From Porphyridium purpureum (Eukaryota > Rhodophyta > Bangiophyceae > Porphyridiales > Porphyridiaceae), in contig VRMN01000001.1 in assembly GCA_008690995.1 (NCBI GenBank), forward strand, positions 4,340,001 to 4,404,000: a stretch of 64,000 nt of DNA. The letters run 5' to 3'. Both the position numbers and the translations under genes were made by a program. Positions 1 to 64,000 of the stretch are shown piece by piece (position 1 is the stretch's first letter; each line of letters opens with the position of its first letter). The notes beneath the pieces were generated by a model that was not told the DNA's origin, made no database searches, and saw nothing but the letters and a program-made list of their open reading frames with translations.

Positions 1-114
1 GACGACGTACCGCTGCCAAGCCTCAGCATGAGTCTCAGTCAGGGCTCTGGCATCACCGCGCTCCTTCACGCCAGCCAGGAAGTCGAGTTCGATGATGGCC
101 AGCAGACGAGATGA
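1..114 (+). CDS. C-terminal end of an unidentified gene (partial)
   Basis: The first reading frame is open from base 1 to a TGA at 112-114 and would encode the last 37 residues of a protein whose start lies before the window. The visible tail is acidic and polar, ending in FDDGQQTR, with no motif that identifies a family. It would be convergent with the CHCH-domain gene on the other strand, an arrangement common here. Only 38 codons are visible, so an open frame by chance is possible. Confidence 0.35.
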   Translation, partial: DDVPLPSLSMSLSQGSGITALLHASQEVEFDDGQQTR

Positions 115-246
115 GGGCGGGTGCGCGTCTATTAAGAACAACAATACAGACTCATTTACTGGAGTAATCTGGCTAGGTGGGAAACAAAAACAACAGCACT
201 GAGACACAACCGCGAGTGCGGACTCGGGTATACAAAAAAACCAAGG

Positions 247-820
247 CTAGTGCTGCGCGTACTGGGCATTCTCCTTCGCATTTTGCTGGCACTGGCTCAG
301 CAAGTCAAAATACCACTGGCACGCCGACGCATCACTTGTTTCGAGGCACTTGGAGAACTCTGACGACTCAAAGCTGCATGCCCCTCCGTTGGCCGCTTTC
401 GGTGCCCCGGCGGACGCGTACTGCTGCGGCGCGGCTTCCTCAGCGTCCTGCGTATCTCCTTCAGCGGCAGGCGCCGAGCCTCCTCCAAAGAAGGTGCGAT
501 CAATCGCCCTGCCCGCCGCCACACCAAGTGCCGTGGACGTTGCGTTCGCCGCGATCTGCGCCATCATGCCTGGTCCCTGGCTGGGCGCTGGAGCCGCGGG
601 CGGGGCAGCCGTTGGCGCTGCAGCCGGCACCGGTGCGTGTGCGGCGCAGCCGACGGCGCGGTGCAGCAGGCTTTGCGGCAGCTGGAGCTGGTGCTGGCGC
701 TGGAGCCGCCGGCTTTGCCGCAGGAGCTGCCGGTTTCGACGGCGCTGGCGCCGCTCTCGCGGACGTGGAGGCCGTACGACGAGGCGGCGACGCCGCGCCA
801 GTTCTTCGCGATCGAGCCAT
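247..820 (-). CDS. CHCHD2/MIX17-like twin CX9C protein, frame switch inside
   Basis: Small twin-CX9C protein of the CHCHD2/CHCHD10/MIX17 family. Known members sit in the mitochondrial intermembrane space and are imported by oxidative folding. The C-terminal part shows two CX9C pairs (CSFESSEFSKC and CQWYFDLLSQC), preceded by the family's Ala/Pro-rich leader and a glycine-rich hydrophobic stretch with GMMAQIAANATSTALG. The ATG at 820 begins MARSRRTGAAS, like animal CHCHD2. The N-terminal Ala/Pro region and the CHCH region lie in different frames, meeting near 630-690. A very short intron or a one-base sequence error would explain it, and no canonical intron of normal length is visible. Family assignment is firm; the exact exon structure is not. 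Confidence 0.72.
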
Positions 821-2758
821 TTCTTCCCTTCTCTTCCCCCTTGTCTCGTCCTCCTTCTTCCTTTCCCTCTTCCCTTTCACTCTCTGCCACCACAAGCCGC
901 TCTCTTCCTCAACTTATACCTTGCTGGCGTCCTTAATAGACTGATCTGTTTTACTATGAAGGCTGCGCTTGCGCCGCGCATCGCATTTTCCAGAACAGAG
1001 TCGGGAGGTACAGTATGACGCCAAGCAGCTCACTTGAAAATGATGACGACCTTCTGGGGGTGTACAGTCATTCGCAGATTGGTTCTGCGTCGAGAGCTGA
1101 ATGTGTGCGTGTTTGCGTTTGAGAAAGGGTGGATAGTGCCCAAGGTATGCAGCAAGCTTCGACGCGATAAGAGAGCGAGCCGTCGAATGTACGGCAAGAC
1201 GTTGACCATGGGACATGCGCGGTTGTGTGCCAAGGTTTGAAGAGGCGTGCAGACCGGCCGCGGTGAATGCGCTCTGCTAGGATGTGTGGGATGTGTGTGA
1301 TGTGTGTGATGTGTGTGCCCAGGCAGCATTGCACCGCTGCGGGTCTGGATGGCACAGGTGAGGATGCTTTAACCAGGTGACTGTGGGCGCGGGAGCGAAT
1401 CCGTGCTGTCGCGAAATGTTTCCAGCAAAGCTTTGCTGCCAGAGTCCGCAAGATGTGGTTGGCGTCGAGCGGCGCATCGAAATGTGGCACGTGGCGTTGT
1501 TCCCACAGCTCGACTTGGACGTTTCGAGCCGAGCCTGGAAATATTTGTGATATGTCGGCCTGAGAAGCCTAGAATATTTGATTTGGATTTTGTCTCTCCG
1601 CAATCCAAGCCACCCTCTGTGAGTGACCTCAATTTTTCAATTTCCGTCTGCGCCACAGATACTCCGACTGGCACGACCGGTACTACTGCACCGGGAGCAA
1701 AGAGGGAATTCGCTGGGCTGCACACGTTTATACCAGCGTACGATGATGTGATTCCCTTCAGCAATCCGTCATGTTTCACACAGGAAAGTGCGAAAGCAGG
1801 AAATCTCGCGTTTGTAGGCAAGTTCGAACTTCAGACGGCGCAGAGCCAATGTGCTGGAAATGGATCGATCGATTTTTCCATAGTCCTTCCGTATTTGCTT
1901 GCGTTAACGCGGGGACCTCGAGCTTTCTGAGAATTTACAATGATTATAAAGGACGTCACTATCCTGGAAAGGCAGATTTGTTATCTTGCGTTCGGTGAGG
2001 GGGTGTCACCCTTTGATATTCCGCGGACCTTGTCGCTGAACGTCGGAAATGCAATCCTTGGATGCTCAACGCCTTTTGAGGTTCCTTTATTTGCTGCTTG
2101 GGCTCGCCACCGTACTTGTGGCCTTGCCAAGTAAGGCTGGAAACCTGAGCTGCGGCGACATAGAAGACTTGGTCATGGGGTAGTTGACTTGTTGACTTTC
2201 TGGGGTGCACTTTGAGGGTTTGATCGTGCAAGTGACCATCTTGAATCCAGAGTGGTGGACTGCGACAAGCTCGGACTCCTCGCAGGCCTTAGGTGCGCAG
2301 AAACTTTGAAACTATCCTTTCATAGTCACGGTCTAGACGACAACGGCCGCAGGAAGTAGCTGGTATCCACTGCTTCCTGTCCTGTCAATGTATCAAGCTC
2401 CTTCTGTTACCTTTGTCGGAAGCATCTCGACCGGCGCCGGCGAAAATTCAAATTGCACCTCTATTGCGGACATTGATATTCCGATCAGTGGGTGTGAGTC
2501 GCACTACGCCTGGAGACCAATCACGTCCGACGGCTGTGGGTTTGATGCCCGTTCAATGCGGTTGACCTTCGACGCGCGGACGAAGATCTGAACCCGATCC
2601 TTGTTTACACGTGCACGGTGTGGCGATCATCCTGTTAAGTTGCAGCAGAGAGAGAGTTTCGGAACTCGCACTTCCAAACTAGCCCTCTGTCAATCCAAAG
2701 GAGAGGCTCTTGTCCAAGTTTTCCATTTCCGACTTCTCGTGTTAAAGGCTTTCGGGCG
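821..2758. other. Long gap with no recognisable gene
   Basis: Nearly 2 kb without a convincing gene. Scattered open stretches on the plus strand (1403-1930, 1940-2134, 2388-2591) encode Ser/Thr/Gly-rich segments, some with Cys pairs, in different frames; the first lacks an ATG start. They could be remains of a decayed extracellular-type protein, but no family is recognised. A short TGTGTGATG-type direct repeat lies near 1280-1315. Confidence 0.4.
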
Positions 2759-3235
2759 ATGGGACTGAGCGCGGAGCAAGTCATCGACCAGCTGCGTCTG
2801 CAGCCATTGCCCGACGAGGGCGGCATGTGGGCGCAGACTTACCTGGATGAGCATTGCAGCGCCATTTACTTCCTGATCCGCCCCGGTGATTTTTCAGCGC
2901 TGCATTCCCTGTCAGTGACTGAGTTGTGGCATTTTTACGCAGGCGACCCTGTACGCATGCTGCTGTTGAGGCAGACTGGCGACGCAAAAAGCAGTTCAGT
3001 GGCCGTACTAGGCCCCTTGCTGGAACTCGGACAAAGACCATGCGTCGTTGTGCCCGCTGGTACCATGATGGGCGCGGAGACCGTGTCGAGTTCAAGTGGG
3101 CAGGTAGGATGGAGCCTGATCGGCACAACCATGGCACCTCCCTTCTACGATGCGCGCTTCTCGCTCGGCGAGCGTAGCGCGCTCATTAGCGCATTTCCAG
3201 AGCATGGAGACGACATCTTGCGGCTTACACGGTGA
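2759..3235 (+). CDS. Cupin-5 (DUF985) family protein
   Basis: A 158-residue single-domain protein of the cupin_5/DUF985 family: small beta-barrel proteins found in bacteria, fungi and algae, mostly uncharacterised. Visible hallmarks are the N-terminal helix LSAEQVIDQLRLQPLPDEGG, then AIYFLIRPGDFSALHSL, the WHFYAGDP segment, the late GWSLIGTTMAPPF strand and FPEHGDDILRLTR at the end. The His and Trp of the LWHFYAG region belong to the cupin core. The length is normal for the family and the ATG at 2759 starts just before the first conserved helix. It converges on the globin gene with a 142-base gap. The substrate is unknown. Confidence 0.88.
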   Translation: MGLSAEQVIDQLRLQPLPDEGGMWAQTYLDEHCSAIYFLIRPGDFSALHSLSVTELWHFYAGDPVRMLLLRQTGDAKSSSVAVLGPLLELGQRPCVVVPAGTMMGAETVSSSSGQVGWSLIGTTMAPPFYDARFSLGERSALISAFPEHGDDILRLTR

Positions 3236-3377
3236 GGACGTCTCGGAGGGAGCATAATTTCTTTTATTTCCACATGTTGCATATGAACATCGTCCATCAG
3301 TCATATTATCATTGATTAGCAGGGTGAGACACGCGGCGCGGTCACAAGCACACTTATTTCGTCTTGCAGGCTTTGGC

Positions 3378-4244
3378 CTACGCAGCGAGCGACTCGAGCA
3401 GCAAGAACGTTCCGAGTGGCACTGAGGTCTCGACCTCAAAGCCGACCTTCCAGTTCTCAATCATGTACTTGCTGGTGGGGGTCTCGTCCATGTGCTTGAC
3501 CGCGATAATCATCTTACCGTTTTCAACGGCCTGCAGCGTATAGTTCCTGTGCGTCGTCGTGTCGTTCATGTGGTAGCGCACGCACACATACTGTCCAAAG
3601 TGATGGATGGGTAACGTCTTATTGCCGTCGACGGGCTCCAGGTAAAAGACGGTCTTCATCTCCAATTCCTCGTCATCACCCTCGTCCGATGTCACGGTCC
3701 TTGAATCCTGCTCCTCCTTGGCCTCTGCCACCTTGAACTTGCGGAAGCCCTCCCAGCCGCCTGGCTGGTCGCGCATCTCAGCGGTGAGCCTCTTCTCACT
3801 CTCCGCGAAGACGGCTGTGATGTGGTCGTAAGCCTTCCTCCACACAGTCAGAACCTCGGTGTCGTCACCCATAACGTCTTTGAGCCCCTTGATGAGAGCG
3901 TCTCCAAAGTACGGGTAGAATTCGGGCTTGATGCCGCGCGACACGTGCTTTGCCGACACGCGCTCGCAATCAGAAGAAAACTTGCCGAGGTCATCGATGT
4001 TGATGCAAAGCTGGAACAGAATGTGTGCCATCACCTTTGCCATCAAGGTCACCTGCGTCTTGCCGTCCTCACCGGACTTCTTGCCCAAAAAGCAAGTCGA
4101 GAAGTAGAACTTGAGCTCCGGGTGCGCTTCGAAGAAGTAGTCATACAACTTGGTCGCGACCTCTGGCCCACGGCCCTGGAGCATTTTTGCGGACTCATGC
4201 AGAGCCTGGATCTCTGCAGGAGACATTGCCAGTTCGGCCACCAT
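3378..4244 (-). CDS. Flavohemoglobin-like protein lacking the NAD domain
   Basis: 288 residues. Residues 1 to about 150 form a globin domain of flavohemoglobin type: B10 Tyr34 (TKLYDYFF), E7 Gln64 (KTQVTLM), proximal His100 (AKHVSRGIKPEFYPYFG). From about residue 160 it continues into the FAD-binding beta-barrel of the ferredoxin-reductase family (GGWEGFRKFKV, FYLEPVDG, FGQYVCVRY, and HRNYTLQ at the usual RxYS site). It ends after the strand VETSVPLGTFLLLESLAA, where a full flavohemoglobin would have about 130 more residues binding NAD(P)H. No such domain is seen in the 142 bases before the convergent cupin gene. Full enzymes detoxify nitric oxide as dioxygenases; this form would need another electron donor, or acts as a sensor or binder. 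An acidic insert (SDEGDDEELE) lies in the barrel. Confidence 0.88.
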   Translation of the reverse strand: MVAELAMSPAEIQALHESAKMLQGRGPEVATKLYDYFFEAHPELKFYFSTCFLGKKSGEDGKTQVTLMAKVMAHILFQLCINIDDLGKFSSDCERVSAKHVSRGIKPEFYPYFGDALIKGLKDVMGDDTEVLTVWRKAYDHITAVFAESEKRLTAEMRDQPGGWEGFRKFKVAEAKEEQDSRTVTSDEGDDEELEMKTVFYLEPVDGNKTLPIHHFGQYVCVRYHMNDTTTHRNYTLQAVENGKMIIAVKHMDETPTSKYMIENWKVGFEVETSVPLGTFLLLESLAA

Positions 4245-5625
4245 TTTGACAAGAATTTACGTGTGTCTCACAGTTTCTCCCCCACCACAACACGTGCAAT
4301 CTTCCTTGGTCAACACAAACGACAACTGCCCAATACGCCTAAACGTCCGTGACTTCTCCTACCCCTTTCGTCGTATCTTGCTGGTTGCTTCTTTCATGTC
4401 ATTCCACCGCTCCGGCCATCGTACCTTTTGTTTTATACCCGCGACCATCGCACTGTCTGCTGCGCGCCAGCCGGGTTGATCGATCAAACTGGGAGGTCGC
4501 GCTGACGCGGATCGCTCGTCGAGGCCGTTTGCTCAAGGAGCCACTGTCTGTGGCCTCTCTCTTTCCGCATCCGCTCTATGCAAAAGATGCTACCCGCCCT
4601 TCCCGGCCGAGCGCGTCGCACGTGTCTTCCGATTTCTGATCCGTGTGGCGTGGAACGCTCTCTTCACTGCAGCCCGTTTCCGTTAGCGCGTCACCTGCCA
4701 CGCCATACGCGTCCGTCAGCAAGCCAACGCATGTCGACGGCATCCCACGCATTCACACATCTCGCCGTGCAGTTTATCCACTTAGATCTTTGTAACACGC
4801 GCGGGAATAACTCACATCACGACATGCTGGAGCCGCGTGTGAGCCGTGTGTAACCTGCGCAAAAAGTGCCAAATTCTCCACCACAAAGAGAAGCGAGCAT
4901 CTTCATGACGACGCTCGTGTGCTGCGTCCCTTTCCGTGCGTACTTCCTTTCCTCCCTCCTTTCTCCCCCCGCTCCTTCTGCTTTTTTGATTTCGGCTCTG
5001 TTTGTAGTAAACGAGGGTTGTTTTCGTGTGGCACGAATTGGCTGACGATAGCTGGTTGCTGAGGAGGATGAGGATGTGAGAGGATGGCGATGGTGACTAA
5101 GATGAGGATGATGTGTTGGTTACACGACAAGTGGTTCATGGACGCCTCCATGAGATTGACTCTCACTATCTTGCCGTTGCACTTGCACACAAACTCACAC
5201 TCACACACACACACACACACACACGTCCAACAAGAGGCGGTTCGCGTGAGGCACAAGGGAACACGCCATGATGCCGTGGCGAGGAACGAAGGTCCACGCG
5301 GGCACGTTCGAACCGAAGCAGATGCCGTAGGGAACGTCTGCTTAGCGTGCGATCGTGATGATAGGGAAAGGTGAAGACTGCTGGCCGCACCACCGGGATG
5401 GCTCGCTTGCACACGTCTTCGATCGTCTCGGCCACGAGGCCACGCCCGCCTAGTCGCACGCTCTGGCAGGAGGTATAAGAAAGCCAGACGGCCGCGGGCA
5501 ACACAGCCAGACCGTGCATCGTGGACGGAGGAAAGAGAAGTCAGATCGTTCGCCTGCTTACTTGAGAAGCTAAGACAAGTTGCGCAGCCAGGCAGGGTTC
5601 AGCAGCATTTTTGGCCAGAGTCATC
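4245..5625. other. Intergenic region between divergent genes
   Basis: About 1.4 kb between the flavohemoglobin-like gene and the Arf-like gene, both reading outward. It carries a CA dinucleotide tract and pyrimidine-rich stretches. A TATA-like GGTATAAGAAA lies at about 5471, roughly 150 bases before the Arf-like ATG. No frame here shows a recognised domain. Confidence 0.5.
5202..5224. repeat. CA dinucleotide repeat
   Basis: An uninterrupted CA/AC microsatellite of about 11 units, in noncoding DNA upstream of the Arf-like gene. Confidence 0.9.
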
Positions 5626-6213
5626 ATGGGTGGAGCAGTATCAAAGGCATATGTGGACAAGTATGCGGCGCGCAACGCCAAGACGGGCAAGCGCGGTCTG
5701 CTAGTCGTTGGCCTGGACGGCGCCGGGAAGACCACGGTCACGTACCAGTTCTTGCTGGGCAAGCAGGTCATGACCACCCCGACGCAGGGCCACAACAAGG
5801 AGCTGCTCAAGTATGGCGGCAAGAAGTACGACATGTTTGATGTGGGAGGCTCGATGCTGGTGCGCGAGACATGGCGCCTGTACGCTCGCGCCGCTGACGC
5901 TATTGTCTTTGTTGTGGACGCGTCAGACCACGACCGGCTACCGGAGGCGGCAAGTCAGCTCCGAAAGCTGTTCCTCGGTGACAATATTGACGACAAGTCC
6001 AAGTCAACCAACACGCCTCTTCTAGATGTGCCGTTGCTCGTTGTTGCAAACAAGCAAGATTTACCTGGAGCCTTTAATGACAGAAAGGTCGAGCGCATGA
6101 TGGAGCTGAACGTGCTGCCGGTCACCACGCGAAACGTGATAGAATGCAATGCGCGCACAGGCGATGGATGCCAAGCCGCGCTCGCTTGGCTGCATGCGAA
6201 CATCAAGAAGTAA
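5626..6213 (+). CDS. Arf-like small GTPase with Ser in place of switch-II Gln
   Basis: 195-residue Arf/Arl-family GTPase. The ATG at 5626 gives MGGAVSKAY, placing Gly at position 2 as in N-myristoylated Arf proteins. P-loop GLDGAGKT at 29-36, switch-I Thr in TPTQG (about 53), DVGG at 72-75, NKQD at 142-145, and a degenerate G5 (CNARTGDG). The residue after DVGG, normally the catalytic Gln (Arf Gln71), is Ser76, so GAP-stimulated hydrolysis is expected to be weak or different. The FDVGG start, instead of WDVGG, and a long insert after LFLGDNIDDKSK also depart from canonical Arf1. Family members act in membrane traffic or cilia; which Arl this is cannot be told. Confidence 0.92.
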   Translation: MGGAVSKAYVDKYAARNAKTGKRGLLVVGLDGAGKTTVTYQFLLGKQVMTTPTQGHNKELLKYGGKKYDMFDVGGSMLVRETWRLYARAADAIVFVVDASDHDRLPEAASQLRKLFLGDNIDDKSKSTNTPLLDVPLLVVANKQDLPGAFNDRKVERMMELNVLPVTTRNVIECNARTGDGCQAALAWLHANIKK

Positions 6214-6349
6214 GCTTGGTGAGATGTTGTGTCCATGGCTTTTTTCGCGGGACTCGCTAACTGGAAAATTCAACAAAGAAAAAAAAAGGAGCACGTGTGA
6301 ATGCATCGGGACTTATGTTGTCCCACTTTAAGTAAAACTACCTCAATAC

Positions 6350-7906
6350 TTATGTCCAACCCGCGAGCCAGCGTCGTGCGCGGTGCTCACTTAAGCTCAG
6401 TGGCCAAGCGTATGTCCATGGCGACCAGTACACGAAGGCCGCAATGAACGCGCTCACCAGCACGGCGCACAGCAGCACACGCGCCCCGCGCCAAGGTATG
6501 CAGTCGACCAGGTAGCCAAGGGCGAGTTCAGCAAATAGGAGGCCAGGCAAATAGTGGTACAAAAACGCCGAGCGTTCGACGAGGATGAAGGGCAACAAGT
6601 TCAGAGTCCAGCCAATGAGTAAAAACCCACCCAACTCCGTGTTCGTGCGCCAGGCCGGCAAAGAGGGCAGTTCGAATTGCCGCCGCCGGACCTGGAACAT
6701 GGTCAAGAGCGTTAGAACAACTATTGCGGCCATTGAGACCCACACGGCGCAAGGATTTCCGAGTAGGTATATCAATGCTTCTGGATCATGCTTGGCGGCG
6801 CCGCGCTTTGCATAGTATAGCAGACCGCGCGCGTTCACGATCCATTGGTACCACTTGGTCTCCCACGGGTGTTTACCCGTGATATTCTTATTTGCAATGT
6901 ACATGCGCGCGTTCAGTTCCAGAAAGTCGATGAAGAACCAGCGTCTCCGAAGTGTAGCGTCGTATGCGTCGGAGCCGATGAGTCGGCGCCTGAATCCTAA
7001 ATCCATATGACCGTCGCCAGGTCCTGACCGAGGAAGTAAGCGAAAGTGCAGCCAGAACGGGAATGCGTACACCATGATAGCCACAAGTGTCGCCAGCGAG
7101 CATTCCTGGGCGCTCAGGAAAGCGTGCGGGAAAAGGTATCCGAAGAAAGACACCACTCCAATCAGCCCAGGATAGGATAGAGCTGTCCATTTCACCCCTA
7201 GCGCGAGGCTCCCAAACACGGCAGTGGCACAGACCAGCGCCAGGCGGCGTACTTTGTGTCGCAGTGGATCGGTTCGCCACAACTTGAGTGCGCACAGCAA
7301 GCTGAGAGAGACAAAAAGGACCAGCTGAGTATCAATGAGGAGCAAGCGCGACTGGATGATTAGCATCGAATCCAAGAGGGCAGCGCTAGCGACCAAAAGG
7401 CTCGTCTCCAAGGAAAATTGCAGCTCGGTGGCGACAAGAAACACGGTCGGCACCACCAACGCGCCGGCGGCGGCCGGAACTGCCCGCAACAGCTGAACGT
7501 TGAATTCTGGCGCGAAAGGTAGGCCGACCTTGTCGAACTGCGCCGTCGCGTTTTGTACTGCCGGGTCATATCTATACCCTAGCGCAGTGACCACACCAGC
7601 GATTGTCAGTTTCCCTAACGGCGGATGTATGTCAAAGTAATGCTCGCCGGTCATGTATGCGTGAACAAACTTTCCAAAATGGACCTCATCAAAGACGACT
7701 GTGTCCGGGTGGCCGAGATCGCGCGTGCGCAGCAGCACGCTGACGACAAGCAGCGCGATGCAGCACGCAGCGTCCAGGCGCCACGACCGGCTGGGCACGT
7801 TATCGCCAGCCCGCACGCAAACTATCTTGCTCGCACCAAACGCATTTTCCTTCGCGGGCGCCAGCGCCGACGCTGTCGAGCCACCTGACTCCTCTCTGCC
7901 ACTCAT
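6350..7906 (-). CDS. Dolichyl-P-mannose protein mannosyltransferase (PMT), no MIR
   Basis: 518-residue multi-pass ER membrane enzyme of GT39, which moves mannose from dolichyl-phosphate-mannose to Ser/Thr of secretory proteins. The first luminal loop carries the acidic motif VVFDEVHFGKF and the HPP motif FDIHPPLGK. Later regions show FLVATELQFS, IIQSRLLLIDTQL and ALGVKWTALSYPG, all typical of PMT1/2/4. Fungal and animal PMTs carry about 180-200 residues of MIR repeats in a large luminal loop. Here that loop is only the short stretch between RSGPGDGHMD and NKNITGKHPWETKWYQW, and total length is about 200 residues less than canonical. The ATG at 7906 (MSGREESGG) is preferred. ALG3 in this window uses the same mannose donor. 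Confidence 0.9.
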   Translation of the reverse strand: MSGREESGGSTASALAPAKENAFGASKIVCVRAGDNVPSRSWRLDAACCIALLVVSVLLRTRDLGHPDTVVFDEVHFGKFVHAYMTGEHYFDIHPPLGKLTIAGVVTALGYRYDPAVQNATAQFDKVGLPFAPEFNVQLLRAVPAAAGALVVPTVFLVATELQFSLETSLLVASAALLDSMLIIQSRLLLIDTQLVLFVSLSLLCALKLWRTDPLRHKVRRLALVCATAVFGSLALGVKWTALSYPGLIGVVSFFGYLFPHAFLSAQECSLATLVAIMVYAFPFWLHFRLLPRSGPGDGHMDLGFRRRLIGSDAYDATLRRRWFFIDFLELNARMYIANKNITGKHPWETKWYQWIVNARGLLYYAKRGAAKHDPEALIYLLGNPCAVWVSMAAIVVLTLLTMFQVRRRQFELPSLPAWRTNTELGGFLLIGWTLNLLPFILVERSAFLYHYLPGLLFAELALGYLVDCIPWRGARVLLCAVLVSAFIAAFVYWSPWTYAWPLSLSEHRARRWLAGWT

Positions 7907-8737
7907 CTCCCACACACATCGACACCGCTTCCGTCACCACACCGATCGCCCCCCTCCTCACACGAACCCCGTGTCTCACCTCTCACCCTTCACCCCCTCA
8001 TCCCAAACACACACTCACACACACTGTACCCAGCGCGATGAGCAAAGTGGCGTTTCAAGTACAGCTGTGTCGAGATTCCGCGCTGCTGGTACAGTGATTA
8101 AAATAGTCAGGCTCGACGTTTATCGGCGCGTGAGTTATTGAATTGATAGTGAAACAGGCCGTTCTGACCATAATGTTTTATCGGTTTCCCATTTTATTTT
8201 CTTTTCCCTTCTTCGCGTCGACTCGGACCGAACTGAACCATACTCACACAGCCACACTTCCAGCGTAATAGCGGCAGCGTCCCACAGAACAAGCAACACA
8301 GAACTCTGTGTACCTGGGGCTCAGATAATTTCATAGACAGAACCTGTGTGGTATTACGGAGCTGTGTGGTTGCATGTGTAGGGCGGCAGAGAAGGTAGAG
8401 TGACAAGGAGGAGAGACAGCTGCGAAGTGAGTTGCGAGTGGGGGTGTGTGGGTGGGTGCGCTCCGGACAGGGCGACGTGTTTGCAGCGGTGCTTGGTGGG
8501 GATGCTGGTGGGCTCGCTCGACGTGGGGCTGACGACGGTGCGTAGCGGCTGGGAGCGCGCGTAGGTGCATTTTGAACCCTTTGGTCTGTCCGTCTGTCCG
8601 TCTGCGAGTGGTGGTGCTTGGGGCTCGACACGAAGCGCGGAGCTTTGCGGGAAGCGTGGACCGTGGAGGCTGGACACGTTGGAAGCGAGGCGAGCGAGGG
8701 GAAGGAGGCTTCGGGGAGCGGGAGAACACCGGATTGG
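7907..8737. promoter_or_regulatory. Shared upstream region of two divergent genes
   Basis: 830 bases between the PMT gene (minus) and the disordered-protein gene (plus). It holds CA-rich and GT-rich stretches and a short CCGTCTGT repeat near 8585-8603, but no gene. Promoters for both neighbours must lie here. Confidence 0.45.
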
Positions 8738-10198
8738 ATGATGGCCGATCCTCAGCCGGTATCCCCGCCGGCTTCCGAGGGGGACGCGAAGAAGGTGTTC
8801 ATGTCGTCGTCAGTAAGCCTGTACCGTTTGTTTGATGACCGCGCCTTTGAAGAGCACCCGCAGCAGTCACCGCAGCCAACGACTCCGCACCAGGCGTCAG
8901 ATTCGGGGAGCAGCGCGGACGCATCCGGGCAGGAAGTAGATGAGGAGACCGGTGGGCTTCCCGTGATTCAGAAGGGCGCTATTCGCGCAGAGGCAGGCTC
9001 GCTCAAGCCACGCGTGCGGTTAAATGCCCAGACCAAGGAAGAGGAGCTTGTGTCCTCGCCTGGAGCCGAAGCCGGTGCGACCTTGGAGAAAGACGCAACG
9101 AGCTCTGAAGGTGTTGCAAAGCAAAATGAGGTTGCGGGTGTTTCTTCGACGCCAGCGTCAACACAAGCCGAGGAAGCAAAGAGATCAGCAGCTGCGAGCG
9201 GCTCAAGTAAAAACAGTGTATCCGCTGCGACGCCGAGCTTGGCAGAGGTGGAGCATAGCCATGCTGAACACTTTGAGAGAACGGAGAGTGCCAAATCGGA
9301 GACCAAGTCGCAGGATTCTGTACCCAGGAGCCGCACGAGCCAGACGTCGGAGGGAAGGAGGATGAAAGTTCCTCCGGGCACGAGCCATGTGAAGGGGAAA
9401 CCGCCGCAAGTACACTTTGTCCAACAACCAAGTGGTGGTGCTGCACCGAGTGTGCGCCCGCCGCAAGTTCGTGGAACCTCAGGGGCAGGGAATCCCCCAG
9501 TGAATCGCCCTCAAGTTCGTCCACCTCAAGTGCGTCCTCCCTCGCGATCCAGTTCTGGCCCCGGTGCCAATACTGCGAACGGGTCAAAACCCGCTCGATC
9601 CGGCGACGCTTCTCTGCAGGAAGTTGCGGGAGGGCAAGTGCGGCCGCTGTCTGAGCGAAAGACGCAGGATCTCGGAACGCCAGAACCGACGAAGAGTCAA
9701 GACGGCGGGCCTGTGGGGAAGAGGCTAACGCAGAAGCTTTTGCCGCGGCGCAGTGGCGCGGATAACAACCCAGTGAAGAGCGTGTCTGCGCCAGGGAAAA
9801 GTCGCGAGCACCACTCACCGAAAGGTTTGGGTTCGGACATGGATGAGCTATTCACGCAGGATCTAAACTATATCACTAGCTCGATGGAGAAACGGTCGTC
9901 GCGTGAGAGTGCGAAAGAATTTGGAACGAACAACGACATCAGTGAGTATCCTTCGTTTGACCGCAGCAAGTCAAGCGAGCTGGACAACCGCAGCCATTCG
10001 GAGCAGACTAAGACCAAGGCTTGGAAGATGTCAAAGAACGACTCTTCAGAGAAAGCCAAGTACAGCGGCGCGCCGGTCCATGCAGAGTCCGACAGCGTGG
10101 AGAACGGGCCTGCGAGTCCACTTGACGGAGTCTCGCTGAAGCTCCGCAACACCGGCCTGCGCAAGGCGACCCAGCGCCTTCCTAACACGTCCAAGTAA
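8738..10198 (+). CDS. Disordered Ser/Pro/Gln-rich protein of unknown function
   Basis: 486 residues from the ATG at 8738 (a second in-frame ATG follows at 8741). The protein is almost wholly low complexity, rich in Ser, Pro, Gln, Glu and Lys. A basic segment about halfway through repeats PPQV/RPPQVR units (KGKPPQVHFV, VRPPQVRGT, NRPQVRPPQVRPPSR). The C-terminal third is charged, with the only order-prone patch at MDELFTQDLNYITSSMEKRS. No domain, signal peptide or membrane segment is seen. The long frame and clean ends support a real gene. The proline-rich repeats could serve SH3- or RNA-type contacts, but that is speculation. Confidence 0.72.
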   Translation: MMADPQPVSPPASEGDAKKVFMSSSVSLYRLFDDRAFEEHPQQSPQPTTPHQASDSGSSADASGQEVDEETGGLPVIQKGAIRAEAGSLKPRVRLNAQTKEEELVSSPGAEAGATLEKDATSSEGVAKQNEVAGVSSTPASTQAEEAKRSAAASGSSKNSVSAATPSLAEVEHSHAEHFERTESAKSETKSQDSVPRSRTSQTSEGRRMKVPPGTSHVKGKPPQVHFVQQPSGGAAPSVRPPQVRGTSGAGNPPVNRPQVRPPQVRPPSRSSSGPGANTANGSKPARSGDASLQEVAGGQVRPLSERKTQDLGTPEPTKSQDGGPVGKRLTQKLLPRRSGADNNPVKSVSAPGKSREHHSPKGLGSDMDELFTQDLNYITSSMEKRSSRESAKEFGTNNDISEYPSFDRSKSSELDNRSHSEQTKTKAWKMSKNDSSEKAKYSGAPVHAESDSVENGPASPLDGVSLKLRNTGLRKATQRLPNTSK

Positions 10199-10776
10199 GT
10201 GAGCCACACTAAACATAACAAACCACGCTTCTCTCTTGCGCAGCAGACCCGCGCGCTAGGCGCATTACCTGGTTCGCTGCGGCTTTCACGCCGTCTGACA
10301 CGCACGCGCAACGTGACCCACACGCCTGCCAAAGCCGTGCGTGCTGACTGTACTCCAACTGGAATGGTGCATGCCCTTGTCATCCCTCGAATCGTATTTT
10401 CAAACATTCGAAGCGGGGCGTGCGCGCGCGACATGTGCGAGAAAACGCGTGCGGCGTCTATCAACGCGCGTCATTTGACTAGACGCGCAGACCGTTTCGT
10501 CCGTTTCGTCCGCTGCGCTGGCGGCTTACCCGCGCGTGCTTACATTCTGCGCTGTCTCATTTTGAGCGGTGCGGCTGTGTGCGGGCGCGACACAACGAGG
10601 GAGAATCAGCGGCTGGCGGATTTAAGCAGCGCGTGCGCTGAGCGGCTGGCGCGCAGCGGGGCAAAGGCGTGGCAGGCGTGCGCGGCGCTTGTGCTTGGAC
10701 GGACGCCAGACGCCGCGAACGCATCCCAAGCGGCAGCAGGTCGGGTTCGGCGCTGTGTTTGCGATCGGAGGGACAA
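10199..10776. other. Spacer between tandem genes
   Basis: 578 bases of GC-rich sequence between two plus-strand genes. No ATG-initiated frame with recognisable content; it should hold the 3' end of the upstream gene and the promoter of the hydrolase gene. Confidence 0.4.
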
Positions 10777-12222
10777 ATGGCCGCAGCGATGTTTGTCGCA
10801 GGCTCGAGCACTGCGCTCGTAGCTCGAGGAGAAACCAAGCGCAATGTTTGGGTGTGTGCGCGCCGGCCGGTGAGAGCGCGCGCAGACGTCCTGCGCATGG
10901 TTCACGTCGGCATGCCGCACGAGCCGCGGGGAGACCCGAGCGCAGGCACCGACTGGATGACTGATCAACTTGCGCGCTGGCTGGCCGCCACACAGAGGTA
11001 CGTCATGCGGAGGACAACGCAGGTGCGTGATTCGCCGTTCGTGCCCGGCCCGCACTTGCAGCGCCGACTTCGAAGCAGATTTTCCTCTGCAAAGGCACCG
11101 ACCGACAACGAAGAGCCGGGGCAAAGAGCAGAGGAGCATAAGAAACGACAGCCGGCGGTTTCCAGTGCAGTCAATGCCGCTGCACCGGTCTTGGGGCTTG
11201 AGTTTGCGCCCAGTGACGCGCATTGGATCTTTCTGGAGGACGAGCAACTGAGTGTGCACTGCAGGATGGTTGAACCGGCAGTGCTCGCCAAGAGGCCAGC
11301 AGCTCGGCGTGCGGCTGACGGACTAGTCTTTTTGCATGGACTTTGCGGCTCGACCTTTTCGTTTCGTCATGTTCAAGAGCCGTTGGCTGACCATTGCCAG
11401 CTTCCGGCGCTAGCATTTGATCGTCCACCCTTTGGCTTGTCCACGCGACCGCGACCGGCTACGAATACACGAAACGCGCGCCGATCTACATCCGGTTCGA
11501 CACAGGCACCTGCCCCGAGATCAGCGCGCAATCCTTACTCTCTAGCATACGGCGCGCACATGACGGGCGCGCTTATGGATACATTCAACATGCAAGGCGG
11601 CATTCTTGTGGCGCACTCACTGGGCTCTGTAGCCGCGCTGGATTTTGCGTTTCAGAATGCGCATCGCGTGCGCGGGCTTGTGCTTATTGCGCCATCAACC
11701 ATTTTCCATTCAACAAGCTCGGTTTTACTGCGCAAGGAGATCCGCGCGCTTCTTCGCCTGCCTTTGGTCGGGAGGCGTATTCTTATGTCCAACATTCGAT
11801 CGCTCAAGGAGTGCGCGCGAACGTGGCGCCTCATTCTGGAACGAAATTTTGCCCAACCCGAGGTGGTGCTGACGGAAAATTTTGTGCGTCAGTACGTGAC
11901 GCCAGCCTTCCTTGACGGCTTTGAAATGGGCGTATTTGAGTCCATTCGCGCGCTCGAGCCGTATAATTTTGTGGAGCGAGTCGCCAACGACGCGAGCCCG
12001 CGCTGGAGCACAAACTTTCCAGTGTTGGTGGTGGGTGGCGCGCTCGACCAAGTGATTCCGCAAGCTGATCTAAAAGCTTTCGTGGACAGCTTAAGGAGCG
12101 TCGGATCTGATGTGGATTTTCATATGTTCCCCGATGGATCGCATAATCCGCACGAAGAAAACCCGGCGCAATTTCTCGAACTTGTGCAGCAGTGGCTGCG
12201 GGAAAAGAGATTGATTGATTAA
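10777..12222 (+). CDS. Alpha/beta hydrolase, probably organelle-targeted
   Basis: 481-residue alpha/beta-hydrolase-fold protein. The fold begins near residue 185 with LVFLHGLCGSTFSFRH (oxyanion-hole HG), then LAFDRPPFGLSTRP. The nucleophile elbow is VAHSLGS with Ser281, the acid is Asp424 in GGALDQVI and the base His456 in DGSHNPHEE, so the triad is complete. A helical cap lies between. The ATG at 10777 gives MAAAMFVAGSSTALVARG, basic and poor in acidic residues, consistent with a plastid or mitochondrial leader. About 140 residues of poorly conserved sequence precede the fold. Substrate unknown; relatives include esterases and epoxide-hydrolase-like enzymes. Confidence 0.9.
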   Translation: MAAAMFVAGSSTALVARGETKRNVWVCARRPVRARADVLRMVHVGMPHEPRGDPSAGTDWMTDQLARWLAATQRYVMRRTTQVRDSPFVPGPHLQRRLRSRFSSAKAPTDNEEPGQRAEEHKKRQPAVSSAVNAAAPVLGLEFAPSDAHWIFLEDEQLSVHCRMVEPAVLAKRPAARRAADGLVFLHGLCGSTFSFRHVQEPLADHCQLPALAFDRPPFGLSTRPRPATNTRNARRSTSGSTQAPAPRSARNPYSLAYGAHMTGALMDTFNMQGGILVAHSLGSVAALDFAFQNAHRVRGLVLIAPSTIFHSTSSVLLRKEIRALLRLPLVGRRILMSNIRSLKECARTWRLILERNFAQPEVVLTENFVRQYVTPAFLDGFEMGVFESIRALEPYNFVERVANDASPRWSTNFPVLVVGGALDQVIPQADLKAFVDSLRSVGSDVDFHMFPDGSHNPHEENPAQFLELVQQWLREKRLID

Positions 12223-12559
12223 GTTAACTGATTGTTTGAATATTGTATACGAAAGAGCTGGGTCCTAGACGAGTAAGCTTTCGCGACGGAAGACACGTTA
12301 CTGTAGGTGGCAGTGTTTATCCGTGCTTGCGACAGCCTCCCACGCCGATATCGGCAGTGGTTTGAAGAAGTCTATACGAAGTGTCTCTGCGGAAGCATAA
12401 TTGAAAATATTTACCGCTTGAGGGAGTAGAGCAACGTGCTCACTAGTCTTACTGTAAACATTGAGTGCAGATAAACGGTCGGCCCCGAGCTGAGTAGGTC
12501 GCAGATATTCCAGGCTAAAGAATCATCGCCGCCAATTCAGTTGGCAAATCTTCGAAATT
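12223..12559. other. Spacer downstream of hydrolase gene
   Basis: AT-richer stretch of about 340 bases after the hydrolase stop. Nothing recognisable was seen. Confidence 0.4.
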
Positions 12560-13700
12560 TCATGACAGCCGAGGAGAAGCTCTGCCCGAGGATGGCGGCT
12601 GCAGACGATTGGCCGCGCTTCTTGGGTCTCGTCGCAATGCGTGTACAGAGAGCGCGTTGCTTTGCACATCAGCAGGAAGTCTTTGCCTCTCGGCCACTTT
12701 CATTTTGCGCACGCCAAAGAACAGGAAAGAAGTATTTCGCGTTTCCATGAGTGCAGATAGATAATCGTCTTGTCTGGCACATCGACTCACTCGTGTTCCC
12801 CACGAGGCTAACTGCAGCATCGCGTCGCGAAAGAGGTAGGTAAGTCTAATTCGCTGCATTCCTTGCACAGAAGCATTCAGATGTGCGATGTTAACATAAA
12901 GGACAGAATGTGTGCTTGCTTCTCCTTTTGACAGCACGTACGCCATGATCAAGACGCGCGAATGATTTGCGATAAGTCCCGGTCTGTCTGTTCGGCAATG
13001 AAAACGCCACATTGTCTGACTGGAGACCCCGATCATGTACATCTGACACTGACGCGCGGGAGCCGTCCTTCGAATAGACAGTGCATTCGAGTATCATCAT
13101 TCCGGAGCATCGCAAACACCAGCACCCGAGGTTTATGCTCAAGACGAGCCTTCGCCCATGCACTGCAGCACACTGGGGCAACTGAGTACAGTCTTGCGTA
13201 CCCTTGCGCGGAGCATCTCGTTGACGGCGTGCAAGGTACGGAAGTCCATCGAGTACGGAAGAGTGTCCTGCTTTACACGCCGCCGAATCCAAAGCTGTTT
13301 GTCCCGGTGAGTTCAGGTTATCCACGAGATCCAAACACTTTCCCAAACCAAGCAATCCACAAATGCACCTGCTCGAGGACACCGCGAGAAGCACCGCTGG
13401 TCCACAGACACCTAGGCTCGGCACCTTTGCTTCGCGCACCAGAAAATGGTGCATATTCTTTTCTTGTCGCAAGCACGCGCGCCCGTCAGGGTGCATTCCG
13501 GATCAATCTGAGACGCACGCAGACTTGACGACGCTTCTCCGAAGGAACGCGCAATTTTGACATCTGAACCGTGCAAAAAGAGCTCGCACGCTTGCAAAGC
13601 CTTTTCAAAAGTTTCGGCCAGACCCAAAAGTATGCCTTTCTTTGCATCAATGGTGACAATGTTTCCCAGGTACCCAGACAAGACAAGCGAGAGAGAGAGA
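12560..13700 (-). pseudogene. Decayed host gene, fragments in alternating frames
   Basis: Protein-like segments follow one another on the minus strand but in different frames. The first begins at an ATG near 13681 with MSGYLGNIVTIDAKKGILLG and helix-like FEKALQACELFLHGSD. A middle part contains LPYSMDFRTLHAVNEML. The last contains MAYVLSKGEASTHSVLYVNI followed by IRLTYLFRDAMLQLASW. The alternation of hydrophobic and polar residues in each piece looks coding, yet no single frame spans them and no good introns were found. The final segment faintly recalls START-type lipid-binding domains, which is only an impression. A spliced or wrongly sequenced live gene remains possible. Confidence 0.4.
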
Positions 13701-14253
13701 GCGAAGTCTAGTACTTGATGGCGCCATGATTGCCATCGTAGCTGTACATAGTATTTTCAAGTGTCTGCCCTTGGCAGGAAAATAAAAGACGCAGAGGAAC
13801 GCTTCTTGTCGTTTTTTCCGCTGTCCGCGACAAGCATCACATTTGGCTTGATCCTTCTTCCAAGCACGTGACTTGATTCCGGTCGTCACCCAACCAAGCT
13901 TATGCTTGCAGTGCTGATCCGCGCGCGTCTCCTAGACAGACCTTTGCAAGCCCAGACGCAATGTCGGATCAGGCTATCAAACCTATCTGCGCGCCACTTC
14001 TGCTTTCGTGCCCCTGCAGCACGCATGCGCGCACAAGTGAGCTTATCCAAGGGCAGCTCGTTGTTTTGCGGCCCTGGCCCTGGCCGTGCCATTGCGTGTC
14101 TTGCTCGCGACTGGCTACCAGCAGCTTTGAATGTGGCTGGTCTCTCCGTTTTCTGAATAAGCGACACAGGTTATCGAGAGTGGCGACCTGAGAGCTTGGT
14201 GTTTGTGGCGGTGTGGTTCATCAGGAGGTCGCCGTAGGCGGCTACGGTACGAA
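13701..14253. other. Spacer upstream of uS9m gene
   Basis: About 550 bases between the decayed gene and the mitochondrial uS9 gene. A short GA tract lies near 13690-13702. No gene is supported here. Confidence 0.4.
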
Positions 14254-15195
14254 ATGATGATTTGCGTGCGGTTACGTGCGCTGCAGAATGCGCGCTGCGC
14301 GATTGGAAGAGCATGGCTGTCCAGCGGTGCGATAGGGGAGACTGGTACCAGTGGCGGAGGCGAAGAAGTGACTCGAGCGCCCGCGCTGACCAAGCGCCTT
14401 CGGCGCCATGAAGCGCACGCCAACTCGATTTTGGATTTGCGCTTCAGGGCTCCGGATCTCGAGATGCTAGGCACGGAAGCTGGGCCGGGAGCTTCGACGG
14501 TGCCAACGGCTTCCGCATCGGGTCCGTCGGGGTCGCGGGGAACGGGTGGCCCACAGGGGGATTCGGTCCCAGAACAGACAACGGTTGCGCATGAGGCCGT
14601 CGAAAAGGAGGAGAGCGAGAGCAAGGCATCACTTATGGTGTCCAAGATCCTTGAAACGTTGCGAGCGGCCGATGTGCTCAGCTCGGAGCACCCGATCACT
14701 GTGTACGAAAGGGCACATCTCGAAGTTCTCGAGCGCGAACAACGTCACTCCAAAATGCCGAAGCCGCCCAAAATAGTAGAGCGCAAAGTGCAGATGTTGG
14801 ACGACGGCACGGAGGTTTCTAGAGGTGTAGGAAAGCGGAAAACGGCCATCTCGAGCGTGGAGCTGCGCCCGGGGACCGGAAAGATCATTATGAATGGCAT
14901 CGACTGGGTAGAATTTATGCCGCGCTTGGATCTGAGAATGCGCATGCTCGAGCCACTCATGGTTCACGGGGTCGTTTGCCTGGTTGATCTCAAGTGCTAC
15001 GCACGTGGCGGTGGGCTCATGGGAAGGGCGATGGCCACGCAGCTCGCCATCGCACGCGCCATGCAGAATTGGAATCCAGAGTGGAGGGCAGATCTCCGAA
15101 AGGCAGGTCTGCTCACGGTAGACTCACGCATCGTGCTGCCAAAGATCGCTGGCAAGCTGAAAAATCGTAAGAGACGTCCATGGGTCAAGCGATAA
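14254..15195 (+). CDS. Mitochondrial small-subunit ribosomal protein uS9m
   Basis: 313 residues. The C-terminal 130 or so are a clear uS9 (bacterial S9) domain: GVGKRKTAISSVELRPGTGK, the central LEPLMVHGVVCLVDLKCYARGGGLMGRA region, AIARAMQNWNPEWRADLRKAGLLTVDSRIV, and the basic tail KNRKRRPWVKR that reaches the P-site tRNA in the ribosome. The ATG at 14254 (MMICVRLRALQNARCAIGRA) gives an amphipathic basic leader suited to mitochondrial import. A 150-residue extension, partly Gly/Ser-rich and partly helical, precedes the domain, as in other mitochondrial uS9 proteins. The plastid form in red algae is usually plastid-encoded, which favours the mitochondrion. Confidence 0.92.
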   Translation: MMICVRLRALQNARCAIGRAWLSSGAIGETGTSGGGEEVTRAPALTKRLRRHEAHANSILDLRFRAPDLEMLGTEAGPGASTVPTASASGPSGSRGTGGPQGDSVPEQTTVAHEAVEKEESESKASLMVSKILETLRAADVLSSEHPITVYERAHLEVLEREQRHSKMPKPPKIVERKVQMLDDGTEVSRGVGKRKTAISSVELRPGTGKIIMNGIDWVEFMPRLDLRMRMLEPLMVHGVVCLVDLKCYARGGGLMGRAMATQLAIARAMQNWNPEWRADLRKAGLLTVDSRIVLPKIAGKLKNRKRRPWVKR

Positions 15196-15466
15196 AGGTG
15201 GAGGCACCTGCCGCGCTGGGTACTCTGGCCGCATTTCCGAGTCGAGTACATCATTCAGGTTTCATCTGGTCTTTTGTCGCCGATCTTGTAAACAAATAAG
15301 AAGCCGCAGAGATTTTCCAAATACATATTGACAAAGCCTTCACTACTGTGCCGAGCTCAAAGGTGAAGTTGCGCATTCATATTCACCACCAGTTTCGAAC
15401 TTCGCACAAGCGTCAAATTTCAACTACTTTCATGCTCTTCATTCAGAGAAAGGCAGGTACAAGCCT

Positions 15467-17809
15467 TCAGCAACCGTGATACTTGCGCACATCCGACATC
15501 ATTCGAACAGCCTCTTTGGTGAAATCGACGGAATCCGCGCGCAAAATCGTGTGCTTGATTCTCGAAGTACCGTTGAAATCGTCAACCTTGGCGCGAACGC
15601 GGAATCTGTACAGCCTCTGTGATGCGGCACCAAATTTCTCAAACAAAAAGGGATCCTCTTCCGGCAGCGGTGCCAGCTCCTGCGCGGGGAGCCCGATGAT
15701 ATGCGTTCCGACGTCATTAAATGCATTCATTTGCTGCATGGACGTGTCGTCTGCCACATTTAGCTGCAAAATGTAGCGGTATTCACAGTTCTCGTATTCC
15801 TTGCCATCAGCTTCCGATATCCACCGACCGGGCGCCTGTTGTACGACCTTTCTACCTGTGTCAGGCGCCGCTGCGTAGCAAAAGGTTTTGCGCCGCACAA
15901 ACATGACGCGCGCCAAGACTGTGTAGTACTGGCCGCGCGGGTCGCTTGCAACTCTCTCCTGGTCGAAGATGGACTGCATTTCCTCCAGCGTGAGCAACTT
16001 GTCGCCTTCCATAGTCATCCCGCCGGCATGCCCAGCTTCTGGTCCTCCAATCGCTCGAAAGGGCACGGCACGTCCTGCCGAGTCGTACCACGCGCGCAAC
16101 TGGTGAGCCTGCTCGACGTCCGGATGAAGTTCGAAGAAAGAAGAACGCATGCCATCAAGCGAGACGCCCTGAAAATCACCTCGGCGAATACCCTTGCACA
16201 AAATGATCGCGTTGATTGTGTTCTCTGCGTCATACTTGCTGGCAGCATCATTCCACAGGGTCAGCGGAGCCGAAACGCCAGAATCATCCACCAGAGTGAG
16301 CGTGCGCTTTGTCATCATCTCCCCAGACGTCTTCGATGTCAACTGGACGACCTCCGAGCAATCCTTGACCACGCCGATCACATCAACAAAGGTTTTGGGA
16401 GCAATGCTCTCGAGCATGGCCAGTTTCGTGAACTCGAACTGCATACCTTTCACCGTGCCGTCGTCTGGAAGCGGTATCACTTCAGACCGATTGTCCAGCG
16501 TGATCTCAAACTGCGATGTCGTTCGATTATATCGCCTGTCCGCGGCCTTGACCTGTGCACGCTTGACTGAGTAGAGCTTATTCATCTGCACCTGGTCAGC
16601 GAGCCGCTCCGCGACCTCATTAAAACACGCAATTTTTATGGACGCTGTGTTGTCTTGCAGTTCAAACGAGAACAACACACCCTCGCGCTTTTCATTCTGG
16701 TACCGGCGTAGATTGTTTCGCAACGTCACGCGTCCTTTGATGCAGTAATTCGTAACATAGGGACTCAGCGTCGCAATTGGGGTGAAGGCTGCATCGTCCG
16801 CGCCCATGGATCCGGCCCCTGTGCCTGGCAGCGGCGGGGCAGTCATGCGTGCTACAGCACCGCTTCCAATTGAACTCCAAGTCGGCTCTGTCGAATGTGG
16901 TTTTGCTTGGTACGGCTGCCCGAATGATGTTGATCGGTTTGTGCCTGTATGACCGCTCCCGCTTATAGTACTGCCTGAAAGATTCTGATTCTGGAATGAA
17001 GGGTTGATGCTGAGGTTTTGATCACCAGCCGCCACGCTAGAGTGCATGGACGACTGTACCGGGGCGTGCGCAAACCCGCCACCGTACACCTGTGGCTGCT
17101 GCTGATGCTGCTGCTGCAGCGGCGCATTCCCGAAAGCACTGTTTGCAACGTTTTGAGCTGCCGGTTGATAGGGAGCTCGGTATGCTCCTGGCGTTTGGAC
17201 GTTGCTCGGAGGCGCATAAGATTCCTGCTGACGCTGCTGGGGGTACTGCTGCTGTTGTACCGGCATTCCTCCGTGCACAGGCGTGCCATAGTTTTGAAAC
17301 CCATTTCCCGGGCCCGCTCCCATCTTCATACCGACAGCCTGCTGCTGCTGCCCGTTAATTTGTGCAGGCGCGCCGACAGGCTGGTGCTGAGCTTGCGGCA
17401 GCGCGGGCTGGCCCTGCGGTGCCGCGGCCTTATTTCCGACGGGGAAGAGCGGCCGCGGCGTGCCAATCTGAGGAAGGGGTTCAGACACTACTTCCAAATT
17501 CAGCACAATGATGACCACCTTGTTCGCCACCGAATTGATGGCGTACTCGGTAATGACGACCAAGCACCCCACTTGCACCTGGTTGTTCAGGAAGAGCGGA
17601 TTGAGCTGCGTACCTGCCATGGCGGGCTGCGCAAACTCGCCGTCGCTCAGCACCAGCCGAAACCTCTGCACCGGCGAGCTGTCTGGCCCGCCGGCGCCCG
17701 CGCCATTGTTATGCTGAATCAGCTTCACCTGCACCACCTGCAAGCATGGGCGCGGCTCCTGCTTCCGCTCAAGTCCAATGCGCGATATGGCCCCGCGCGT
17801 AAGCTCCAT
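15467..17809 (-). CDS. RPA1: Replication protein A large subunit (RPA70)
   Basis: 780-residue large subunit of the eukaryotic single-strand DNA-binding complex used in replication, repair and recombination. The N-terminal OB fold (LTRGAISRI, LVLSDGEFAQPAM, LVVITEYAIN) is followed by a Gln/Pro/Gly-rich linker of about 230 residues with glutamine runs. Then come DBD-A (ATLSPYVTNYCIKGRVT, LFSFELQDNTASIKI), DBD-B (FEFTKLAMLESIAPKTFVDV, LTLVDDSGVSAPLTLWN) and DBD-C. DBD-C normally has a four-cysteine zinc ribbon. Here only the first Cys (KTFCYAA) remains at an equivalent site, and the other three positions fall in PDTG and RWISE. The ATG at 17809 (MELTRGAIS) matches the usual start of the N domain. 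Confidence 0.95.
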   Translation of the reverse strand: MELTRGAISRIGLERKQEPRPCLQVVQVKLIQHNNGAGAGGPDSSPVQRFRLVLSDGEFAQPAMAGTQLNPLFLNNQVQVGCLVVITEYAINSVANKVVIIVLNLEVVSEPLPQIGTPRPLFPVGNKAAAPQGQPALPQAQHQPVGAPAQINGQQQQAVGMKMGAGPGNGFQNYGTPVHGGMPVQQQQYPQQRQQESYAPPSNVQTPGAYRAPYQPAAQNVANSAFGNAPLQQQHQQQPQVYGGGFAHAPVQSSMHSSVAAGDQNLSINPSFQNQNLSGSTISGSGHTGTNRSTSFGQPYQAKPHSTEPTWSSIGSGAVARMTAPPLPGTGAGSMGADDAAFTPIATLSPYVTNYCIKGRVTLRNNLRRYQNEKREGVLFSFELQDNTASIKIACFNEVAERLADQVQMNKLYSVKRAQVKAADRRYNRTTSQFEITLDNRSEVIPLPDDGTVKGMQFEFTKLAMLESIAPKTFVDVIGVVKDCSEVVQLTSKTSGEMMTKRTLTLVDDSGVSAPLTLWNDAASKYDAENTINAIILCKGIRRGDFQGVSLDGMRSSFFELHPDVEQAHQLRAWYDSAGRAVPFRAIGGPEAGHAGGMTMEGDKLLTLEEMQSIFDQERVASDPRGQYYTVLARVMFVRRKTFCYAAAPDTGRKVVQQAPGRWISEADGKEYENCEYRYILQLNVADDTSMQQMNAFNDVGTHIIGLPAQELAPLPEEDPFLFEKFGAASQRLYRFRVRAKVDDFNGTSRIKHTILRADSVDFTKEAVRMMSDVRKYHGC

Positions 17810-18398
17810 TTCTGCACCAATCCCGTACGAGCCACCCGCTCCCTCCGTTCCCGCCCTTCTCCTCCACTCCACTCGTCTCCCGGCTCCCCACTCTCGTTTC
17901 CCGCTCTTTTTCTCCTAAAACCCCGAAATCACTCAAAAAGCAAAACCCTCGTATCAGAAACTCTCAATAAAAACGGTTCCTTTGTTATGAAACTGTCCCT
18001 CCAACATGCTCGTTGCTGTCCGAAACCCCGCAGTTTTGCGCCAAATTTGGGTCGGGCGGTTTCGTGCGCTCGCGGTCTCACTCGATCACGAAAACCCTAA
18101 ATATAACTGGACCGTCGAGTAAGAATGAGGGTTAGTATGTTAAATTAATGTTAATAAATGGCCATGCCCGGTCAGTGGAAAAGTTGAGACGACGGATGGC
18201 AGTTGAAAGAGAAGGGCGGCTGTGTCGGGTTGGGTGGGTGGGGGGAAGCTGTTCCGCATTCTTCCTGGCTGCGGCGGTCTGAGGGAGAGCTGCACGTCGG
18301 CGGCTTTTAGGCAGTCCGAACTCGAGTCGTGGTTTTCCCACCGCGCGAGTGTGATTGCCGAGCTTTGGGGTGGTGGTTGAGGTCGCTGCAACCGCATC
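17810..18398. promoter_or_regulatory. Bidirectional promoter region, RPA1 / RPB12
   Basis: 589 bases separate the two divergent starts. AT-rich sequence with TTAATGTTAATAAATGG lies near 18145-18160. No gene is seen within. Confidence 0.5.
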
Positions 18399-18694
18399 AT
18401 GAAGTACCAGTGTTCAGGTAAGTTGGCGATGAGCGGGCCGCACGTGTAGGTGGGAAAGCGGAGGAGATTGTACAAGTTGGGAAAGAAGGACCGATTCTGA
18501 CTGAATTTCTGCTTCTTTCTTTTTTCGTTGTTTCATTCGGTGCGTGCGCCGTGGTGTCTGGCGGGGTTTGCGGTTCAGCATGTGGGCACACGAATGACAT
18601 CGGTCCGCAGGACAACGTCAAGTGCGCACGGTGCGGTGCGCGTATTTTGTACAAGCTGCGCACTAAACAGCCTGTGGCTTATGAGGCGCGATGA
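18399..18694 (+). CDS. RPB12: RNA polymerase subunit RPB12/Rpc10, two exons
   Basis: Spliced gene for the smallest zinc-ribbon subunit shared by RNA polymerases I, II and III. Exon 1 is 18399-18417 (MKYQCS plus one base) and ends at a GTAAGT donor. The intron 18418-18578 (161 bases) has a pyrimidine-rich stretch and ends TTCAG. Exon 2 is 18579-18694. The joined 44-residue product carries CSAC and CARC as the two zinc-binding CXXC pairs and ends ILYKLRTKQPVAYEAR, closely matching the universal RPB12 tail (RILxKxRTKxxVxFxAR). It is shorter at the N terminus than yeast Rpc10 (70 residues) but keeps the whole ribbon. It is the only clear spliceosomal intron found in the window. It converges on the CBM20 gene. 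Confidence 0.92.
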
Positions 18695-18882
18695 ACGAAG
18701 CAAGAGCTTCACCCAGATATCATGCCGCGCTCTAGTTCTTGAATAGGGCACATGGCAATGCTCTGGAACTCAGACACAGTCAGAGAAAATCGCCATATTT
18801 TGAGAGCTCTCATTCTACGGGAGGGGCGCCAATTTTTCAACACGAACAATTACAGATTGACTACACGGCTCATCGGGTCGCT

Positions 18883-19533
18883 TTAGGTTGTCTTGACCAC
18901 AGGCTTTGAGAACAGACGACCGAAACCACCAAAAATGTGCAGTCCCATTTGCTCCTGTTCTTGCGCGCGCTGCCTGGACAACTCTCGGCGCTCCTGTTCT
19001 GTCATCGGATTGAAGAAAGGCAGCGAAAACACGCGCACAATCTGAGGCTGCGCTTCCCTTTGCAAGTCACCAAGTTTGCTCTCCTTGGCCACAGGCGCCG
19101 CATTCTCTTTTCCAGGCGCCTCTGACTCGGCAGCTTCCGTCTGCAAGAAAGGCTCGTCGTTCACATCACATGGGCACCAGTCTGACGCGCCAGAGCGGAA
19201 CGCAGCATCATGCATCTCAATCGCGCCCGCCCTTTCGAACGTCGCCCGAAACTCTTCCCGGCTGATTACTCGGTTGTTTCCATTCTCCCACTTGACGTGC
19301 GCTTTGCGCGCAGACGCATTGGACAGCACGTACTTGTACTCCATGTCACAGTGCTCCAGCTGGTCCGACGGCACGACGAATTCCAGCAGCAGCGAGCCCG
19401 CCTTGCCCTTCCTCATCACCGGCGCTGCCAGCACATTCCAGGCGCCGAGGCACGCCAGGTTGCCCACCACACGTACCACATCTTCGCTTGCGAGCGTCTG
19501 CTCGATCATCAGCCGCACTTTATACTCCACCAT
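18883..19533 (-). CDS. CBM20 starch-binding protein
   Basis: 216 residues. Residues 2 to about 100 form a CBM20 alpha-glucan-binding module: VRVVGNLACLGAWNV with the binding-site Trp, the core strand DMEYKYVLSNAS, and the hallmark VKWENGNNRVI with the second Trp. The remaining half is a Glu/Ala/Lys-rich stretch and a Gln/Glu-rich helix near ERRELSRQRAQEQEQMG. It contains no enzyme domain. The ATG at 19533 (MVEYKVRLMIEQ) puts the domain right at the N terminus, leaving no room for a transit peptide and fitting cytosolic floridean starch. The divergent neighbour 1.8 kb away is a large protein with two CBM48 modules, which suggests a shared role in storage glucan. Likely an adaptor or targeting protein; partner unknown. 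Confidence 0.9.
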   Translation of the reverse strand: MVEYKVRLMIEQTLASEDVVRVVGNLACLGAWNVLAAPVMRKGKAGSLLLEFVVPSDQLEHCDMEYKYVLSNASARKAHVKWENGNNRVISREEFRATFERAGAIEMHDAAFRSGASDWCPCDVNDEPFLQTEAAESEAPGKENAAPVAKESKLGDLQREAQPQIVRVFSLPFFNPMTEQERRELSRQRAQEQEQMGLHIFGGFGRLFSKPVVKTT

Positions 19534-21319
19534 GGTGTACGATGTGTTCGACGCGCACTTTGGTGTCGCCTCCTCCTCGTCCCAACGCGCACGCCTCTGC
19601 ACCGCGCGTCAACTGGAGCAACGTCTGTCGCCCACCACACTACACCCTTCTTACCCCGGCCTTGGTTCTGCCTCGATTCCGCGCCGCTGCTGGTGCTGCG
19701 TCAATCTCGTGTGCTGCTCTCCACACCATCCGAAACAATCGCTCACACGCGGCACACCGACCACACGTGAACGCACGCACACCAAAATGCAACCTGGCTC
19801 TTTTTATGTAGCAGCGAGCATTCATTCCGCGATAAGCCGTTGGCGATAAAATATCGTAAAACAACACAGCCGATTAGGGTTTCCGCTGGACGTGCTTGGT
19901 CGCGCCGAGTCCACGCTGCAGGCTTTCTCATTCCGAAACGTAGGGAGGTTGGAAGGCATTGGCTCGGACATTGGAAATTGGACAGGGACTGGGACGCCAT
20001 GATTGCCTCTGCTGTGAGACCACGCGGCCAAGCGCGCGAGCAGTGGTGGAGTCTACGCGACGTGAAGCGAGACCACCAATCATTGTGTGCGATCGGAAAC
20101 AAAAGCGAGTCGGCTCATGATGCAGCCGACGCTGCCCATTCTGTGACATGGTAGATATGTGTGACTTGCATCCGAGGCTCAGAAATGCGCCCTGTCCGAC
20201 GCGGCCTCGGTCGGGATCTCGAAGAATGCGTCGTTGAATGGCAGCGGTAAGATGCGTCTTGATACCGAGTCACGTCCACGCGGCACGCAGATCGGTGATC
20301 TCCCTTGACGGTATCGTCCGGCCGGTGATTGAATTCACTGTGAAGCCAGCCTGGTGGCGTCAAAACTCGGCAGCATTACTTGAGCAAGCCGAATGACGAA
20401 GAGGGAGAGCGCGGTGCTTTCTGTCAGAACGTTTCCTAATCCTCAGGGAGCACGCGATGTAACGTGGTATGGAAGCACCTGTTTTCCGGCATCCAGCCGC
20501 GGCGTCAAAAGTTGGAAGACACGAAGAAGATGATGGCATGAGACCTGCCCACGTGCGTGAGTGAAGCACGTGCAGGCCGAACTTGCAAGGGTGACAGAGT
20601 GCAAGAGCCGCTCGCCAACCAGAGAGCGGCGGTGCGCCTTCCGAGACGCCACGCGAACCGTATTTTCGGCCCCGGCGCGCTTCACGACGGCATGTTCGCG
20701 GACGCCGCATGTCCGCCGTTTTGACCTGATCTGACGCCTGAACGCTGACCGTGCTTTCCCCGCTGCCTGTGTCTGTGACCGGGTCTGTGCATCGAAACAT
20801 GGCCCGCACATGTGGTATGCACGAGCGCATCTCACGCGCCACGCACGGGATCCTGTCCCGGGCCTTTCGCGCACACGCTGCGCGCTGTACCGCGCGTGCG
20901 TGCGAAAGCGTGCGCGTTTCAGTAGAGACGGTTTGCCGTGATGACCGGAGTACAGTTGGAAAAAAGACGTTTGTGTAGCACTGACTGCGCTCGGCGTCCG
21001 GCTTCTGTGTTTTGTGTTTCGTTATTTTTGGGCGCTCACTCGCGCTGATGAACGTGCGCCACGCGGAAGCGATGATGAAGAAGATGACCGAATCAGCGCA
21101 ACGAACGAGATCGGAGTGGATTGGCGTGATGCGGGGAGTAATGGGACGTGTGTGTGTGTGTGCGTGTGCGTGTTTGTGGGATACGATGGCAGGGGTGGGC
21201 ACTCGGGTGATGTGGAGAAGAGAAAAGGTTGAGGGGAGGAGGAGGGAGGGGTGGGGAAGGGACGGAAACAGGCGGGTGGGGTGGGGAGAAGGGAGAGGCA
21301 TTGAGTGGGTGTGGTCCGG
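19534..21319. promoter_or_regulatory. Long region between two glucan-binding genes
   Basis: 1.8 kb between the divergent CBM20 and coiled-coil/GH13/CBM48 genes. It holds a GT tract (21149-21172) and a purine-rich, G-heavy stretch just before the downstream ATG (21220-21300). A long stop-free antisense frame runs through much of it but shows no recognisable protein. Promoters of both genes are expected here. Confidence 0.45.
21149..21172. repeat. GT dinucleotide repeat, slightly interrupted
   Basis: A TG/GT microsatellite with one or two GC interruptions, about 150 bases before the start of the large GH13-like gene. Confidence 0.85.
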
Positions 21320-24300
21320 ATGGACGCGGATCCGGCGGCCGTCGTCGATAGGCTGCTTGCGCAGACCGGCGGCAAGCTGGACGACCAGCTGCAGCTGATT
21401 CATGACCTGCAGAATGGCATCTTCGACTTTGTGCTGCACCAGGAACGGCTCAGCTCGGACGGCATCTCGCTCTCGGATATGGCCACGCTCAAGGAGCTGC
21501 TCGATATCCACGACGACTTCCGCAAGTCCCTGCTGCTCAGCAACCCGAAAATGTCCCAGTTCCTCGACGAGCACAGTCACAACACGCACGCCGCATCGAC
21601 GCGGCCCGACAGGGACACAAGCAAGCCCAGGGACTCTCTCCAGCGCGCGGGCAGTGGAGGATCTTCCGCGGCTGCCAGCAAGGCAAAAAGCGCACACACG
21701 CAGCGGGAGCTCGATTGGTGGTGCATGTCAGTCATCGCGCCGTCTTTTGCTCCACCCGCCGAAGCGCCCGTTCCCGATCCCCGACGAAAACCAGTTGCAA
21801 ACTCGCCGCAAGATTCGCAGCGGCACCAAAGAGACGCCCGCGTCGACAGGGCTGCGCCGCCGGCGAAAGAGGCTCCCGCTTCGGTGGCGCCACCGAAAGC
21901 GACTCGGAGCGTGGCCGTGGAGACGCTTCCGCCAGTGCTCCCGCACAGCAAAAGTCGCGAAGTGCAAACAGAAGTAAAACAGCTCGTGCACGTCGCATCC
22001 CAAACCGAGGTGACGCGAGTGGACTGGGAGTATGAGGAGGCCACGAGAGCAATGCGCGCCGCATCCATTAAGGAAGAAGAAAGCAACCGGCTTGGCGCGG
22101 GGTCGAAGCGAGATGAGCGGCTGTACAAGATTTTGGATGATCTTAAAAGTCAGCTTAAGATGGAAATTGAATCAAGCCAGCAGGCACGTGACGAGTGCCG
22201 ACTGTACGAAGAAAAATGTGCAATCGCGGAGAGCAAGGTCGCTGAGCTAGAGGCACAGTGTGCGGAGCAGGGCGGTCGAGCTGTTGACCTGCGGTTACAG
22301 TTGGATGCTCTTCGCCAGGAGCGCGACCAGCTGGAGCGCCTGAGTAACGAAAAGGCTGCTCTTGTGCTCAGGAGCGACTCGGAGCTCTTGTCATTACGGA
22401 GCCGCACAGAGCAACTAATGGTGGAGCTCAAGGACAGTCACTCAAAGGTAGAGGAATATCAGCGTCATATGCGCAGCGCAGATGCATCTGAGGCGGCTTT
22501 GCGAGACGTTTTGATGAACACGGAAAAGTCGACACAGGGCTTGGCCGCAAAAATTGACGATTTCTTCACTTTCCGCGAGGCCCTATGTTCTCAAAGTGGT
22601 GACGGTGAAACCCCCGAGCAAAAGGCGATTGAAAGCACCGCATCTCATGGACTCAAGGGCAGCCTATCTTCCGCGGTACCGTGGCAGCCTGAAAGCAGCG
22701 ATGATGTTGCGCTGCGCGCCCGTGAGGCACTCCTCCTGCGGGATTTGCTAGATGATGAACAACTCTTGAACCTAGCCGCCGTATCTGAGGGTGTTCAAAA
22801 TGGGACTGATGCTGACCGTGTGGCAGTGACTGGTAGACGTGGCGCTGGTACTGTTGCGGAGCGTGACGTACAGTCTATTGCTGCTGCTGAGCACGCAGTT
22901 CCGATGAGCGAGCTGGATCGGGTAGCGCCTCGAGAAGCTGAGCGAAGAGATATGGTCTCGAATCTCCTCAAACAGTTCTACCTGAAAGAAATTCCGTCCG
23001 ACACGGCGTGGGTCAAGGACATCGAGCGATTGCAGAGCAGCGTTCTCTCAGGCACTGCTTCTTGGAATCCGCATGTAGTAAGCGTCGAGTCGCTTGTAGA
23101 ACGTCACGCTTGCCTGTGTATCCGTAATTTGGTGGACGCAGCTGATCTGGGGAGCGTCGTGTCTGGCAGCAAACAGGGCTCAGAGGCCGATGGCAGAAGC
23201 GCAAGGTTAGCAGATCAAGTGCCAGAATGGGTCGCTCATTACAAGGCATTTTTGCAGTGGCTCATTCGCCAGAAGAGCGCCGAGGAGGTGCGCCGCATAT
23301 GTCACATGGTTGAGAGTGTGTGTCGGCGGTTGAATACCGTCGAGTGGGAGTCAATTTATGTCCGTTTCTTTGCCGCGGTGAGCGAAGGGACCCTGCAGCG
23401 GCTGGATAAAGACCGCGAGCGAGACGCCAAGCTACCCAAACGCTGGTATAGGCAGAACTGGTACTGTGTACAGATGCGCGACTTGCATCTACAGAGCTCG
23501 ACTGAAGTGCTTCCGATTCTGCTAGATCACTTGCGCCATCATTTGAAGATTTTCAACTTGCTCGTTTTGGTGTCATTCGAGCAACCAGATGCGCACGAGG
23601 CAGACGCCGAGGCGCGTTTGATGAAGCTGCTGCTGAGAGAAGCAAGTAAGCGCGGCATGCGTGTTGTGCGCGAGTATCGCAACCACGTGCGGCACATTGA
23701 CCACATCTGGTGCCGCCGTGCTCTGAGTGGTGACACCAAGCACGGAAACATGTTCGTCAGGCGTGATGACTGGAAAAAAGTACGCGACGCGCCGCTTGAC
23801 CAACAGGAGCATCAGCACCTAAACCCAAGCGCAAGCTCAAGTTCTGGTTTTGGCGCCAATACGTACGATGTGTCTGTGTATGATAATGGAGTCGGGGAGG
23901 TGTCGAGCAGGCGCCGCATTGTGTCGGCAGAGTCTGGTGGCAGCGAGCATTTAATTCCAACGCTCGTAGACGGTAAGCTGATCCAGTTTTACAGCCCTTA
24001 CGGAAACCAACATATGCAGGTCGACCTTCGGAGCCCAGAGAATTTGCAGGTGCTGTTTTCTTCCATTGTGTCGGACATGAATGGCCTTGGTGCGCTCGGT
24101 GTATTCTTTCCAGATGTCGAGCTGTGGGTGGACCGCGGCTCTGACACGAACGATGGCAAGTTGGCGCCAGAAGCTTCGGCACTCTTCTCGCTCGTTCATT
24201 TACTTGTGCACTTAATCAGCGATCGTGGCGTGGTTCTGGGACGTGCGCGGTCTTCTCGCCTAAACGAACAGCTGGCGGCCGCCGTGGGAGCTGATCACGT

Positions 24301-26068
24301 AGCCCCTCCGGTCTTGTCAGTGCCAACGGGTAAGATGGTTTTGCAACCGGCCGCCGCTGGGGCTTCGTGGGCTTCTTCTGCCATTGCAGAGCCGTTTGAC
24401 ATGATTTTGTCGTCCGCATCGTATCTTGCTTGGTTGCGCACATGCGTGCACGACGATCCAAAATTTTTGATCGAGCAGATTCTCGCCACTTCCTCGGCGG
24501 GAGGCATATCCAAAGATGGCGCTTCGGGTAACTCAGCGCGAAACTCCCTGATGATGCTTGATGGACCGTTTGTCGATTATTCCATGGAAGATGTGTTGGG
24601 CGGTAAGGACATTGTGAGCGCAGAGGTCAAGTCTCGCGCATCTCTTTTAAGAGAGCAGCATGGACTTTGCTACGCACGCATGGGGGATTTTCAGTCAAAT
24701 TCTGAAGCAGAAACGCACAAACTGCACTTGTTGTTACTCTTGCAGTTTGTGTTACCAGCTCCCATGGCGCTCTTTGAAGGGCTCGAGTTCTTGATGGCCA
24801 GCGACCTTGCTGCCAATGTGACCGAATCGTCCAGTTGTTTCTTTGCACCAGGTTTCAAGAACGTTGTGCAGGACGAGAGCGGTGGGAATCAGCGCATGGA
24901 AATGGAGACACTGAAGTTGGTCTCCGATCTGACGAGCCTTTTCCGACCTTCGGGAGACGATGACCTGAAAATTGGTGAGGAATTGAGTGGCTCTTCGTCG
25001 TCTTCATCCTCTTCGCAAAATTGCGTGGCTCTTTCGACCAAAGTGGACGGCACGTTTGCCTTGGTCGTGACGAGAGCCAAAATGCGAGAACAGGAAACCA
25101 TGCTTGTGGTGGGAAACTTCACGCCGCAAACTATAAATATCAGTGTAGAAACGTGCGATATGATGATGGGCATGACACAGCTGCCGGGGGTGTTTGGCAT
25201 CACCCGTCTGCTTGCCTCTGAGAAGGAGACGGTCAAACTCGAAGCAACGCAGGAGGGCATGGAGGTGTCGCTATCCGGTTTCGCCTTTGGTGTGTTCCGC
25301 CTCGATGACATTCCCGGCGAGCGCAGGAACCTGAAGGCACTTGGCGAGAAAGGAATAGATCACGCATTCGCTGACGGCGCGAAAGCGAATGTGCGCCCTG
25401 TATTGGTCGAGTGGGTGGACTCGGCGTCCAGCGGTAGTCACATGGGTTGCGACTTTCTCTGGGCATACGGGTCCTTTTCGGAATGGAAGTATCCCGTATG
25501 CTTGTTCCCGGTGCACGGCAGTAACAACTCAAAATTTGCCACGGTGCTTTTCTTGCGGCCCGGCCAGTATGAGCTCAAATTTGTAGTGAACAACAAGTGG
25601 ACATGTTCCAAGCACATGAAACTCAAGGACCCCAAACTGGCGCCGGACAACGGTGCAAACAACAATCTTCTGGACGTGGAAGAGATCGGGGCCACCGACA
25701 GCCCCTCTTCGCTCTTGGCGACTGTGCAAGCTTTTACAGGCACATGGTTCCAGCACATGGCCCGATGTGTTACCGAATTCCGCAACCGCGACGCCGCGCG
25801 TGCTGTGAAGGATGTGCTAGTGCCAAAGATGTTCACATGGACGTCGCCAGGCGCACGAGAGGTGTACATATGTGGAAGCTGGAACCAGTGGGAATTTTTG
25901 TATCCTTTGAGTTTTTGGGAGACCGGCATGTATCATTGGATCGTGCTCAACATACCAACCGGAGTGCATACGTATCGCTTCTTGGTTGACGGCGTTTGGT
26001 GCGCTTCCAAGCAAGACGAACACTCGACGGATTCGTCAGGCTTCCCTTCGAACATCTTGAGACTGTAA
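21320..26068 (+). CDS. Coiled-coil / degenerate GH13 / double CBM48 protein
   Basis: 1582-residue intronless protein. Residues 1-80 are helical, followed by a disordered stretch; a long coiled coil runs from about 250 to 415. From about 706 to 1333 it follows the order of a trehalose-synthase-type GH13 barrel plus C-domain: EASKRGMRVVREYRNH is the region around motif I, VDLRSPENLQVLFSSI matches the DLNY...NP helix, then LHLLLLLQFVLPAPMALFEG and a beta-rich end (LVVGNFTPQ, GFAFGVFRL). Catalytic residues look lost: the motif I DxxxNH is RxxxNH, the GxRxD nucleophile motif reads GVFFPD without its Arg, and the acid/base region reads VVLGRARS. Two AMPK-type CBM48 modules end the protein (about 1359-1453; 1503-1582, with VYICGSWNQWEF). 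Probably a glucan-bound scaffold, not an enzyme. ATG 21320 chosen. Confidence 0.9.
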   Translation: MDADPAAVVDRLLAQTGGKLDDQLQLIHDLQNGIFDFVLHQERLSSDGISLSDMATLKELLDIHDDFRKSLLLSNPKMSQFLDEHSHNTHAASTRPDRDTSKPRDSLQRAGSGGSSAAASKAKSAHTQRELDWWCMSVIAPSFAPPAEAPVPDPRRKPVANSPQDSQRHQRDARVDRAAPPAKEAPASVAPPKATRSVAVETLPPVLPHSKSREVQTEVKQLVHVASQTEVTRVDWEYEEATRAMRAASIKEEESNRLGAGSKRDERLYKILDDLKSQLKMEIESSQQARDECRLYEEKCAIAESKVAELEAQCAEQGGRAVDLRLQLDALRQERDQLERLSNEKAALVLRSDSELLSLRSRTEQLMVELKDSHSKVEEYQRHMRSADASEAALRDVLMNTEKSTQGLAAKIDDFFTFREALCSQSGDGETPEQKAIESTASHGLKGSLSSAVPWQPESSDDVALRAREALLLRDLLDDEQLLNLAAVSEGVQNGTDADRVAVTGRRGAGTVAERDVQSIAAAEHAVPMSELDRVAPREAERRDMVSNLLKQFYLKEIPSDTAWVKDIERLQSSVLSGTASWNPHVVSVESLVERHACLCIRNLVDAADLGSVVSGSKQGSEADGRSARLADQVPEWVAHYKAFLQWLIRQKSAEEVRRICHMVESVCRRLNTVEWESIYVRFFAAVSEGTLQRLDKDRERDAKLPKRWYRQNWYCVQMRDLHLQSSTEVLPILLDHLRHHLKIFNLLVLVSFEQPDAHEADAEARLMKLLLREASKRGMRVVREYRNHVRHIDHIWCRRALSGDTKHGNMFVRRDDWKKVRDAPLDQQEHQHLNPSASSSSGFGANTYDVSVYDNGVGEVSSRRRIVSAESGGSEHLIPTLVDGKLIQFYSPYGNQHMQVDLRSPENLQVLFSSIVSDMNGLGALGVFFPDVELWVDRGSDTNDGKLAPEASALFSLVHLLVHLISDRGVVLGRARSSRLNEQLAAAVGADHVAPPVLSVPTGKMVLQPAAAGASWASSAIAEPFDMILSSASYLAWLRTCVHDDPKFLIEQILATSSAGGISKDGASGNSARNSLMMLDGPFVDYSMEDVLGGKDIVSAEVKSRASLLREQHGLCYARMGDFQSNSEAETHKLHLLLLLQFVLPAPMALFEGLEFLMASDLAANVTESSSCFFAPGFKNVVQDESGGNQRMEMETLKLVSDLTSLFRPSGDDDLKIGEELSGSSSSSSSSQNCVALSTKVDGTFALVVTRAKMREQETMLVVGNFTPQTINISVETCDMMMGMTQLPGVFGITRLLASEKETVKLEATQEGMEVSLSGFAFGVFRLDDIPGERRNLKALGEKGIDHAFADGAKANVRPVLVEWVDSASSGSHMGCDFLWAYGSFSEWKYPVCLFPVHGSNNSKFATVLFLRPGQYELKFVVNNKWTCSKHMKLKDPKLAPDNGANNNLLDVEEIGATDSPSSLLATVQAFTGTWFQHMARCVTEFRNRDAARAVKDVLVPKMFTWTSPGAREVYICGSWNQWEFLYPLSFWETGMYHWIVLNIPTGVHTYRFLVDGVWCASKQDEHSTDSSGFPSNILRL

Positions 26069-26173
26069 GACAAATGCGACGCGGCCGTGAAGGCAAAAGG
26101 CGCGCAAGCATGCGATACGGCAATCCCTTGGGCACCGGTTGTCTCGAAATCGCGAAAATAACAGTTTTCTCGT

Positions 26174-27325
26174 TCAATCTACATATAGCCATACCTCGTT
26201 TTTTCGCCGCCAGGGCAGTGTAAAGATGGGTGTATATTGTGCGAGAATCACGCAATTCTTGTCCGAGACATGAATGCCGTCCCGCTTGAGTGCCACCTCG
26301 AGCGCGCTGCGTTTCTGCTGAGCGATATCTGGTGTCAGACTTCCGTCAAACGTGATCACGGCCACTTTGCCAAGAGAGCGCTTTCTGAGCGTGATCCAGG
26401 GAAAGTTGGGCTTGGGCGGGTTCTTGACTTGCGCGACGGGGGGTAGTACACCGCACATTTTCTTCTTCCCGTTAAAGCCTTCGGGAAACTCGAGCAAGAG
26501 CGGTACGGTGCGTGGAATGCGCACCTTGAGCTCGTTTTCACCAGCAAAGTATAGGTCCAATTGACTAAGACCCTCTGGGCGCTTCTCATACTCTACATCT
26601 GCAGTAGTGAACGGCTCACTATAGTTTCGGATCTCGTACTCTTTTGTCTGCCGAGTGATTTTGAAGAACGGGCGCACAGCATCGTCCGGATCGTTCTTCC
26701 AGCGACCGCTGGCGTCCGCGATCATACCGGCCACGAGCTGAACGGCCTCTGCCGACACGGGTCTCTGATTCTGAATGGCGTCCCAAGTGTCGATGTGCTC
26801 TCTGATGCGGTACTCGTTTGCCTCATCCAGCACGTAGCACGTGGTGCCGGTGAACAAGAGGCGCGGCTTCCACGGCACGGGGCGTGCGGTCATGGCGAGC
26901 GTCCACGCCGTATCAATTACCCACACCCCATCTTGTCGCTTGCGCACGTGTATACTATGCAGGTCAAACTCCAAACCAGAGAAAACGAACGACTCGGCCA
27001 GAAAACGAATGTTGTTGGCGTACTTTGCGATTCCTATGAAGTCGTTCAACGGATCCTGAAATTTGACCCGAGGGTCGTAGAGCGACTCATCCACTTTCCC
27101 TGCGGGCAGGTTTTCGAGCTCCTTGATGATACAATTCTTCATGCGCTCCACGCCGACGGGCGGCGTCTCCTCCTTCCAGAGCTGCATCGCCGTTGCGACG
27201 GCAGTGCGCTGAGTCCGGTGTCGCAGCACAGCGTGCGTTGGCGACACCCGATCTGACCGACCGCGCCCACGCATACTCGTTCTTGCACCCGGCTGAGCAG
27301 CCAGGCTCACTGCCCATGCGATCAT
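26174..27325 (-). CDS. SOUL heme-binding protein with DUF2358 domain
   Basis: 383 residues. The first 60 or so, starting at the ATG at 27325 (MIAWAVSLAAQPGARTSMRG), are basic and hydroxylated like a plastid transit peptide. A DUF2358 domain follows (SLYDPRVKFQDPLNDFIG, DGVWVIDTAWTLAMTARPVPWKPRL). A SOUL/HBP-type domain then fills the C-terminal half (TKEYEIRNYSEPFTTADVEY, KVRIPRTVPLLLEFP, VAVITFDGSLTPD, ending NEVWLYVD). This domain pair is known from plant plastid SOUL proteins thought to bind heme or tetrapyrroles in plastoglobules or stroma; function here is inferred by family. It converges on the GH13-like gene with a 105-base gap and shares a repeat-bearing upstream region with ALG3. Confidence 0.92.
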   Translation of the reverse strand: MIAWAVSLAAQPGARTSMRGRGRSDRVSPTHAVLRHRTQRTAVATAMQLWKEETPPVGVERMKNCIIKELENLPAGKVDESLYDPRVKFQDPLNDFIGIAKYANNIRFLAESFVFSGLEFDLHSIHVRKRQDGVWVIDTAWTLAMTARPVPWKPRLLFTGTTCYVLDEANEYRIREHIDTWDAIQNQRPVSAEAVQLVAGMIADASGRWKNDPDDAVRPFFKITRQTKEYEIRNYSEPFTTADVEYEKRPEGLSQLDLYFAGENELKVRIPRTVPLLLEFPEGFNGKKKMCGVLPPVAQVKNPPKPNFPWITLRKRSLGKVAVITFDGSLTPDIAQQKRSALEVALKRDGIHVSDKNCVILAQYTPIFTLPWRRKNEVWLYVD

Positions 27326-27683
27326 GATCCTATTTCCGCCACACGGTACCCGGCACCGTGCGCAGTCACTAGCTCTCTCCAACTCTCGCCCAACCTGTGG
27401 CCCAACCCGATCACCAAAGTCACTTTCCTGCCACCTTCCACACCGCACCGCACCCGCCCACCAAGCCCAGCAGCCGTCAGTCGCACAACTGTACACAACA
27501 CTCTCGAAGTACTGCGATGCTTGGCTTGAATGGAGTCCGGCCACCCTCCTCCTACACGAAGCCATTCCTCTTCTACAACCGCTTGACCGATTGACCGATT
27601 GACCGATTGACCGATTGACCGATTGACCGATTGACCGATTGACCGATTGACGACCGATAAGCGACCGATGGACCGTTAAACCG
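27326..27683. promoter_or_regulatory. Bidirectional promoter region, SOUL gene / ALG3
   Basis: 358 bases between the two outward-reading starts. Its ALG3-proximal part is occupied by a perfect octamer array and degenerate copies reaching to within about 15 bases of the ATG at 27684, so the array probably lies in the ALG3 5' leader or core promoter. Confidence 0.6.
27585..27648. repeat. Eight perfect tandem copies of GACCGATT
   Basis: Eight exact head-to-tail copies of an 8-base unit, followed to 27686 by diverged copies (GCGACCGATGG, GACCGTTAAACCGATGG). An 8-base period is not a coding period, and the array sits upstream of ALG3. Confidence 0.97.
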
Positions 27684-29072
27684 ATGGCGCGAGGAACCGA
27701 TGGGAGTTTGGCTTGTGATGGTTTGACTCGCAGGCAAGCCATGGGTGTGACGGCAGAACACGTAGGAGCGCGCATCATGTGTAGCAAAGCGAACGAGAGA
27801 GGGAGGACGCAAGGGGGTGGATTTGCGTGTGCGAGTTGGACGAGGATGATAGGGGAAGTATGGCTGGATCGATTGGATAGATACACGAAACGTCGGGATG
27901 GGTTTATGATTCTGAGCGCGTTCGTGCTGCTGTTTGTCGCCGTGAGCGGGAGTTTCGTGATCGTCCGGGTGCCGTACACCGAGATTGATTGGGTGGCGTA
28001 CATGCAGGAGGTGGCAGGCGTCCTGGAGGGCGAGCGCGATTATATAAAGCTCCGCGGAGATACGGGGCCACTCGTGTATCCAGCAGGCTTTGTGTATATT
28101 TACTCGTTCCTTTTCTACGTCACAGATGCTGGCGTGAATGTGCAGCTCGCACAATGGATCTTCCTCGCCGTCTTGTTGTGTACGGTGGCCGTCGTGCTCG
28201 GTTTTTACCGCGTCGCGATCACGTCGCAACCCGGATTGATGCCACCCTTGGTTGTCATGTTGCTTGTGGCCTCGCGCCGGGTAATGTCTCTGCATGTGCT
28301 TCGCTTATTTAATGATTGCGTCGAGGCGCTGCTTGCCTACGCATCCATTTTGCTTTTTGCGCATAACAAGTGGGCGTTCGGTTGCGTGCTCTACTCCTTG
28401 GCTGTCTCTGTCAAGATGAATGCCCTCCTTTACGCTCCGGCGCTGCTGATGCTGTTGCTTCAGGCAAATGGAGTGGCTCGAACTATAGGTTACCTGTCGA
28501 TCTGCGCGGTTGTTCAGATTGTTTTGGGCCTACCGTTTCTCATCAGCCACCCAGTGCAATACCTCACCAAGGCCTTTGAATTGAGCAGGGTATTCGAGCA
28601 CAGGTGGAGTGTCAATTACGCGTTTCTTTCCATTCCTACATTCACCAGCAAAGGCTTGGCGCTCGTGCTACTCCTTGGCCACCTCGCCACGCTTGCCTGG
28701 TTTGGGTCGCGAGAAGTTTGGGGGCGGAAAGTGCACCCGGTACGCAGTACTGGTCGCGCCGCTGCGCTGGATGCAGACTACGTCTTGAGAGTACTGTTCA
28801 CGTGCAACTTGATTGGGATAGCCTTTGCTCGCACCCTGCACTACCAGTTCTACGCCTGGTACTTTCACACCCTGCCGTACCTGCTTTGGCGCGGCCGGCT
28901 CCCATTTGCTCTGAAGCTGGCCGTCCTGCTTGGAATTGAGATGGCATACAACATCTACCCTCCGCGCGCGTGGTCATCGATAGTACTTCATGTGTGTCAT
29001 GCCATTACAATTGCGGCTCTGAGCGCCACGTCGTCCGTGAGCAAGAGCGAGACCAGCAAACATAATCACTAA
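27684..29072 (+). CDS. ALG3: ALG3 alpha-1,3-mannosyltransferase (GT58)
   Basis: 462-residue multi-pass ER membrane protein. It adds the sixth mannose, in alpha-1,3 linkage from dolichyl-phosphate-mannose, to the lipid-linked Man5GlcNAc2 precursor of N-glycans. Family signatures are the luminal YTEIDWVAYMQEV, the GPLVYPAGFVYIYSFLFY loop, LRLFNDC, SVKMNALLYAPALL, the HRWSVNYAFLS segment and the late FARTLHYQFYAWYFHTLPYL. About ten hydrophobic segments are visible. The length matches other ALG3 proteins, but the first 54 residues look nonconserved and the in-frame ATG at 27846 (MIGEVWLDRLDRY) may be the true start. Its presence implies full-length N-glycan precursors. Confidence 0.95.
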   Translation: MARGTDGSLACDGLTRRQAMGVTAEHVGARIMCSKANERGRTQGGGFACASWTRMIGEVWLDRLDRYTKRRDGFMILSAFVLLFVAVSGSFVIVRVPYTEIDWVAYMQEVAGVLEGERDYIKLRGDTGPLVYPAGFVYIYSFLFYVTDAGVNVQLAQWIFLAVLLCTVAVVLGFYRVAITSQPGLMPPLVVMLLVASRRVMSLHVLRLFNDCVEALLAYASILLFAHNKWAFGCVLYSLAVSVKMNALLYAPALLMLLLQANGVARTIGYLSICAVVQIVLGLPFLISHPVQYLTKAFELSRVFEHRWSVNYAFLSIPTFTSKGLALVLLLGHLATLAWFGSREVWGRKVHPVRSTGRAAALDADYVLRVLFTCNLIGIAFARTLHYQFYAWYFHTLPYLLWRGRLPFALKLAVLLGIEMAYNIYPPRAWSSIVLHVCHAITIAALSATSSVSKSETSKHNH

Positions 29073-29117
29073 AGACAAACATCCACCGAGCCCTCACACG
29101 CATACGACGCATATGCA

Positions 29118-29182
29118 ACCACCACCACCACCACCACAACAACAACAACAACAGCACCAACAACAACAACAACAACAACAAC
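29118..29182. repeat. CAC/CAA trinucleotide tract
   Basis: A run of CCA/CAC triplets grading into CAA triplets, with one CAGCAC interruption. It lies in the 135-base spacer between ALG3 and LAS1 and ends 25 bases before the LAS1 ATG. Confidence 0.95.
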
Positions 29183-29207
29183 GGTGACGACGGGGGCCAC
29201 CATCAGA

Positions 29208-30989
29208 ATGGAGGAGGATGGCGGCGGCGGTGCTGGCGTTGGTGAGACGCATCACCACCACGAGATCCGGGAGAAGGCACACGTGGTGGCATGGCAGACA
29301 TGGGACGAGTGGGAGCCAGTGTGTCGTGCGTTTGTGCGTTGGGATTCCGATGCGGCCCTGGCGATGCGCGCCGTGCGCACGGTACGGGCGTGGCGGTCGT
29401 CACGGGGCCTACCGCTGATTGTCGACACCACTGCGCAGCTCGTTGAGCTGCTCCTTATGAATGATTGTAGTGAGACGAGTTTACACTCGGACGCAAAGGT
29501 AAGCTCCTTGCCCCCGCACGCAACCAGGCTTGCGCTCGCGTTGGCGTTGACCCGGTTCGTGAATGGTCTCACTGAACATCACCAGCGCGGCAAGTATGCA
29601 AGATCTGTGGCCATGATCGCGAAGGGCATGGACCTCCCCCCGCTGCTTGTCGAGCTGCGCCACGACGCTACGCACAAGACACTGCCGAGTCTTGACGCTC
29701 TGCGGTTTGCGTCACGGCAGTGTGTTCGATGGATGATTGACAAGTACTGGCTTCCGCAGGCAGAGCGCGTGGATATTTTGCTGCTCGCCGATTCGTTTCG
29801 GCCCATGCTGGCTTCCCTGGCAGAATGTGTCCGAAAGAAACGATCTAGGCGCAAGGTGGAAGACCAGTTGGCCAAGATTCTTGGCGTCTGCTCTGAATAC
29901 AGAATGGAAAACGTGCTCGTACCCTTGCTAGTGAAAGAGCACTTGTGCCTCGCGCATGAGGATGATTCAATTTTGGACGCTCGAGTGGCGCGGAACAGGT
30001 TTGACCTAGCTTACGCGCAGTGGGCGCCGCTGTTGATAGATTTGAGCGTCTGGCGCCCAGGCTTTGGTCGTGCCCTGGTCATGTATATCTTAGAAGCTGT
30101 GTGTTCTGGCGGTTCTCTCGGTCGCAGGGATCAGAAGTGGGTCGGCATGTTATGGCTGCAGCATCTGCTAGGCAAGCAATCTTTACTTTTGGTGAAGCTG
30201 ACAAATAAGAATGTGGACCAAATCGGCGCGAAACTTCTGAATAAGAGCTCACATGTCCTGCGGCAATTGCTCAATCCACAACATGTCTTGCTGCGTTTAT
30301 GCAGTTTGAGCGGGGGCGAATACACGGATGGGCCGCCAGCAGAGTTAACCCTTGAGGTCGCCATCAACTATCTTAATTGCATCGACATGGACCCTGAGGT
30401 TGATTTTTGCCTTCGTGAAATGCTGAAGTGCGCGGTGCATGGTAACTTGCGTCTGGAAAATGCGAGCGGCGGTCGCACGTCGCAGATATCTGGTGAACCT
30501 CTGAGAGCTGAAACAGTCCCGGACACGTTTGTGGACGAGTATGAGCGCAAGGTGCGTGACGTACTTGCAAAAGTACAGGGTAGTTCAAGTAGAAACGCCC
30601 TTGCTGTGCAAAAGTCGATCATCAAGCGGTCATCGGGCGGCAGGGCAGCGCAGCCTGTCGGGAGCCCGTGGAGGTTGGAGGAAGCTGTGAGTGTCGAGCA
30701 GCTGAGAAGACAGTCACGTGGCGCCTCCATTCTGCAATCTGTTTACAGTACATTCGTATCGTCTAGTTCGCGCTCAACGGAGGACTCCAATAGGGATGAA
30801 TGCGGGTCGGGAGACGCGACGCTGGAGAATACTGTGACTGACAAATCTGACTCTCTTGATGACATCATGGACTCCGGGTATGTTCCTGCCAGTGATGTTA
30901 TCTTTCCAGACGCAGCACCGGTCCAGTTGTCTTCCGGCGTACTGCATTTGCTTCCGCGTTTAGTGAATGACATGCTGCAAACGTCGTGA
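29208..30989 (+). CDS. LAS1: LAS1-like pre-rRNA processing endoribonuclease
   Basis: 593 residues. The N-terminal 180 form a HEPN nuclease domain of LAS1 type. Early conserved residues lie in WDEWEPVCRAFVRW, and the catalytic RHxxxH motif is RHDATH at 151-156 in ELRHDATHKTLPSL. LAS1 with the kinase Grc3 cuts the ITS2 spacer during large-subunit rRNA maturation. The rest is helical (about 190-420) and then Ser-rich and acidic, as in other LAS1 proteins, which are poorly conserved there. The ATG at 29208 (MEEDGGGG) is the first in frame after the triplet tract. AATAAA lies at about 31006, shortly after the stop. Confidence 0.88.
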   Translation: MEEDGGGGAGVGETHHHHEIREKAHVVAWQTWDEWEPVCRAFVRWDSDAALAMRAVRTVRAWRSSRGLPLIVDTTAQLVELLLMNDCSETSLHSDAKVSSLPPHATRLALALALTRFVNGLTEHHQRGKYARSVAMIAKGMDLPPLLVELRHDATHKTLPSLDALRFASRQCVRWMIDKYWLPQAERVDILLLADSFRPMLASLAECVRKKRSRRKVEDQLAKILGVCSEYRMENVLVPLLVKEHLCLAHEDDSILDARVARNRFDLAYAQWAPLLIDLSVWRPGFGRALVMYILEAVCSGGSLGRRDQKWVGMLWLQHLLGKQSLLLVKLTNKNVDQIGAKLLNKSSHVLRQLLNPQHVLLRLCSLSGGEYTDGPPAELTLEVAINYLNCIDMDPEVDFCLREMLKCAVHGNLRLENASGGRTSQISGEPLRAETVPDTFVDEYERKVRDVLAKVQGSSSRNALAVQKSIIKRSSGGRAAQPVGSPWRLEEAVSVEQLRRQSRGASILQSVYSTFVSSSSRSTEDSNRDECGSGDATLENTVTDKSDSLDDIMDSGYVPASDVIFPDAAPVQLSSGVLHLLPRLVNDMLQTS

Positions 30990-31106
30990 CCCATGGATCT
31001 CGTTTCAATAAAATGATTGTGAATTTTCAACGGAGCTGATCTCGGACAGAAAAGGGTGCATCCCAACGCAAGGAAAAGGCAGGCGTCTGTCGGGATCCAG
31101 ACGGCG

Positions 31107-31994
31107 ATGGCGAGCGATACGGCGAATACCGGATCGGCACGATATCCAATTGCATATTTGCCTGGCTTCCATTGGCAGTGGCGCGGTACCGTGACGTCAC
31201 TGTTCCATCGACGAGGGGCAATCCCACGTGCTGTTCCAGCACGAAGGAACAGGGCAGGAAGACGGCGAGCGAGTGTTTGGGCCGCAAGCATTGACGAAAA
31301 CAGTTCTCAAGATAAAGATGGCATGGATAATAATTATTCAGCTGCAGCGGTGATAGAGAGGTGGCGGACTTCTCAGCAGCAACAGCGGATGGAAGCGCTT
31401 CAGCGTGGTGTTCGGTGCGTTCTGCTGGTATCTCGGACGTGTCGCCGCGCAGTGTACTTGGAGCACTACATGAATATGATTATGTCCGCAGAGATAGCAC
31501 AGCAAGAGCTTTTGAGTAATCAAGGCAGTGTTCCACCGGATGAAAAGCTGAAGGACCACGTCAAGAATCTGCTGGTTCTCTCGGCCGGCATGGAGAATGA
31601 CCCTGGTGAGCGCCTACCCCTGGAATACATGCGCGCAGCCGCTGCCCGCGGAGTGGATCTTGCAGAGCAGAACCCATGCGCAGTGCTGCAGCCATGGATT
31701 GACTTTGAGACGTCCGACCTCGTGGTGTGTTTGAGCGCGCCGCTACGTGAACAGGTGCTGGAGCTCGCGCTGCAGAGCGTCGACCGTGCAAAAGTGCTGG
31801 ACCTAGAAAGACGCGTAGTAACGTATGACTCACTAGTTCAATGCCATTTCGAGTCGAACCAGTGCGTCGATCTTCCTGAAATGGACCGATTTTTTGATAC
31901 CGAGTCGGAGTTCCAAAAGGTTTTTGCACAGCTCGAGGCGTGCGCACGGCCGCTGCTTCGCAGCCTTCTTGTGTATGGGAGATGCGCCTTGTAA
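31107..31994 (+). CDS. Unidentified protein, plastid-type leader
   Basis: 295 residues from the ATG at 31107. The N-terminal 60 are rich in Ser, Arg and Ala with few acids (SLFHRRGAIPRAVPARRNRA), resembling an organelle transit peptide. The mature part is helical and mixed in charge, with landmarks VIERWRTSQQQQRMEALQRG, YLEHYMNMIMSAEIAQQELL, PWIDFETSDLVVCLSAPL and a C-terminal LEACARPLLRSLLVYG. The DLVVCLS segment faintly recalls low-molecular-weight phosphatase folds, but the CX5R active-site loop is absent, so this is not proposed. It converges on the glycosyltransferase gene with 42 bases between stops. Confidence 0.75.
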   Translation: MASDTANTGSARYPIAYLPGFHWQWRGTVTSLFHRRGAIPRAVPARRNRAGRRRASVWAASIDENSSQDKDGMDNNYSAAAVIERWRTSQQQQRMEALQRGVRCVLLVSRTCRRAVYLEHYMNMIMSAEIAQQELLSNQGSVPPDEKLKDHVKNLLVLSAGMENDPGERLPLEYMRAAAARGVDLAEQNPCAVLQPWIDFETSDLVVCLSAPLREQVLELALQSVDRAKVLDLERRVVTYDSLVQCHFESNQCVDLPEMDRFFDTESEFQKVFAQLEACARPLLRSLLVYGRCAL

Positions 31995-32036
31995 AAATTA
32001 TGTTGTCGTAGAACGAAGGATGGACGCCATCAGACT

Positions 32037-33275
32037 CTACCATGATACCGTACTATCCACGTAGGGATTGGCGGTCACAGTGCGCGGTACATGGCGCACA
32101 AGAAAATCAACAATCTCATAGAGTGACCGATTGGGTCCAGTTGGATCTTGTGCAGTCCCTGCAACAACATTGTTAGCTCGTACTATCGAACGACGCATAG
32201 TGTCGAGTTGATCCGGAGACTCAATGATGTCCACCAGGTGGTCAATCGAGCGGCAAGATATGCCTTTGCTCTGCTCCAGTGCGCGTCTCAAAACCGGTTG
32301 CTCTTGCGCCATGACGCGGAAGCCAAAAAGCGGGAACAAGACCGGAACACACAACACATCGGCCTCTGCGGTTACGCCGGGGCCAGGCTTTGCAATGATC
32401 GCCTCGGCACGTGCCATGAGGCCTGCTAGCTGCTCTGTGTCAAGATACCCGTGGAGCTCGAGCGTCGTCGGCCCTGCACTCGGCTTTACGCCAAAGGAGC
32501 TTTCGAGGAGCTGTTTTAGACGCCGATTTTTGGCACACACGACCGCGAGAGTGCAGTTGCATTTTCGATCAATCACAGCTTGTACAATCCGGAAGACCAA
32601 ACCCGTCGGTGGTAAGCCGCCGAACAAGACCACGATCAGTTTGTTGTTACCTTTACCGGTTCTGGATTCTGTTGCGCGGTCGGATGCGAGAGCTGCTGCG
32701 GCCTCATAAAACTCTCCGCGCACCAGCATACCAGACGTCTCCTGGACATGTGTGTCCGGCCATCCGAGCTGTCGCGCCTGCCGTGCAACCTCGCGAGTCG
32801 GGCAGAAACAGATCTGGCGCTGATCTTGCAGCCACGGATGCTCTTCGCTATGCTCAAAATCAGTGATAACGGTCAAATAAGGGATGTGTGGTAGCGCATA
32901 CAGCAGTGCCGGATTGAGGAATGGCACGAAAGAGACGACCAAATGCACGACGCCGCCAGTTACTTGCAGATTGTCGATCGATGACTTCATCTGCCGAGCC
33001 AGCACACGCTGTGAAAGAGGCTGCATCGTGCGCGCGAGCCAATAAAGAATCGACGTAAGGCCGGGCAGCCCGCTCATCACTGCTGCGTTATAAACACGAT
33101 CAGCGTTTGTCGCGCCTGCCAGCTGGGATCCATCGACGAGCTCGATGCGCAGCTGCACATCGCCAAACCTCGCCCGCGTTTCATGGCGCAGCAAAGCATC
33201 ACGTAGCGCGAGCGCCGAAGCATAGTGCCCGGCGCCACCGCTCCCGTACACAAAAAGCACTCGCGCTGTCAACAT
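32037..33275 (-). CDS. MGDG-synthase-like glycosyltransferase (GT28)
   Basis: 412 residues. The N-terminal half has the glycine-rich VLFVYGSGGAGHYASALAL loop of the MGDG synthase/diacylglycerol glucosyltransferase group, then PYLTVITDFEHSEEHPWL, where these enzymes have a VVTDF segment. The C-terminal half is a GT28 UDP-sugar site: LIVVLFGGLPPTG, LELHGYLDTEQLAGLMARA and AIIAKPGPGVTAEADVL, close to the KPGPGTIAE motif that binds the nucleotide sugar. The ATG at 33275 begins directly with the fold (MLTARVLFVYG), so there is no transit peptide. It may act outside the plastid or not be the main MGDG synthase. Sugar donor and acceptor are not shown by the sequence. Confidence 0.85.
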   Translation of the reverse strand: MLTARVLFVYGSGGAGHYASALALRDALLRHETRARFGDVQLRIELVDGSQLAGATNADRVYNAAVMSGLPGLTSILYWLARTMQPLSQRVLARQMKSSIDNLQVTGGVVHLVVSFVPFLNPALLYALPHIPYLTVITDFEHSEEHPWLQDQRQICFCPTREVARQARQLGWPDTHVQETSGMLVRGEFYEAAAALASDRATESRTGKGNNKLIVVLFGGLPPTGLVFRIVQAVIDRKCNCTLAVVCAKNRRLKQLLESSFGVKPSAGPTTLELHGYLDTEQLAGLMARAEAIIAKPGPGVTAEADVLCVPVLFPLFGFRVMAQEQPVLRRALEQSKGISCRSIDHLVDIIESPDQLDTMRRSIVRANNVVAGTAQDPTGPNRSLYEIVDFLVRHVPRTVTANPYVDSTVSW

Positions 33276-33737
33276 GCGTAAGGTTCCATATCGATCCCGG
33301 CGGTCCGAACGGTGTTATGGTCTTTCCAGAAGGGTGCGCTCGGATGGGCCACGCACGAGCTGAGCTTCAAGCCACTGTCTTCTTGTACTTTTACCTCCGC
33401 TTGGCGTGTGCGCGTGTCCGGGCAGTTGAGCTCTGGTAATAGCATACAATCTAGTCTGCTTCCTGGTCGCGGATCGAATAGAGAGAACGAGAAAGAGAGA
33501 GAGAGAGAGAGAGAGTCGACTCTTTCTAAGTGTGTCTAGAGCCTTCGTCGTCTGCGGCGTCAGGAATACATTCAGGCGCATCGATACTACGCGAGCAGCC
33601 TTCCCAACGCGTCTCCCACCTCTCTGTGTCTCTCTCGCGCTGTCTGCATGTTCATTCAACACATGTTTGCGTACGACAATCCTCAAACGTCAGCTAGATG
33701 GGGTGTTCACTTGTAGGGTTTGCATGTTCATAGAAGA
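33276..33737. promoter_or_regulatory. Upstream region of two divergent genes
   Basis: Region between the glycosyltransferase start (minus) and the MOG1 leader (plus). It carries a GA tract and pyrimidine-rich stretches. No gene is supported. Confidence 0.45.
33494..33515. repeat. GA dinucleotide repeat
   Basis: About eleven uninterrupted GA units, preceded by imperfect GA-rich sequence from 33480. Confidence 0.9.
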
Positions 33738-33884
33738 ATGAGCGTGTTTTGTGACAAACAAACAAAACTGTACTCCTGGCTGTATCTCGGGGATTGCGAT
33801 GACACCGCGCTGGCGCAGGCGCACGTTTGCCTGGTCGACGGTGTCCAGACATATCGATTGTCTATGTCCGCGACGGCGCGATGA
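33738..33884 (+). other. Possible upstream ORF overlapping the MOG1 start
   Basis: An ATG at 33738 opens a 48-codon frame that stops at the TGA 33882-33884, overlapping the MOG1 ATG (33881) in an ATGA. The peptide starts MSVFCDKQTKLYSWLYLGD and has no known family. The overlap would allow termination-reinitiation control, or it may be chance; transcript ends are unknown. Confidence 0.35.
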
Positions 33885-34429
33885 CGGTGGCGCGGCGCGA
33901 GCTGTACGGCGGCGCCATGCTCATGGAACTCCCGGAGCGCATGCTGGACGCCAGCGCGATCAGGCAGGTGCCAGACCATCAGATGGTTTACGTCGACCCG
34001 CAAGGCGACGCGAGCGTGATTGTCGAGCTGCTCGAGCTGGAGGCACAGGTGGAACAGACGCGTGACGCGGCTTTATTCCATGCACGAGTTTATGTGCGAG
34101 ACTGTGGTGGGGAGCTGGTCGACGCCAATAACGAGCTTTTAAGTGCGCAAATTGAAGTCTCGCCCGAGCTGCACGCGTCGTGTTGGATGGTCGAGGCCAC
34201 TATGAATGCCGCCAAATTCAATGAAGACCCAAGCCTTCACGCACAGCGTGTCCGCGTCATGCTCGCAGTGCTCAGGATTACGCGCGTCGACACGGACTTG
34301 CTCTTAATTGTGAATGACCCGATTGGCAGCCAAAGTGACAACCTTCCATTCCTGACCATGCGGCAATTCCAGGACATGGTCAAGTCAATCACCATCGCCG
34401 ACTGGGGACTTTTTGGAGGGGATTCGTAG
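33881..34429 (+). CDS. MOG1: MOG1/RanGRF-like Ran-binding nuclear transport factor
   Basis: 182 residues. MOG1 proteins bind Ran GTPase, release its nucleotide and help nuclear import. The family's opening is plain: MTVARRELYGGAMLMELPER, then MLDASAIRQVPDHQMVYVDP and VIVELLELEAQVEQ, which match the conserved LYGGA, LRQVPDHQEVF and IIELLE blocks. The C-terminal half holds the remaining strands and helices (LLIVNDPIGSQSD, MRQFQDMVKSITIADWGLF). The ATG at 33881 lies six residues before ELYGG, as in other MOG1 proteins. Length is normal. It converges on the lumen-type protein gene with 88 bases between. Confidence 0.92.
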   Translation: MTVARRELYGGAMLMELPERMLDASAIRQVPDHQMVYVDPQGDASVIVELLELEAQVEQTRDAALFHARVYVRDCGGELVDANNELLSAQIEVSPELHASCWMVEATMNAAKFNEDPSLHAQRVRVMLAVLRITRVDTDLLLIVNDPIGSQSDNLPFLTMRQFQDMVKSITIADWGLFGGDS

Positions 34430-34517
34430 CGGTATGGTTTTAGATCAGGCACTCTCCTCGCCCACGAGAGAACGAGACGCACATTTTCCAGCCTAAAAAC
34501 TCACTACCCACGTCTTT

Positions 34518-35198
34518 CTACTCGTTCCGCGCCAGGATGGCGAGCACCTCCTTGTAAATGCCAACTGTTTTGTCAAGAGCCTTTTTCCCATCCTCGATCA
34601 GCTTCTCCTTGGTGGGGCGAAGCTCAGAAAAGTTGACCGAGTAGAGCTGGAAGTCGACACCAGAAATACCGTCCAACACAAGATTATACTTTTCGTTGAG
34701 CTCCTCAAGGTCCGCGTCGCTCACGTCGTCGCGTTCCGAAAGCGACTTCCACACGGCCATGAACGCCTTCTTGATGTTAAACAGCGGCGAGGATTTTCCC
34801 ACAGTTCCCAGGTACCGGCGCACAATGTCTCCATCGAACGCTTTGGTGCGCTCGGTCCAGTTGCGTTCCAGATCAAGCATGACGTCGTATCCTGCGTCGA
34901 TCTGTGAGCGATACTCCTCCAGGCTCTTCACGCGAGGCTTGCTCTCCGCCTTCACGACTGCTACGGAGCCCGCATGCAACCCCACAGCCAATCCGGCGCC
35001 AACGAGGGCGCGCCACGAGGACGAGATGACGCCCCGACGAGACAGATGCGTCGAATCGTTATCACGCAGGCTCATCTGGGGCCGGGCACGCGGCATTCTC
35101 GAGCGATCAGCCGCGCAACGGCTCGCTGGGCCTGGCACCACTTGTGCCAGGCGAGGAATTGGCGCATGAGGGTGCGCAAAAGCTGCACGCGCCTCCAT
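34518..35198 (-). CDS. Predicted thylakoid-lumen helical protein
   Basis: 226 residues. The N terminus looks bipartite: a basic Ala/Pro/Arg-rich stretch from the ATG at 35198, then a twin arginine (LSRRGVISSSWRALVGAGLA) before a hydrophobic run ending in SVAVVKAES, with an Ala-x-x-type cleavage site. This is the pattern of proteins sent into the thylakoid lumen by the Tat route. The mature part of about 145 residues is all helix (SLEEYRSQIDAGYDVMLDLE, LEELNEKYNLVLDGISG, KKALDKTVGIYKEVLAIL), which would suit a four-helix bundle such as PsbQ-like proteins. No decisive PsbQ motif is seen, so the family is left open. Confidence 0.8.
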   Translation of the reverse strand: MEARAAFAHPHAPIPRLAQVVPGPASRCAADRSRMPRARPQMSLRDNDSTHLSRRGVISSSWRALVGAGLAVGLHAGSVAVVKAESKPRVKSLEEYRSQIDAGYDVMLDLERNWTERTKAFDGDIVRRYLGTVGKSSPLFNIKKAFMAVWKSLSERDDVSDADLEELNEKYNLVLDGISGVDFQLYSVNFSELRPTKEKLIEDGKKALDKTVGIYKEVLAILARNE

Positions 35199-35408
35199 GA
35201 TGTCTGCACTTCCTCACGTTCAACCGCGACCAAATGCATACGAGTTGCGCATCTCGTGAGCTGCAGCTCGAGCTGTACATCGCACTGTCCTTACACTGTG
35301 ACGACGGAGAGACGGCGGACGGACATGCGCGCCCTGCACTGGTGCGCGTGACGGCGTTCTTCGGCTGTGGGTGAGAGATATTCGGAACAACCTTTAGTTA
35401 TCACATGT

Positions 35409-36191
35409 CTAAAGCGCGAGAAATTCTCGCCACGTGTCCAGTTCAGCTTGCATTTTTTGCAAAAGAACCTCGATCGTCTTGATCTGCTCCGTGGGATCGT
35501 CTCGCTGCAAGGTTCGCACATCTTGAACGAGGCAGTAAATCGCGTAACCAGCAAAGGCAGCCTGGATACCGGCCCCGCCATATTTGGCGACATTTGACAT
35601 GACCTTGGATGCGTTTCCAGCAGCAATAGTGACGTCATCGCCCGCGGCATATACACTGGTAAGTGCCATGCTCGCGATCTCGTCGCCGAACTCGGAAGTC
35701 GTGACCACAGTTGAAGATCTCGCGATCTCGCGGCCAAGCTTGATTGCATTGGATATCGGTGACAGTGCATGCAGAGCCACGTACGCGCCCTGATTCAAGA
35801 CGTCTTTCTGAAGACTATTCATGGCGTCCGAAAACTCCTCCATGCGTTCTCGCTCTTCATCGATGCATCTTTTCAACTGATTCAGTTGCTTCTTTTTCAG
35901 GATACATTCGGTGCCCTTTGTTCCAGCGCCTACAAGTCCGCCTGCGATACCTGTTCCGGTTGCAACGTATCCGACTATCACCGCAGCGCCAATGGGACCG
36001 GTTATTAGAATAGCAGCTGTCGCGCCTATCCCGACGAGAGCCCCGGCGACGCCCACGGACGATCCCGCTACGTATGCCGCACGGCAGTTCCGCGTATGCA
36101 TTTTCATATCAGTCAAAATTTGCTCGCATTCCTCAATCGTGCGCTCTCGCGCCCTCAACAGCTTTGCCCCAATTTCGAAAAGATTGGCCAT
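35409..36191 (-). CDS. Apolipoprotein L-like membrane protein
   Basis: 260 residues with the layout of the ApoL family: an N-terminal helix (about 10-35), a glycine-rich hydrophobic hairpin (about 40-95: VGVAGALVGIGATAAILITG and IVGYVATGTGIAGGLVGAGT), a charged coiled coil (KKQLNQLKRCIDEERERMEE), a central helical part, and a final hydrophobic helix plus coiled coil (AGIQAAFAGYAIYCLVQDV, then LLQKMQAELDTWREFL). The NCRAAYVAGSSVG block and the YCLVQDVRTLQ block line up with ApoL1 counterparts (DCTIANVVSSSTG; VYLVQEWKHLQ). Animal ApoL proteins associate with intracellular membranes and some form ion channels; the role here is unknown. No signal peptide. Start ATG at 36191. It shares a short upstream region with the glycine-rich gene at 36599. 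Confidence 0.85.
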   Translation of the reverse strand: MANLFEIGAKLLRARERTIEECEQILTDMKMHTRNCRAAYVAGSSVGVAGALVGIGATAAILITGPIGAAVIVGYVATGTGIAGGLVGAGTKGTECILKKKQLNQLKRCIDEERERMEEFSDAMNSLQKDVLNQGAYVALHALSPISNAIKLGREIARSSTVVTTSEFGDEIASMALTSVYAAGDDVTIAAGNASKVMSNVAKYGGAGIQAAFAGYAIYCLVQDVRTLQRDDPTEQIKTIEVLLQKMQAELDTWREFLAL

Positions 36192-36598
36192 ATTGTGGTC
36201 GTGCCTCCGTCCTTAGCTTCACGTCTTGCAGCTTCAAGTCCCTTCCCTTTTACCTCGCCGCTCTGTCGCGTTGGCCCCGCCGCGTTATGATCTTTATATA
36301 CCGCTGCAGTACAGGCATTCAGTTTCCCACTCTGTGCCGCCCGCGCTTCATGTCACTTTTTTTTCCGCAGCCCATCTTCCCACGCTTTGCGACCCTTCGT
36401 ACAGAAACATTGACCCAGCAAGGCACAAAGAAAGAAAAAAAAATTGCTGATCCATGCTTTCCTGGAGAAACGGGAACATTATTGACGGAATGAACATGGG
36501 TATTAAACGAGATGGAAAAACGAACACGAGGCGCTCTTCAACGACTGTGCTCGAGTTGAAGTCAACGAAGAGAAAGGTTCCAAGCTCGCGCTCGAAAA
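36192..36598. promoter_or_regulatory. Bidirectional promoter of the ApoL-like pair
   Basis: 407 bases between two outward ATGs, with an AT-rich patch (GATCTTTATATACC near 36290) that could serve as TATA for the minus gene and an A-rich run near 36430-36445. No gene is seen inside. Shared control of the two neighbours is inferred from the spacing. Confidence 0.5.
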
Positions 36599-37630
36599 AT
36601 GAACAGGATGGAGTTTGATGCCGGACATGCAGGTATCGTGCAGTCGAGAGTTAAGATGTTTGAGTGTGGTGCAGAAGCAAATGAGCTTGAGTCCGTGGTC
36701 CTGCTGCATACGAATTTCGATTTTCTGAAGCCATTGACAGGTGTTTACGTTGCCCAAGGCGCTCCGGATCCTCAGTCTTCTGAATCATTTAAGCCTGTCA
36801 TCTTGGTTCAAGGTGACTGGGCTAAACAACTTGCTTTGACACTGACGGGAACTGTCACCGGTGGCATCAGTGGAGCATGTATTGGCGCTCTGCTCGTAAG
36901 TGGAACATGTGCAATCCTTTTCGGTGTTCAGGGGGAAAAGCTTGGAGAGATTGCCTTGAGCGGAGCTCAACTCGGCGCTCTGGGCGGTGCCGTACTGGGA
37001 GCGTACAAAGGTCTTCACGCTCGTTCTTTTCGAGACGCAGTCGTGGATGGGGTGAAAAGTGGTTTTGTTGCTGGAGCCATTGCCGCAGCAATGCTGCTTC
37101 TACACGAAAGCGTCAAGATTGCTCGCGATATGATTCGCAATGGATATAGCTACGCGAAAGGAGATCTGCTCGATGCAATGGACGACCAGTTGAACAAGCT
37201 GGAGAAGTGGTATCAGAAGCAGCTTGAAGAGCTCAAGCACCAGTGCAAAGAAATGACAGACGATGCGATTAGGCGTGGAGGAAGCGAAGGAGAGCGTCTC
37301 ATGAAATTGGCAAATGACATATATCAGAAGAACTTGAAAGAGCTAGAAGAGAAAGCCATCGAGAAAGGGGGTCATCTGCAAAAACTCTTACAGGGTTGTT
37401 TGGCCGAGATAGACGCTATCGCAGCCACGAACATAGCAAAAGGCGAGGCTGCTGGTCATCGAATCGTGGACAATGCAGCGAAAGTGGCCGGAGAATTGAT
37501 CGCAGAAGGCGAAGATGCGGGCGGAAGAGTGATCAACGAAGCTTCGAAGCAAGGCGCGAAACTACCAGGTAGCATGTGGGTCAATGTACGAGACGGCTTC
37601 ACTCGTGAATTGCGAAAGCTTTTCAAGTAG
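36599..37630 (+). CDS. Glycine-rich membrane protein with amphipathic helical tail
   Basis: 343 residues, family not recognised. Residues 1-75 are mixed and soluble. About 80-175 hold three glycine/alanine-rich hydrophobic stretches with GxxxG spacing (TGTVTGGISGACIGALLVSG, SGAQLGALGGAVLGAY, SGFVAGAIAAAMLLL). From about 185 to the end the protein is a long charged helix. Two adjacent 22-residue units near the C terminus repeat (IAKGEAAGHRIVDNAAKVAG and IAEGEDAGGRVINEASKQGA, each plus two residues), an amphipathic period like that of apolipoproteins and LEA proteins. It has no signal peptide. Base composition seems less GC-rich than in neighbours. The head-to-head placement with the ApoL-like gene suggests a joint membrane role, which is inference. 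Confidence 0.8.
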   Translation: MNRMEFDAGHAGIVQSRVKMFECGAEANELESVVLLHTNFDFLKPLTGVYVAQGAPDPQSSESFKPVILVQGDWAKQLALTLTGTVTGGISGACIGALLVSGTCAILFGVQGEKLGEIALSGAQLGALGGAVLGAYKGLHARSFRDAVVDGVKSGFVAGAIAAAMLLLHESVKIARDMIRNGYSYAKGDLLDAMDDQLNKLEKWYQKQLEELKHQCKEMTDDAIRRGGSEGERLMKLANDIYQKNLKELEEKAIEKGGHLQKLLQGCLAEIDAIAATNIAKGEAAGHRIVDNAAKVAGELIAEGEDAGGRVINEASKQGAKLPGSMWVNVRDGFTRELRKLFK

Positions 37631-38145
37631 TGGAGGAATTCTTCAAACGTTTCGGTCCAAGCATTTGACTTGTCAGTTGAGGAACGCGTTTGATTCCAAT
37701 AAACCACAGACCGAGAGGAAGAAATCCGAGAATGAGGTTTGAGATGAACCAAGCTCCAAGACTTTATGATTTACATCGTGTGATTTCTGGCGCGGTATGG
37801 CAGAAACACGTTTTGTCGGTGTGCGACGCACATAGAGGGATGCTTTTCATTCAGTTGCGCATGCAGCCAGACCTCATGCGATAGCGCCAATAGGCCAGAG
37901 AAGAAACCAGAAAGAAGAATAGAATTGCGAAATAAAAGACGCAGCGGCAAGAAAAGCTGAAACCATATTTACTATATCGAGCTGTATCCTTTACCAAGGA
38001 CATCTTTGTGACAATTGGGAACGCCTCGCCGTCAGAATGGCCCAGACCACTAATTCTCTGCCCAACATGACTGAAGCATTTAGCTCGGCACATGACGATT
38101 AAAGGCTGGCCATGCATATGACATCGTGCTCGGATCATTATTATC
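37631..38145. other. Gap with possible short membrane-type segments
   Basis: About 515 bases, AT-richer than average, with AATAAA near 37698. On the minus strand, 37851-38162 encodes a stretch with one strong hydrophobic segment (VFYFAILFFFLVSSLAYW). A second, in another frame near 37660-37740, reads LILGFLPLGLWFIGIKRV. They might be exons of a small spliced membrane protein, but no splice pair or family was established. Confidence 0.25.
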
Positions 38146-40107
38146 ATGAAGCATAAAAGCATGGAGAGCTACTGCGATACTTTTACAGTTTATTTCTGTA
38201 TCTTTTCTGTTTTTCTCGGCGAAATGTCATATCTGCCATTGCCACCGGCGGGGGCCGATGATGATTCGGGAGACGCTGGTTGCCACTTTTGGGAAGAGTC
38301 GGACGTCGCACGGGCATGTGCGCATGGTATCAAGCGGCAAATGCGCTCAATGCTCGCTTGGAACGGCGGATGGACATGGCTTGGTGTTCGCTCGAGAGGA
38401 GCGGACGCTTCGAGTGCGTTTACTGAGGCGTGCGTGTCCGCGAGGCACCGCAATCGGTATCATGGTCCGCTGATGGCCGCGCCAAATGAGACGCATGTTC
38501 CGTTGTCCGCTGCCGCGCCAAGTACGCCGGCTTTGCCGTTGAAACGGCCGAAGAAGGGACAGGTTCTGAAGCTGGCCGTTGAGAGCCTGAGTTACGGTGG
38601 CAAAGGCGTGTCGAAGCGCCCGGAAGACGGTTTCGTGGTCTTCGTCGACCGCGCTATTCCAGGCGAGATCGTGAATGCCAGGATTGTCAAGAGCAAAGCT
38701 GCATACGCCGAAGCGGTTCCCGTGGAGCGACTGAGTGAGTCACCGCACACCGTGGCTCCCCGCTGTGCGCATTTTGGACAGCATCTCTGCGGCGGATGCA
38801 AGACGCAGAACTTGGCGTACTCCATGCAGCTAGAGCAGAAGCTACAGCAAGTTCGAGACCTGTACGAGACGGGGCGTGCCGACACAATCCGCGAATTGCT
38901 CGAAGATGCCGCAAAGGCCGAACGGACAGGTTCACCCGCCGAAGGGGCGCCTGCCGGGTTGGGAAGTGCGTCGGCAGAGCTGCATATCCCGGAATTTCCA
39001 CCCATTGACGACATTTTGGGCTGTGATGAGCAGACTTCAGTGTTCAATTACAGAAATAAGATGGAGTTTTGTTTTGGCACCCGCGCGTGGACTGTGAAAA
39101 AGGTGGAGAAAGGCGCTCAACAGGAACCGGAGTTCTGCGTAGGCCTGCGCCCGGCGGGCAGATGGGACAAAGTCCTTAACATTGACGATTGCGATCTGCA
39201 GCACCCATTGGCGAACGATATTCTGCGCTATGTGCGTGAACGTAGCATTGCCCTGCGACTCGCTCCGTACGACAACATTGCGCACGAAGGATTTCTGCGC
39301 ATACTAATGATTCGGTCGGCCACGAATGCCGAGAACGAGCTTGAGCTGATGATTAATTTTGTGACGAGCACAGACGATGCGTCGCCTGAGTATCCGGCCA
39401 TGTCTCGTGTCCTGGAACAGCTTGGCGCCGAAGTCGGCGAACGATACCCCAACGTAGTGTGCGTGTTGCAGAATACGTCGTCAAGCATGGGAGGCTCATC
39501 GTACGGCGAGGAAGAACGCATTTTGTTCGGGCAACGCCGATTTATTGAACAGGAGCTATGTGGGATGTCGTTCCAGATCTCGGCAAACAGCTTTTTCCAG
39601 CCGAACCCCGCACAGGCGCAAGTTCTGTACCGCCGTGTGATCGAAGAAGCCGCGCTCACCGGCACCGAGGTTGTTCATGACCTCTTTTGTGGAACGGGCT
39701 CGATTGGCCTGTCGCTCTCGCCCTACTGTGCGGCGCTCTATGGTGTCGAGCTGCAAGAATCGGCGGTGCTTGACGCGCGTTCGAACATGAAACGCAACGG
39801 CGTCGAAAACGCGCATTTTTTCCTCGGTGACTTGGACAGTTACGACGTGTCTTCACAGCTACCGCCGGCAGACGTGGTGGTGGTTGACCCGCCGCGCGCC
39901 GGGCTGCACAAGAAACTCGTTCAGCACCTTGCGCGAAGCGGCGCCAAGCGCATCGTGTATGTCAGCTGCAACCCTGCCACGCAGGTGCGCGACATTGTGC
40001 GTCTACTCCAGCTGCAGCCAAAGTACGCCCTGCGGCGCATCACGCCGGTCGATCAATTCCCGCACACGCCACACATCGAATGCATTGCGACGCTTGTGCT
40101 CACGTAG
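38146..40107 (+). CDS. RNA m5U methyltransferase, TrmA/RlmD family
   Basis: 653 residues. An N-terminal extension of about 125 residues is followed by a TRAM domain (KGQVLKLAVESLSYGGKGVS, FVDRAIPGEIVNARIVKSK), then an iron-sulfur-type cysteine cluster (CAHFGQHLCGGC) as in RlmD. FNYRNKMEFCFG is the YRNK segment shared by TRMT2-type enzymes. The SAM domain has DLFCGTGSIGLSL, VVVVDPPRAGLH, the catalytic Cys in YVSCNPATQ, and the end DQFPHTPHIECIATL with the general-base Glu. These enzymes methylate uridine C5 in tRNA or rRNA; the target is not clear. The extension has a hydrophobic start (VYFCIFSVFLGEM) and further Met codons, so the true start and cell address are uncertain. Confidence 0.92.
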   Translation: MKHKSMESYCDTFTVYFCIFSVFLGEMSYLPLPPAGADDDSGDAGCHFWEESDVARACAHGIKRQMRSMLAWNGGWTWLGVRSRGADASSAFTEACVSARHRNRYHGPLMAAPNETHVPLSAAAPSTPALPLKRPKKGQVLKLAVESLSYGGKGVSKRPEDGFVVFVDRAIPGEIVNARIVKSKAAYAEAVPVERLSESPHTVAPRCAHFGQHLCGGCKTQNLAYSMQLEQKLQQVRDLYETGRADTIRELLEDAAKAERTGSPAEGAPAGLGSASAELHIPEFPPIDDILGCDEQTSVFNYRNKMEFCFGTRAWTVKKVEKGAQQEPEFCVGLRPAGRWDKVLNIDDCDLQHPLANDILRYVRERSIALRLAPYDNIAHEGFLRILMIRSATNAENELELMINFVTSTDDASPEYPAMSRVLEQLGAEVGERYPNVVCVLQNTSSSMGGSSYGEEERILFGQRRFIEQELCGMSFQISANSFFQPNPAQAQVLYRRVIEEAALTGTEVVHDLFCGTGSIGLSLSPYCAALYGVELQESAVLDARSNMKRNGVENAHFFLGDLDSYDVSSQLPPADVVVVDPPRAGLHKKLVQHLARSGAKRIVYVSCNPATQVRDIVRLLQLQPKYALRRITPVDQFPHTPHIECIATLVLT

Positions 40108-40640
40108 CAAGCACTTGAGCACAACCAATTGGCGGCGCAGTTCTCTGGTCCTTCAGCTCCCCCCCCGAACCCCCACCACAAGCCAATAATGTGCTGACAC
40201 TGGACACCCACACTCAATGCGAGGTACAGCGCAAAATCGCAGTCAAAAAAATATGAACTTTCTACTCACGTCCGGCGCTCCGGTTCCAGTTATTCAAGCA
40301 AACGGGTACGCGGAACGAGCTCGGGATTCGCTTTACACGCGCATCGTGCACGGAACAAGTGCCTGCTGTGGTTCCACGTCGCAACTAAAGGACAGCTCAC
40401 CTGGAGCCTAACTCACTGCGACAATTAAAGGTTCAATCTGTTACTGCGCACACCCGGCTGTCCACGCAGTAATCTTCGCCCACGTTGCGCGGTATCACGA
40501 CGGCTCGTGCCACCTGCGCGCGTCGCCTAGGACCTTCAAGAGCGCGGACTGCGCTGGTTTCAACACATTCGACAGCTCCCTGGCCTTGAACCAAGGAAAA
40601 ACAAGACACACGGCGCAAACGTTTCTGGTGTTGGACAGAG
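40108..40640. other. Spacer between tandem genes
   Basis: About 530 bases. A 64-codon ATG frame at 40217-40411 is present but shows no recognisable feature. A C-rich run lies at about 40159-40172. Confidence 0.35.
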
Positions 40641-41603
40641 ATGGCCCCAGTTGCGCCGCACCAAGCGTACGGCGCGGTTTGGTTGGCCGCCTGGGCTGGG
40701 CGGAGGCTGCTGGCGGCGGCGGGAGATTCGGGCGCCGCGGCTTCGGATGGCGGAGGCGAGCTGGGTCCGCAGGACCTGTGCACGACATGGATGTGTGACA
40801 TGGGAGGCTTGCTGATGACCTTCCTGCAGCTGGGTCAAGTGGTGCCGCAGCACTGGGAGATGTACACAGAGCAGTCGGCCGTGGGCATTTCGGCGTTCCT
40901 GCTGCTGTTTGGCTCATTGTACACCTATTTCGCTGCGCTGGACGTCGTCCTTACCGGCCAGAGTTACTTCACGTGCGGCATCTCGGTGTACCGCTGCTTT
41001 ATGTTGAACCAACCGCTGATACAGATGGTCGGATCGTTCGTCCTGACTGCCACGTTGTGGTACTGGTATCTCAAGTACCACAAGCCGCCAAGGGAGGAGT
41101 TCTTCAAGGACGCCGCTCGGCTGAGTGTTTTCGTTTATGACGGTGACAAGCATCAGGCGTACAAGTTTTACCACGTCTTTCTGTACATCGCGCTCGCCAC
41201 CGCTCTTTTCTCGGTCATCGTGATCGTGACCTACGGTAGCATTCAGGCGCCGCAGGTGGAGATTCTGGCGCACTATTTCGGCATAATAAGCGCCGTGCTG
41301 AACGCGATCATGTGGCTCCCGCAGATCTACGTGACTTACCGCTTCAAACATCGGGGCGCGCTCAGCCTGGCGTGGGTGCTGTTTTCGGTGCTCATGGACG
41401 TCGTTTACAGTGTCTACCTGGCCTTCCTGGGATTGGACTGGTCCGTGTGGGCAAACAACATACCTGATGGTATTCAGACTAGCGTGTTGCTCGGTTTGGT
41501 ACTGTACTACGACTGGCAAGACCGGCAGGCTGCACTTGAAGCCGATGCGGAGGAGAAGCTGCCCCTACAGCCTCTCACCATCGCGAGTCAGTATGGCAAA
41601 TAA
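40641..41603 (+). CDS. PQ-loop repeat membrane protein
   Basis: 320 residues with about seven hydrophobic segments. Two PQ motifs are visible: QVVPQHWEMYTEQSAVGIS in the first bundle and WLPQIYVTYRFKHRGALS in the second, each followed by the Gly/Ser and hydrophobic residues usual for this fold. PQ-loop proteins (cystinosin, PQLC and MPDU1 types, related to SWEETs) move small solutes across lysosomal, vacuolar or ER membranes. The loop between bundles is charged (YLKYHKPPREEFFKDAARLS). The N-terminal 45 residues are Ala/Gly-rich. The ATG at 40641 is preceded by a purine at -3. The transported solute cannot be read from the sequence. Confidence 0.88.
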   Translation: MAPVAPHQAYGAVWLAAWAGRRLLAAAGDSGAAASDGGGELGPQDLCTTWMCDMGGLLMTFLQLGQVVPQHWEMYTEQSAVGISAFLLLFGSLYTYFAALDVVLTGQSYFTCGISVYRCFMLNQPLIQMVGSFVLTATLWYWYLKYHKPPREEFFKDAARLSVFVYDGDKHQAYKFYHVFLYIALATALFSVIVIVTYGSIQAPQVEILAHYFGIISAVLNAIMWLPQIYVTYRFKHRGALSLAWVLFSVLMDVVYSVYLAFLGLDWSVWANNIPDGIQTSVLLGLVLYYDWQDRQAALEADAEEKLPLQPLTIASQYGK

Positions 41604-42228
41604 GCATGATACCCATGTACCGCGCAGAGCGCCGTGGCTTAAAATAGCTTAGACACCGTCTTCTGCGCACCAAAGGAAGTGGAACAGTTTTCAACAAGTA
41701 TAGATAGAGTACAAAATATCTGCTGGCATGATTCTCATGGCTTTGCGGGATGTGTCGACAACCAAAGAGGTGAAAATAAATCCACCTGCAAGTTGCAATT
41801 CGCGCCGAGCACGGCATCCTGCACTTCATTGCCTCACCATCCTCACCCAAGATGGCAAAGAGCAGTCGCGAAAACGCCAGCAATAAAACCAAACCTATTA
41901 GCTTCTGCACATGTGCGCTCAGACCCGACTTGGCCTGCATCTCGCAGGAGAAGATGGAATGTTCTTCATCCGTCACGTTGACTGCGACGGTCACCCCGCG
42001 TGTGATCGAGTTCAGGTCTGCGTCGCGGCTAGCGCGTTGCTTGCCTTGTACAATTCGTATCTGGCGCCAATCGTTACCACATACTTTGCTGGGCGCAATC
42101 GCCGGTGGCGACAAACAAGGAGCAGGTGGAACTGTGCCGACTATCACTGGGTGCACTTTTGCCAGCGACCAATCCCACTCGATCCGGCGTTCTATGCGTT
42201 CAGCCTGGTTTCCATCACGCCGTTTCGA
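41604..42228. other. Unresolved region after the UCH gene
   Basis: About 625 bases between two convergent genes. The minus strand stays open, in the frame of UCH, from just after its stop to 41575. It encodes a stretch with one strong hydrophobic segment (LIGLVLLLAFSRLLFAIL) and has an internal ATG at 41940. The plus strand also has two overlapping open frames (41852-42292, 41911-42324). None is recognised. It may hold a small membrane-protein gene or simply be poor in stops. Confidence 0.3.
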
Positions 42229-42900
42229 TCATGTCTTCGACGCGAGTGCGAGCATGGTGAATCGCATTTCGCCGGGGTTCGCGTCCATGTAGTGGAGCTT
42301 CACGGCGGCGCACGCATCTTCTAGAAGCGTGGCGGGTGACGTCGATCCGCGATCGATGGGCCCTGCCTGGCGGCCATCCAGCTCCAAGAGTTTCCCGGCG
42401 CAGTGCACAAAGCACACAAAGTGGAGGTCGACGTCCTCATCTTCACGCGGCGCCTCGGTCTGTCCTTGGCGGGCAGTCTCCGCATGAGCGTCGCCCAGCG
42501 CCTTGTTTGATTCGAGCCGTTGCGCACGAGTAGCCGGGTCGAGCGACGCGCACTCGTCGAGATACTCATCAAAGAAGCTGCCCGGGCGGATAGACAAGGC
42601 ATGACGGTTGTTTGCCACGGCGTGGAGGACGCCAATGGTACCACAAGCGTTCCCAATTGTCTGCTTGCAGAAAAAGAGCCCCTCCGGCACCTGATCCTGC
42701 ACCAGAACCCGGCGATCGCCTGCACGCCCGGTCTGCGGCGTCAGCGGATACAGCAAAACGAGCGCGAGCACCGGGCGTGGCACAAACTCGAGCAGATCGA
42801 TCGAGTACACATCTGCGAACGCCGCGTCGCCGTCGACGCCCAGCTTCTCCAGGAAGCTTGTCAGCACGTCTGGATTACTTTCTAATGGCACCCACTGCAT
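42229..42900 (-). CDS. Ubiquitin C-terminal hydrolase, UCH (C12) family
   Basis: 223-residue deubiquitinase of the UCHL1/UCHL3 type, cytosolic cysteine proteases that trim small adducts from ubiquitin. It opens MQWVPLESNPDVLTSFLEKL, like UCHL3. The oxyanion Gln80 and nucleophile Cys86 lie in FCKQTIGNACGTIGVLHAV; the catalytic His is in DLHFVCFVHCAGKLLELDGR, and the Asp closes the same stretch. The active-site crossover loop (about residues 130-160) is acidic and a little longer than average (NKALGDAHAETARQGQTEA). The catalytic set is complete and length is normal. ATG at 42900. It is divergent from clathrin heavy chain. Confidence 0.95.
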   Translation of the reverse strand: MQWVPLESNPDVLTSFLEKLGVDGDAAFADVYSIDLLEFVPRPVLALVLLYPLTPQTGRAGDRRVLVQDQVPEGLFFCKQTIGNACGTIGVLHAVANNRHALSIRPGSFFDEYLDECASLDPATRAQRLESNKALGDAHAETARQGQTEAPREDEDVDLHFVCFVHCAGKLLELDGRQAGPIDRGSTSPATLLEDACAAVKLHYMDANPGEMRFTMLALASKT

Positions 42901-43482
42901 CTCGACGCACCTTTTATCCTACACAAACACGGAAAGAAGCCCAAAGGTATAGGTATGTCCTTGGTCGTCCACCTGCATTCACGAACACCAACCTCAAGCA
43001 CTCGCCTTGTCCACAACCCGCCAGCGCGCAAGCATCAGGAGCTGCACTGTACTTTGCGCTGTACACGACCTTCTGTGACATGCGGCATCGGTACAGTCCG
43101 CGCCTGGAGGAGGTACGGTCCGTTGTCTTGCTGCTGGTGTGCGGTCAGAGCGAGCGCGCGCATATGAAAACGACGCCGTTCTGTGAGGCACCGCGCGAGA
43201 AACAGGACGGCTCGGATTTGGAGGAAGAGGAAAAGGCCGAGGGGAGGGTTTTTTTTTTCCCTATTCCTAGAGGGGAAGGGTGGATCGGGCAAGGAGGAGA
43301 AGAGGAGGGGACGGGAGGTGGGGCGTGCTTGGATGTGGTGAATGTCGGTTTGAAGAGGTGGTGTGGGTGGTACGTCTGGCGGGAGAGCGTGGGGTGCTCC
43401 GGTTGGGGAGCGGTGCGATCTGAAGTGCGACGGGCGAACGCGGGGTGCGCGAGCGTGCGGGCTCGCGGGCTGAGGTGAAAGC
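42901..43482. promoter_or_regulatory. Bidirectional promoter region, UCH / clathrin
   Basis: 582 bases between outward-reading genes. A ten-base T run lies at 43250-43259 and a purine-rich G-heavy stretch at 43270-43330 precedes the clathrin start. No gene is seen. Confidence 0.5.
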
Positions 43483-46400
43483 ATGGCGCGCCAGCCGCCG
43501 GTTGTGCTCAAGGAGCTGTTCAATTTGTCGTCGATCGGTGTGAGCCCGCTTGCGCTGACGTTTGCCGCGTGCCGGGTGCAGTCCGACAAGTATGTCGTCG
43601 TGCGCGAGACGCTGCCAAACGGACTGACGCAATTGGTCGTCGTCGACACAAGTAAGCCGCTGCAGCCGCATCGGAAGCCCGTTCAGGCGCAGATGGCTGT
43701 CATGAATCCGGAGAAGCCCGTCATCGCGCTGCTCTTTTCTGGCAGCCTCCAAATGTTCGACATGGCCAAGAAGGTGCGCATTAAAGCATGCAGCGTGGCT
43801 GAGAAGGTCGTGTACATGACTTGGGGCGGCGTGAACACGCTTTGTATCGTCACGGAGCAGAGCGTGTTCCAGTGGCGGATGGACGATGCCGCTGATCCCA
43901 TCAAGGCGCTAGACCGACACGAATCCACGACGAAGAATCAGGTGCTCGACTTTGTCGCCGACAGCACGGGCTCCTGGATGGCAGTGGTCGGGATCATGCA
44001 AGGACCATCTGGCGTCGTAGGACAGATACAGCTGTACTCCAAAGAGAAAAATATGACGCAAATGCTCGAGGGACACGCTGCATCCTTTCGCAACTTTCGC
44101 TACGAGGGTGAGGATATTTTGCTTTTTGCGTTTGCGGCGAGCTCGTCGAAGGGGTCAAAGCTACATGTTGTGCAACTGGGGAGCTCCAAAGTTATGTACG
44201 GCAAAAAAGCTTGTGATATTTTCTACCCACCGGAAGCACGCGGTGACTTCCCCGTCGCTATGGTTGGGTCGAGCGTGTACCCGTCCGTGATTTACTTGGT
44301 CACGAAGATGGGCTACGTGCACATCTTTGATATCGAAAGCTGCTGCTGCATTTACGTGAACCGCGTGAGTGACGTGACACTGTTCACGGTCTGTGCGCAT
44401 TCGAAAGGCGGTGTGATGGGCGTCAACCGTCGTGGACAGGCGCTTCTATTTGCGCCCAACGAGGCAACAGTTGTACCTTATATTCTCGCCAAGCTCAAAG
44501 ACGTGCCCATGGCCATTCGCTTCGCGAGTCGGAACGGATTTGAAGGCGTGGAGCAACATTTCAGAGACCAGTTCGAGGAGCTCATGGATCAGAAAAAGCT
44601 ACGCGACGCGGCCGTCGTGGCGGCTGACTCGCCGCGCGGTTTCCTGCGCACGCCTGCCACCATGGACCGCTTTGGGCGCATGGAATCACGAAAGGACGAG
44701 GTGAATCCGCTCCTGCTGTACTTGCAGACGGTACTTGACCGGGCAGGTAAATTAAACAAGCACGAAAGTATCGCGATCGGACTACAAATTGTGCGTGCGA
44801 ACAAGGCCCATTTGTTGGAAAAGTGGGTCAGAGAGGAACGGCTTGCATTCTGTGAAGAGCTCGGCGATTTGCTGTCGCGATCGTCGCTCACGATGGCACT
44901 AGCGGTGTTCATTAAGTGTGAGGCTCACGAAAAGGTCATTGGCTGCCTCGCAGCGATGAACCAGGTGAATAAGGTTTGGGCCTATGCGGAAAAAGTCGGA
45001 CTAAAGGTCACGAAACACGAGATTGTGGAAATGGCAGCCAAGGTGAACCCACAGGCGGCGCTGCAGCTCGCGAATGTTCCGCTGACTGCAACGCAAGCTG
45101 CGCAGCAGAACGCGATTGTCCTCGCAAAGCGCAAGCGAAAGAGCAATGTGGACCACGCGGCCATGGTTGACATGTTTATGAAGCGCGGCCTTCTCAAGGA
45201 GGCCACTTCGTATTGCCTCGACAATCTTACGGACGATGCAGACGACGAGCAAGAAGCCAAGTTGCAGACGCGTATTCTCGAGGCAAATTTGATGAACAAT
45301 CCGTCCGTGGCAGACGCGATCCTCAAGCAGGATATCTGGCACCAGTTCGACGCGTTCAAAGTGGCGATTTTGTGCGAGCGTGTTGGATTTTTCCAGCATG
45401 CTCTTGAACTGTTCACGGATCTTGCAGACATTAAGCGTGTCATGATGAACACCCACGTGCTGAGCCAGGATGCATTGCTGAACTTTTTTGGCCAGTTGGA
45501 TCCGGACGACGCTTTGGACGTGCTGGACGCGCTCGTGAAATCCAACACACGCGCCAACCTCGCTCTGTGCGTTCGTATCGCCGCAAAGTATTCAGATCAC
45601 CTTGGTGCGCTCCGTATTATTGGTATCTTTGAAGCGCTGAAACAGAAGGATGCCTTGTACCACTATTTGCAGGCGATTGTCAATTTCTCCGACGAGCCGG
45701 AAGTGCACCATCGCTATCTGGAAGCAAGTATGAACCTGGGTCAGTATGACGAGGTTGAACGCGTCACACGAGAGTCAAACTTCTACGATCCGGAGAAAGT
45801 GAAGCACATGCTGATTCGCGCAAAGCTAAAAGATCCGCGCCCGCTGATCAATGTGTGCGACAGGTTTGGCTTCGTGGCCGAGCTCGTCAGGTATATGATC
45901 AAGCAGAACCAGCTTAAATTTGTGGAAGGTTATGTGACCCGAGTGAATCCTATGCGTGCGCCCGTAGTGGTTGGCGTTTTGCTCGATCTTCAAGTTGATA
46001 ACAAGGCGATTCTGAAGCTTCTTGCGGCGGTGAAGAATCATTTGAATGTGGCTGAGCTTGCGGAAGAGGTAGGCAAACGCGGGAAATTGCGCCTGATTCA
46101 GCCCGTGCTCGAGTCGCGCGTCGCGGACGGATCAACCGAGCCGCAGGTGCACACTGCCATTGGCATGGTGTATGTTGATATTGGTTTGAATCCAGAGCAC
46201 TTTTTGCAGAACAATGCATACTATGACTCGCGGCAATTGGGCGCGTTTTGCGCGAAGCGTGGCAGCCCAGAGCTGGCTTACATTGCCTTTGCTCGAGGCA
46301 AGTGTGATGCTGAAGTGGTCGATATCACCAACGAGGCGCAGCTGTTTAAGCAGCAAGCTGTCTATGTTGTCGAGCGCGAGTCTGACGAGCTCTACGCGCG

Positions 46401-48975
46401 TATTCTTCAGCCTCAGAATCCTTATCGGAAGCATGTCATGGACCAAATTGCCAATGTGGTACTGCCGGCGAGTTCCAAACCGGAGCAGGTATCCTGCGCG
46501 GTCAAGGCCTTTCTGGCAGCCGATTTGCCGGATGCCCTCATGGAGCTGCTGGAGAAGCTCGTTTTCGATACCTCAAACACGGCCTTTTCGCGTAACAAGA
46601 ATCTGCAGAATCTGCTGTTGCTCACTGCTATCAAAGCGCAAGGCAAAAGCGATGAGCATGACCCCATGCGCTCTGGGCGCGTGATGGAGTATTTGCGCCG
46701 GATGGAGAATTATGACTCGCTCGATATTGCGAAAGTGTGTGTGGGTGCCGGCTTGCATGAGGAGGCATACACAATCTACTACAAATTTGACCGATTGGAC
46801 GATGCGTTGGACGTGCTGCTGGAGAACATGAAGGACTTTGAGCGTGCGGAGCAGTTTGCGGCACGTCTGGATAAGCCGGCAGTGTGGAGCAAGCTGGGCG
46901 AGGCACTGTTGCGTGCTGTGCGTGTAGGTGATGGTGTGAAGGCGTTATTGAAAGCTAAGGACGCACGCCCGTACCTGCTGGTTATTGAGACTGCGCAGGA
47001 GCACGCGTCTGACGAGGAGTACGCTATTGTAACCAAGTATCTTCGCATCATCCGTGGCGGCATCAAGGGCGACCGTAAACTGCTAGACACAGAGCTAACA
47101 TACGGCTTATGTCGTTCCGGGAAATTGCACGAAGTGCAAGAGTTTTTGTCTGGCCGCAACGATGCCGACTTGGATGAGGTTGCCGAACGCGTGTTTGATG
47201 AGGAGAACTGGGAGGCTGCGAAGCTTCTCATGACCCTCACCAAAAATTGGGACAAGCTCGCGCGCACGCTTTGCGAGCTGGGTGACTTTGATGCTGCGCT
47301 GGACGCGGCCAAGAAGGCCAAGCGCCTAGAAGTTTGGAAGTTTGTGTGTTTCAAGGCGGTCGACGCCAAACCGGAGCCGGCTCTGCGTGTGGCACAGAAA
47401 GCCGGTTTGCACGTGGTGGTGGAGCCGGAGCATATGTACGATGTTGTAGAGCTGTACGAGTCGCGGGGCTACTTTGACGCGCTGCTCGCACTTATGGACG
47501 CTGCGTTGCTTTTGGAAAGATCGCATCAAGCGCTATTCACCGAAACGGGGGTGCTGTACACGAAGTACCGACCGGAAACGGTAATGGACTTTGCGAAGAT
47601 GTGGTGGCGTCGATGCAATGTACCGACGTTCATTCGCGCATGCGAGCGCGCTGCGTTGTGGGAGGAGGTAGTTTATCTGCAGATTCAGTACGAGGAGGTA
47701 GATAACGCCGCCTCTACGATGATGTACCATCCAACCGCATGGTCCGCGGCCGAATTCATTGACATCATGGCCAAGGCTGGAGCACTTGAGACCATGTACC
47801 GCGGTGTGCAATTTTATGCAAGCCAGCACCCGGACCTATTGTTAGATCTCTTGCTTGTGCTCGCACCGAAGGTCGAAGCGTCGCGCGTTGTTCAGTTTTT
47901 GCGCGCCGCAAAGGGTACGGTTGCTTCGGACGCGGCATTGTTTGGTCCTGAGCTCGGACTGCTGCCAGCGTGCGTAACGTACCTTCAAAAGGTGGTTTCT
48001 ATTCACGACGCGGATACGCCGCCGCCAGTAATTGAAGCCCTGATTGACGTGTACGTGGCAGAGGAGGCTGTACTTCACCTCAAAGACCTTGTGGAGTCGT
48101 CCGCTGCAGAGAAACACTTTGATGGTGTTGCGCTAGCTAAACGATTGGAAGCCAACCATTTGCTGGCATTCCGACGGCTGGCGGGTTCAATGTGGCGAAA
48201 GACAGGCAAGTTTGAGGCTGCGCTCGCGCTAGCCAAGCAGGACGGCGTATGGCGCGATGCGGTGGATACGGCTGCTGCGAGCGGTGACCCGGAACTGTGC
48301 GAAGAGCTCGCTGGTTGGTTCTTGGATACCGGGCGCAGTGAAGCATTCACGGCAATGCTGTATTCGTGTTATGAAGCCTTTCCGCCTGACGTTGCCATGG
48401 AACTCGCATGGACGCGAGGCGCGACGAGCTACGCAATGCCTTTCCTGCTGCAGAATCTGCGCGAGGTGGGGGCGCGCCTCATTCGGCTGAAGACAGAGCG
48501 CGACGACAAGAAAGAGATCTTAGAGATGCAAGAGAAAATGGCCGAAGAGGAGGTCAATGAGGATGACTCGGTTTTGCTGTATGGGCTTAATCCGTCGCAG
48601 CAACAGAATCGCATGCTCGCTCTTCCGGGTATTGGAAACCCCGGAATGGGCGGTGGCCGCGGCGGCGGCGGTCCGATGCTGCAGCTCGGTTGGCGTGGTG
48701 CGGGCGGCGGCGGCGGTGCGATGAACCAGTACAGCACGTTCGCGATGCCGCAGATGTCCGTTGCTCCGGCGAACTTGCAGTCACAGTACCGAACCAACAT
48801 GATGCAGTCTACGTACCAGACCAACATGATGCAAAAGGCGTATCAGACGAACATGATGCGACAACAGCAGCAAGCGCAAGCGCAGTACCAGACGAACATG
48901 ATGCAAAATGCATACCGCACAAATGTTCTGCAGCAGGCGTACGCAACCCGTGCGGCTCAAGAGGGCACGCGGTGA
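43483..48975 (+). CDS. CHC1: Clathrin heavy chain with repeat-bearing C-terminal tail
   Basis: 1830-residue intronless clathrin heavy chain, which trimerises into triskelia that coat endocytic and trans-Golgi vesicles. The N-terminal beta-propeller starts LKELFNLSSIGVSPLALTFA, followed by the linker (YLQTVLDRAGKLNKHESIAI) and the long alpha-solenoid of CHCR repeats to about residue 1650. The trimerisation helix near AMPFLLQNLREVGARLIRLK is present. Animal and yeast chains end near 1650-1680 residues. This one goes on about 130 more: a Gly-rich stretch (GMGGGRGGGGP), then a run of YQTNMMQ-type units from about 1764 to the end. The extension resembles no known light-chain or Hsc70 site, though a Gln-rich end occurs in other clathrins. 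ATG at 43483 has purine context. Confidence 0.97.
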   Translation: MARQPPVVLKELFNLSSIGVSPLALTFAACRVQSDKYVVVRETLPNGLTQLVVVDTSKPLQPHRKPVQAQMAVMNPEKPVIALLFSGSLQMFDMAKKVRIKACSVAEKVVYMTWGGVNTLCIVTEQSVFQWRMDDAADPIKALDRHESTTKNQVLDFVADSTGSWMAVVGIMQGPSGVVGQIQLYSKEKNMTQMLEGHAASFRNFRYEGEDILLFAFAASSSKGSKLHVVQLGSSKVMYGKKACDIFYPPEARGDFPVAMVGSSVYPSVIYLVTKMGYVHIFDIESCCCIYVNRVSDVTLFTVCAHSKGGVMGVNRRGQALLFAPNEATVVPYILAKLKDVPMAIRFASRNGFEGVEQHFRDQFEELMDQKKLRDAAVVAADSPRGFLRTPATMDRFGRMESRKDEVNPLLLYLQTVLDRAGKLNKHESIAIGLQIVRANKAHLLEKWVREERLAFCEELGDLLSRSSLTMALAVFIKCEAHEKVIGCLAAMNQVNKVWAYAEKVGLKVTKHEIVEMAAKVNPQAALQLANVPLTATQAAQQNAIVLAKRKRKSNVDHAAMVDMFMKRGLLKEATSYCLDNLTDDADDEQEAKLQTRILEANLMNNPSVADAILKQDIWHQFDAFKVAILCERVGFFQHALELFTDLADIKRVMMNTHVLSQDALLNFFGQLDPDDALDVLDALVKSNTRANLALCVRIAAKYSDHLGALRIIGIFEALKQKDALYHYLQAIVNFSDEPEVHHRYLEASMNLGQYDEVERVTRESNFYDPEKVKHMLIRAKLKDPRPLINVCDRFGFVAELVRYMIKQNQLKFVEGYVTRVNPMRAPVVVGVLLDLQVDNKAILKLLAAVKNHLNVAELAEEVGKRGKLRLIQPVLESRVADGSTEPQVHTAIGMVYVDIGLNPEHFLQNNAYYDSRQLGAFCAKRGSPELAYIAFARGKCDAEVVDITNEAQLFKQQAVYVVERESDELYARILQPQNPYRKHVMDQIANVVLPASSKPEQVSCAVKAFLAADLPDALMELLEKLVFDTSNTAFSRNKNLQNLLLLTAIKAQGKSDEHDPMRSGRVMEYLRRMENYDSLDIAKVCVGAGLHEEAYTIYYKFDRLDDALDVLLENMKDFERAEQFAARLDKPAVWSKLGEALLRAVRVGDGVKALLKAKDARPYLLVIETAQEHASDEEYAIVTKYLRIIRGGIKGDRKLLDTELTYGLCRSGKLHEVQEFLSGRNDADLDEVAERVFDEENWEAAKLLMTLTKNWDKLARTLCELGDFDAALDAAKKAKRLEVWKFVCFKAVDAKPEPALRVAQKAGLHVVVEPEHMYDVVELYESRGYFDALLALMDAALLLERSHQALFTETGVLYTKYRPETVMDFAKMWWRRCNVPTFIRACERAALWEEVVYLQIQYEEVDNAASTMMYHPTAWSAAEFIDIMAKAGALETMYRGVQFYASQHPDLLLDLLLVLAPKVEASRVVQFLRAAKGTVASDAALFGPELGLLPACVTYLQKVVSIHDADTPPPVIEALIDVYVAEEAVLHLKDLVESSAAEKHFDGVALAKRLEANHLLAFRRLAGSMWRKTGKFEAALALAKQDGVWRDAVDTAAASGDPELCEELAGWFLDTGRSEAFTAMLYSCYEAFPPDVAMELAWTRGATSYAMPFLLQNLREVGARLIRLKTERDDKKEILEMQEKMAEEEVNEDDSVLLYGLNPSQQQNRMLALPGIGNPGMGGGRGGGGPMLQLGWRGAGGGGGAMNQYSTFAMPQMSVAPANLQSQYRTNMMQSTYQTNMMQKAYQTNMMRQQQQAQAQYQTNMMQNAYRTNVLQQAYATRAAQEGTR
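48772..48960 (+). repeat. Tandem YQTNMMQ-type repeats in the clathrin tail
   Basis: Codons 1764-1826 encode about six imperfect copies of an 8-16-residue unit around TNMM: QYRTNMMQST, YQTNMMQKA, YQTNMMRQQQQ, YQTNMMQNA, YRTNVLQQA, YATRAAQ. The DNA units (TACCAGACGAACATGATGCA-like) are similar but not identical, so the array is not brand new. Confidence 0.93.
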
Positions 48976-49248
48976 GAACGAGAAGCGCTTACCCTGCGGT
49001 CGCGCACGATGAATACCAGCATTGGACCCGGAGATGATGTAATAAGGCGTAGTCGTGCTGAACGTTCAAGAAAGCTAAATTTTACTCTTCAGGCTCAAGT
49101 GTCAAGGCGCCGTAAGTCAAGTCCTAGCCCATCATTGCCCACAGTATCCATACACAGGATACTTAACCATGTCAATACTCTACCACCGCATCCAACTGCA
49201 ACCACACATGTACAACCTCGTGTTTGCTGAACTAGCTCCCGCACATGC

Positions 49249-50214
49249 TTAGGCGTGCATGCTGACGCGCCACACACGGATCAGACTGTCCGTGTAGCCT
49301 GCGAACAGAGTAGAGCCATCCGCCGACCACGCAAGCGAGATGCATGCAGGGTGCGCCGCCTTCTTACCAAGCTGGATGGTCTTGTCGTCACGCAGCTCGT
49401 CCACGATGCTCTTGCTTTCCAAATCCCAGATCTTGATGCACGAGTTGGTCGCCGCGCACAGCCAGTACCGGTTGGGCGAGAAGCACAAAGCATTGATAAT
49501 ATCATTTGCCTCCAGCGAATAAAGCAGCTTGCCATCGTGAAGATCCCACAGCATAGCGGTTCCGTCCTTGCCACCGCTCGCGCAAAGACTGCCGTCTGGC
49601 GACACCGTCACGGAGTTGATGTAGCCTGTGTGAGCGACCAGGTTGGTCTTGAGCTTGCAGTTGCTCAGCTCCCACACCTTGACCAGTTTATCCCACCCGC
49701 ACGATACAATGAGTGGCTTCGCCATCGATGGCGAGAAGCGCACGCAACTGACCCACTCGGTGTGCATGTCGTCCGTGATCGTAAACTTGCATTCGCCGAG
49801 CGTGTTCCAGAGCTTGATCGTCTTATCGCGCGAGCCAGAGACAATCTGACGGTTATCGGTGCTGAAGGCAACGGACAGCACGTCCTTCGAGTGTCCGACA
49901 AAGCGCTTGGTCGAGACTCCCTGCTTCAGATCCCACAATCGCAGCGTCGCGTCCCACGACGACGAGAGCGCAAACTGACCGTCCACGCTCAGCACGACAT
50001 CCGACACATAGTGCGAGTGCCCCCGCAGGCGCTTCTTCGCATAGCCAAACAGCTCCGGATCCGTGGAACCATCCTGCGCGAGCTGCCACACAATAATGCT
50101 CTTATCGCGCGACGCCGACAGCACCACGTCCGAGTTGTCCAGCGTCGTTGCAATCGCGGTGACCCACCCGCCGTGGCCCTTGAGGTAGCCGCTCATCTCC
50201 AAGCTCTCCGCCAT
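49249..50214 (-). CDS. RACK1: RACK1, 40S-associated WD-repeat scaffold
   Basis: 321 residues, seven WD repeats, the normal size for RACK1, which sits on the 40S head near the mRNA exit and docks signalling kinases. Typical blocks are [101 protein letters not shown] and [20 protein letters not shown], with the closing [23 protein letters not shown]. The ATG at 50214 ([16 protein letters not shown]) gives the expected start. It is tail-to-tail with clathrin heavy chain. Confidence 0.97.
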
Positions 50215-50479
50215 CTTGCCCGTTGCCTGCTTTCCCTCTCGCTTCCCTACCCTCAACTCCCCGGTACTCGATCGTCACACGCCCCCCCGCCCACACACCT
50301 TCCCGTCCTGCCTACTTCCCACCCCTCACCTAATCGCAGCTTCACGCCCTTCACGCTTCACACGCTCACTCGCACGTCTGCTAGGCGCCGCTCTTCTTAC
50401 TAAAACACGACGGTTTTCATACACAGGTTGCGACGCCGGCGGCGCGCGCACAGAACACTACGGTGGTACAGCTGGGTGT

Positions 50480-53170
50480 ACTTTTTTAACACACAGAATA
50501 AACGATGAATTAAGTATTTTGGGTGCGGCGCGGGAATGCAGTGAAGCTTTTTTGTTGACTGCATGGAGGCGTCACAGATAACAACTGCCGTCTTTTTCAT
50601 GACGGCACGGTCGAAGCAGTTCCTGACATGCGCTTCTTGCTGCAGGACTCTGACGTTCGGGAAATTGCTAGACACTGAGAGCGCGGCGTTGCGCGGCCTG
50701 TCGGGCCACCCGCCCAGACCCCGCAGATGCGAAGCAAAGACCAGCGCCGCCTAGACGACGCTCGAGGTCTGCGGAATGCCCCGGTGCACCCGCCTATCCT
50801 CTGGGGCCTCTGTGACTGGCCAGCGCCCGGTATTCACCATCATCTTAATCGCGCGGTCGGCTGAAATTTCGCCTTCAACGCGAAGAAGAATCTCCTGGCC
50901 CAGGTGGAAAAATGACAGCTGTCAAACGCAACGGGTCGGGTCGCCCTCCACGGAAATTCATCACGCTTCATACACCACGCTCAGTAAGTCTGCGCAGAAA
51001 GAAACAGCTATCAACACACGAGTCGAGCACACGAGTTCATGTTGTGCTTGCCAAGGGTGCGTTTCACTGCGGTATCAAGTGCACAACGTTGCCAAGGCGC
51101 CACTCACGGCATGCGCGCAAACACGGGCTGGCCGCTCCTTGGCGGATAGCGAATGCTGGGTACGCTCAATCATCTCGCATTGCGCTGCTCTAAATGCATG
51201 CACGAATGCGGAATGCACGCGGCGCACTGTCTTCAAACGTGTGTTCGTGCACGTCACCGAACGGTACGACATCATAGGTTACACTGCTTTTACCCAGGGC
51301 GCAGCTCGGGGAAGGTATGTATTCCCAGGGCGCAGCTCGGGGAAGGTATGTATTCCCAGGGCGCAGCTCGGGGAAGGTATGTATTCCCAGAGCTCGGGAC
51401 TCACACTCTAGACTCTGCATACGTCGTGCGCGGCACCTGCACGCCAAGCCGTGCTCGAGAAAGCCAATTCCGCCACGCCGTCCGAAACGCACGCACGCAC
51501 GAGCGTCGTTTCCATCCAAAATCCTACGCAGGCCCAGGAGGCATACCTCAACCTCGGAGCTGATCTTCTAAGCCGACTTGATCCCACGAAATGCGACGGG
51601 CATATTGTCATTCGCCTCGCAAACCATGCAAAGCGTGTCTGTGCGCGAGTTGCTGACGTGCGCAACCAGCCTGTACTTGCCTCCCGTACGGCATTCCACG
51701 TTTCGTGGCACCTCACCTGCGGCACGAAACTCGTTCACAAAACGCTGAAATTCTCATCGTCGGAATTTCATCCCCGACGCGAGCTCGGACGGATCGACCC
51801 AAATTTCCTCGGTCTCAGAGCTGCGGTTCATACGCGCTGTCCGAGCAAGGCCGTTCTGCAGGTCTATCATGCAGCGCAGCGGGATGAGAAACAGAGTCGG
51901 CTTGGATGTCTCTGGATGTGACAGTCAGATTTATCCGGCGAAAAGGCCAGATACAGGAAGATAGCAGCAGGCTGCTGCAGATCATTGATGCACAATCAGC
52001 CCGTTGCCGACGTGAAGTAATTCACGACCTCCCAATTCACGCATACAAATTGAATACTGGCACAAATCCACGATCAAACGATCGGAAAGATCATACAAAT
52101 TTGGACTAAAAAAGAGCAGGCACGAATGCCAGGGCGCAACCAGTTATAAACGGCGCCACGCGATGCGCCCTTCGACGTCCGACTTTGCACGAAAATGGCA
52201 ACTAAGGATCCAGATCGAACAAAGCCAGAACGGCTAGCCTTGCCCACTGTAGTTTGGCAGAGAATAAGCACACAGAGCATGCATGCAAAGCCCAGCCAGC
52301 AAGACTAATGATCTCTCATCGCCTCTGTATTGAACGACGCATCAGAAGCTTGACCAGGACAAGAAATAGCACGCTGCACGAGAGTGACCATAGTGCCTGG
52401 CCTACAGCACTGAACTGTGTCAAAGAGCAATCTGCGATTTCTTAAAGCTTCCCAACCGACTTTAAGGTTTCATCGAACAGATATTCTGCATGAAGTCGGG
52501 AAGGCCAGATTGAGCGAAGCCTCATCGCGCGCATTGCAAACACCGGCATCAAGCACAGCAGAAATAGCTGCTGCGGAATACAGATAATGCGCAGGGCTCG
52601 CATCCAGATAAGGAGCACGTTGAGCCACAAGAAGAGACAGGCCGAACGACCGACCGACCAAGCGCGATGCGGCCCATGCCGAGCCAAAACTCAATCTTGT
52701 ATTCCGAACTTTCGAATATTGCATCAAAGTCGTCTACTTCACCCGCTGGTCCTGTCGCCGCCGAGCAACCCACCGAGCATTTCGGGTACATGATCGAAAA
52801 TATCAGGCCTCCTGCGTCGCCAAGCGCAAGTACCAACAGACTCATCGTCAGCTGATGTCCACTCAACGTACATCCAAAAGCAAATTGCGAATCTTGTCCG
52901 GGAACGGAGCTTCGAGCAGATTAGGCTCGCCCCCCTTCTGGCACGGATTTTGGCGCTCGTGCTTTGACGTGCGCAAATCACTCTGCGCACGCCAAATCAC
53001 AGGACTTTACACATTCCCCCAGCCCATTGACTTTTCCTCGTCGAATAATCTTGCATGTACACTTCTTCATGAACATCTCCGTGGCTCGGGCCACCCTCCG
53101 CTTTTCGACACTCCGCAGGGTACGCGCGAGTGTCTCGGGCTCCAGATACTATCGCTGAACGCTAGCATTT
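50480..53170 (-). pseudogene. Decayed tandem copy of the class-3 lipase gene
   Basis: The minus strand here matches the lipase gene 53629-56328 along most of its length at a roughly constant offset near 3.15 kb. Matches include the N-terminal membrane part (LFLWLNVLLIWMRALRI versus ALWLDLLYNWVQAPRRI, and HAEYLFDETLKSVGKL versus EEHPFDGTLASLVNI), the lipase core (RLVAHVSNSRTDTLCMVCEA versus RLIAHVSNARTDTHCIICEA) and the active site, where GHSLGGALATL has become AHAVSGALATL. DNA identity is also visible around the FHVGKLIILRIDGE region (near 50860 and 54010). The reading frame is interrupted repeatedly and the catalytic Ser motif is lost, so it is taken as dead. End points are approximate. A 31-base tandem repeat has been added inside. 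Confidence 0.88.
51293..51398. repeat. 31-base tandem repeat, three copies plus partial
   Basis: Three identical head-to-tail copies of a 31-base unit starting CCCAGGGCGCAGCTCGG, at 51293-51323, 51324-51354 and 51355-51385, and a broken fourth to 51398. Identical copies point to recent expansion. It lies inside the lipase pseudogene. Confidence 0.97.
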
Positions 53171-53628
53171 GTAAGCTACTGAAACGATTCCCATCGTCGA
53201 ACTCCATCCCTTGATCATGGAAGCAATGGCTTGCCGAACATCACGTGAAAGCGTTTCTGTGCAACGAGACTGATGGTCGAATCCTCATGCTGTGTCCTGA
53301 AAACCAAGGCTACGTGATTCCGGAACTAAATTGACCGCTTGACTGCCCTCGGTTGCTGACTGTGGCACATGGCGTTATCCATGGGCACTACGATATTGCA
53401 CAGGCACTCACATGTCACAGAAGCTGTTGTACATGGTCTGTCAGAAAGGACCATCCAGTCGGAGTACGAAAGAGTCGACTGCCAGTCAACTAGTAGCTGC
53501 GTGTGCTCTCATATTTACAACGTTAAAATTATTCACAAGACTCCTTCTCCCTTTGGTGGGCTCGGGCATGTTCGAGTTGTTCAGTAATGCAGTGGAGGGA
53601 CCTCTCTTAAACACGGCCTTCCCTTCGT
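53171..53628. other. Spacer between lipase pseudogene and lipase gene
   Basis: About 460 bases upstream of the decayed copy and downstream of the intact one. It would hold the former's promoter and the latter's 3' end. No other feature was seen. Confidence 0.4.
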
Positions 53629-56328
53629 TCAAAAAGCACGGGCCACCGCGCGGTTATCGTCAGCCGACAGCTTTTGAATAAGTGTTCTCCAATTTCGTGC
53701 CACCATCTGCGATGCGTCAGCTTTGAAGTTCTCGATCAAGAGATCTAACTCAAAATGCTCGCGCAGGATGCGTTCCAGTTTCAAGAGTTGGGCATTGAAC
53801 TTTTTTTCGTCAGATGGACGCACAGCTTTGCGTAGCTCATCGGGCCACACGCCCAGGTCCCACATGTATGCAACGAACCCCGGTTCGGTGAAAAGCTCGC
53901 AGAAGGTCTGCATGATACCGCGGTAAACCCACATGCGATGGTGAGCCATTTTTATGGGCTGACGCGCGGCGTGCACTTCTTCAACAATAGAAGGGTCTGC
54001 CACGATTTCGCCGTCAATCCGTAGAATAATAAGCTTACCCACATGGAAAAATGGCAGTTTGGGGATTCGCGGGACCGGGTCGCCCTCCACACACATTCGC
54101 CACGCGTTCTGCACCCGCTCCTGGAATCTTTGTCGAAAGAAGTAGTTCCCGACGCGTGGAGAGCCACACGTTACAAGCACAATGTTCTCGCGTATATCCT
54201 CGCTGCATACTTTGCTCAAGTGATACGCAAACAAAGTGGCAAGTGCGCCGCCAAGAGAGTGACCGGTTAGGAGCACAGGTCGCTTTTTCTTGGCAAGCAA
54301 CAGCTGTACGAGCACAATCACATCGCGCCGCACAGAAATGTACGCCACACCAAAGCCCGAATGCGCAAGACAGTACTTTTCAGTCACATGGTCGTACATG
54401 CTTCTGACTTGAGATAAACCTTCACCAATGTACTGTGTAAGCCCGAGCTCGAGCAAAAAGCCTCTGCTCAAGCCTTCCGACACCTTCCTGCTGACATTCT
54501 GCTGCGCATTCTCTTCCCGGTTGACCTCGCAATCGTCTCCGACTGACGCAGCGTCAAACAGAACATCATCTGAGTCAAAGTCCAGAATCCGACGCAAGTG
54601 GATGGGCGCCGCATTCACATCGGACTTGACGTTCTGCGCCGACTTGGTTCCTCGGAATGAAACTACAATACTGTCATCGGCCTCGCATATAATGCAGTGC
54701 GTATCTGTCCGCGCGTTGCTGACGTGCGCAATCAATCTGTACTTGCCTGCCGTAAGGGCTTCAACCTTTCGCGGCTCTTCACCTGGAACGCCAAAATCGT
54801 ACGCAAATGCCGCAAAGTTCATGAGCAGAATTTGCATTTCGAGCACAAAGTCCGAAGACTTAACGACAAGGTTTCCGGACGAGTTGTCATGGCTCATGCG
54901 TGCCTTCCATTCCAGATCCTGGCCAGGGCGCACAATGCGGCGAAGTGGAATAATAAGCAAGATGCGTCTGGCAGATGCCGGATAAGAAACGATAACTTCG
55001 ACAATGTCAAACGCCAGGAAGATCAGCGCTGCTCCGGGAAAGCGCAGATCGTCACTGAACAATGCACCAGTGGAAGTTAGCATGCCCTTCACTCCACTTG
55101 TGTCAATGGGAGCGAACTGAATAGTCACGGCTACCCAAGACCAAAAAACCGTCAGACCTATCCCAATTTTGAAGAAGGATAGAGCCAAGATCTCTGACCG
55201 AAACAGGTTATACACCGCGCTTCGCAATGCGCGCTCAGATTTCCGAATTTCTACCCACACAGCCACCAAAAAGCCAAGCTCAACAGCCGCAAGGAACACG
55301 AGCCACAAAAAGGTGAAGCCCGAGACCTGGCCTAGCGATGAACCAATTCCAAGTTGCAGAGCTCGCACAACTCGCAGCCACCCACAGAACGGCAAGGTAA
55401 ACGTGGCGATACCCATACACAACGTACAGAGACACAAGGCTGTGCCATACAAGGTGCACGATGTGGCCATAACTATGTATGTTCTTCGCGTCGGCCGCGC
55501 GAAAGACCGCAGGAGACACGGTTTGGCAAGCACGTAGAAGATCCAAGTGGCGTGCAGAAGAGCGTAACAAACCTGGCCTGCGATATCTAGTGGTGTATAG
55601 ATATCCCCGGCAGCCTCAATAATATTGACAAGGGATGCAAGCGTTCCATCGAATGGATGTTCTTCAAAGAATTGCTTCTGCGAAATGGCTCGAAGTGGCA
55701 GTACGCCTACGAGAGTCATTGGCAATACGACCAGCAAAAGCCTTTGGTACAGAACATGAATGCGGCGCGGAGCCTGCACCCAGTTGTACAGAAGGTCTAG
55801 CCACAAGGCCGCGAACAATCCGACGAACACCCACGCAGCAGTCAATTGAAAGCTGAGATTACCAATCACGTCCCCCAAAAGCAGGTCTACCTCGACAGTA
55901 TCACCAGGTGCTACCTGGACTGAAATGCTGCCGGCGCGTGTTGCCTGTGTCGCTGTTACTATCGACAAGGACAAGCTGACGATGATGCACACCGGCCACG
56001 TCGCCAAAATCATCGACACCTGGCGCCCGCTCAGAGTTTCGGTCAGCAGCTTGTGCGTGGCACCGCGCGAGTGCAGCTCAAACACGTCCGTCGCCAGCTT
56101 GACCTCCTCTTCAGCCTCCAGTCCCGTAAAAGAGACCGCGCGACCCAGTAACCCTGCCGCCATGTGCTGCTGCTGCTGCTGCTGCTGCTGCTCTGTATTT
56201 CGCAATTCATCATTTACAGGAATGGGACCTTCCTCCTGTACCTCATCGCGACTCGCGCCCTTCTGGCTGTTACGTCCTGCCGCGGTACCAACGCTCCCGC
56301 TTTCCCGGATCGCGCGCAATTTTCCCAT
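53629..56328 (-). CDS. Multi-pass class-3 lipase (diacylglycerol-lipase-like)
   Basis: 899 residues from the ATG at 56328 (MGKLRAIRESGS). A short glutamine run (eight Gln, from CAG codons) lies near residue 48. About seven hydrophobic segments fill roughly 110-470. The C-terminal part is a lipase_3 domain: VVSFRGTKSAQNV (strand before the oxyanion loop), nucleophile Ser about 691 in LLTGHSLGGALATLF, SPRVGNYFFRQRF, the acid Asp probably in EGDPVPRIP, and the His in MAHHRMWVY. Membrane passes before a lipase_3 domain recall the diacylglycerol lipases DAGLA/DAGLB, which have four; the count here is larger and the family link is by layout. A decayed tandem copy lies directly downstream. Confidence 0.9.
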   Translation of the reverse strand: MGKLRAIRESGSVGTAAGRNSQKGASRDEVQEEGPIPVNDELRNTEQQQQQQQQHMAAGLLGRAVSFTGLEAEEEVKLATDVFELHSRGATHKLLTETLSGRQVSMILATWPVCIIVSLSLSIVTATQATRAGSISVQVAPGDTVEVDLLLGDVIGNLSFQLTAAWVFVGLFAALWLDLLYNWVQAPRRIHVLYQRLLLVVLPMTLVGVLPLRAISQKQFFEEHPFDGTLASLVNIIEAAGDIYTPLDIAGQVCYALLHATWIFYVLAKPCLLRSFARPTRRTYIVMATSCTLYGTALCLCTLCMGIATFTLPFCGWLRVVRALQLGIGSSLGQVSGFTFLWLVFLAAVELGFLVAVWVEIRKSERALRSAVYNLFRSEILALSFFKIGIGLTVFWSWVAVTIQFAPIDTSGVKGMLTSTGALFSDDLRFPGAALIFLAFDIVEVIVSYPASARRILLIIPLRRIVRPGQDLEWKARMSHDNSSGNLVVKSSDFVLEMQILLMNFAAFAYDFGVPGEEPRKVEALTAGKYRLIAHVSNARTDTHCIICEADDSIVVSFRGTKSAQNVKSDVNAAPIHLRRILDFDSDDVLFDAASVGDDCEVNREENAQQNVSRKVSEGLSRGFLLELGLTQYIGEGLSQVRSMYDHVTEKYCLAHSGFGVAYISVRRDVIVLVQLLLAKKKRPVLLTGHSLGGALATLFAYHLSKVCSEDIRENIVLVTCGSPRVGNYFFRQRFQERVQNAWRMCVEGDPVPRIPKLPFFHVGKLIILRIDGEIVADPSIVEEVHAARQPIKMAHHRMWVYRGIMQTFCELFTEPGFVAYMWDLGVWPDELRKAVRPSDEKKFNAQLLKLERILREHFELDLLIENFKADASQMVARNWRTLIQKLSADDNRAVARAF

Positions 56329-56683
56329 CCTATTGCATGCCACCCACTCATACACCCACACACACTCTCGTATCAGTGGCGCATGCGTCCCATCACCCGA
56401 TGCCCACACCCCGCAGCTCCATCGCAGGTCGGCTTACAAACTTTCACACACTCCACGTTGCTGTAGGGTTAGAACGCGCAACTGTACCTGAGGTTCAGCT
56501 CTTGTATGTCGGGTCTCCGGCAACGGAAATGACCAAACGGGCCTGTTTTGTCAGGACTTGATGAAGCGCCATGATGATGACAAGGATGATGGAAGAAAGG
56601 GGAACTGGACGCACGCAGAGCAAGGGTGTGCAGAGGGGACTTGACAGCGATAGCGCGCACGAGAACGTGTGGGGGGTGTGGAG
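56329..56683. promoter_or_regulatory. Bidirectional promoter region, lipase / thioredoxin
   Basis: 355 bases between outward-reading genes. No TATA box is obvious; a CA-rich stretch lies near 56345-56375. Confidence 0.4.
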
Positions 56684-57163
56684 ATGGCATTTGCTGGCGC
56701 ACCGATTGGCGGGGACGGCTCAAAGTCTTCGCGCCACGTGACTTCTGCGAGCTCCAGAATATGCGCGCCGACGCGGGTGGTCGGAAGGACGCCGCCAAGC
56801 GCCGTGCGCGTGAGTTGTGCGCCCGCCCAGCCGCACACGGACGCCACGCCGTTTGTGCATAGTAAGGAGGAGCTCGAGCGAGTGGTGCAGGAGAGCCCGC
56901 TCGTGTTCTGTTTTGTGCACGCGCCGTGGTGCAAGGCGTGTCAGAGGATTAAGATGAACGGGTCCTTCGAGCAGGCGACAAAGAAATTCCCGCGCGTCAC
57001 CGCCGTGCAGTGCGACGTGGAAAGCTCAAAGGAGCTCAAGCCCATGCTGGCCGTGCGAAGTGTGCCGTCGTTTGTCGTGTACCGGGAAGGAAAGCGGGTG
57101 GACCACTTTAACGCAAAGACGCTGGAAGACCTGGTCGAACAAATGGGGGATTACGCAGCGTAG
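56684..57163 (+). CDS. Thioredoxin-like protein, WCKAC active site, probable plastid
   Basis: 159 residues. The N-terminal 50 or so are rich in Ser, Arg, Ala and Pro with hardly any acid (SSRICAPTRVVGRTPPSAVR), a plastid-type leader. The thioredoxin fold follows, with LVFCFVHAPWCKACQRIKM carrying the CXXC pair as WCKAC instead of WCGPC, VTAVQCDVESSKELKPML, and the cis-proline in VRSVPSFVVYREG. It ends in a helix (TLEDLVEQMGDY). Non-canonical WCxxC thioredoxin-like proteins are common in plastids of plants and algae. Both cysteines remain, so redox activity is likely; partners are unknown. The ATG at 56684 is the first in frame. Confidence 0.9.
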   Translation: MAFAGAPIGGDGSKSSRHVTSASSRICAPTRVVGRTPPSAVRVSCAPAQPHTDATPFVHSKEELERVVQESPLVFCFVHAPWCKACQRIKMNGSFEQATKKFPRVTAVQCDVESSKELKPMLAVRSVPSFVVYREGKRVDHFNAKTLEDLVEQMGDYAA

Positions 57164-57597
57164 CGCCCGCTAAACCTCCCTTTCACTTTTCACGTTTCAC
57201 GTTGGAGGTTTCGATTCTCGGACCACCAAATGGACAGTCGGTGCCTGCTTAAAAATCTCGAGTACTGTCTGTGTGCCTTGTCATGCTACCCATGGCCGGA
57301 CACACTCTTCGCTCTTGGCCAGCAGAGGTGCTAACATATGTAAACAATAATACCATGCGCACGCGTTTGTGTTTCCCGTTAGTCTCATTTTTTTCCGCCT
57401 TATGGAGAGCCCACGCGTTTCCGCAAGCACATCTCGGCATTCTTTAGACGCGTGGATCATAACAATGGAGGGCACCATTTGATTCTCTCCTCCGCTCAGT
57501 GCAGAACAGGTCGATGGCTGCAAGTATCGGTTGGTGTGTTCAGCATATTTTCATCATCAGATCGGCGCTATGTGCATGCGTATTAGTACAATGTTCG
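57164..57597. other. Convergent intergenic spacer
   Basis: 434 bases between stops of the thioredoxin-like and two-RRM genes. A small inverted TTTCACGTTTCACG-type direct repeat lies near 57187-57200. Nothing else is seen. Confidence 0.4.
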
Positions 57598-59145
57598 TTA
57601 AGCCTTCCTCCGTCTCGGATCCCCATTTTCAGCTTCGCTTCCACTATGGACGGGGCTGCGTGAGTCCGGGCTCCTCGACTGCGACGGGCTGGATGACGCA
57701 TCCCCCGCCTTTGATGCTCGACCGTCCGTGGAGTCCACGTCTGGGCCGCGGCGCTTGTTTCGTCCAGCAGGCCTGCTGAGCGGTGACTCTGCCTCCTTGT
57801 CGCGCGAGCGCTTTAATCCGGCGCTTACACCCGCGCCATCCTGACCCGGTTGCTCGGTCGCTGAATCTTCACCGCCCGCCACTCCGTCGACTATTTCAGT
57901 CGTACCTCCCGCGGCTTGTTGGGCCTGCATGAGTTGATTCTGCCATTGCCACATGAGCATGTACTGTTGCTGCTGCTCAGGTGTCATTTGCGAGTAGTCT
58001 ATGGTCGCTTCCGCGCCTTGCGGCCCTGGCTGCGGTTGCCCCCACGCAGCGGGATTTTGTGCAAACATGGCGGCATATGCAGCGTACTGAGCGGGGTCCA
58101 TTCCGGCATATTGAGCCTGCTGCATCGCTGCATACTGCCACATTTGTTGCTGTGCATACGCGTTCGGGTCCATCATCCCGCCGGACCCGTCTAGTCCCAT
58201 GTATCCACCCCCGTAGGCACCGCCGCCCATCGCTCTGCCTGTTCCTACGGCTTGCATGCCGCCACGCATGCTGCCTCCGCCGCGAGTGGCAGCGGCGCCT
58301 CCCGAGAAGCGCGGCTCCGCAAGTTTGACTTCAATTCGTTTTCCATTCATTTCATGATCCTTATTTGACGTGCGCCCCACACCAACTACTTTTTCCATCG
58401 AGGCAGGATCTCCAAAAGTCACAAATCCAAACCCGCGCGAGTTTCCTGTTTCGCGGTCCAACATCACGGACGCATCTAACACGGGGCCAAACGCCGAAAA
58501 AAAATCGCGCAGCTCGTCATTGTCGACGCTCGTGGGAATGCCGCCGACAAAGATCTTGTTCCGCGTTCGGTTGTCGCTCTCAACTCCACCTGGGCCGGTT
58601 CGAAACGATTGGGTAGGTGCCTGGAACGGCTGGTAAGCTCCTGCTCCGCCGGGAGCCCCTTGCATTTGTGGTTGTTGCTGTAGTTGCTGCGATTGCACAT
58701 GTGACGATGGCGGCTGCTGCTGCTGTTGTTGTTGCGGCGGCGGCTGTTGTTGCTGTTGCGGGTAGCCCTGCGCACCTGCGTTTCGAGCCACATATTCGCC
58801 TCGTGGCACGGCTATCTTTGCCTCGATCGTGCGACCGTCAATCGTGTGCCGTCCCTGCACGGCCTCATTCAAGGCCTCTTCCGTGCCGAACGTTACAAAC
58901 CCAAACCCACGCGGCCTACCAGTCATGCGGTCGCGCACGAGCACCACATCTACGATCGCGCCGTACTGCGCAAAATGCTGCCGAAGCGTCTCCTCGGTGG
59001 ACTCCCAACTCACGCCCCCGACAAACAGCTTGTGCTCTCCCTGAGCCGAAGCAGGCGGCGACAGATACACCCCTTGCTGCTGAGGAGGATACGAAGCCGC
59101 GTACGCATCATGCGTCGCAACCGAGGGAGTCGGTATGTCGCCCAT
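57598..59145 (-). CDS. Two-RRM hnRNP/DAZAP1-like RNA-binding protein
   Basis: 515 residues. RRM1 (about 39-115) has KLFVGGVSWESTEETLRQHF with RNP1 RGFGFVTF. RRM2 (about 195-270) has KIFVGGIPTSVDNDELRDFF with RNP1 RGFGFVTF. The KLFVGG...RGFGFVTF pair is typical of the hnRNP A/B, Musashi, DAZAP1 and Hrp1 group, which act in mRNA processing, export and translation. A Gln/Pro-rich linker of about 60 residues separates the RRMs (many QQQ). The tail is Gly-rich (RGGGSMRGGMQ), then Gln/Ala/Met-rich with YAAM/YAGM units, and finally a basic Ser-rich end (SPSQSRSPDSRSPVHS), suited to phase separation and SR-type contacts. ATG at 59145. Confidence 0.92.
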   Translation of the reverse strand: MGDIPTPSVATHDAYAASYPPQQQGVYLSPPASAQGEHKLFVGGVSWESTEETLRQHFAQYGAIVDVVLVRDRMTGRPRGFGFVTFGTEEALNEAVQGRHTIDGRTIEAKIAVPRGEYVARNAGAQGYPQQQQQPPPQQQQQQQPPSSHVQSQQLQQQPQMQGAPGGAGAYQPFQAPTQSFRTGPGGVESDNRTRNKIFVGGIPTSVDNDELRDFFSAFGPVLDASVMLDRETGNSRGFGFVTFGDPASMEKVVGVGRTSNKDHEMNGKRIEVKLAEPRFSGGAAATRGGGSMRGGMQAVGTGRAMGGGAYGGGYMGLDGSGGMMDPNAYAQQQMWQYAAMQQAQYAGMDPAQYAAYAAMFAQNPAAWGQPQPGPQGAEATIDYSQMTPEQQQQYMLMWQWQNQLMQAQQAAGGTTEIVDGVAGGEDSATEQPGQDGAGVSAGLKRSRDKEAESPLSRPAGRNKRRGPDVDSTDGRASKAGDASSSPSQSRSPDSRSPVHSGSEAENGDPRRRKA

Positions 59146-59952
59146 CGCAAATGAGTCTCAGCCGTCCGAGCCGCAATCCAACACACCTCAGCACGCTTCC
59201 AAAACACGCTCTTCCTCGTCCGCTTCACGACGACCACCCACCAAACGCTCACGCGGCAACCACAACTTCCGCACGGTCCCCCTTTTCTTCCTGCACGCAG
59301 GCTCCCCCCACTTTCCTCCTCACTCCCCGCTCCGTCTCCAACCCAAACACCCCGCACCCCACATCCACCGCCCCAGCTCCGACAACCACGCCCCGCCCCG
59401 CCCCCAACCAACTCTCACCGCCCTTCCCCGCGGCCGAACGCACCCACTGTACCTTCCTGCTCCTACCATCAGACCGGCGTACAGTGAAAAGTACACTTCC
59501 GCGTGGCGCAGGGGGCGCGCGTGTACCGCCAAGATGTCATTGCAATGACGCAGTGCGCGCTCTCGCGCGGGGGCACGCTGTTTCCATGCATGTTGCTTTG
59601 CGTGGGCGTGCGCGGCATGATGGCGCTTGTACAGTGCCGGTTGCATTGTGTAGTGAAAACACACCGCGTGGTGATTTCTGTCCATGGCGTGTGTTTTGTG
59701 TTTTCTGTTGTGTGTCGTTTGTGGCCAATGGGAGAATGCGCAGCCGCAAGTAAGGAAGAGCGGGGCGGAGATCGTAACTCACTGCACGACACTGACGGAT
59801 GGATGGGGAGGGGGTGAAGTACATGTCGGCGAGCACGTGAGACCGCGGTGGAACGCAGGAGAGGATTGGTGAGTGAAGGGAAGGAGCGCGCAGGAAGAGC
59901 TGGCAGCTGGATTGGGAACGAGTGGGGGTTTAACAAAGCGCAGAGTTACAAT
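59146..59952. promoter_or_regulatory. Long bidirectional promoter region, RRM gene / 2-HAOX
   Basis: 807 bases between outward-reading starts. The first 300 bases are strongly C-rich on the plus strand, the rest mixed, with TGTGTTTTGTGTTTTC near 59690-59705. No gene is supported. Confidence 0.45.
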
Positions 59953-61176
59953 ATGGTGGGGACAATGGTGTCGCAGGCCGAGGCGCGGAGCCTGACCACA
60001 TACAGGACGGTCGATCCGCCGACGCTCGTCGGCTCGGCGGTCCCCGTCAATGTGTACGAGTACCACGCGCTGGCCAAGGCAAAACTGCCGGCCATGGTGT
60101 ATGGATACTACGCGTCGGGTGCCGACGATATGCAGACGCTCAAGGATAACGAGGAGGGCTTCAAGCGGTTGCGCTTCCGCCCGCGAGTGCTGATCGATGT
60201 GACCAAGCAGGACCTCACCGCGGTGATCATGGGCACGGCGACGTCGTTCCCAATGGTCCTTGCTCCAACAGCCATGCAGAGAATGGCCCACCCCGAGGGC
60301 GAGCTTGCCACGGCACGCGCCGCGGCCGCACAGGGCGTGATCATGGGCCTGTCGTCGTGGTCCACCACGGCGCTCGAGGACGTCGAGGCTGAGGCACCGG
60401 GCTCGCCAAAGTGGTTCCAGTTGTACGTGTACAAAGACCGAGCCATCACGCTCGAGCTTGTGCGCCGCGCGGAGAGGCAGGGCTTCCTTGCCATTGCGCT
60501 CACTGTCGACACGCCGCGCCTAGGCCGCCGCGAGGCCGATATCAGAAACTCTTTCTCGCTTCCTCCGCACTTGACCATGGCCAACTTTGCCGCAATCGAT
60601 CCTTCGCGCGAGCAGGGCAAGATGACAGGACCTGGTGCTAAGGGTTCGGGCCTCGCCTCGTACGTCGCCAGTCTCATCGACCAGAGCCTCAGCTGGAAGG
60701 ACATCCAGTGGCTCAAGGAGAACTCCAAGATGCCCATTTTGGCAAAGGGCATTGAGACAGCCGAGGATGCCGTGCTCGCCATGGAGGCAGGCTGCGCCGG
60801 TATTATTGTCAGCAACCACGGCGCGCGCCAACTAGACGGTGTGGTCTCGACCATCGACGCGCTGGAGGAGGTGGTTCAAGCAGTGCGAGGCAGAATACCA
60901 GTCTTCGTTGACTCGGGCGTGCGCCGCGGGACTGACATCGTCAAGGCGCTCGCGCTGGGTGCGTCGGGCGCGTGCATTGGACGGCCGTATGTGTGGGGCC
61001 TCGCCGTGGCCGGGCAGCAAGGCGTAGAGCACGTCATTCAGATGCTGCGAAATGAGTTTGCGCTGGCCATGGCCCTGTGCGGCTGCGTCAAAGTTTCGGA
61101 TATCAAGCGTGACATGGTCATTCGGGACGTGTACGCGCCATACGACGTCCAGGCGCAGCTGAAGAGCAAAATGTGA
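59953..61176 (+). CDS. FMN-dependent 2-hydroxyacid oxidase, peroxisome type
   Basis: 407-residue FMN enzyme of the glycolate oxidase / lactate oxidase family, which oxidises short 2-hydroxyacids to 2-oxoacids. Landmarks: [12 protein letters not shown] near the start, [51 protein letters not shown], the substrate/FMN core [14 protein letters not shown] with the catalytic His, and FMN-phosphate residues in [20 protein letters not shown]. It ends in SKM, a PTS1-like tripeptide, so peroxisomal location is likely. Plant glycolate oxidase has a similar length; whether glycolate or L-lactate is preferred cannot be told by eye. The ATG at 59953 is chosen; a few more codons to 59965 (second Met) are possible. 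Confidence 0.95.
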
Positions 61177-61608
61177 AGGATTGAGTAGGCGTAAGTGAGT
61201 TTTTGATGGCGCTTATTGAAACTGAGACAATTCCAGCAACCCTGGCGCATGTGGTTTCACGTGACATTGAATAGAATTGAAACCTTCGAGCCAGTTGGCG
61301 CACTTCTGTGAAGTCTGGGGTGTGCTTCCAAAGAAAGGAGAAAAAAAAATTAAAGAAAAGTAAACTCGTTGTGTTCCTTCTTGGCAACAGGCCTACCCAA
61401 TTGGACAGCGGCTCGACGCGCTGCCATGTTTCATGCAGTCCCAGCTTATGCAGAGGAAAAGGAGGGGGTGAAGAAAGCGAAAGGGAAGAGGAACCTGCAT
61501 CCAAAGAAAACAAAAACTGCAGCTGAAGAAAAAAGAATGCGCTTTCAGAAAATGCTTCGAAAGAAAGAAGCTGCGTCGCGGACGCGCACATCCTCCGTCG
61601 CTTTTCAT
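61177..61608. other. Convergent intergenic spacer
   Basis: 432 bases between stops, with A-rich runs (61330-61362). No gene is seen. Confidence 0.4.
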
Positions 61609-62448
61609 CTACACAAAGTTCTGGATTTGCTTCTTCACCTTAATAAGCTCCTCATCCAGAAGCTGCTTCTTCGTGTTCAAGTATGTCGAGAGCTCCGCGA
61701 TGTCCGTCGGCTCCTCATCCGGCAGCGACGGGAAGCGCGATTTGATATCAAGCTTCGCCATTCCTTTCTGAGCATCAGCCTTCTTGGCCTCTTCGGCGGC
61801 CCGGAGCTTCTCCTCGGCTTCGCGCGCGGCCTTCTCCGCGGCTTCCACCTTTTCCTTTGCTTTCCTCGCCTCACGCTCCTTCATCACCTTGGCGCGCGGG
61901 TCTTCTTCCTGCTGCTGCTCAAACATGGCAAACTTGCTCATCATGCCTTTGACGTCGCCCTTCTCTTGGACAGCTTTTTTCTCCGACTCACGCAGCGCCT
62001 CAGCGGAGAGCGCCTGCTTTTTCGAGTCGATCTTGACATCCTTGGTGGTGTCGCTCGCCACGGTCTCCTTGACGATCTTCTTCCTTTCTTGATTTTTCGC
62101 CCACTCTGGGACCTCGAACTCGCCGGCAAACCTTTCCTCTTCAGCAGTAGGCACATATGTGGTGCCGGCCGCGGCCGCGGCGGCCTTCTTCATGCGCACT
62201 TGCTCGACCATTTTCTGGTTATAGTTTTCCTTGACGCTCATATCGCCGTGCACGTCGACGATTGTGGTCTTCTTGACCTCCGTGTTGTACAGCCCTCCCT
62301 GATCCCATTTGTTGCGCAGATTACCCAGCTCTGCCTGCCGCACCGCTTTCGCCTGATTCAGCACGTCGAGCTCCGCCAGCAACTTTTCCAGCTCCTCCTC
62401 GCGTTCCGCGCACTGCTCGCGCAGGTTCGCTACCACCCGCCCCGCCAT
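61609..62448 (-). CDS. Charged coiled-coil protein, family unknown
   Basis: 279 residues from the ATG at 62448 (MAGRVVANLREQ). Almost entirely helical and charged. An N-terminal coiled coil (CAEREEELEKLLAELDVLNQ) is followed by a segment with NKWDQGGLYNTEVKK and FAGEFEVPEWAKNQERKKI. A long Lys/Glu/Ala coiled coil then runs at about 175-245 (EAAEKAAREAEEKLRAAEEA), and the protein ends with a short helix (KKQLLDEELIKVKKQIQNFV). The middle VPEWAKNQ block is the most motif-like part but was not matched to a family. No signal peptide or membrane segment; a cytoplasmic structural or adaptor role is only a guess. Confidence 0.8.
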   Translation of the reverse strand: MAGRVVANLREQCAEREEELEKLLAELDVLNQAKAVRQAELGNLRNKWDQGGLYNTEVKKTTIVDVHGDMSVKENYNQKMVEQVRMKKAAAAAAGTTYVPTAEEERFAGEFEVPEWAKNQERKKIVKETVASDTTKDVKIDSKKQALSAEALRESEKKAVQEKGDVKGMMSKFAMFEQQQEEDPRAKVMKEREARKAKEKVEAAEKAAREAEEKLRAAEEAKKADAQKGMAKLDIKSRFPSLPDEEPTDIAELSTYLNTKKQLLDEELIKVKKQIQNFV

Positions 62449-62991
62449 CGCGCCGCACAAATCACACACACTCACGCGCACAGATCCGCAAAACCACTCC
62501 ACACCGCTCGAATCCTTTTCTTCTCTCTCGCTCTGACCCCCCGCCACAAACCTTTCCACTCCTCCCTCCTGCGCGTTTATAGCAGCTGACAGCCGCCCAT
62601 ATCCGTTACATAGCGGCACTGTACTAAAACGTCCTTTCGCAAGGGTCAGTCTGTGCGTGTGTGCGTTTGTTGCCCGCATGGGACAGACTCGTCACGGCTC
62701 ATCGCTTGATCAGCACGTATTCCTTCCTGCATTTCGCATCCGTATGCGGCCCTTCTGGGCTAGACCATCATGCGGCTGGCTCTCGACCTTGAAATAATTG
62801 CCGCGTCCGCGCTACAGCACATTGCCACAAACCTGACGCGACGCTCGGTTTGGTCCTGCGCCGCGCGGACGGCTGGATTGTTGTGGGCGTGGTTCATGCG
62901 GCTCATGGACCGTGCACATGCCAGCGCACGCGTTTCGCGGAGGAGCCCCATGTCCTTTCTGGTCGAGTGTACGAGACCCGACGCCCGTGCA
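62449..62991. other. Upstream region of coiled-coil gene, no gene seen
   Basis: About 540 bases. Short open frames on both strands (for example from an ATG at 62770) show no recognisable content. Confidence 0.35.
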
Positions 62992-63333
62992 TCAGACCAT
63001 TGAACCAGAGCATGCGCCACGTGCTTTTACACCACAGCTGCATTGCCGTCTGTCACTACGATTGTGAGCATCTCTGCCGCATAACATGCGAGCGGTGCTG
63101 CGCGAGGACGCAATTGCCACTGCGTGCGGTGGGCCGAGATGAGGCCATCTCTCCGCGCGTCTGCGGCCAACTACGTCCGCACACACCCCCACCAACGTGA
63201 AGCCCAGCATCCAGAACATCCACGACGGCGACACGGGTTCGGCGTTCAGCTCGGTGCCGCCCGGATGCATGCACGACACGTTCGAGCGCGGCGTGTCCCT
63301 CATGCCGCGGCAGCCGCCCAGCGTCATCCGCAT
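62992..63333 (-). CDS. Possible small membrane protein (weak)
   Basis: An ATG at 63333 opens a 113-codon frame. Its first 60 residues include MHPGGTELNAEPVSPSW followed by one hydrophobic segment (MFWMLGFTLVGVCADVV). The rest is Arg-rich and looks noncoding. A short single-pass protein, perhaps with an intron after the hydrophobic part, is possible. No family is recognised. Confidence 0.22.
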   Translation of the reverse strand: MRMTLGGCRGMRDTPRSNVSCMHPGGTELNAEPVSPSWMFWMLGFTLVGVCADVVGRRRAERWPHLGPPHAVAIASSRSTARMLCGRDAHNRSDRRQCSCGVKARGACSGSMV

Positions 63334-63911
63334 CGCAACACACCCTCCCGCTTACACTGGGTGTTCCCCGACACCGCGTTCTTGCCACGAAGCGGCTCCC
63401 TGAACAGTACCTCCACTGACACCATGGCAGTGTACCTCTGCGCCGCTGTGGTGCCACACAATGTAAGCCGCGCCCACATGCAATTAAGTTTAGACTGTCC
63501 ATTTTTGGCTGTGTGGCTCTTGATGATTTGTTTTTGTTAAGCGTTTGTATGGGGGGGCGGGGACACACTCAAATCATGATACACGGCGCGCGCGGGAACT
63601 GCAAACGCGACGTGTGGGTTTTGACAATTACATCGCACGCAAAGGCTAGCCCAGTGTATATATAGAAAACATGCGTGGGTGTGAGCTGCATCGGCGTCTG
63701 AACGGCCAGCCATCAACCAGGATCGTGTGGACGATTCGTTCGCGGGAGTTATTGCGCACAACACAACTCGACAGCCAGTGTCCGCGTCCTCGCCGCAAAC
63801 AATACAGGCAACAACGCGCTGAACCGGGCGTCAAAGCATTCGAGTTGGGGACGTGGACTCGTCGCGCGAGCTACGAACAGACCGTTTTGTGCGCACGTGA
63901 CGATCCAACGC
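63334..63911. other. Gap near the window end, with a TATA-like site
   Basis: About 580 bases. A G-rich run is at 63551-63560 and a TATA-like GTATATATAGAAAA is at 63656-63669. An ATG at 63671 opens a 97-codon frame of no recognised content. Confidence 0.35.
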
Positions 63912-64000
63912 ATGCGGCGAGCGATGGTGGCGAGGGTCGTGTCTCCTACGGCCATGTACGGTGAAGAAATGACGCGGAGAGGCTCTTTGGCGCCGAACTG
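63912..64000 (+). CDS. Possible 5' end of a gene running off the window
   Basis: From the ATG at 63912 the frame stays open to the window end and reads MRRAMVARVVSPTAMYGEEM onward, about 29 residues. The basic, acid-poor beginning would suit an organelle leader. Too little is visible to identify it. Confidence 0.25.
   Translation, partial: MRRAMVARVVSPTAMYGEEMTRRGSLAPN

Follow-up and report, generated by a model that had tools for sequence, protein, structure and literature searches.

A Porphyridium purpureum protein with two C-terminal CBM48 modules and a probable, degraded trehalose-synthase-like region

Introduction

The plant PTST proteins are described as non-catalytic proteins in which a coiled coil is joined to a CBM48 module (PMC6243121, PMC7582286). 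Plant ISA2 is described as a protein with a role in starch that has a CBM48 and a GH13 barrel whose catalytic residues are substituted (PMC12510319). LSF1, an enzyme-family relative with a starch-binding domain, has been proposed to act as a scaffold on starch (PMC8968401), and SS5 (SSV), an inactive relative of a glucan enzyme, is reported to act in granule initiation with the coiled-coil protein MRC/PII1 (PMC7582286). The alpha-amylase-family ectodomains of rBAT and 4F2hc have been called fake or orphan alpha-glucosidases (PMC8537225). Among the titles and abstract openings of the matches listed for the open-licence literature, none described a pseudoenzyme derived from trehalose synthase (TreS) that carries CBM48.

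We analyzed a stretch of 64,000 nucleotides from the red alga Porphyridium purpureum, referred to as the window. Little is known about how granules of cytosolic (floridean) starch are initiated and organised. A glycogen-initiation protein, which we read as glycogenin, has been reported to act in starch synthesis in Cyanidioschyzon. Red algae are described as having one ISA gene or, in rare cases, two, and the set of three ISA paralogues as restricted to green plants and algae (PMC12510319). In a starch-gene survey with P. purpureum among its species, the passages covered here (12 of 22 places) mention CBM20 proteins and no TreS-derived pseudoenzyme with CBM48 (PMC8703398).

Results

Gene and overall architecture

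The open reading frame (ORF) at 21320-26068 is real and open. An alternative GTG start at 21305 would add five residues, giving 1587 codons without an internal stop, and residue numbers used here are counted from this GTG. Codon usage supports coding weakly. The whole ORF scored 0.049, at the low end of the range in nine neighbours (0.045-0.218). The coding frame was the best of four readings (with two other frames and the reverse strand) in three of six segments, namely those covering the barrel, the C-domain and the CBM48 part, and in the first three segments it did not rise above the other frames or the reverse strand. Six peptide patterns from the protein had zero matches in the DNA of viral contigs. 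The protein has two C-terminal CBM48 modules and probably a coiled coil and a degraded TreS-like GH13 region, with the following features (residues are those of the protein):

21320..26068, + strand: whole gene; ORF encoding a 1582-aa protein from ATG
21989..22564, + strand: probable coiled coil, residues 229-420; SMC match, bicaudal D match, heptad score
23441..23653, + strand: putative beta1-alpha1-beta2-alpha2 with the GYDIADY loop deleted, residues 713-783; block pLDDT 66-93 in AlphaFold2, 45-72 from the single sequence; gap in alignment A1
23612..23797, + strand: putative alpha2-beta3 with conserved region I, the best-conserved TreS block, residues 770-831; hhalign score 40.3 to TreS columns 89-152; NCBIfam and PDB matches
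23867..23986, + strand: insert where TreS has domain B, residues 855-894; opposite gaps in A1 for most TreS rows; pLDDT under 50
24098..24115, + strand: putative beta4, conserved region II, G932-V-F-F-P-D937 against TreS G(L/M)RLDA (nucleophile); A1; strand at model residues 227-230, block pLDDT 90
24227..24262, + strand: putative beta5, conserved region III, GVVLGRARSSRL against TreS RMxLAEANQW; A1; strand at model residues 271-274, block pLDDT 80
24446..24457, + strand: uncertain candidate for conserved region IV, V1048-H-D-D1051 against TreS NHDE; A1; model pLDDT under 50
24461..24544, + strand: insert in the second half of the putative barrel, residues 1053-1080; gaps in most TreS rows of A1
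24710..24805, + strand: putative TreS block containing ...LPGTPVLYYGDEIGM..., residues 1136-1167; second collinear hhalign block, 22.3
25082..25309, + strand: putative beta C-domain as in TreS, residues 1260-1335; hhalign 10.5, noise level alone; strands at model residues 551-628, block pLDDT 47-80
25466..25684, + strand: CBM48 module 1, residues 1388-1460; PF16561 at E 3.1e-11 alone; SIP2, AMPK beta and LSF1 structures
25820..26059, + strand: CBM48 module 2, residues 1506-1585; best PF16561 stretch, E 1.7e-29; AMPK beta-1 structure, E 3.6e-9

CBM48 modules and coiled coil

The AMPK1_CBM family (PF16561) matched the protein in two stretches at E 1.7e-29. Two other Pfam matches at E <= 1 fell below the cut-off (E 0.12 and 0.21), both on module 1. 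Among solved structures, module 1 matched SIP2 (E 7.5e-4), AMPK beta (from E 9.9e-4) and LSF1 (8j5d, E 0.008). We then compared both modules with AMPK beta at positions that we take to be glucan contacts. As read from the structure alignments, module 1 retains W1394, K1425, W1432 and N1453, and module 2 retains W1529 and W1565, with Arg 1558 in place of Lys and Ser 1582 in place of Asn. The two AMPK-type CBM48 modules that had been proposed at the C-terminus can thus be assigned with certainty from the profile matches, with the contact Trp residues intact in both.

A coiled coil had been placed at about residues 250-415. SMC models matched residues 226-420 in the profile search (E 0.0055), and among solved structures a bicaudal D coiled coil matched residues 290-354 (E 0.49). 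The mean heptad score of residues 229-420 was 8.26 against a shuffle mean of 7.18, inside the shuffle range (maximum 8.53). The SMC match and the mean score point to a coiled coil, but its heptad-score peak was equalled in 28 of 300 shuffles, and we assign a coiled coil at about 229-420 with moderate confidence.

Likeness of the middle region to trehalose synthase

The preliminary description had named the AMPK1_CBM and GH13 profiles as a check on its reading. The first matched as given above; for GH13, four pieces of the TreS-like region (about residues 713-1335) matched nothing in Pfam at E <= 10. In NCBIfam, three of the four pieces, including the whole region, also had no match. The remaining piece, 107 amino acids long (window positions 23540-23860), matched three models, all of them GH13: TreS (E 0.023), TreC (E 0.06) and cyclomaltodextrinase (E 0.15). 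The TreS score of 13.2 bits lies far below the curated cut-off of 678. Searched against the PDB at E <= 10, the same piece had five matches, the first three of them GH13 (5brp, 5brq and 5x7u; best E 0.19). The whole region matched three chains at E <= 10, the sole GH13 among them being the trehalose synthase 5x7u, third at E 2.6 and in register.

We built a TreS profile from 69 of 80 fetched TreS loci, 11 loci being excluded by a motif filter. Among the 59 six-frame window ORFs of at least 200 amino acids, the profile ranked this ORF first (E 0.0072; next 0.91). With hhalign, the 69 TreS sequences aligned to three blocks that follow the order of TreS (residues 770-831, 1136-1167 and 1260-1335), with scores of 40.3, 22.3 and 10.5 and probabilities of 39.9, 0.7 and 0.0 per cent, the third block being at noise level alone. 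None of 200 shuffles reached the top block (maximum 27.4) or the score of the collinear chain (73.1 against a maximum of 45.0), and the reversed sequence gave one block with a score of 18.3. Twenty-seven other ORF pieces from the window (26 from other ORFs and one from this ORF's own N-terminal part) scored at best 29.4 against 40.3.

We also built six profiles from other ORFs at these loci. Just one of them scored high (44.8), a family of 11 ORFs with TreS motifs; it recovers the first block, and its second listed alignment (16.0) breaks the TreS order. The five remaining control families scored 10.5-22.6. They include a 51-member family, taken by eye for GlgE, that scored only 16.5, and a GlgE-like GH13 origin was rejected on this score. 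Global hhalign gave no useful alignment. A semi-global profile alignment with cheap gaps scored 16.6, against a mean of 4.2 (sd 2.6, maximum 14.2) in 100 shuffles and 3.6 for the reversed sequence.

Because of the block scores, the shuffles, the control families and the NCBIfam and PDB matches, we treat a TreS-type ancestry as likely. The middle region is probably a strongly diverged relative of GH13 TreS.

Predicted fold

Residues 706-1340 were modelled with AlphaFold2 using an alignment with 61 TreS sequences. The mean pLDDT was 53 and the pTM 0.51, with 64 of the 635 residues at 90 or above and 125 at 70-90. Block pLDDT was 66-93 in the stretch beta1-alpha1-beta2-alpha2-beta3 and 67-92 in alpha3-beta4-alpha4-beta5. 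Confidence was moderate for the strands of the putative C-domain (47-80). Values under 50 were found at model residues 115-197 and 300-548, the latter being residues 1005-1253 of the protein. In a Foldseek search with this model, the best 50 of 1014 matches at E <= 10 were headed by the TreS of M. smegmatis (E 4.1e-8), and we take all 50 to be GH13 enzymes; the TM-scores of the listed GH13 matches were only 0.25-0.40. Since the input alignment was made of TreS sequences, the model is a test of compatibility and not an independent proof.

We also modelled residues 706-987 from the single sequence. The mean pLDDT was 39, and the model repeated the opening beta-alpha-beta-alpha-beta order (blocks 45-72) and nothing beyond it. 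Foldseek with this model found no match at E <= 0.001, and the best 50 of 1122 matches included no GH13 and were mostly RuvC, cryptochrome and editing-domain structures. The earlier reading of about 706-1333 as following the TreS block order is borne out by the collinear blocks, which none of 200 shuffles equalled. A complete TIM barrel remains putative, with beta1 to beta5 modelled confidently from the TreS alignment and residues 1005-1253 at pLDDT under 50.

Active site

The active site was read from two alignments, a MAFFT alignment of the region with TreS (A1) and the semi-global profile alignment. We preferred A1 at beta4, beta5 and region IV because it aligns beta4-alpha4-beta5 almost without gaps. 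In A1 the TreS loop DDGYDIADY is missing. At the GxRxD motif, Arg is replaced by Phe and the nucleophile Asp by Pro, with an Asp (D937) one residue later; in the semi-global alignment, the nucleophile motif lies opposite a gap. The TreS string LAEA lies opposite LGRAR in A1, so that the acid/base Glu is replaced by Arg 982 (Arg 980 if read gap-free), and in the semi-global alignment by Ala 1018. At region IV, A1 sets NHDE on VHDD (D1050), and the semi-global alignment places the TreS HDE in a gap after N1080. The region-I His is retained only with two single-residue gaps, as in hhalign. Among near-invariant TreS columns, 37 of 162 are retained in A1 and 14 are gaps; the retained columns comprise 13 of 64 charged or amide, 7 of 32 Gly or Pro, 16 of 56 hydrophobic and 1 of 10 Ser or Thr positions.

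With Pro or a gap at the one position and Arg or Ala at the other, neither the nucleophile Asp nor the acid/base Glu stands in its place in any alignment. We searched the three forward frames for the lost motifs and found no NHD, GYDxxDY or AE motif of the searched pattern, and two GxRxD strings, both far from the expected position. Since no other forward frame has the motifs in the right place, a sequencing frameshift does not explain their loss and was rejected. Unspliced introns were also considered as a possible source of the two inserts, a reading that we do not favour.

These results agree with the preliminary description in that GVFFPD stands for GxRxD (residues 932-937) and that the acid/base block has no Glu. 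Its reading of RxxxNH for DxxxNH holds for the string itself (REYRNH at 789-794), but the His at the region-I position varies by alignment. Of the catalytic set that it considered lost, two of the three carboxylates (the nucleophile Asp and the acid/base Glu) are gone, but the third aligns with VHDD or with a gap. The TreS-like active site is degraded and appears non-catalytic, and D1050 and the shifted D937 could still occupy the site.

Genomic neighbourhood

An ORF of 239 amino acids at 18883-19602 (- strand) is oriented divergently to the CBM48 gene and lies some 1.7 kb upstream of it. It has an N-terminal CBM20 (PF00686, E 1.6e-9), and its product is possibly a second starch-associated protein. 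In 20 further window ORFs, the Pfam matches were mostly to ordinary eukaryotic genes, including ALG3, Las1, RPA1, PMT, WD40, class 3 lipase and others. An ORF at 26174-28003 (- strand) combines DUF2358 with a SOUL heme-binding domain and overlaps, on the opposite strand, the 5' portion of the ALG3 ORF; because of this overlap, its true start is probably further downstream. The ORF at 3378-4244 (- strand) has a globin followed by an FAD-binding oxidoreductase domain, resembling the start of a flavohaemoglobin. Two divergent ORFs at 35409-36191 (- strand) and 36599-37630 (+ strand) have glycine-rich hydrophobic stretches, and their sole Pfam matches (ApoL and KIF14 helical bundle) are below the cut-off. 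At 59848-61176 (+ strand), we found an FMN-dependent alpha-hydroxy acid dehydrogenase of the glycolate/lactate oxidase type (PF01070, E 1.2e-136).

Discussion

Proposed function

On balance, we favour a role as a non-catalytic alpha-glucan scaffold, a reading that we hold with modest confidence. Such a protein would probably organise starch rather than cut or build it. The coiled coil would make a dimer, and the four CBM48 modules that the dimer would thus contain would grip glucan that is helical or at the granule surface. No longer acting on sugar, the former enzyme domain would dock enzymes that synthesise or degrade glucan, in the way proposed for PTST, LSF1, SS5 and ISA2 of plants. A docking role for a TreS-derived domain is reasonable, since TreS is reported to form a complex with maltokinase (5jy7). 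We infer all of glucan binding, dimerisation, docking, the role in starch and the stage concerned (initiation, shaping or breakdown).

A more far-reaching proposal is that one polypeptide unites the roles of plant PTST2, MRC and SS5/ISA2, with a coiled coil, an inactive glucan enzyme and a CBM48 pair, as a scaffold for granule initiation or organisation that arose independently, when an alga with cytosolic starch recruited a trehalose synthase of bacterial type. We regard this as rather unlikely.

Other explanations

The GH13 domain might instead keep some activity in an unusual active site built on D937 and D1050 in VHDD, with CBM48 targeting it to starch. The Asp that adjoins the nucleophile position in GVFFPD, and the MAFFT alignment of VHDD with NHDE, fit this idea. 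Against it, the acid/base Glu position holds no carboxylate in either alignment (it is Arg in A1 and Ala in the semi-global one), Phe stands for the Arg of GxRxD, the GYDIADY loop is deleted in A1, and only 37 of 162 near-invariant columns survive, with 14 gaps; residual activity is improbable. About as small a chance attaches to the view that the middle region is not GH13 at all and that its likeness to TreS arose by chance in a fast-evolving linker from coiled coil to CBM48. Pfam has no match there, three of four pieces are empty in NCBIfam, the best hhalign block has a probability of just 39.9 per cent, half of the TreS-aligned model is poor, and the fold search with the single-sequence model had no GH13 among the best 50 of 1122. 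A chance linker does not, however, account for a block score and a collinear chain that 0 of 200 shuffles reached, for a best block whose three NCBIfam matches and first three of five PDB matches are all GH13, or for two stretches of the barrel whose block pLDDT reaches 93 and 92.

Among solved structures, the AMPK-type modules best match AMPK beta and SIP2, its relative in yeast, which would suit a beta-like subunit of AMPK/SnRK1, that is, a glycogen or starch sensor of the energy-sensing kinase. In AMPK beta subunits, a C-terminal kinase-interaction domain follows the CBM. Here the protein ends at its second CBM48, and the interaction domain is taken to be absent because Pfam finds only AMPK1_CBM below E 0.1; LSF1 also matches module 1. 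An AMPK beta subunit was rejected since Pfam did not find the second domain, and we consider this origin very improbable. Least probable of all is a decaying gene, with a barrel that is dead for want of selection. The strong divergence from TreS and a codon usage at the low end of the neighbours are in its favour, but 1582 codons have stayed free of stops and the contact Trp residues of CBM48 are intact.

Significance

If true, a dead GH13 with CBM48 in a red alga would parallel ISA2 and PTST, and would mean that proteins lost catalysis but kept glucan binding on more than one occasion. The proposal concerns one gene that is open to knock-out and one protein that is open to pull-down.

Comparison with known systems

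The middle region shares its order of blocks, from beta1 to the beta C-domain, with bacterial TreS (GH13_16; 3zo9, 5jy7 and 5x7u). TreS comes first in the NCBIfam matches and in the Foldseek matches listed for the TreS-aligned model, and for the best piece it ranks behind another GH13 entry, 5brp/5brq, in the PDB. This protein differs from TreS in the lost active site, the probable added coiled coil, the two CBM48 modules and the inserts at 855-894 and 1053-1080.

PTST1, PTST2 and PTST3 (FLO6) are described as non-catalytic, with a coiled coil and a C-terminal CBM48 (PMC6243121, PMC7582286); of these features, CBM48 is certain in this protein and the coiled coil has moderate support. They are plastidial and without an enzyme-like domain, whereas this protein has a GH13-like region. 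PTST proteins are also much smaller than this protein. LSF1 shares the scaffold idea, and its structure 8j5d matches CBM48 module 1 (E 0.008), but it is of the phosphatase type and not GH13. SS5 with MRC/PII1 has a starch-synthase fold and consists of separate polypeptides, unlike this single protein. rBAT and 4F2hc are amino acid transporter subunits, and we know of no CBM48 in either.

The preliminary description had stated that a GH13 pseudoenzyme is not added to CBM48 in any well-known protein, which is corrected by plant ISA2 as it is described in PMC12510319. ISA2 (GH13_11) is a non-catalytic GH13 with CBM48 in starch metabolism, but belongs to another GH13 subfamily and has one CBM48 and an extra N-terminal beta sandwich, with no coiled coil in that description (PMC12510319). 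Isoamylase was absent among the NCBIfam GH13 models matched here (TreS, TreC and cyclomaltodextrinase), and, in contrast to ISA2, both CBM48 modules are C-terminal and follow the putative barrel. This protein is not the first to combine CBM48 with an apparently dead GH13 domain; what is new is the proposed TreS ancestry, the C-terminal twin CBM48 and the probable coiled coil.
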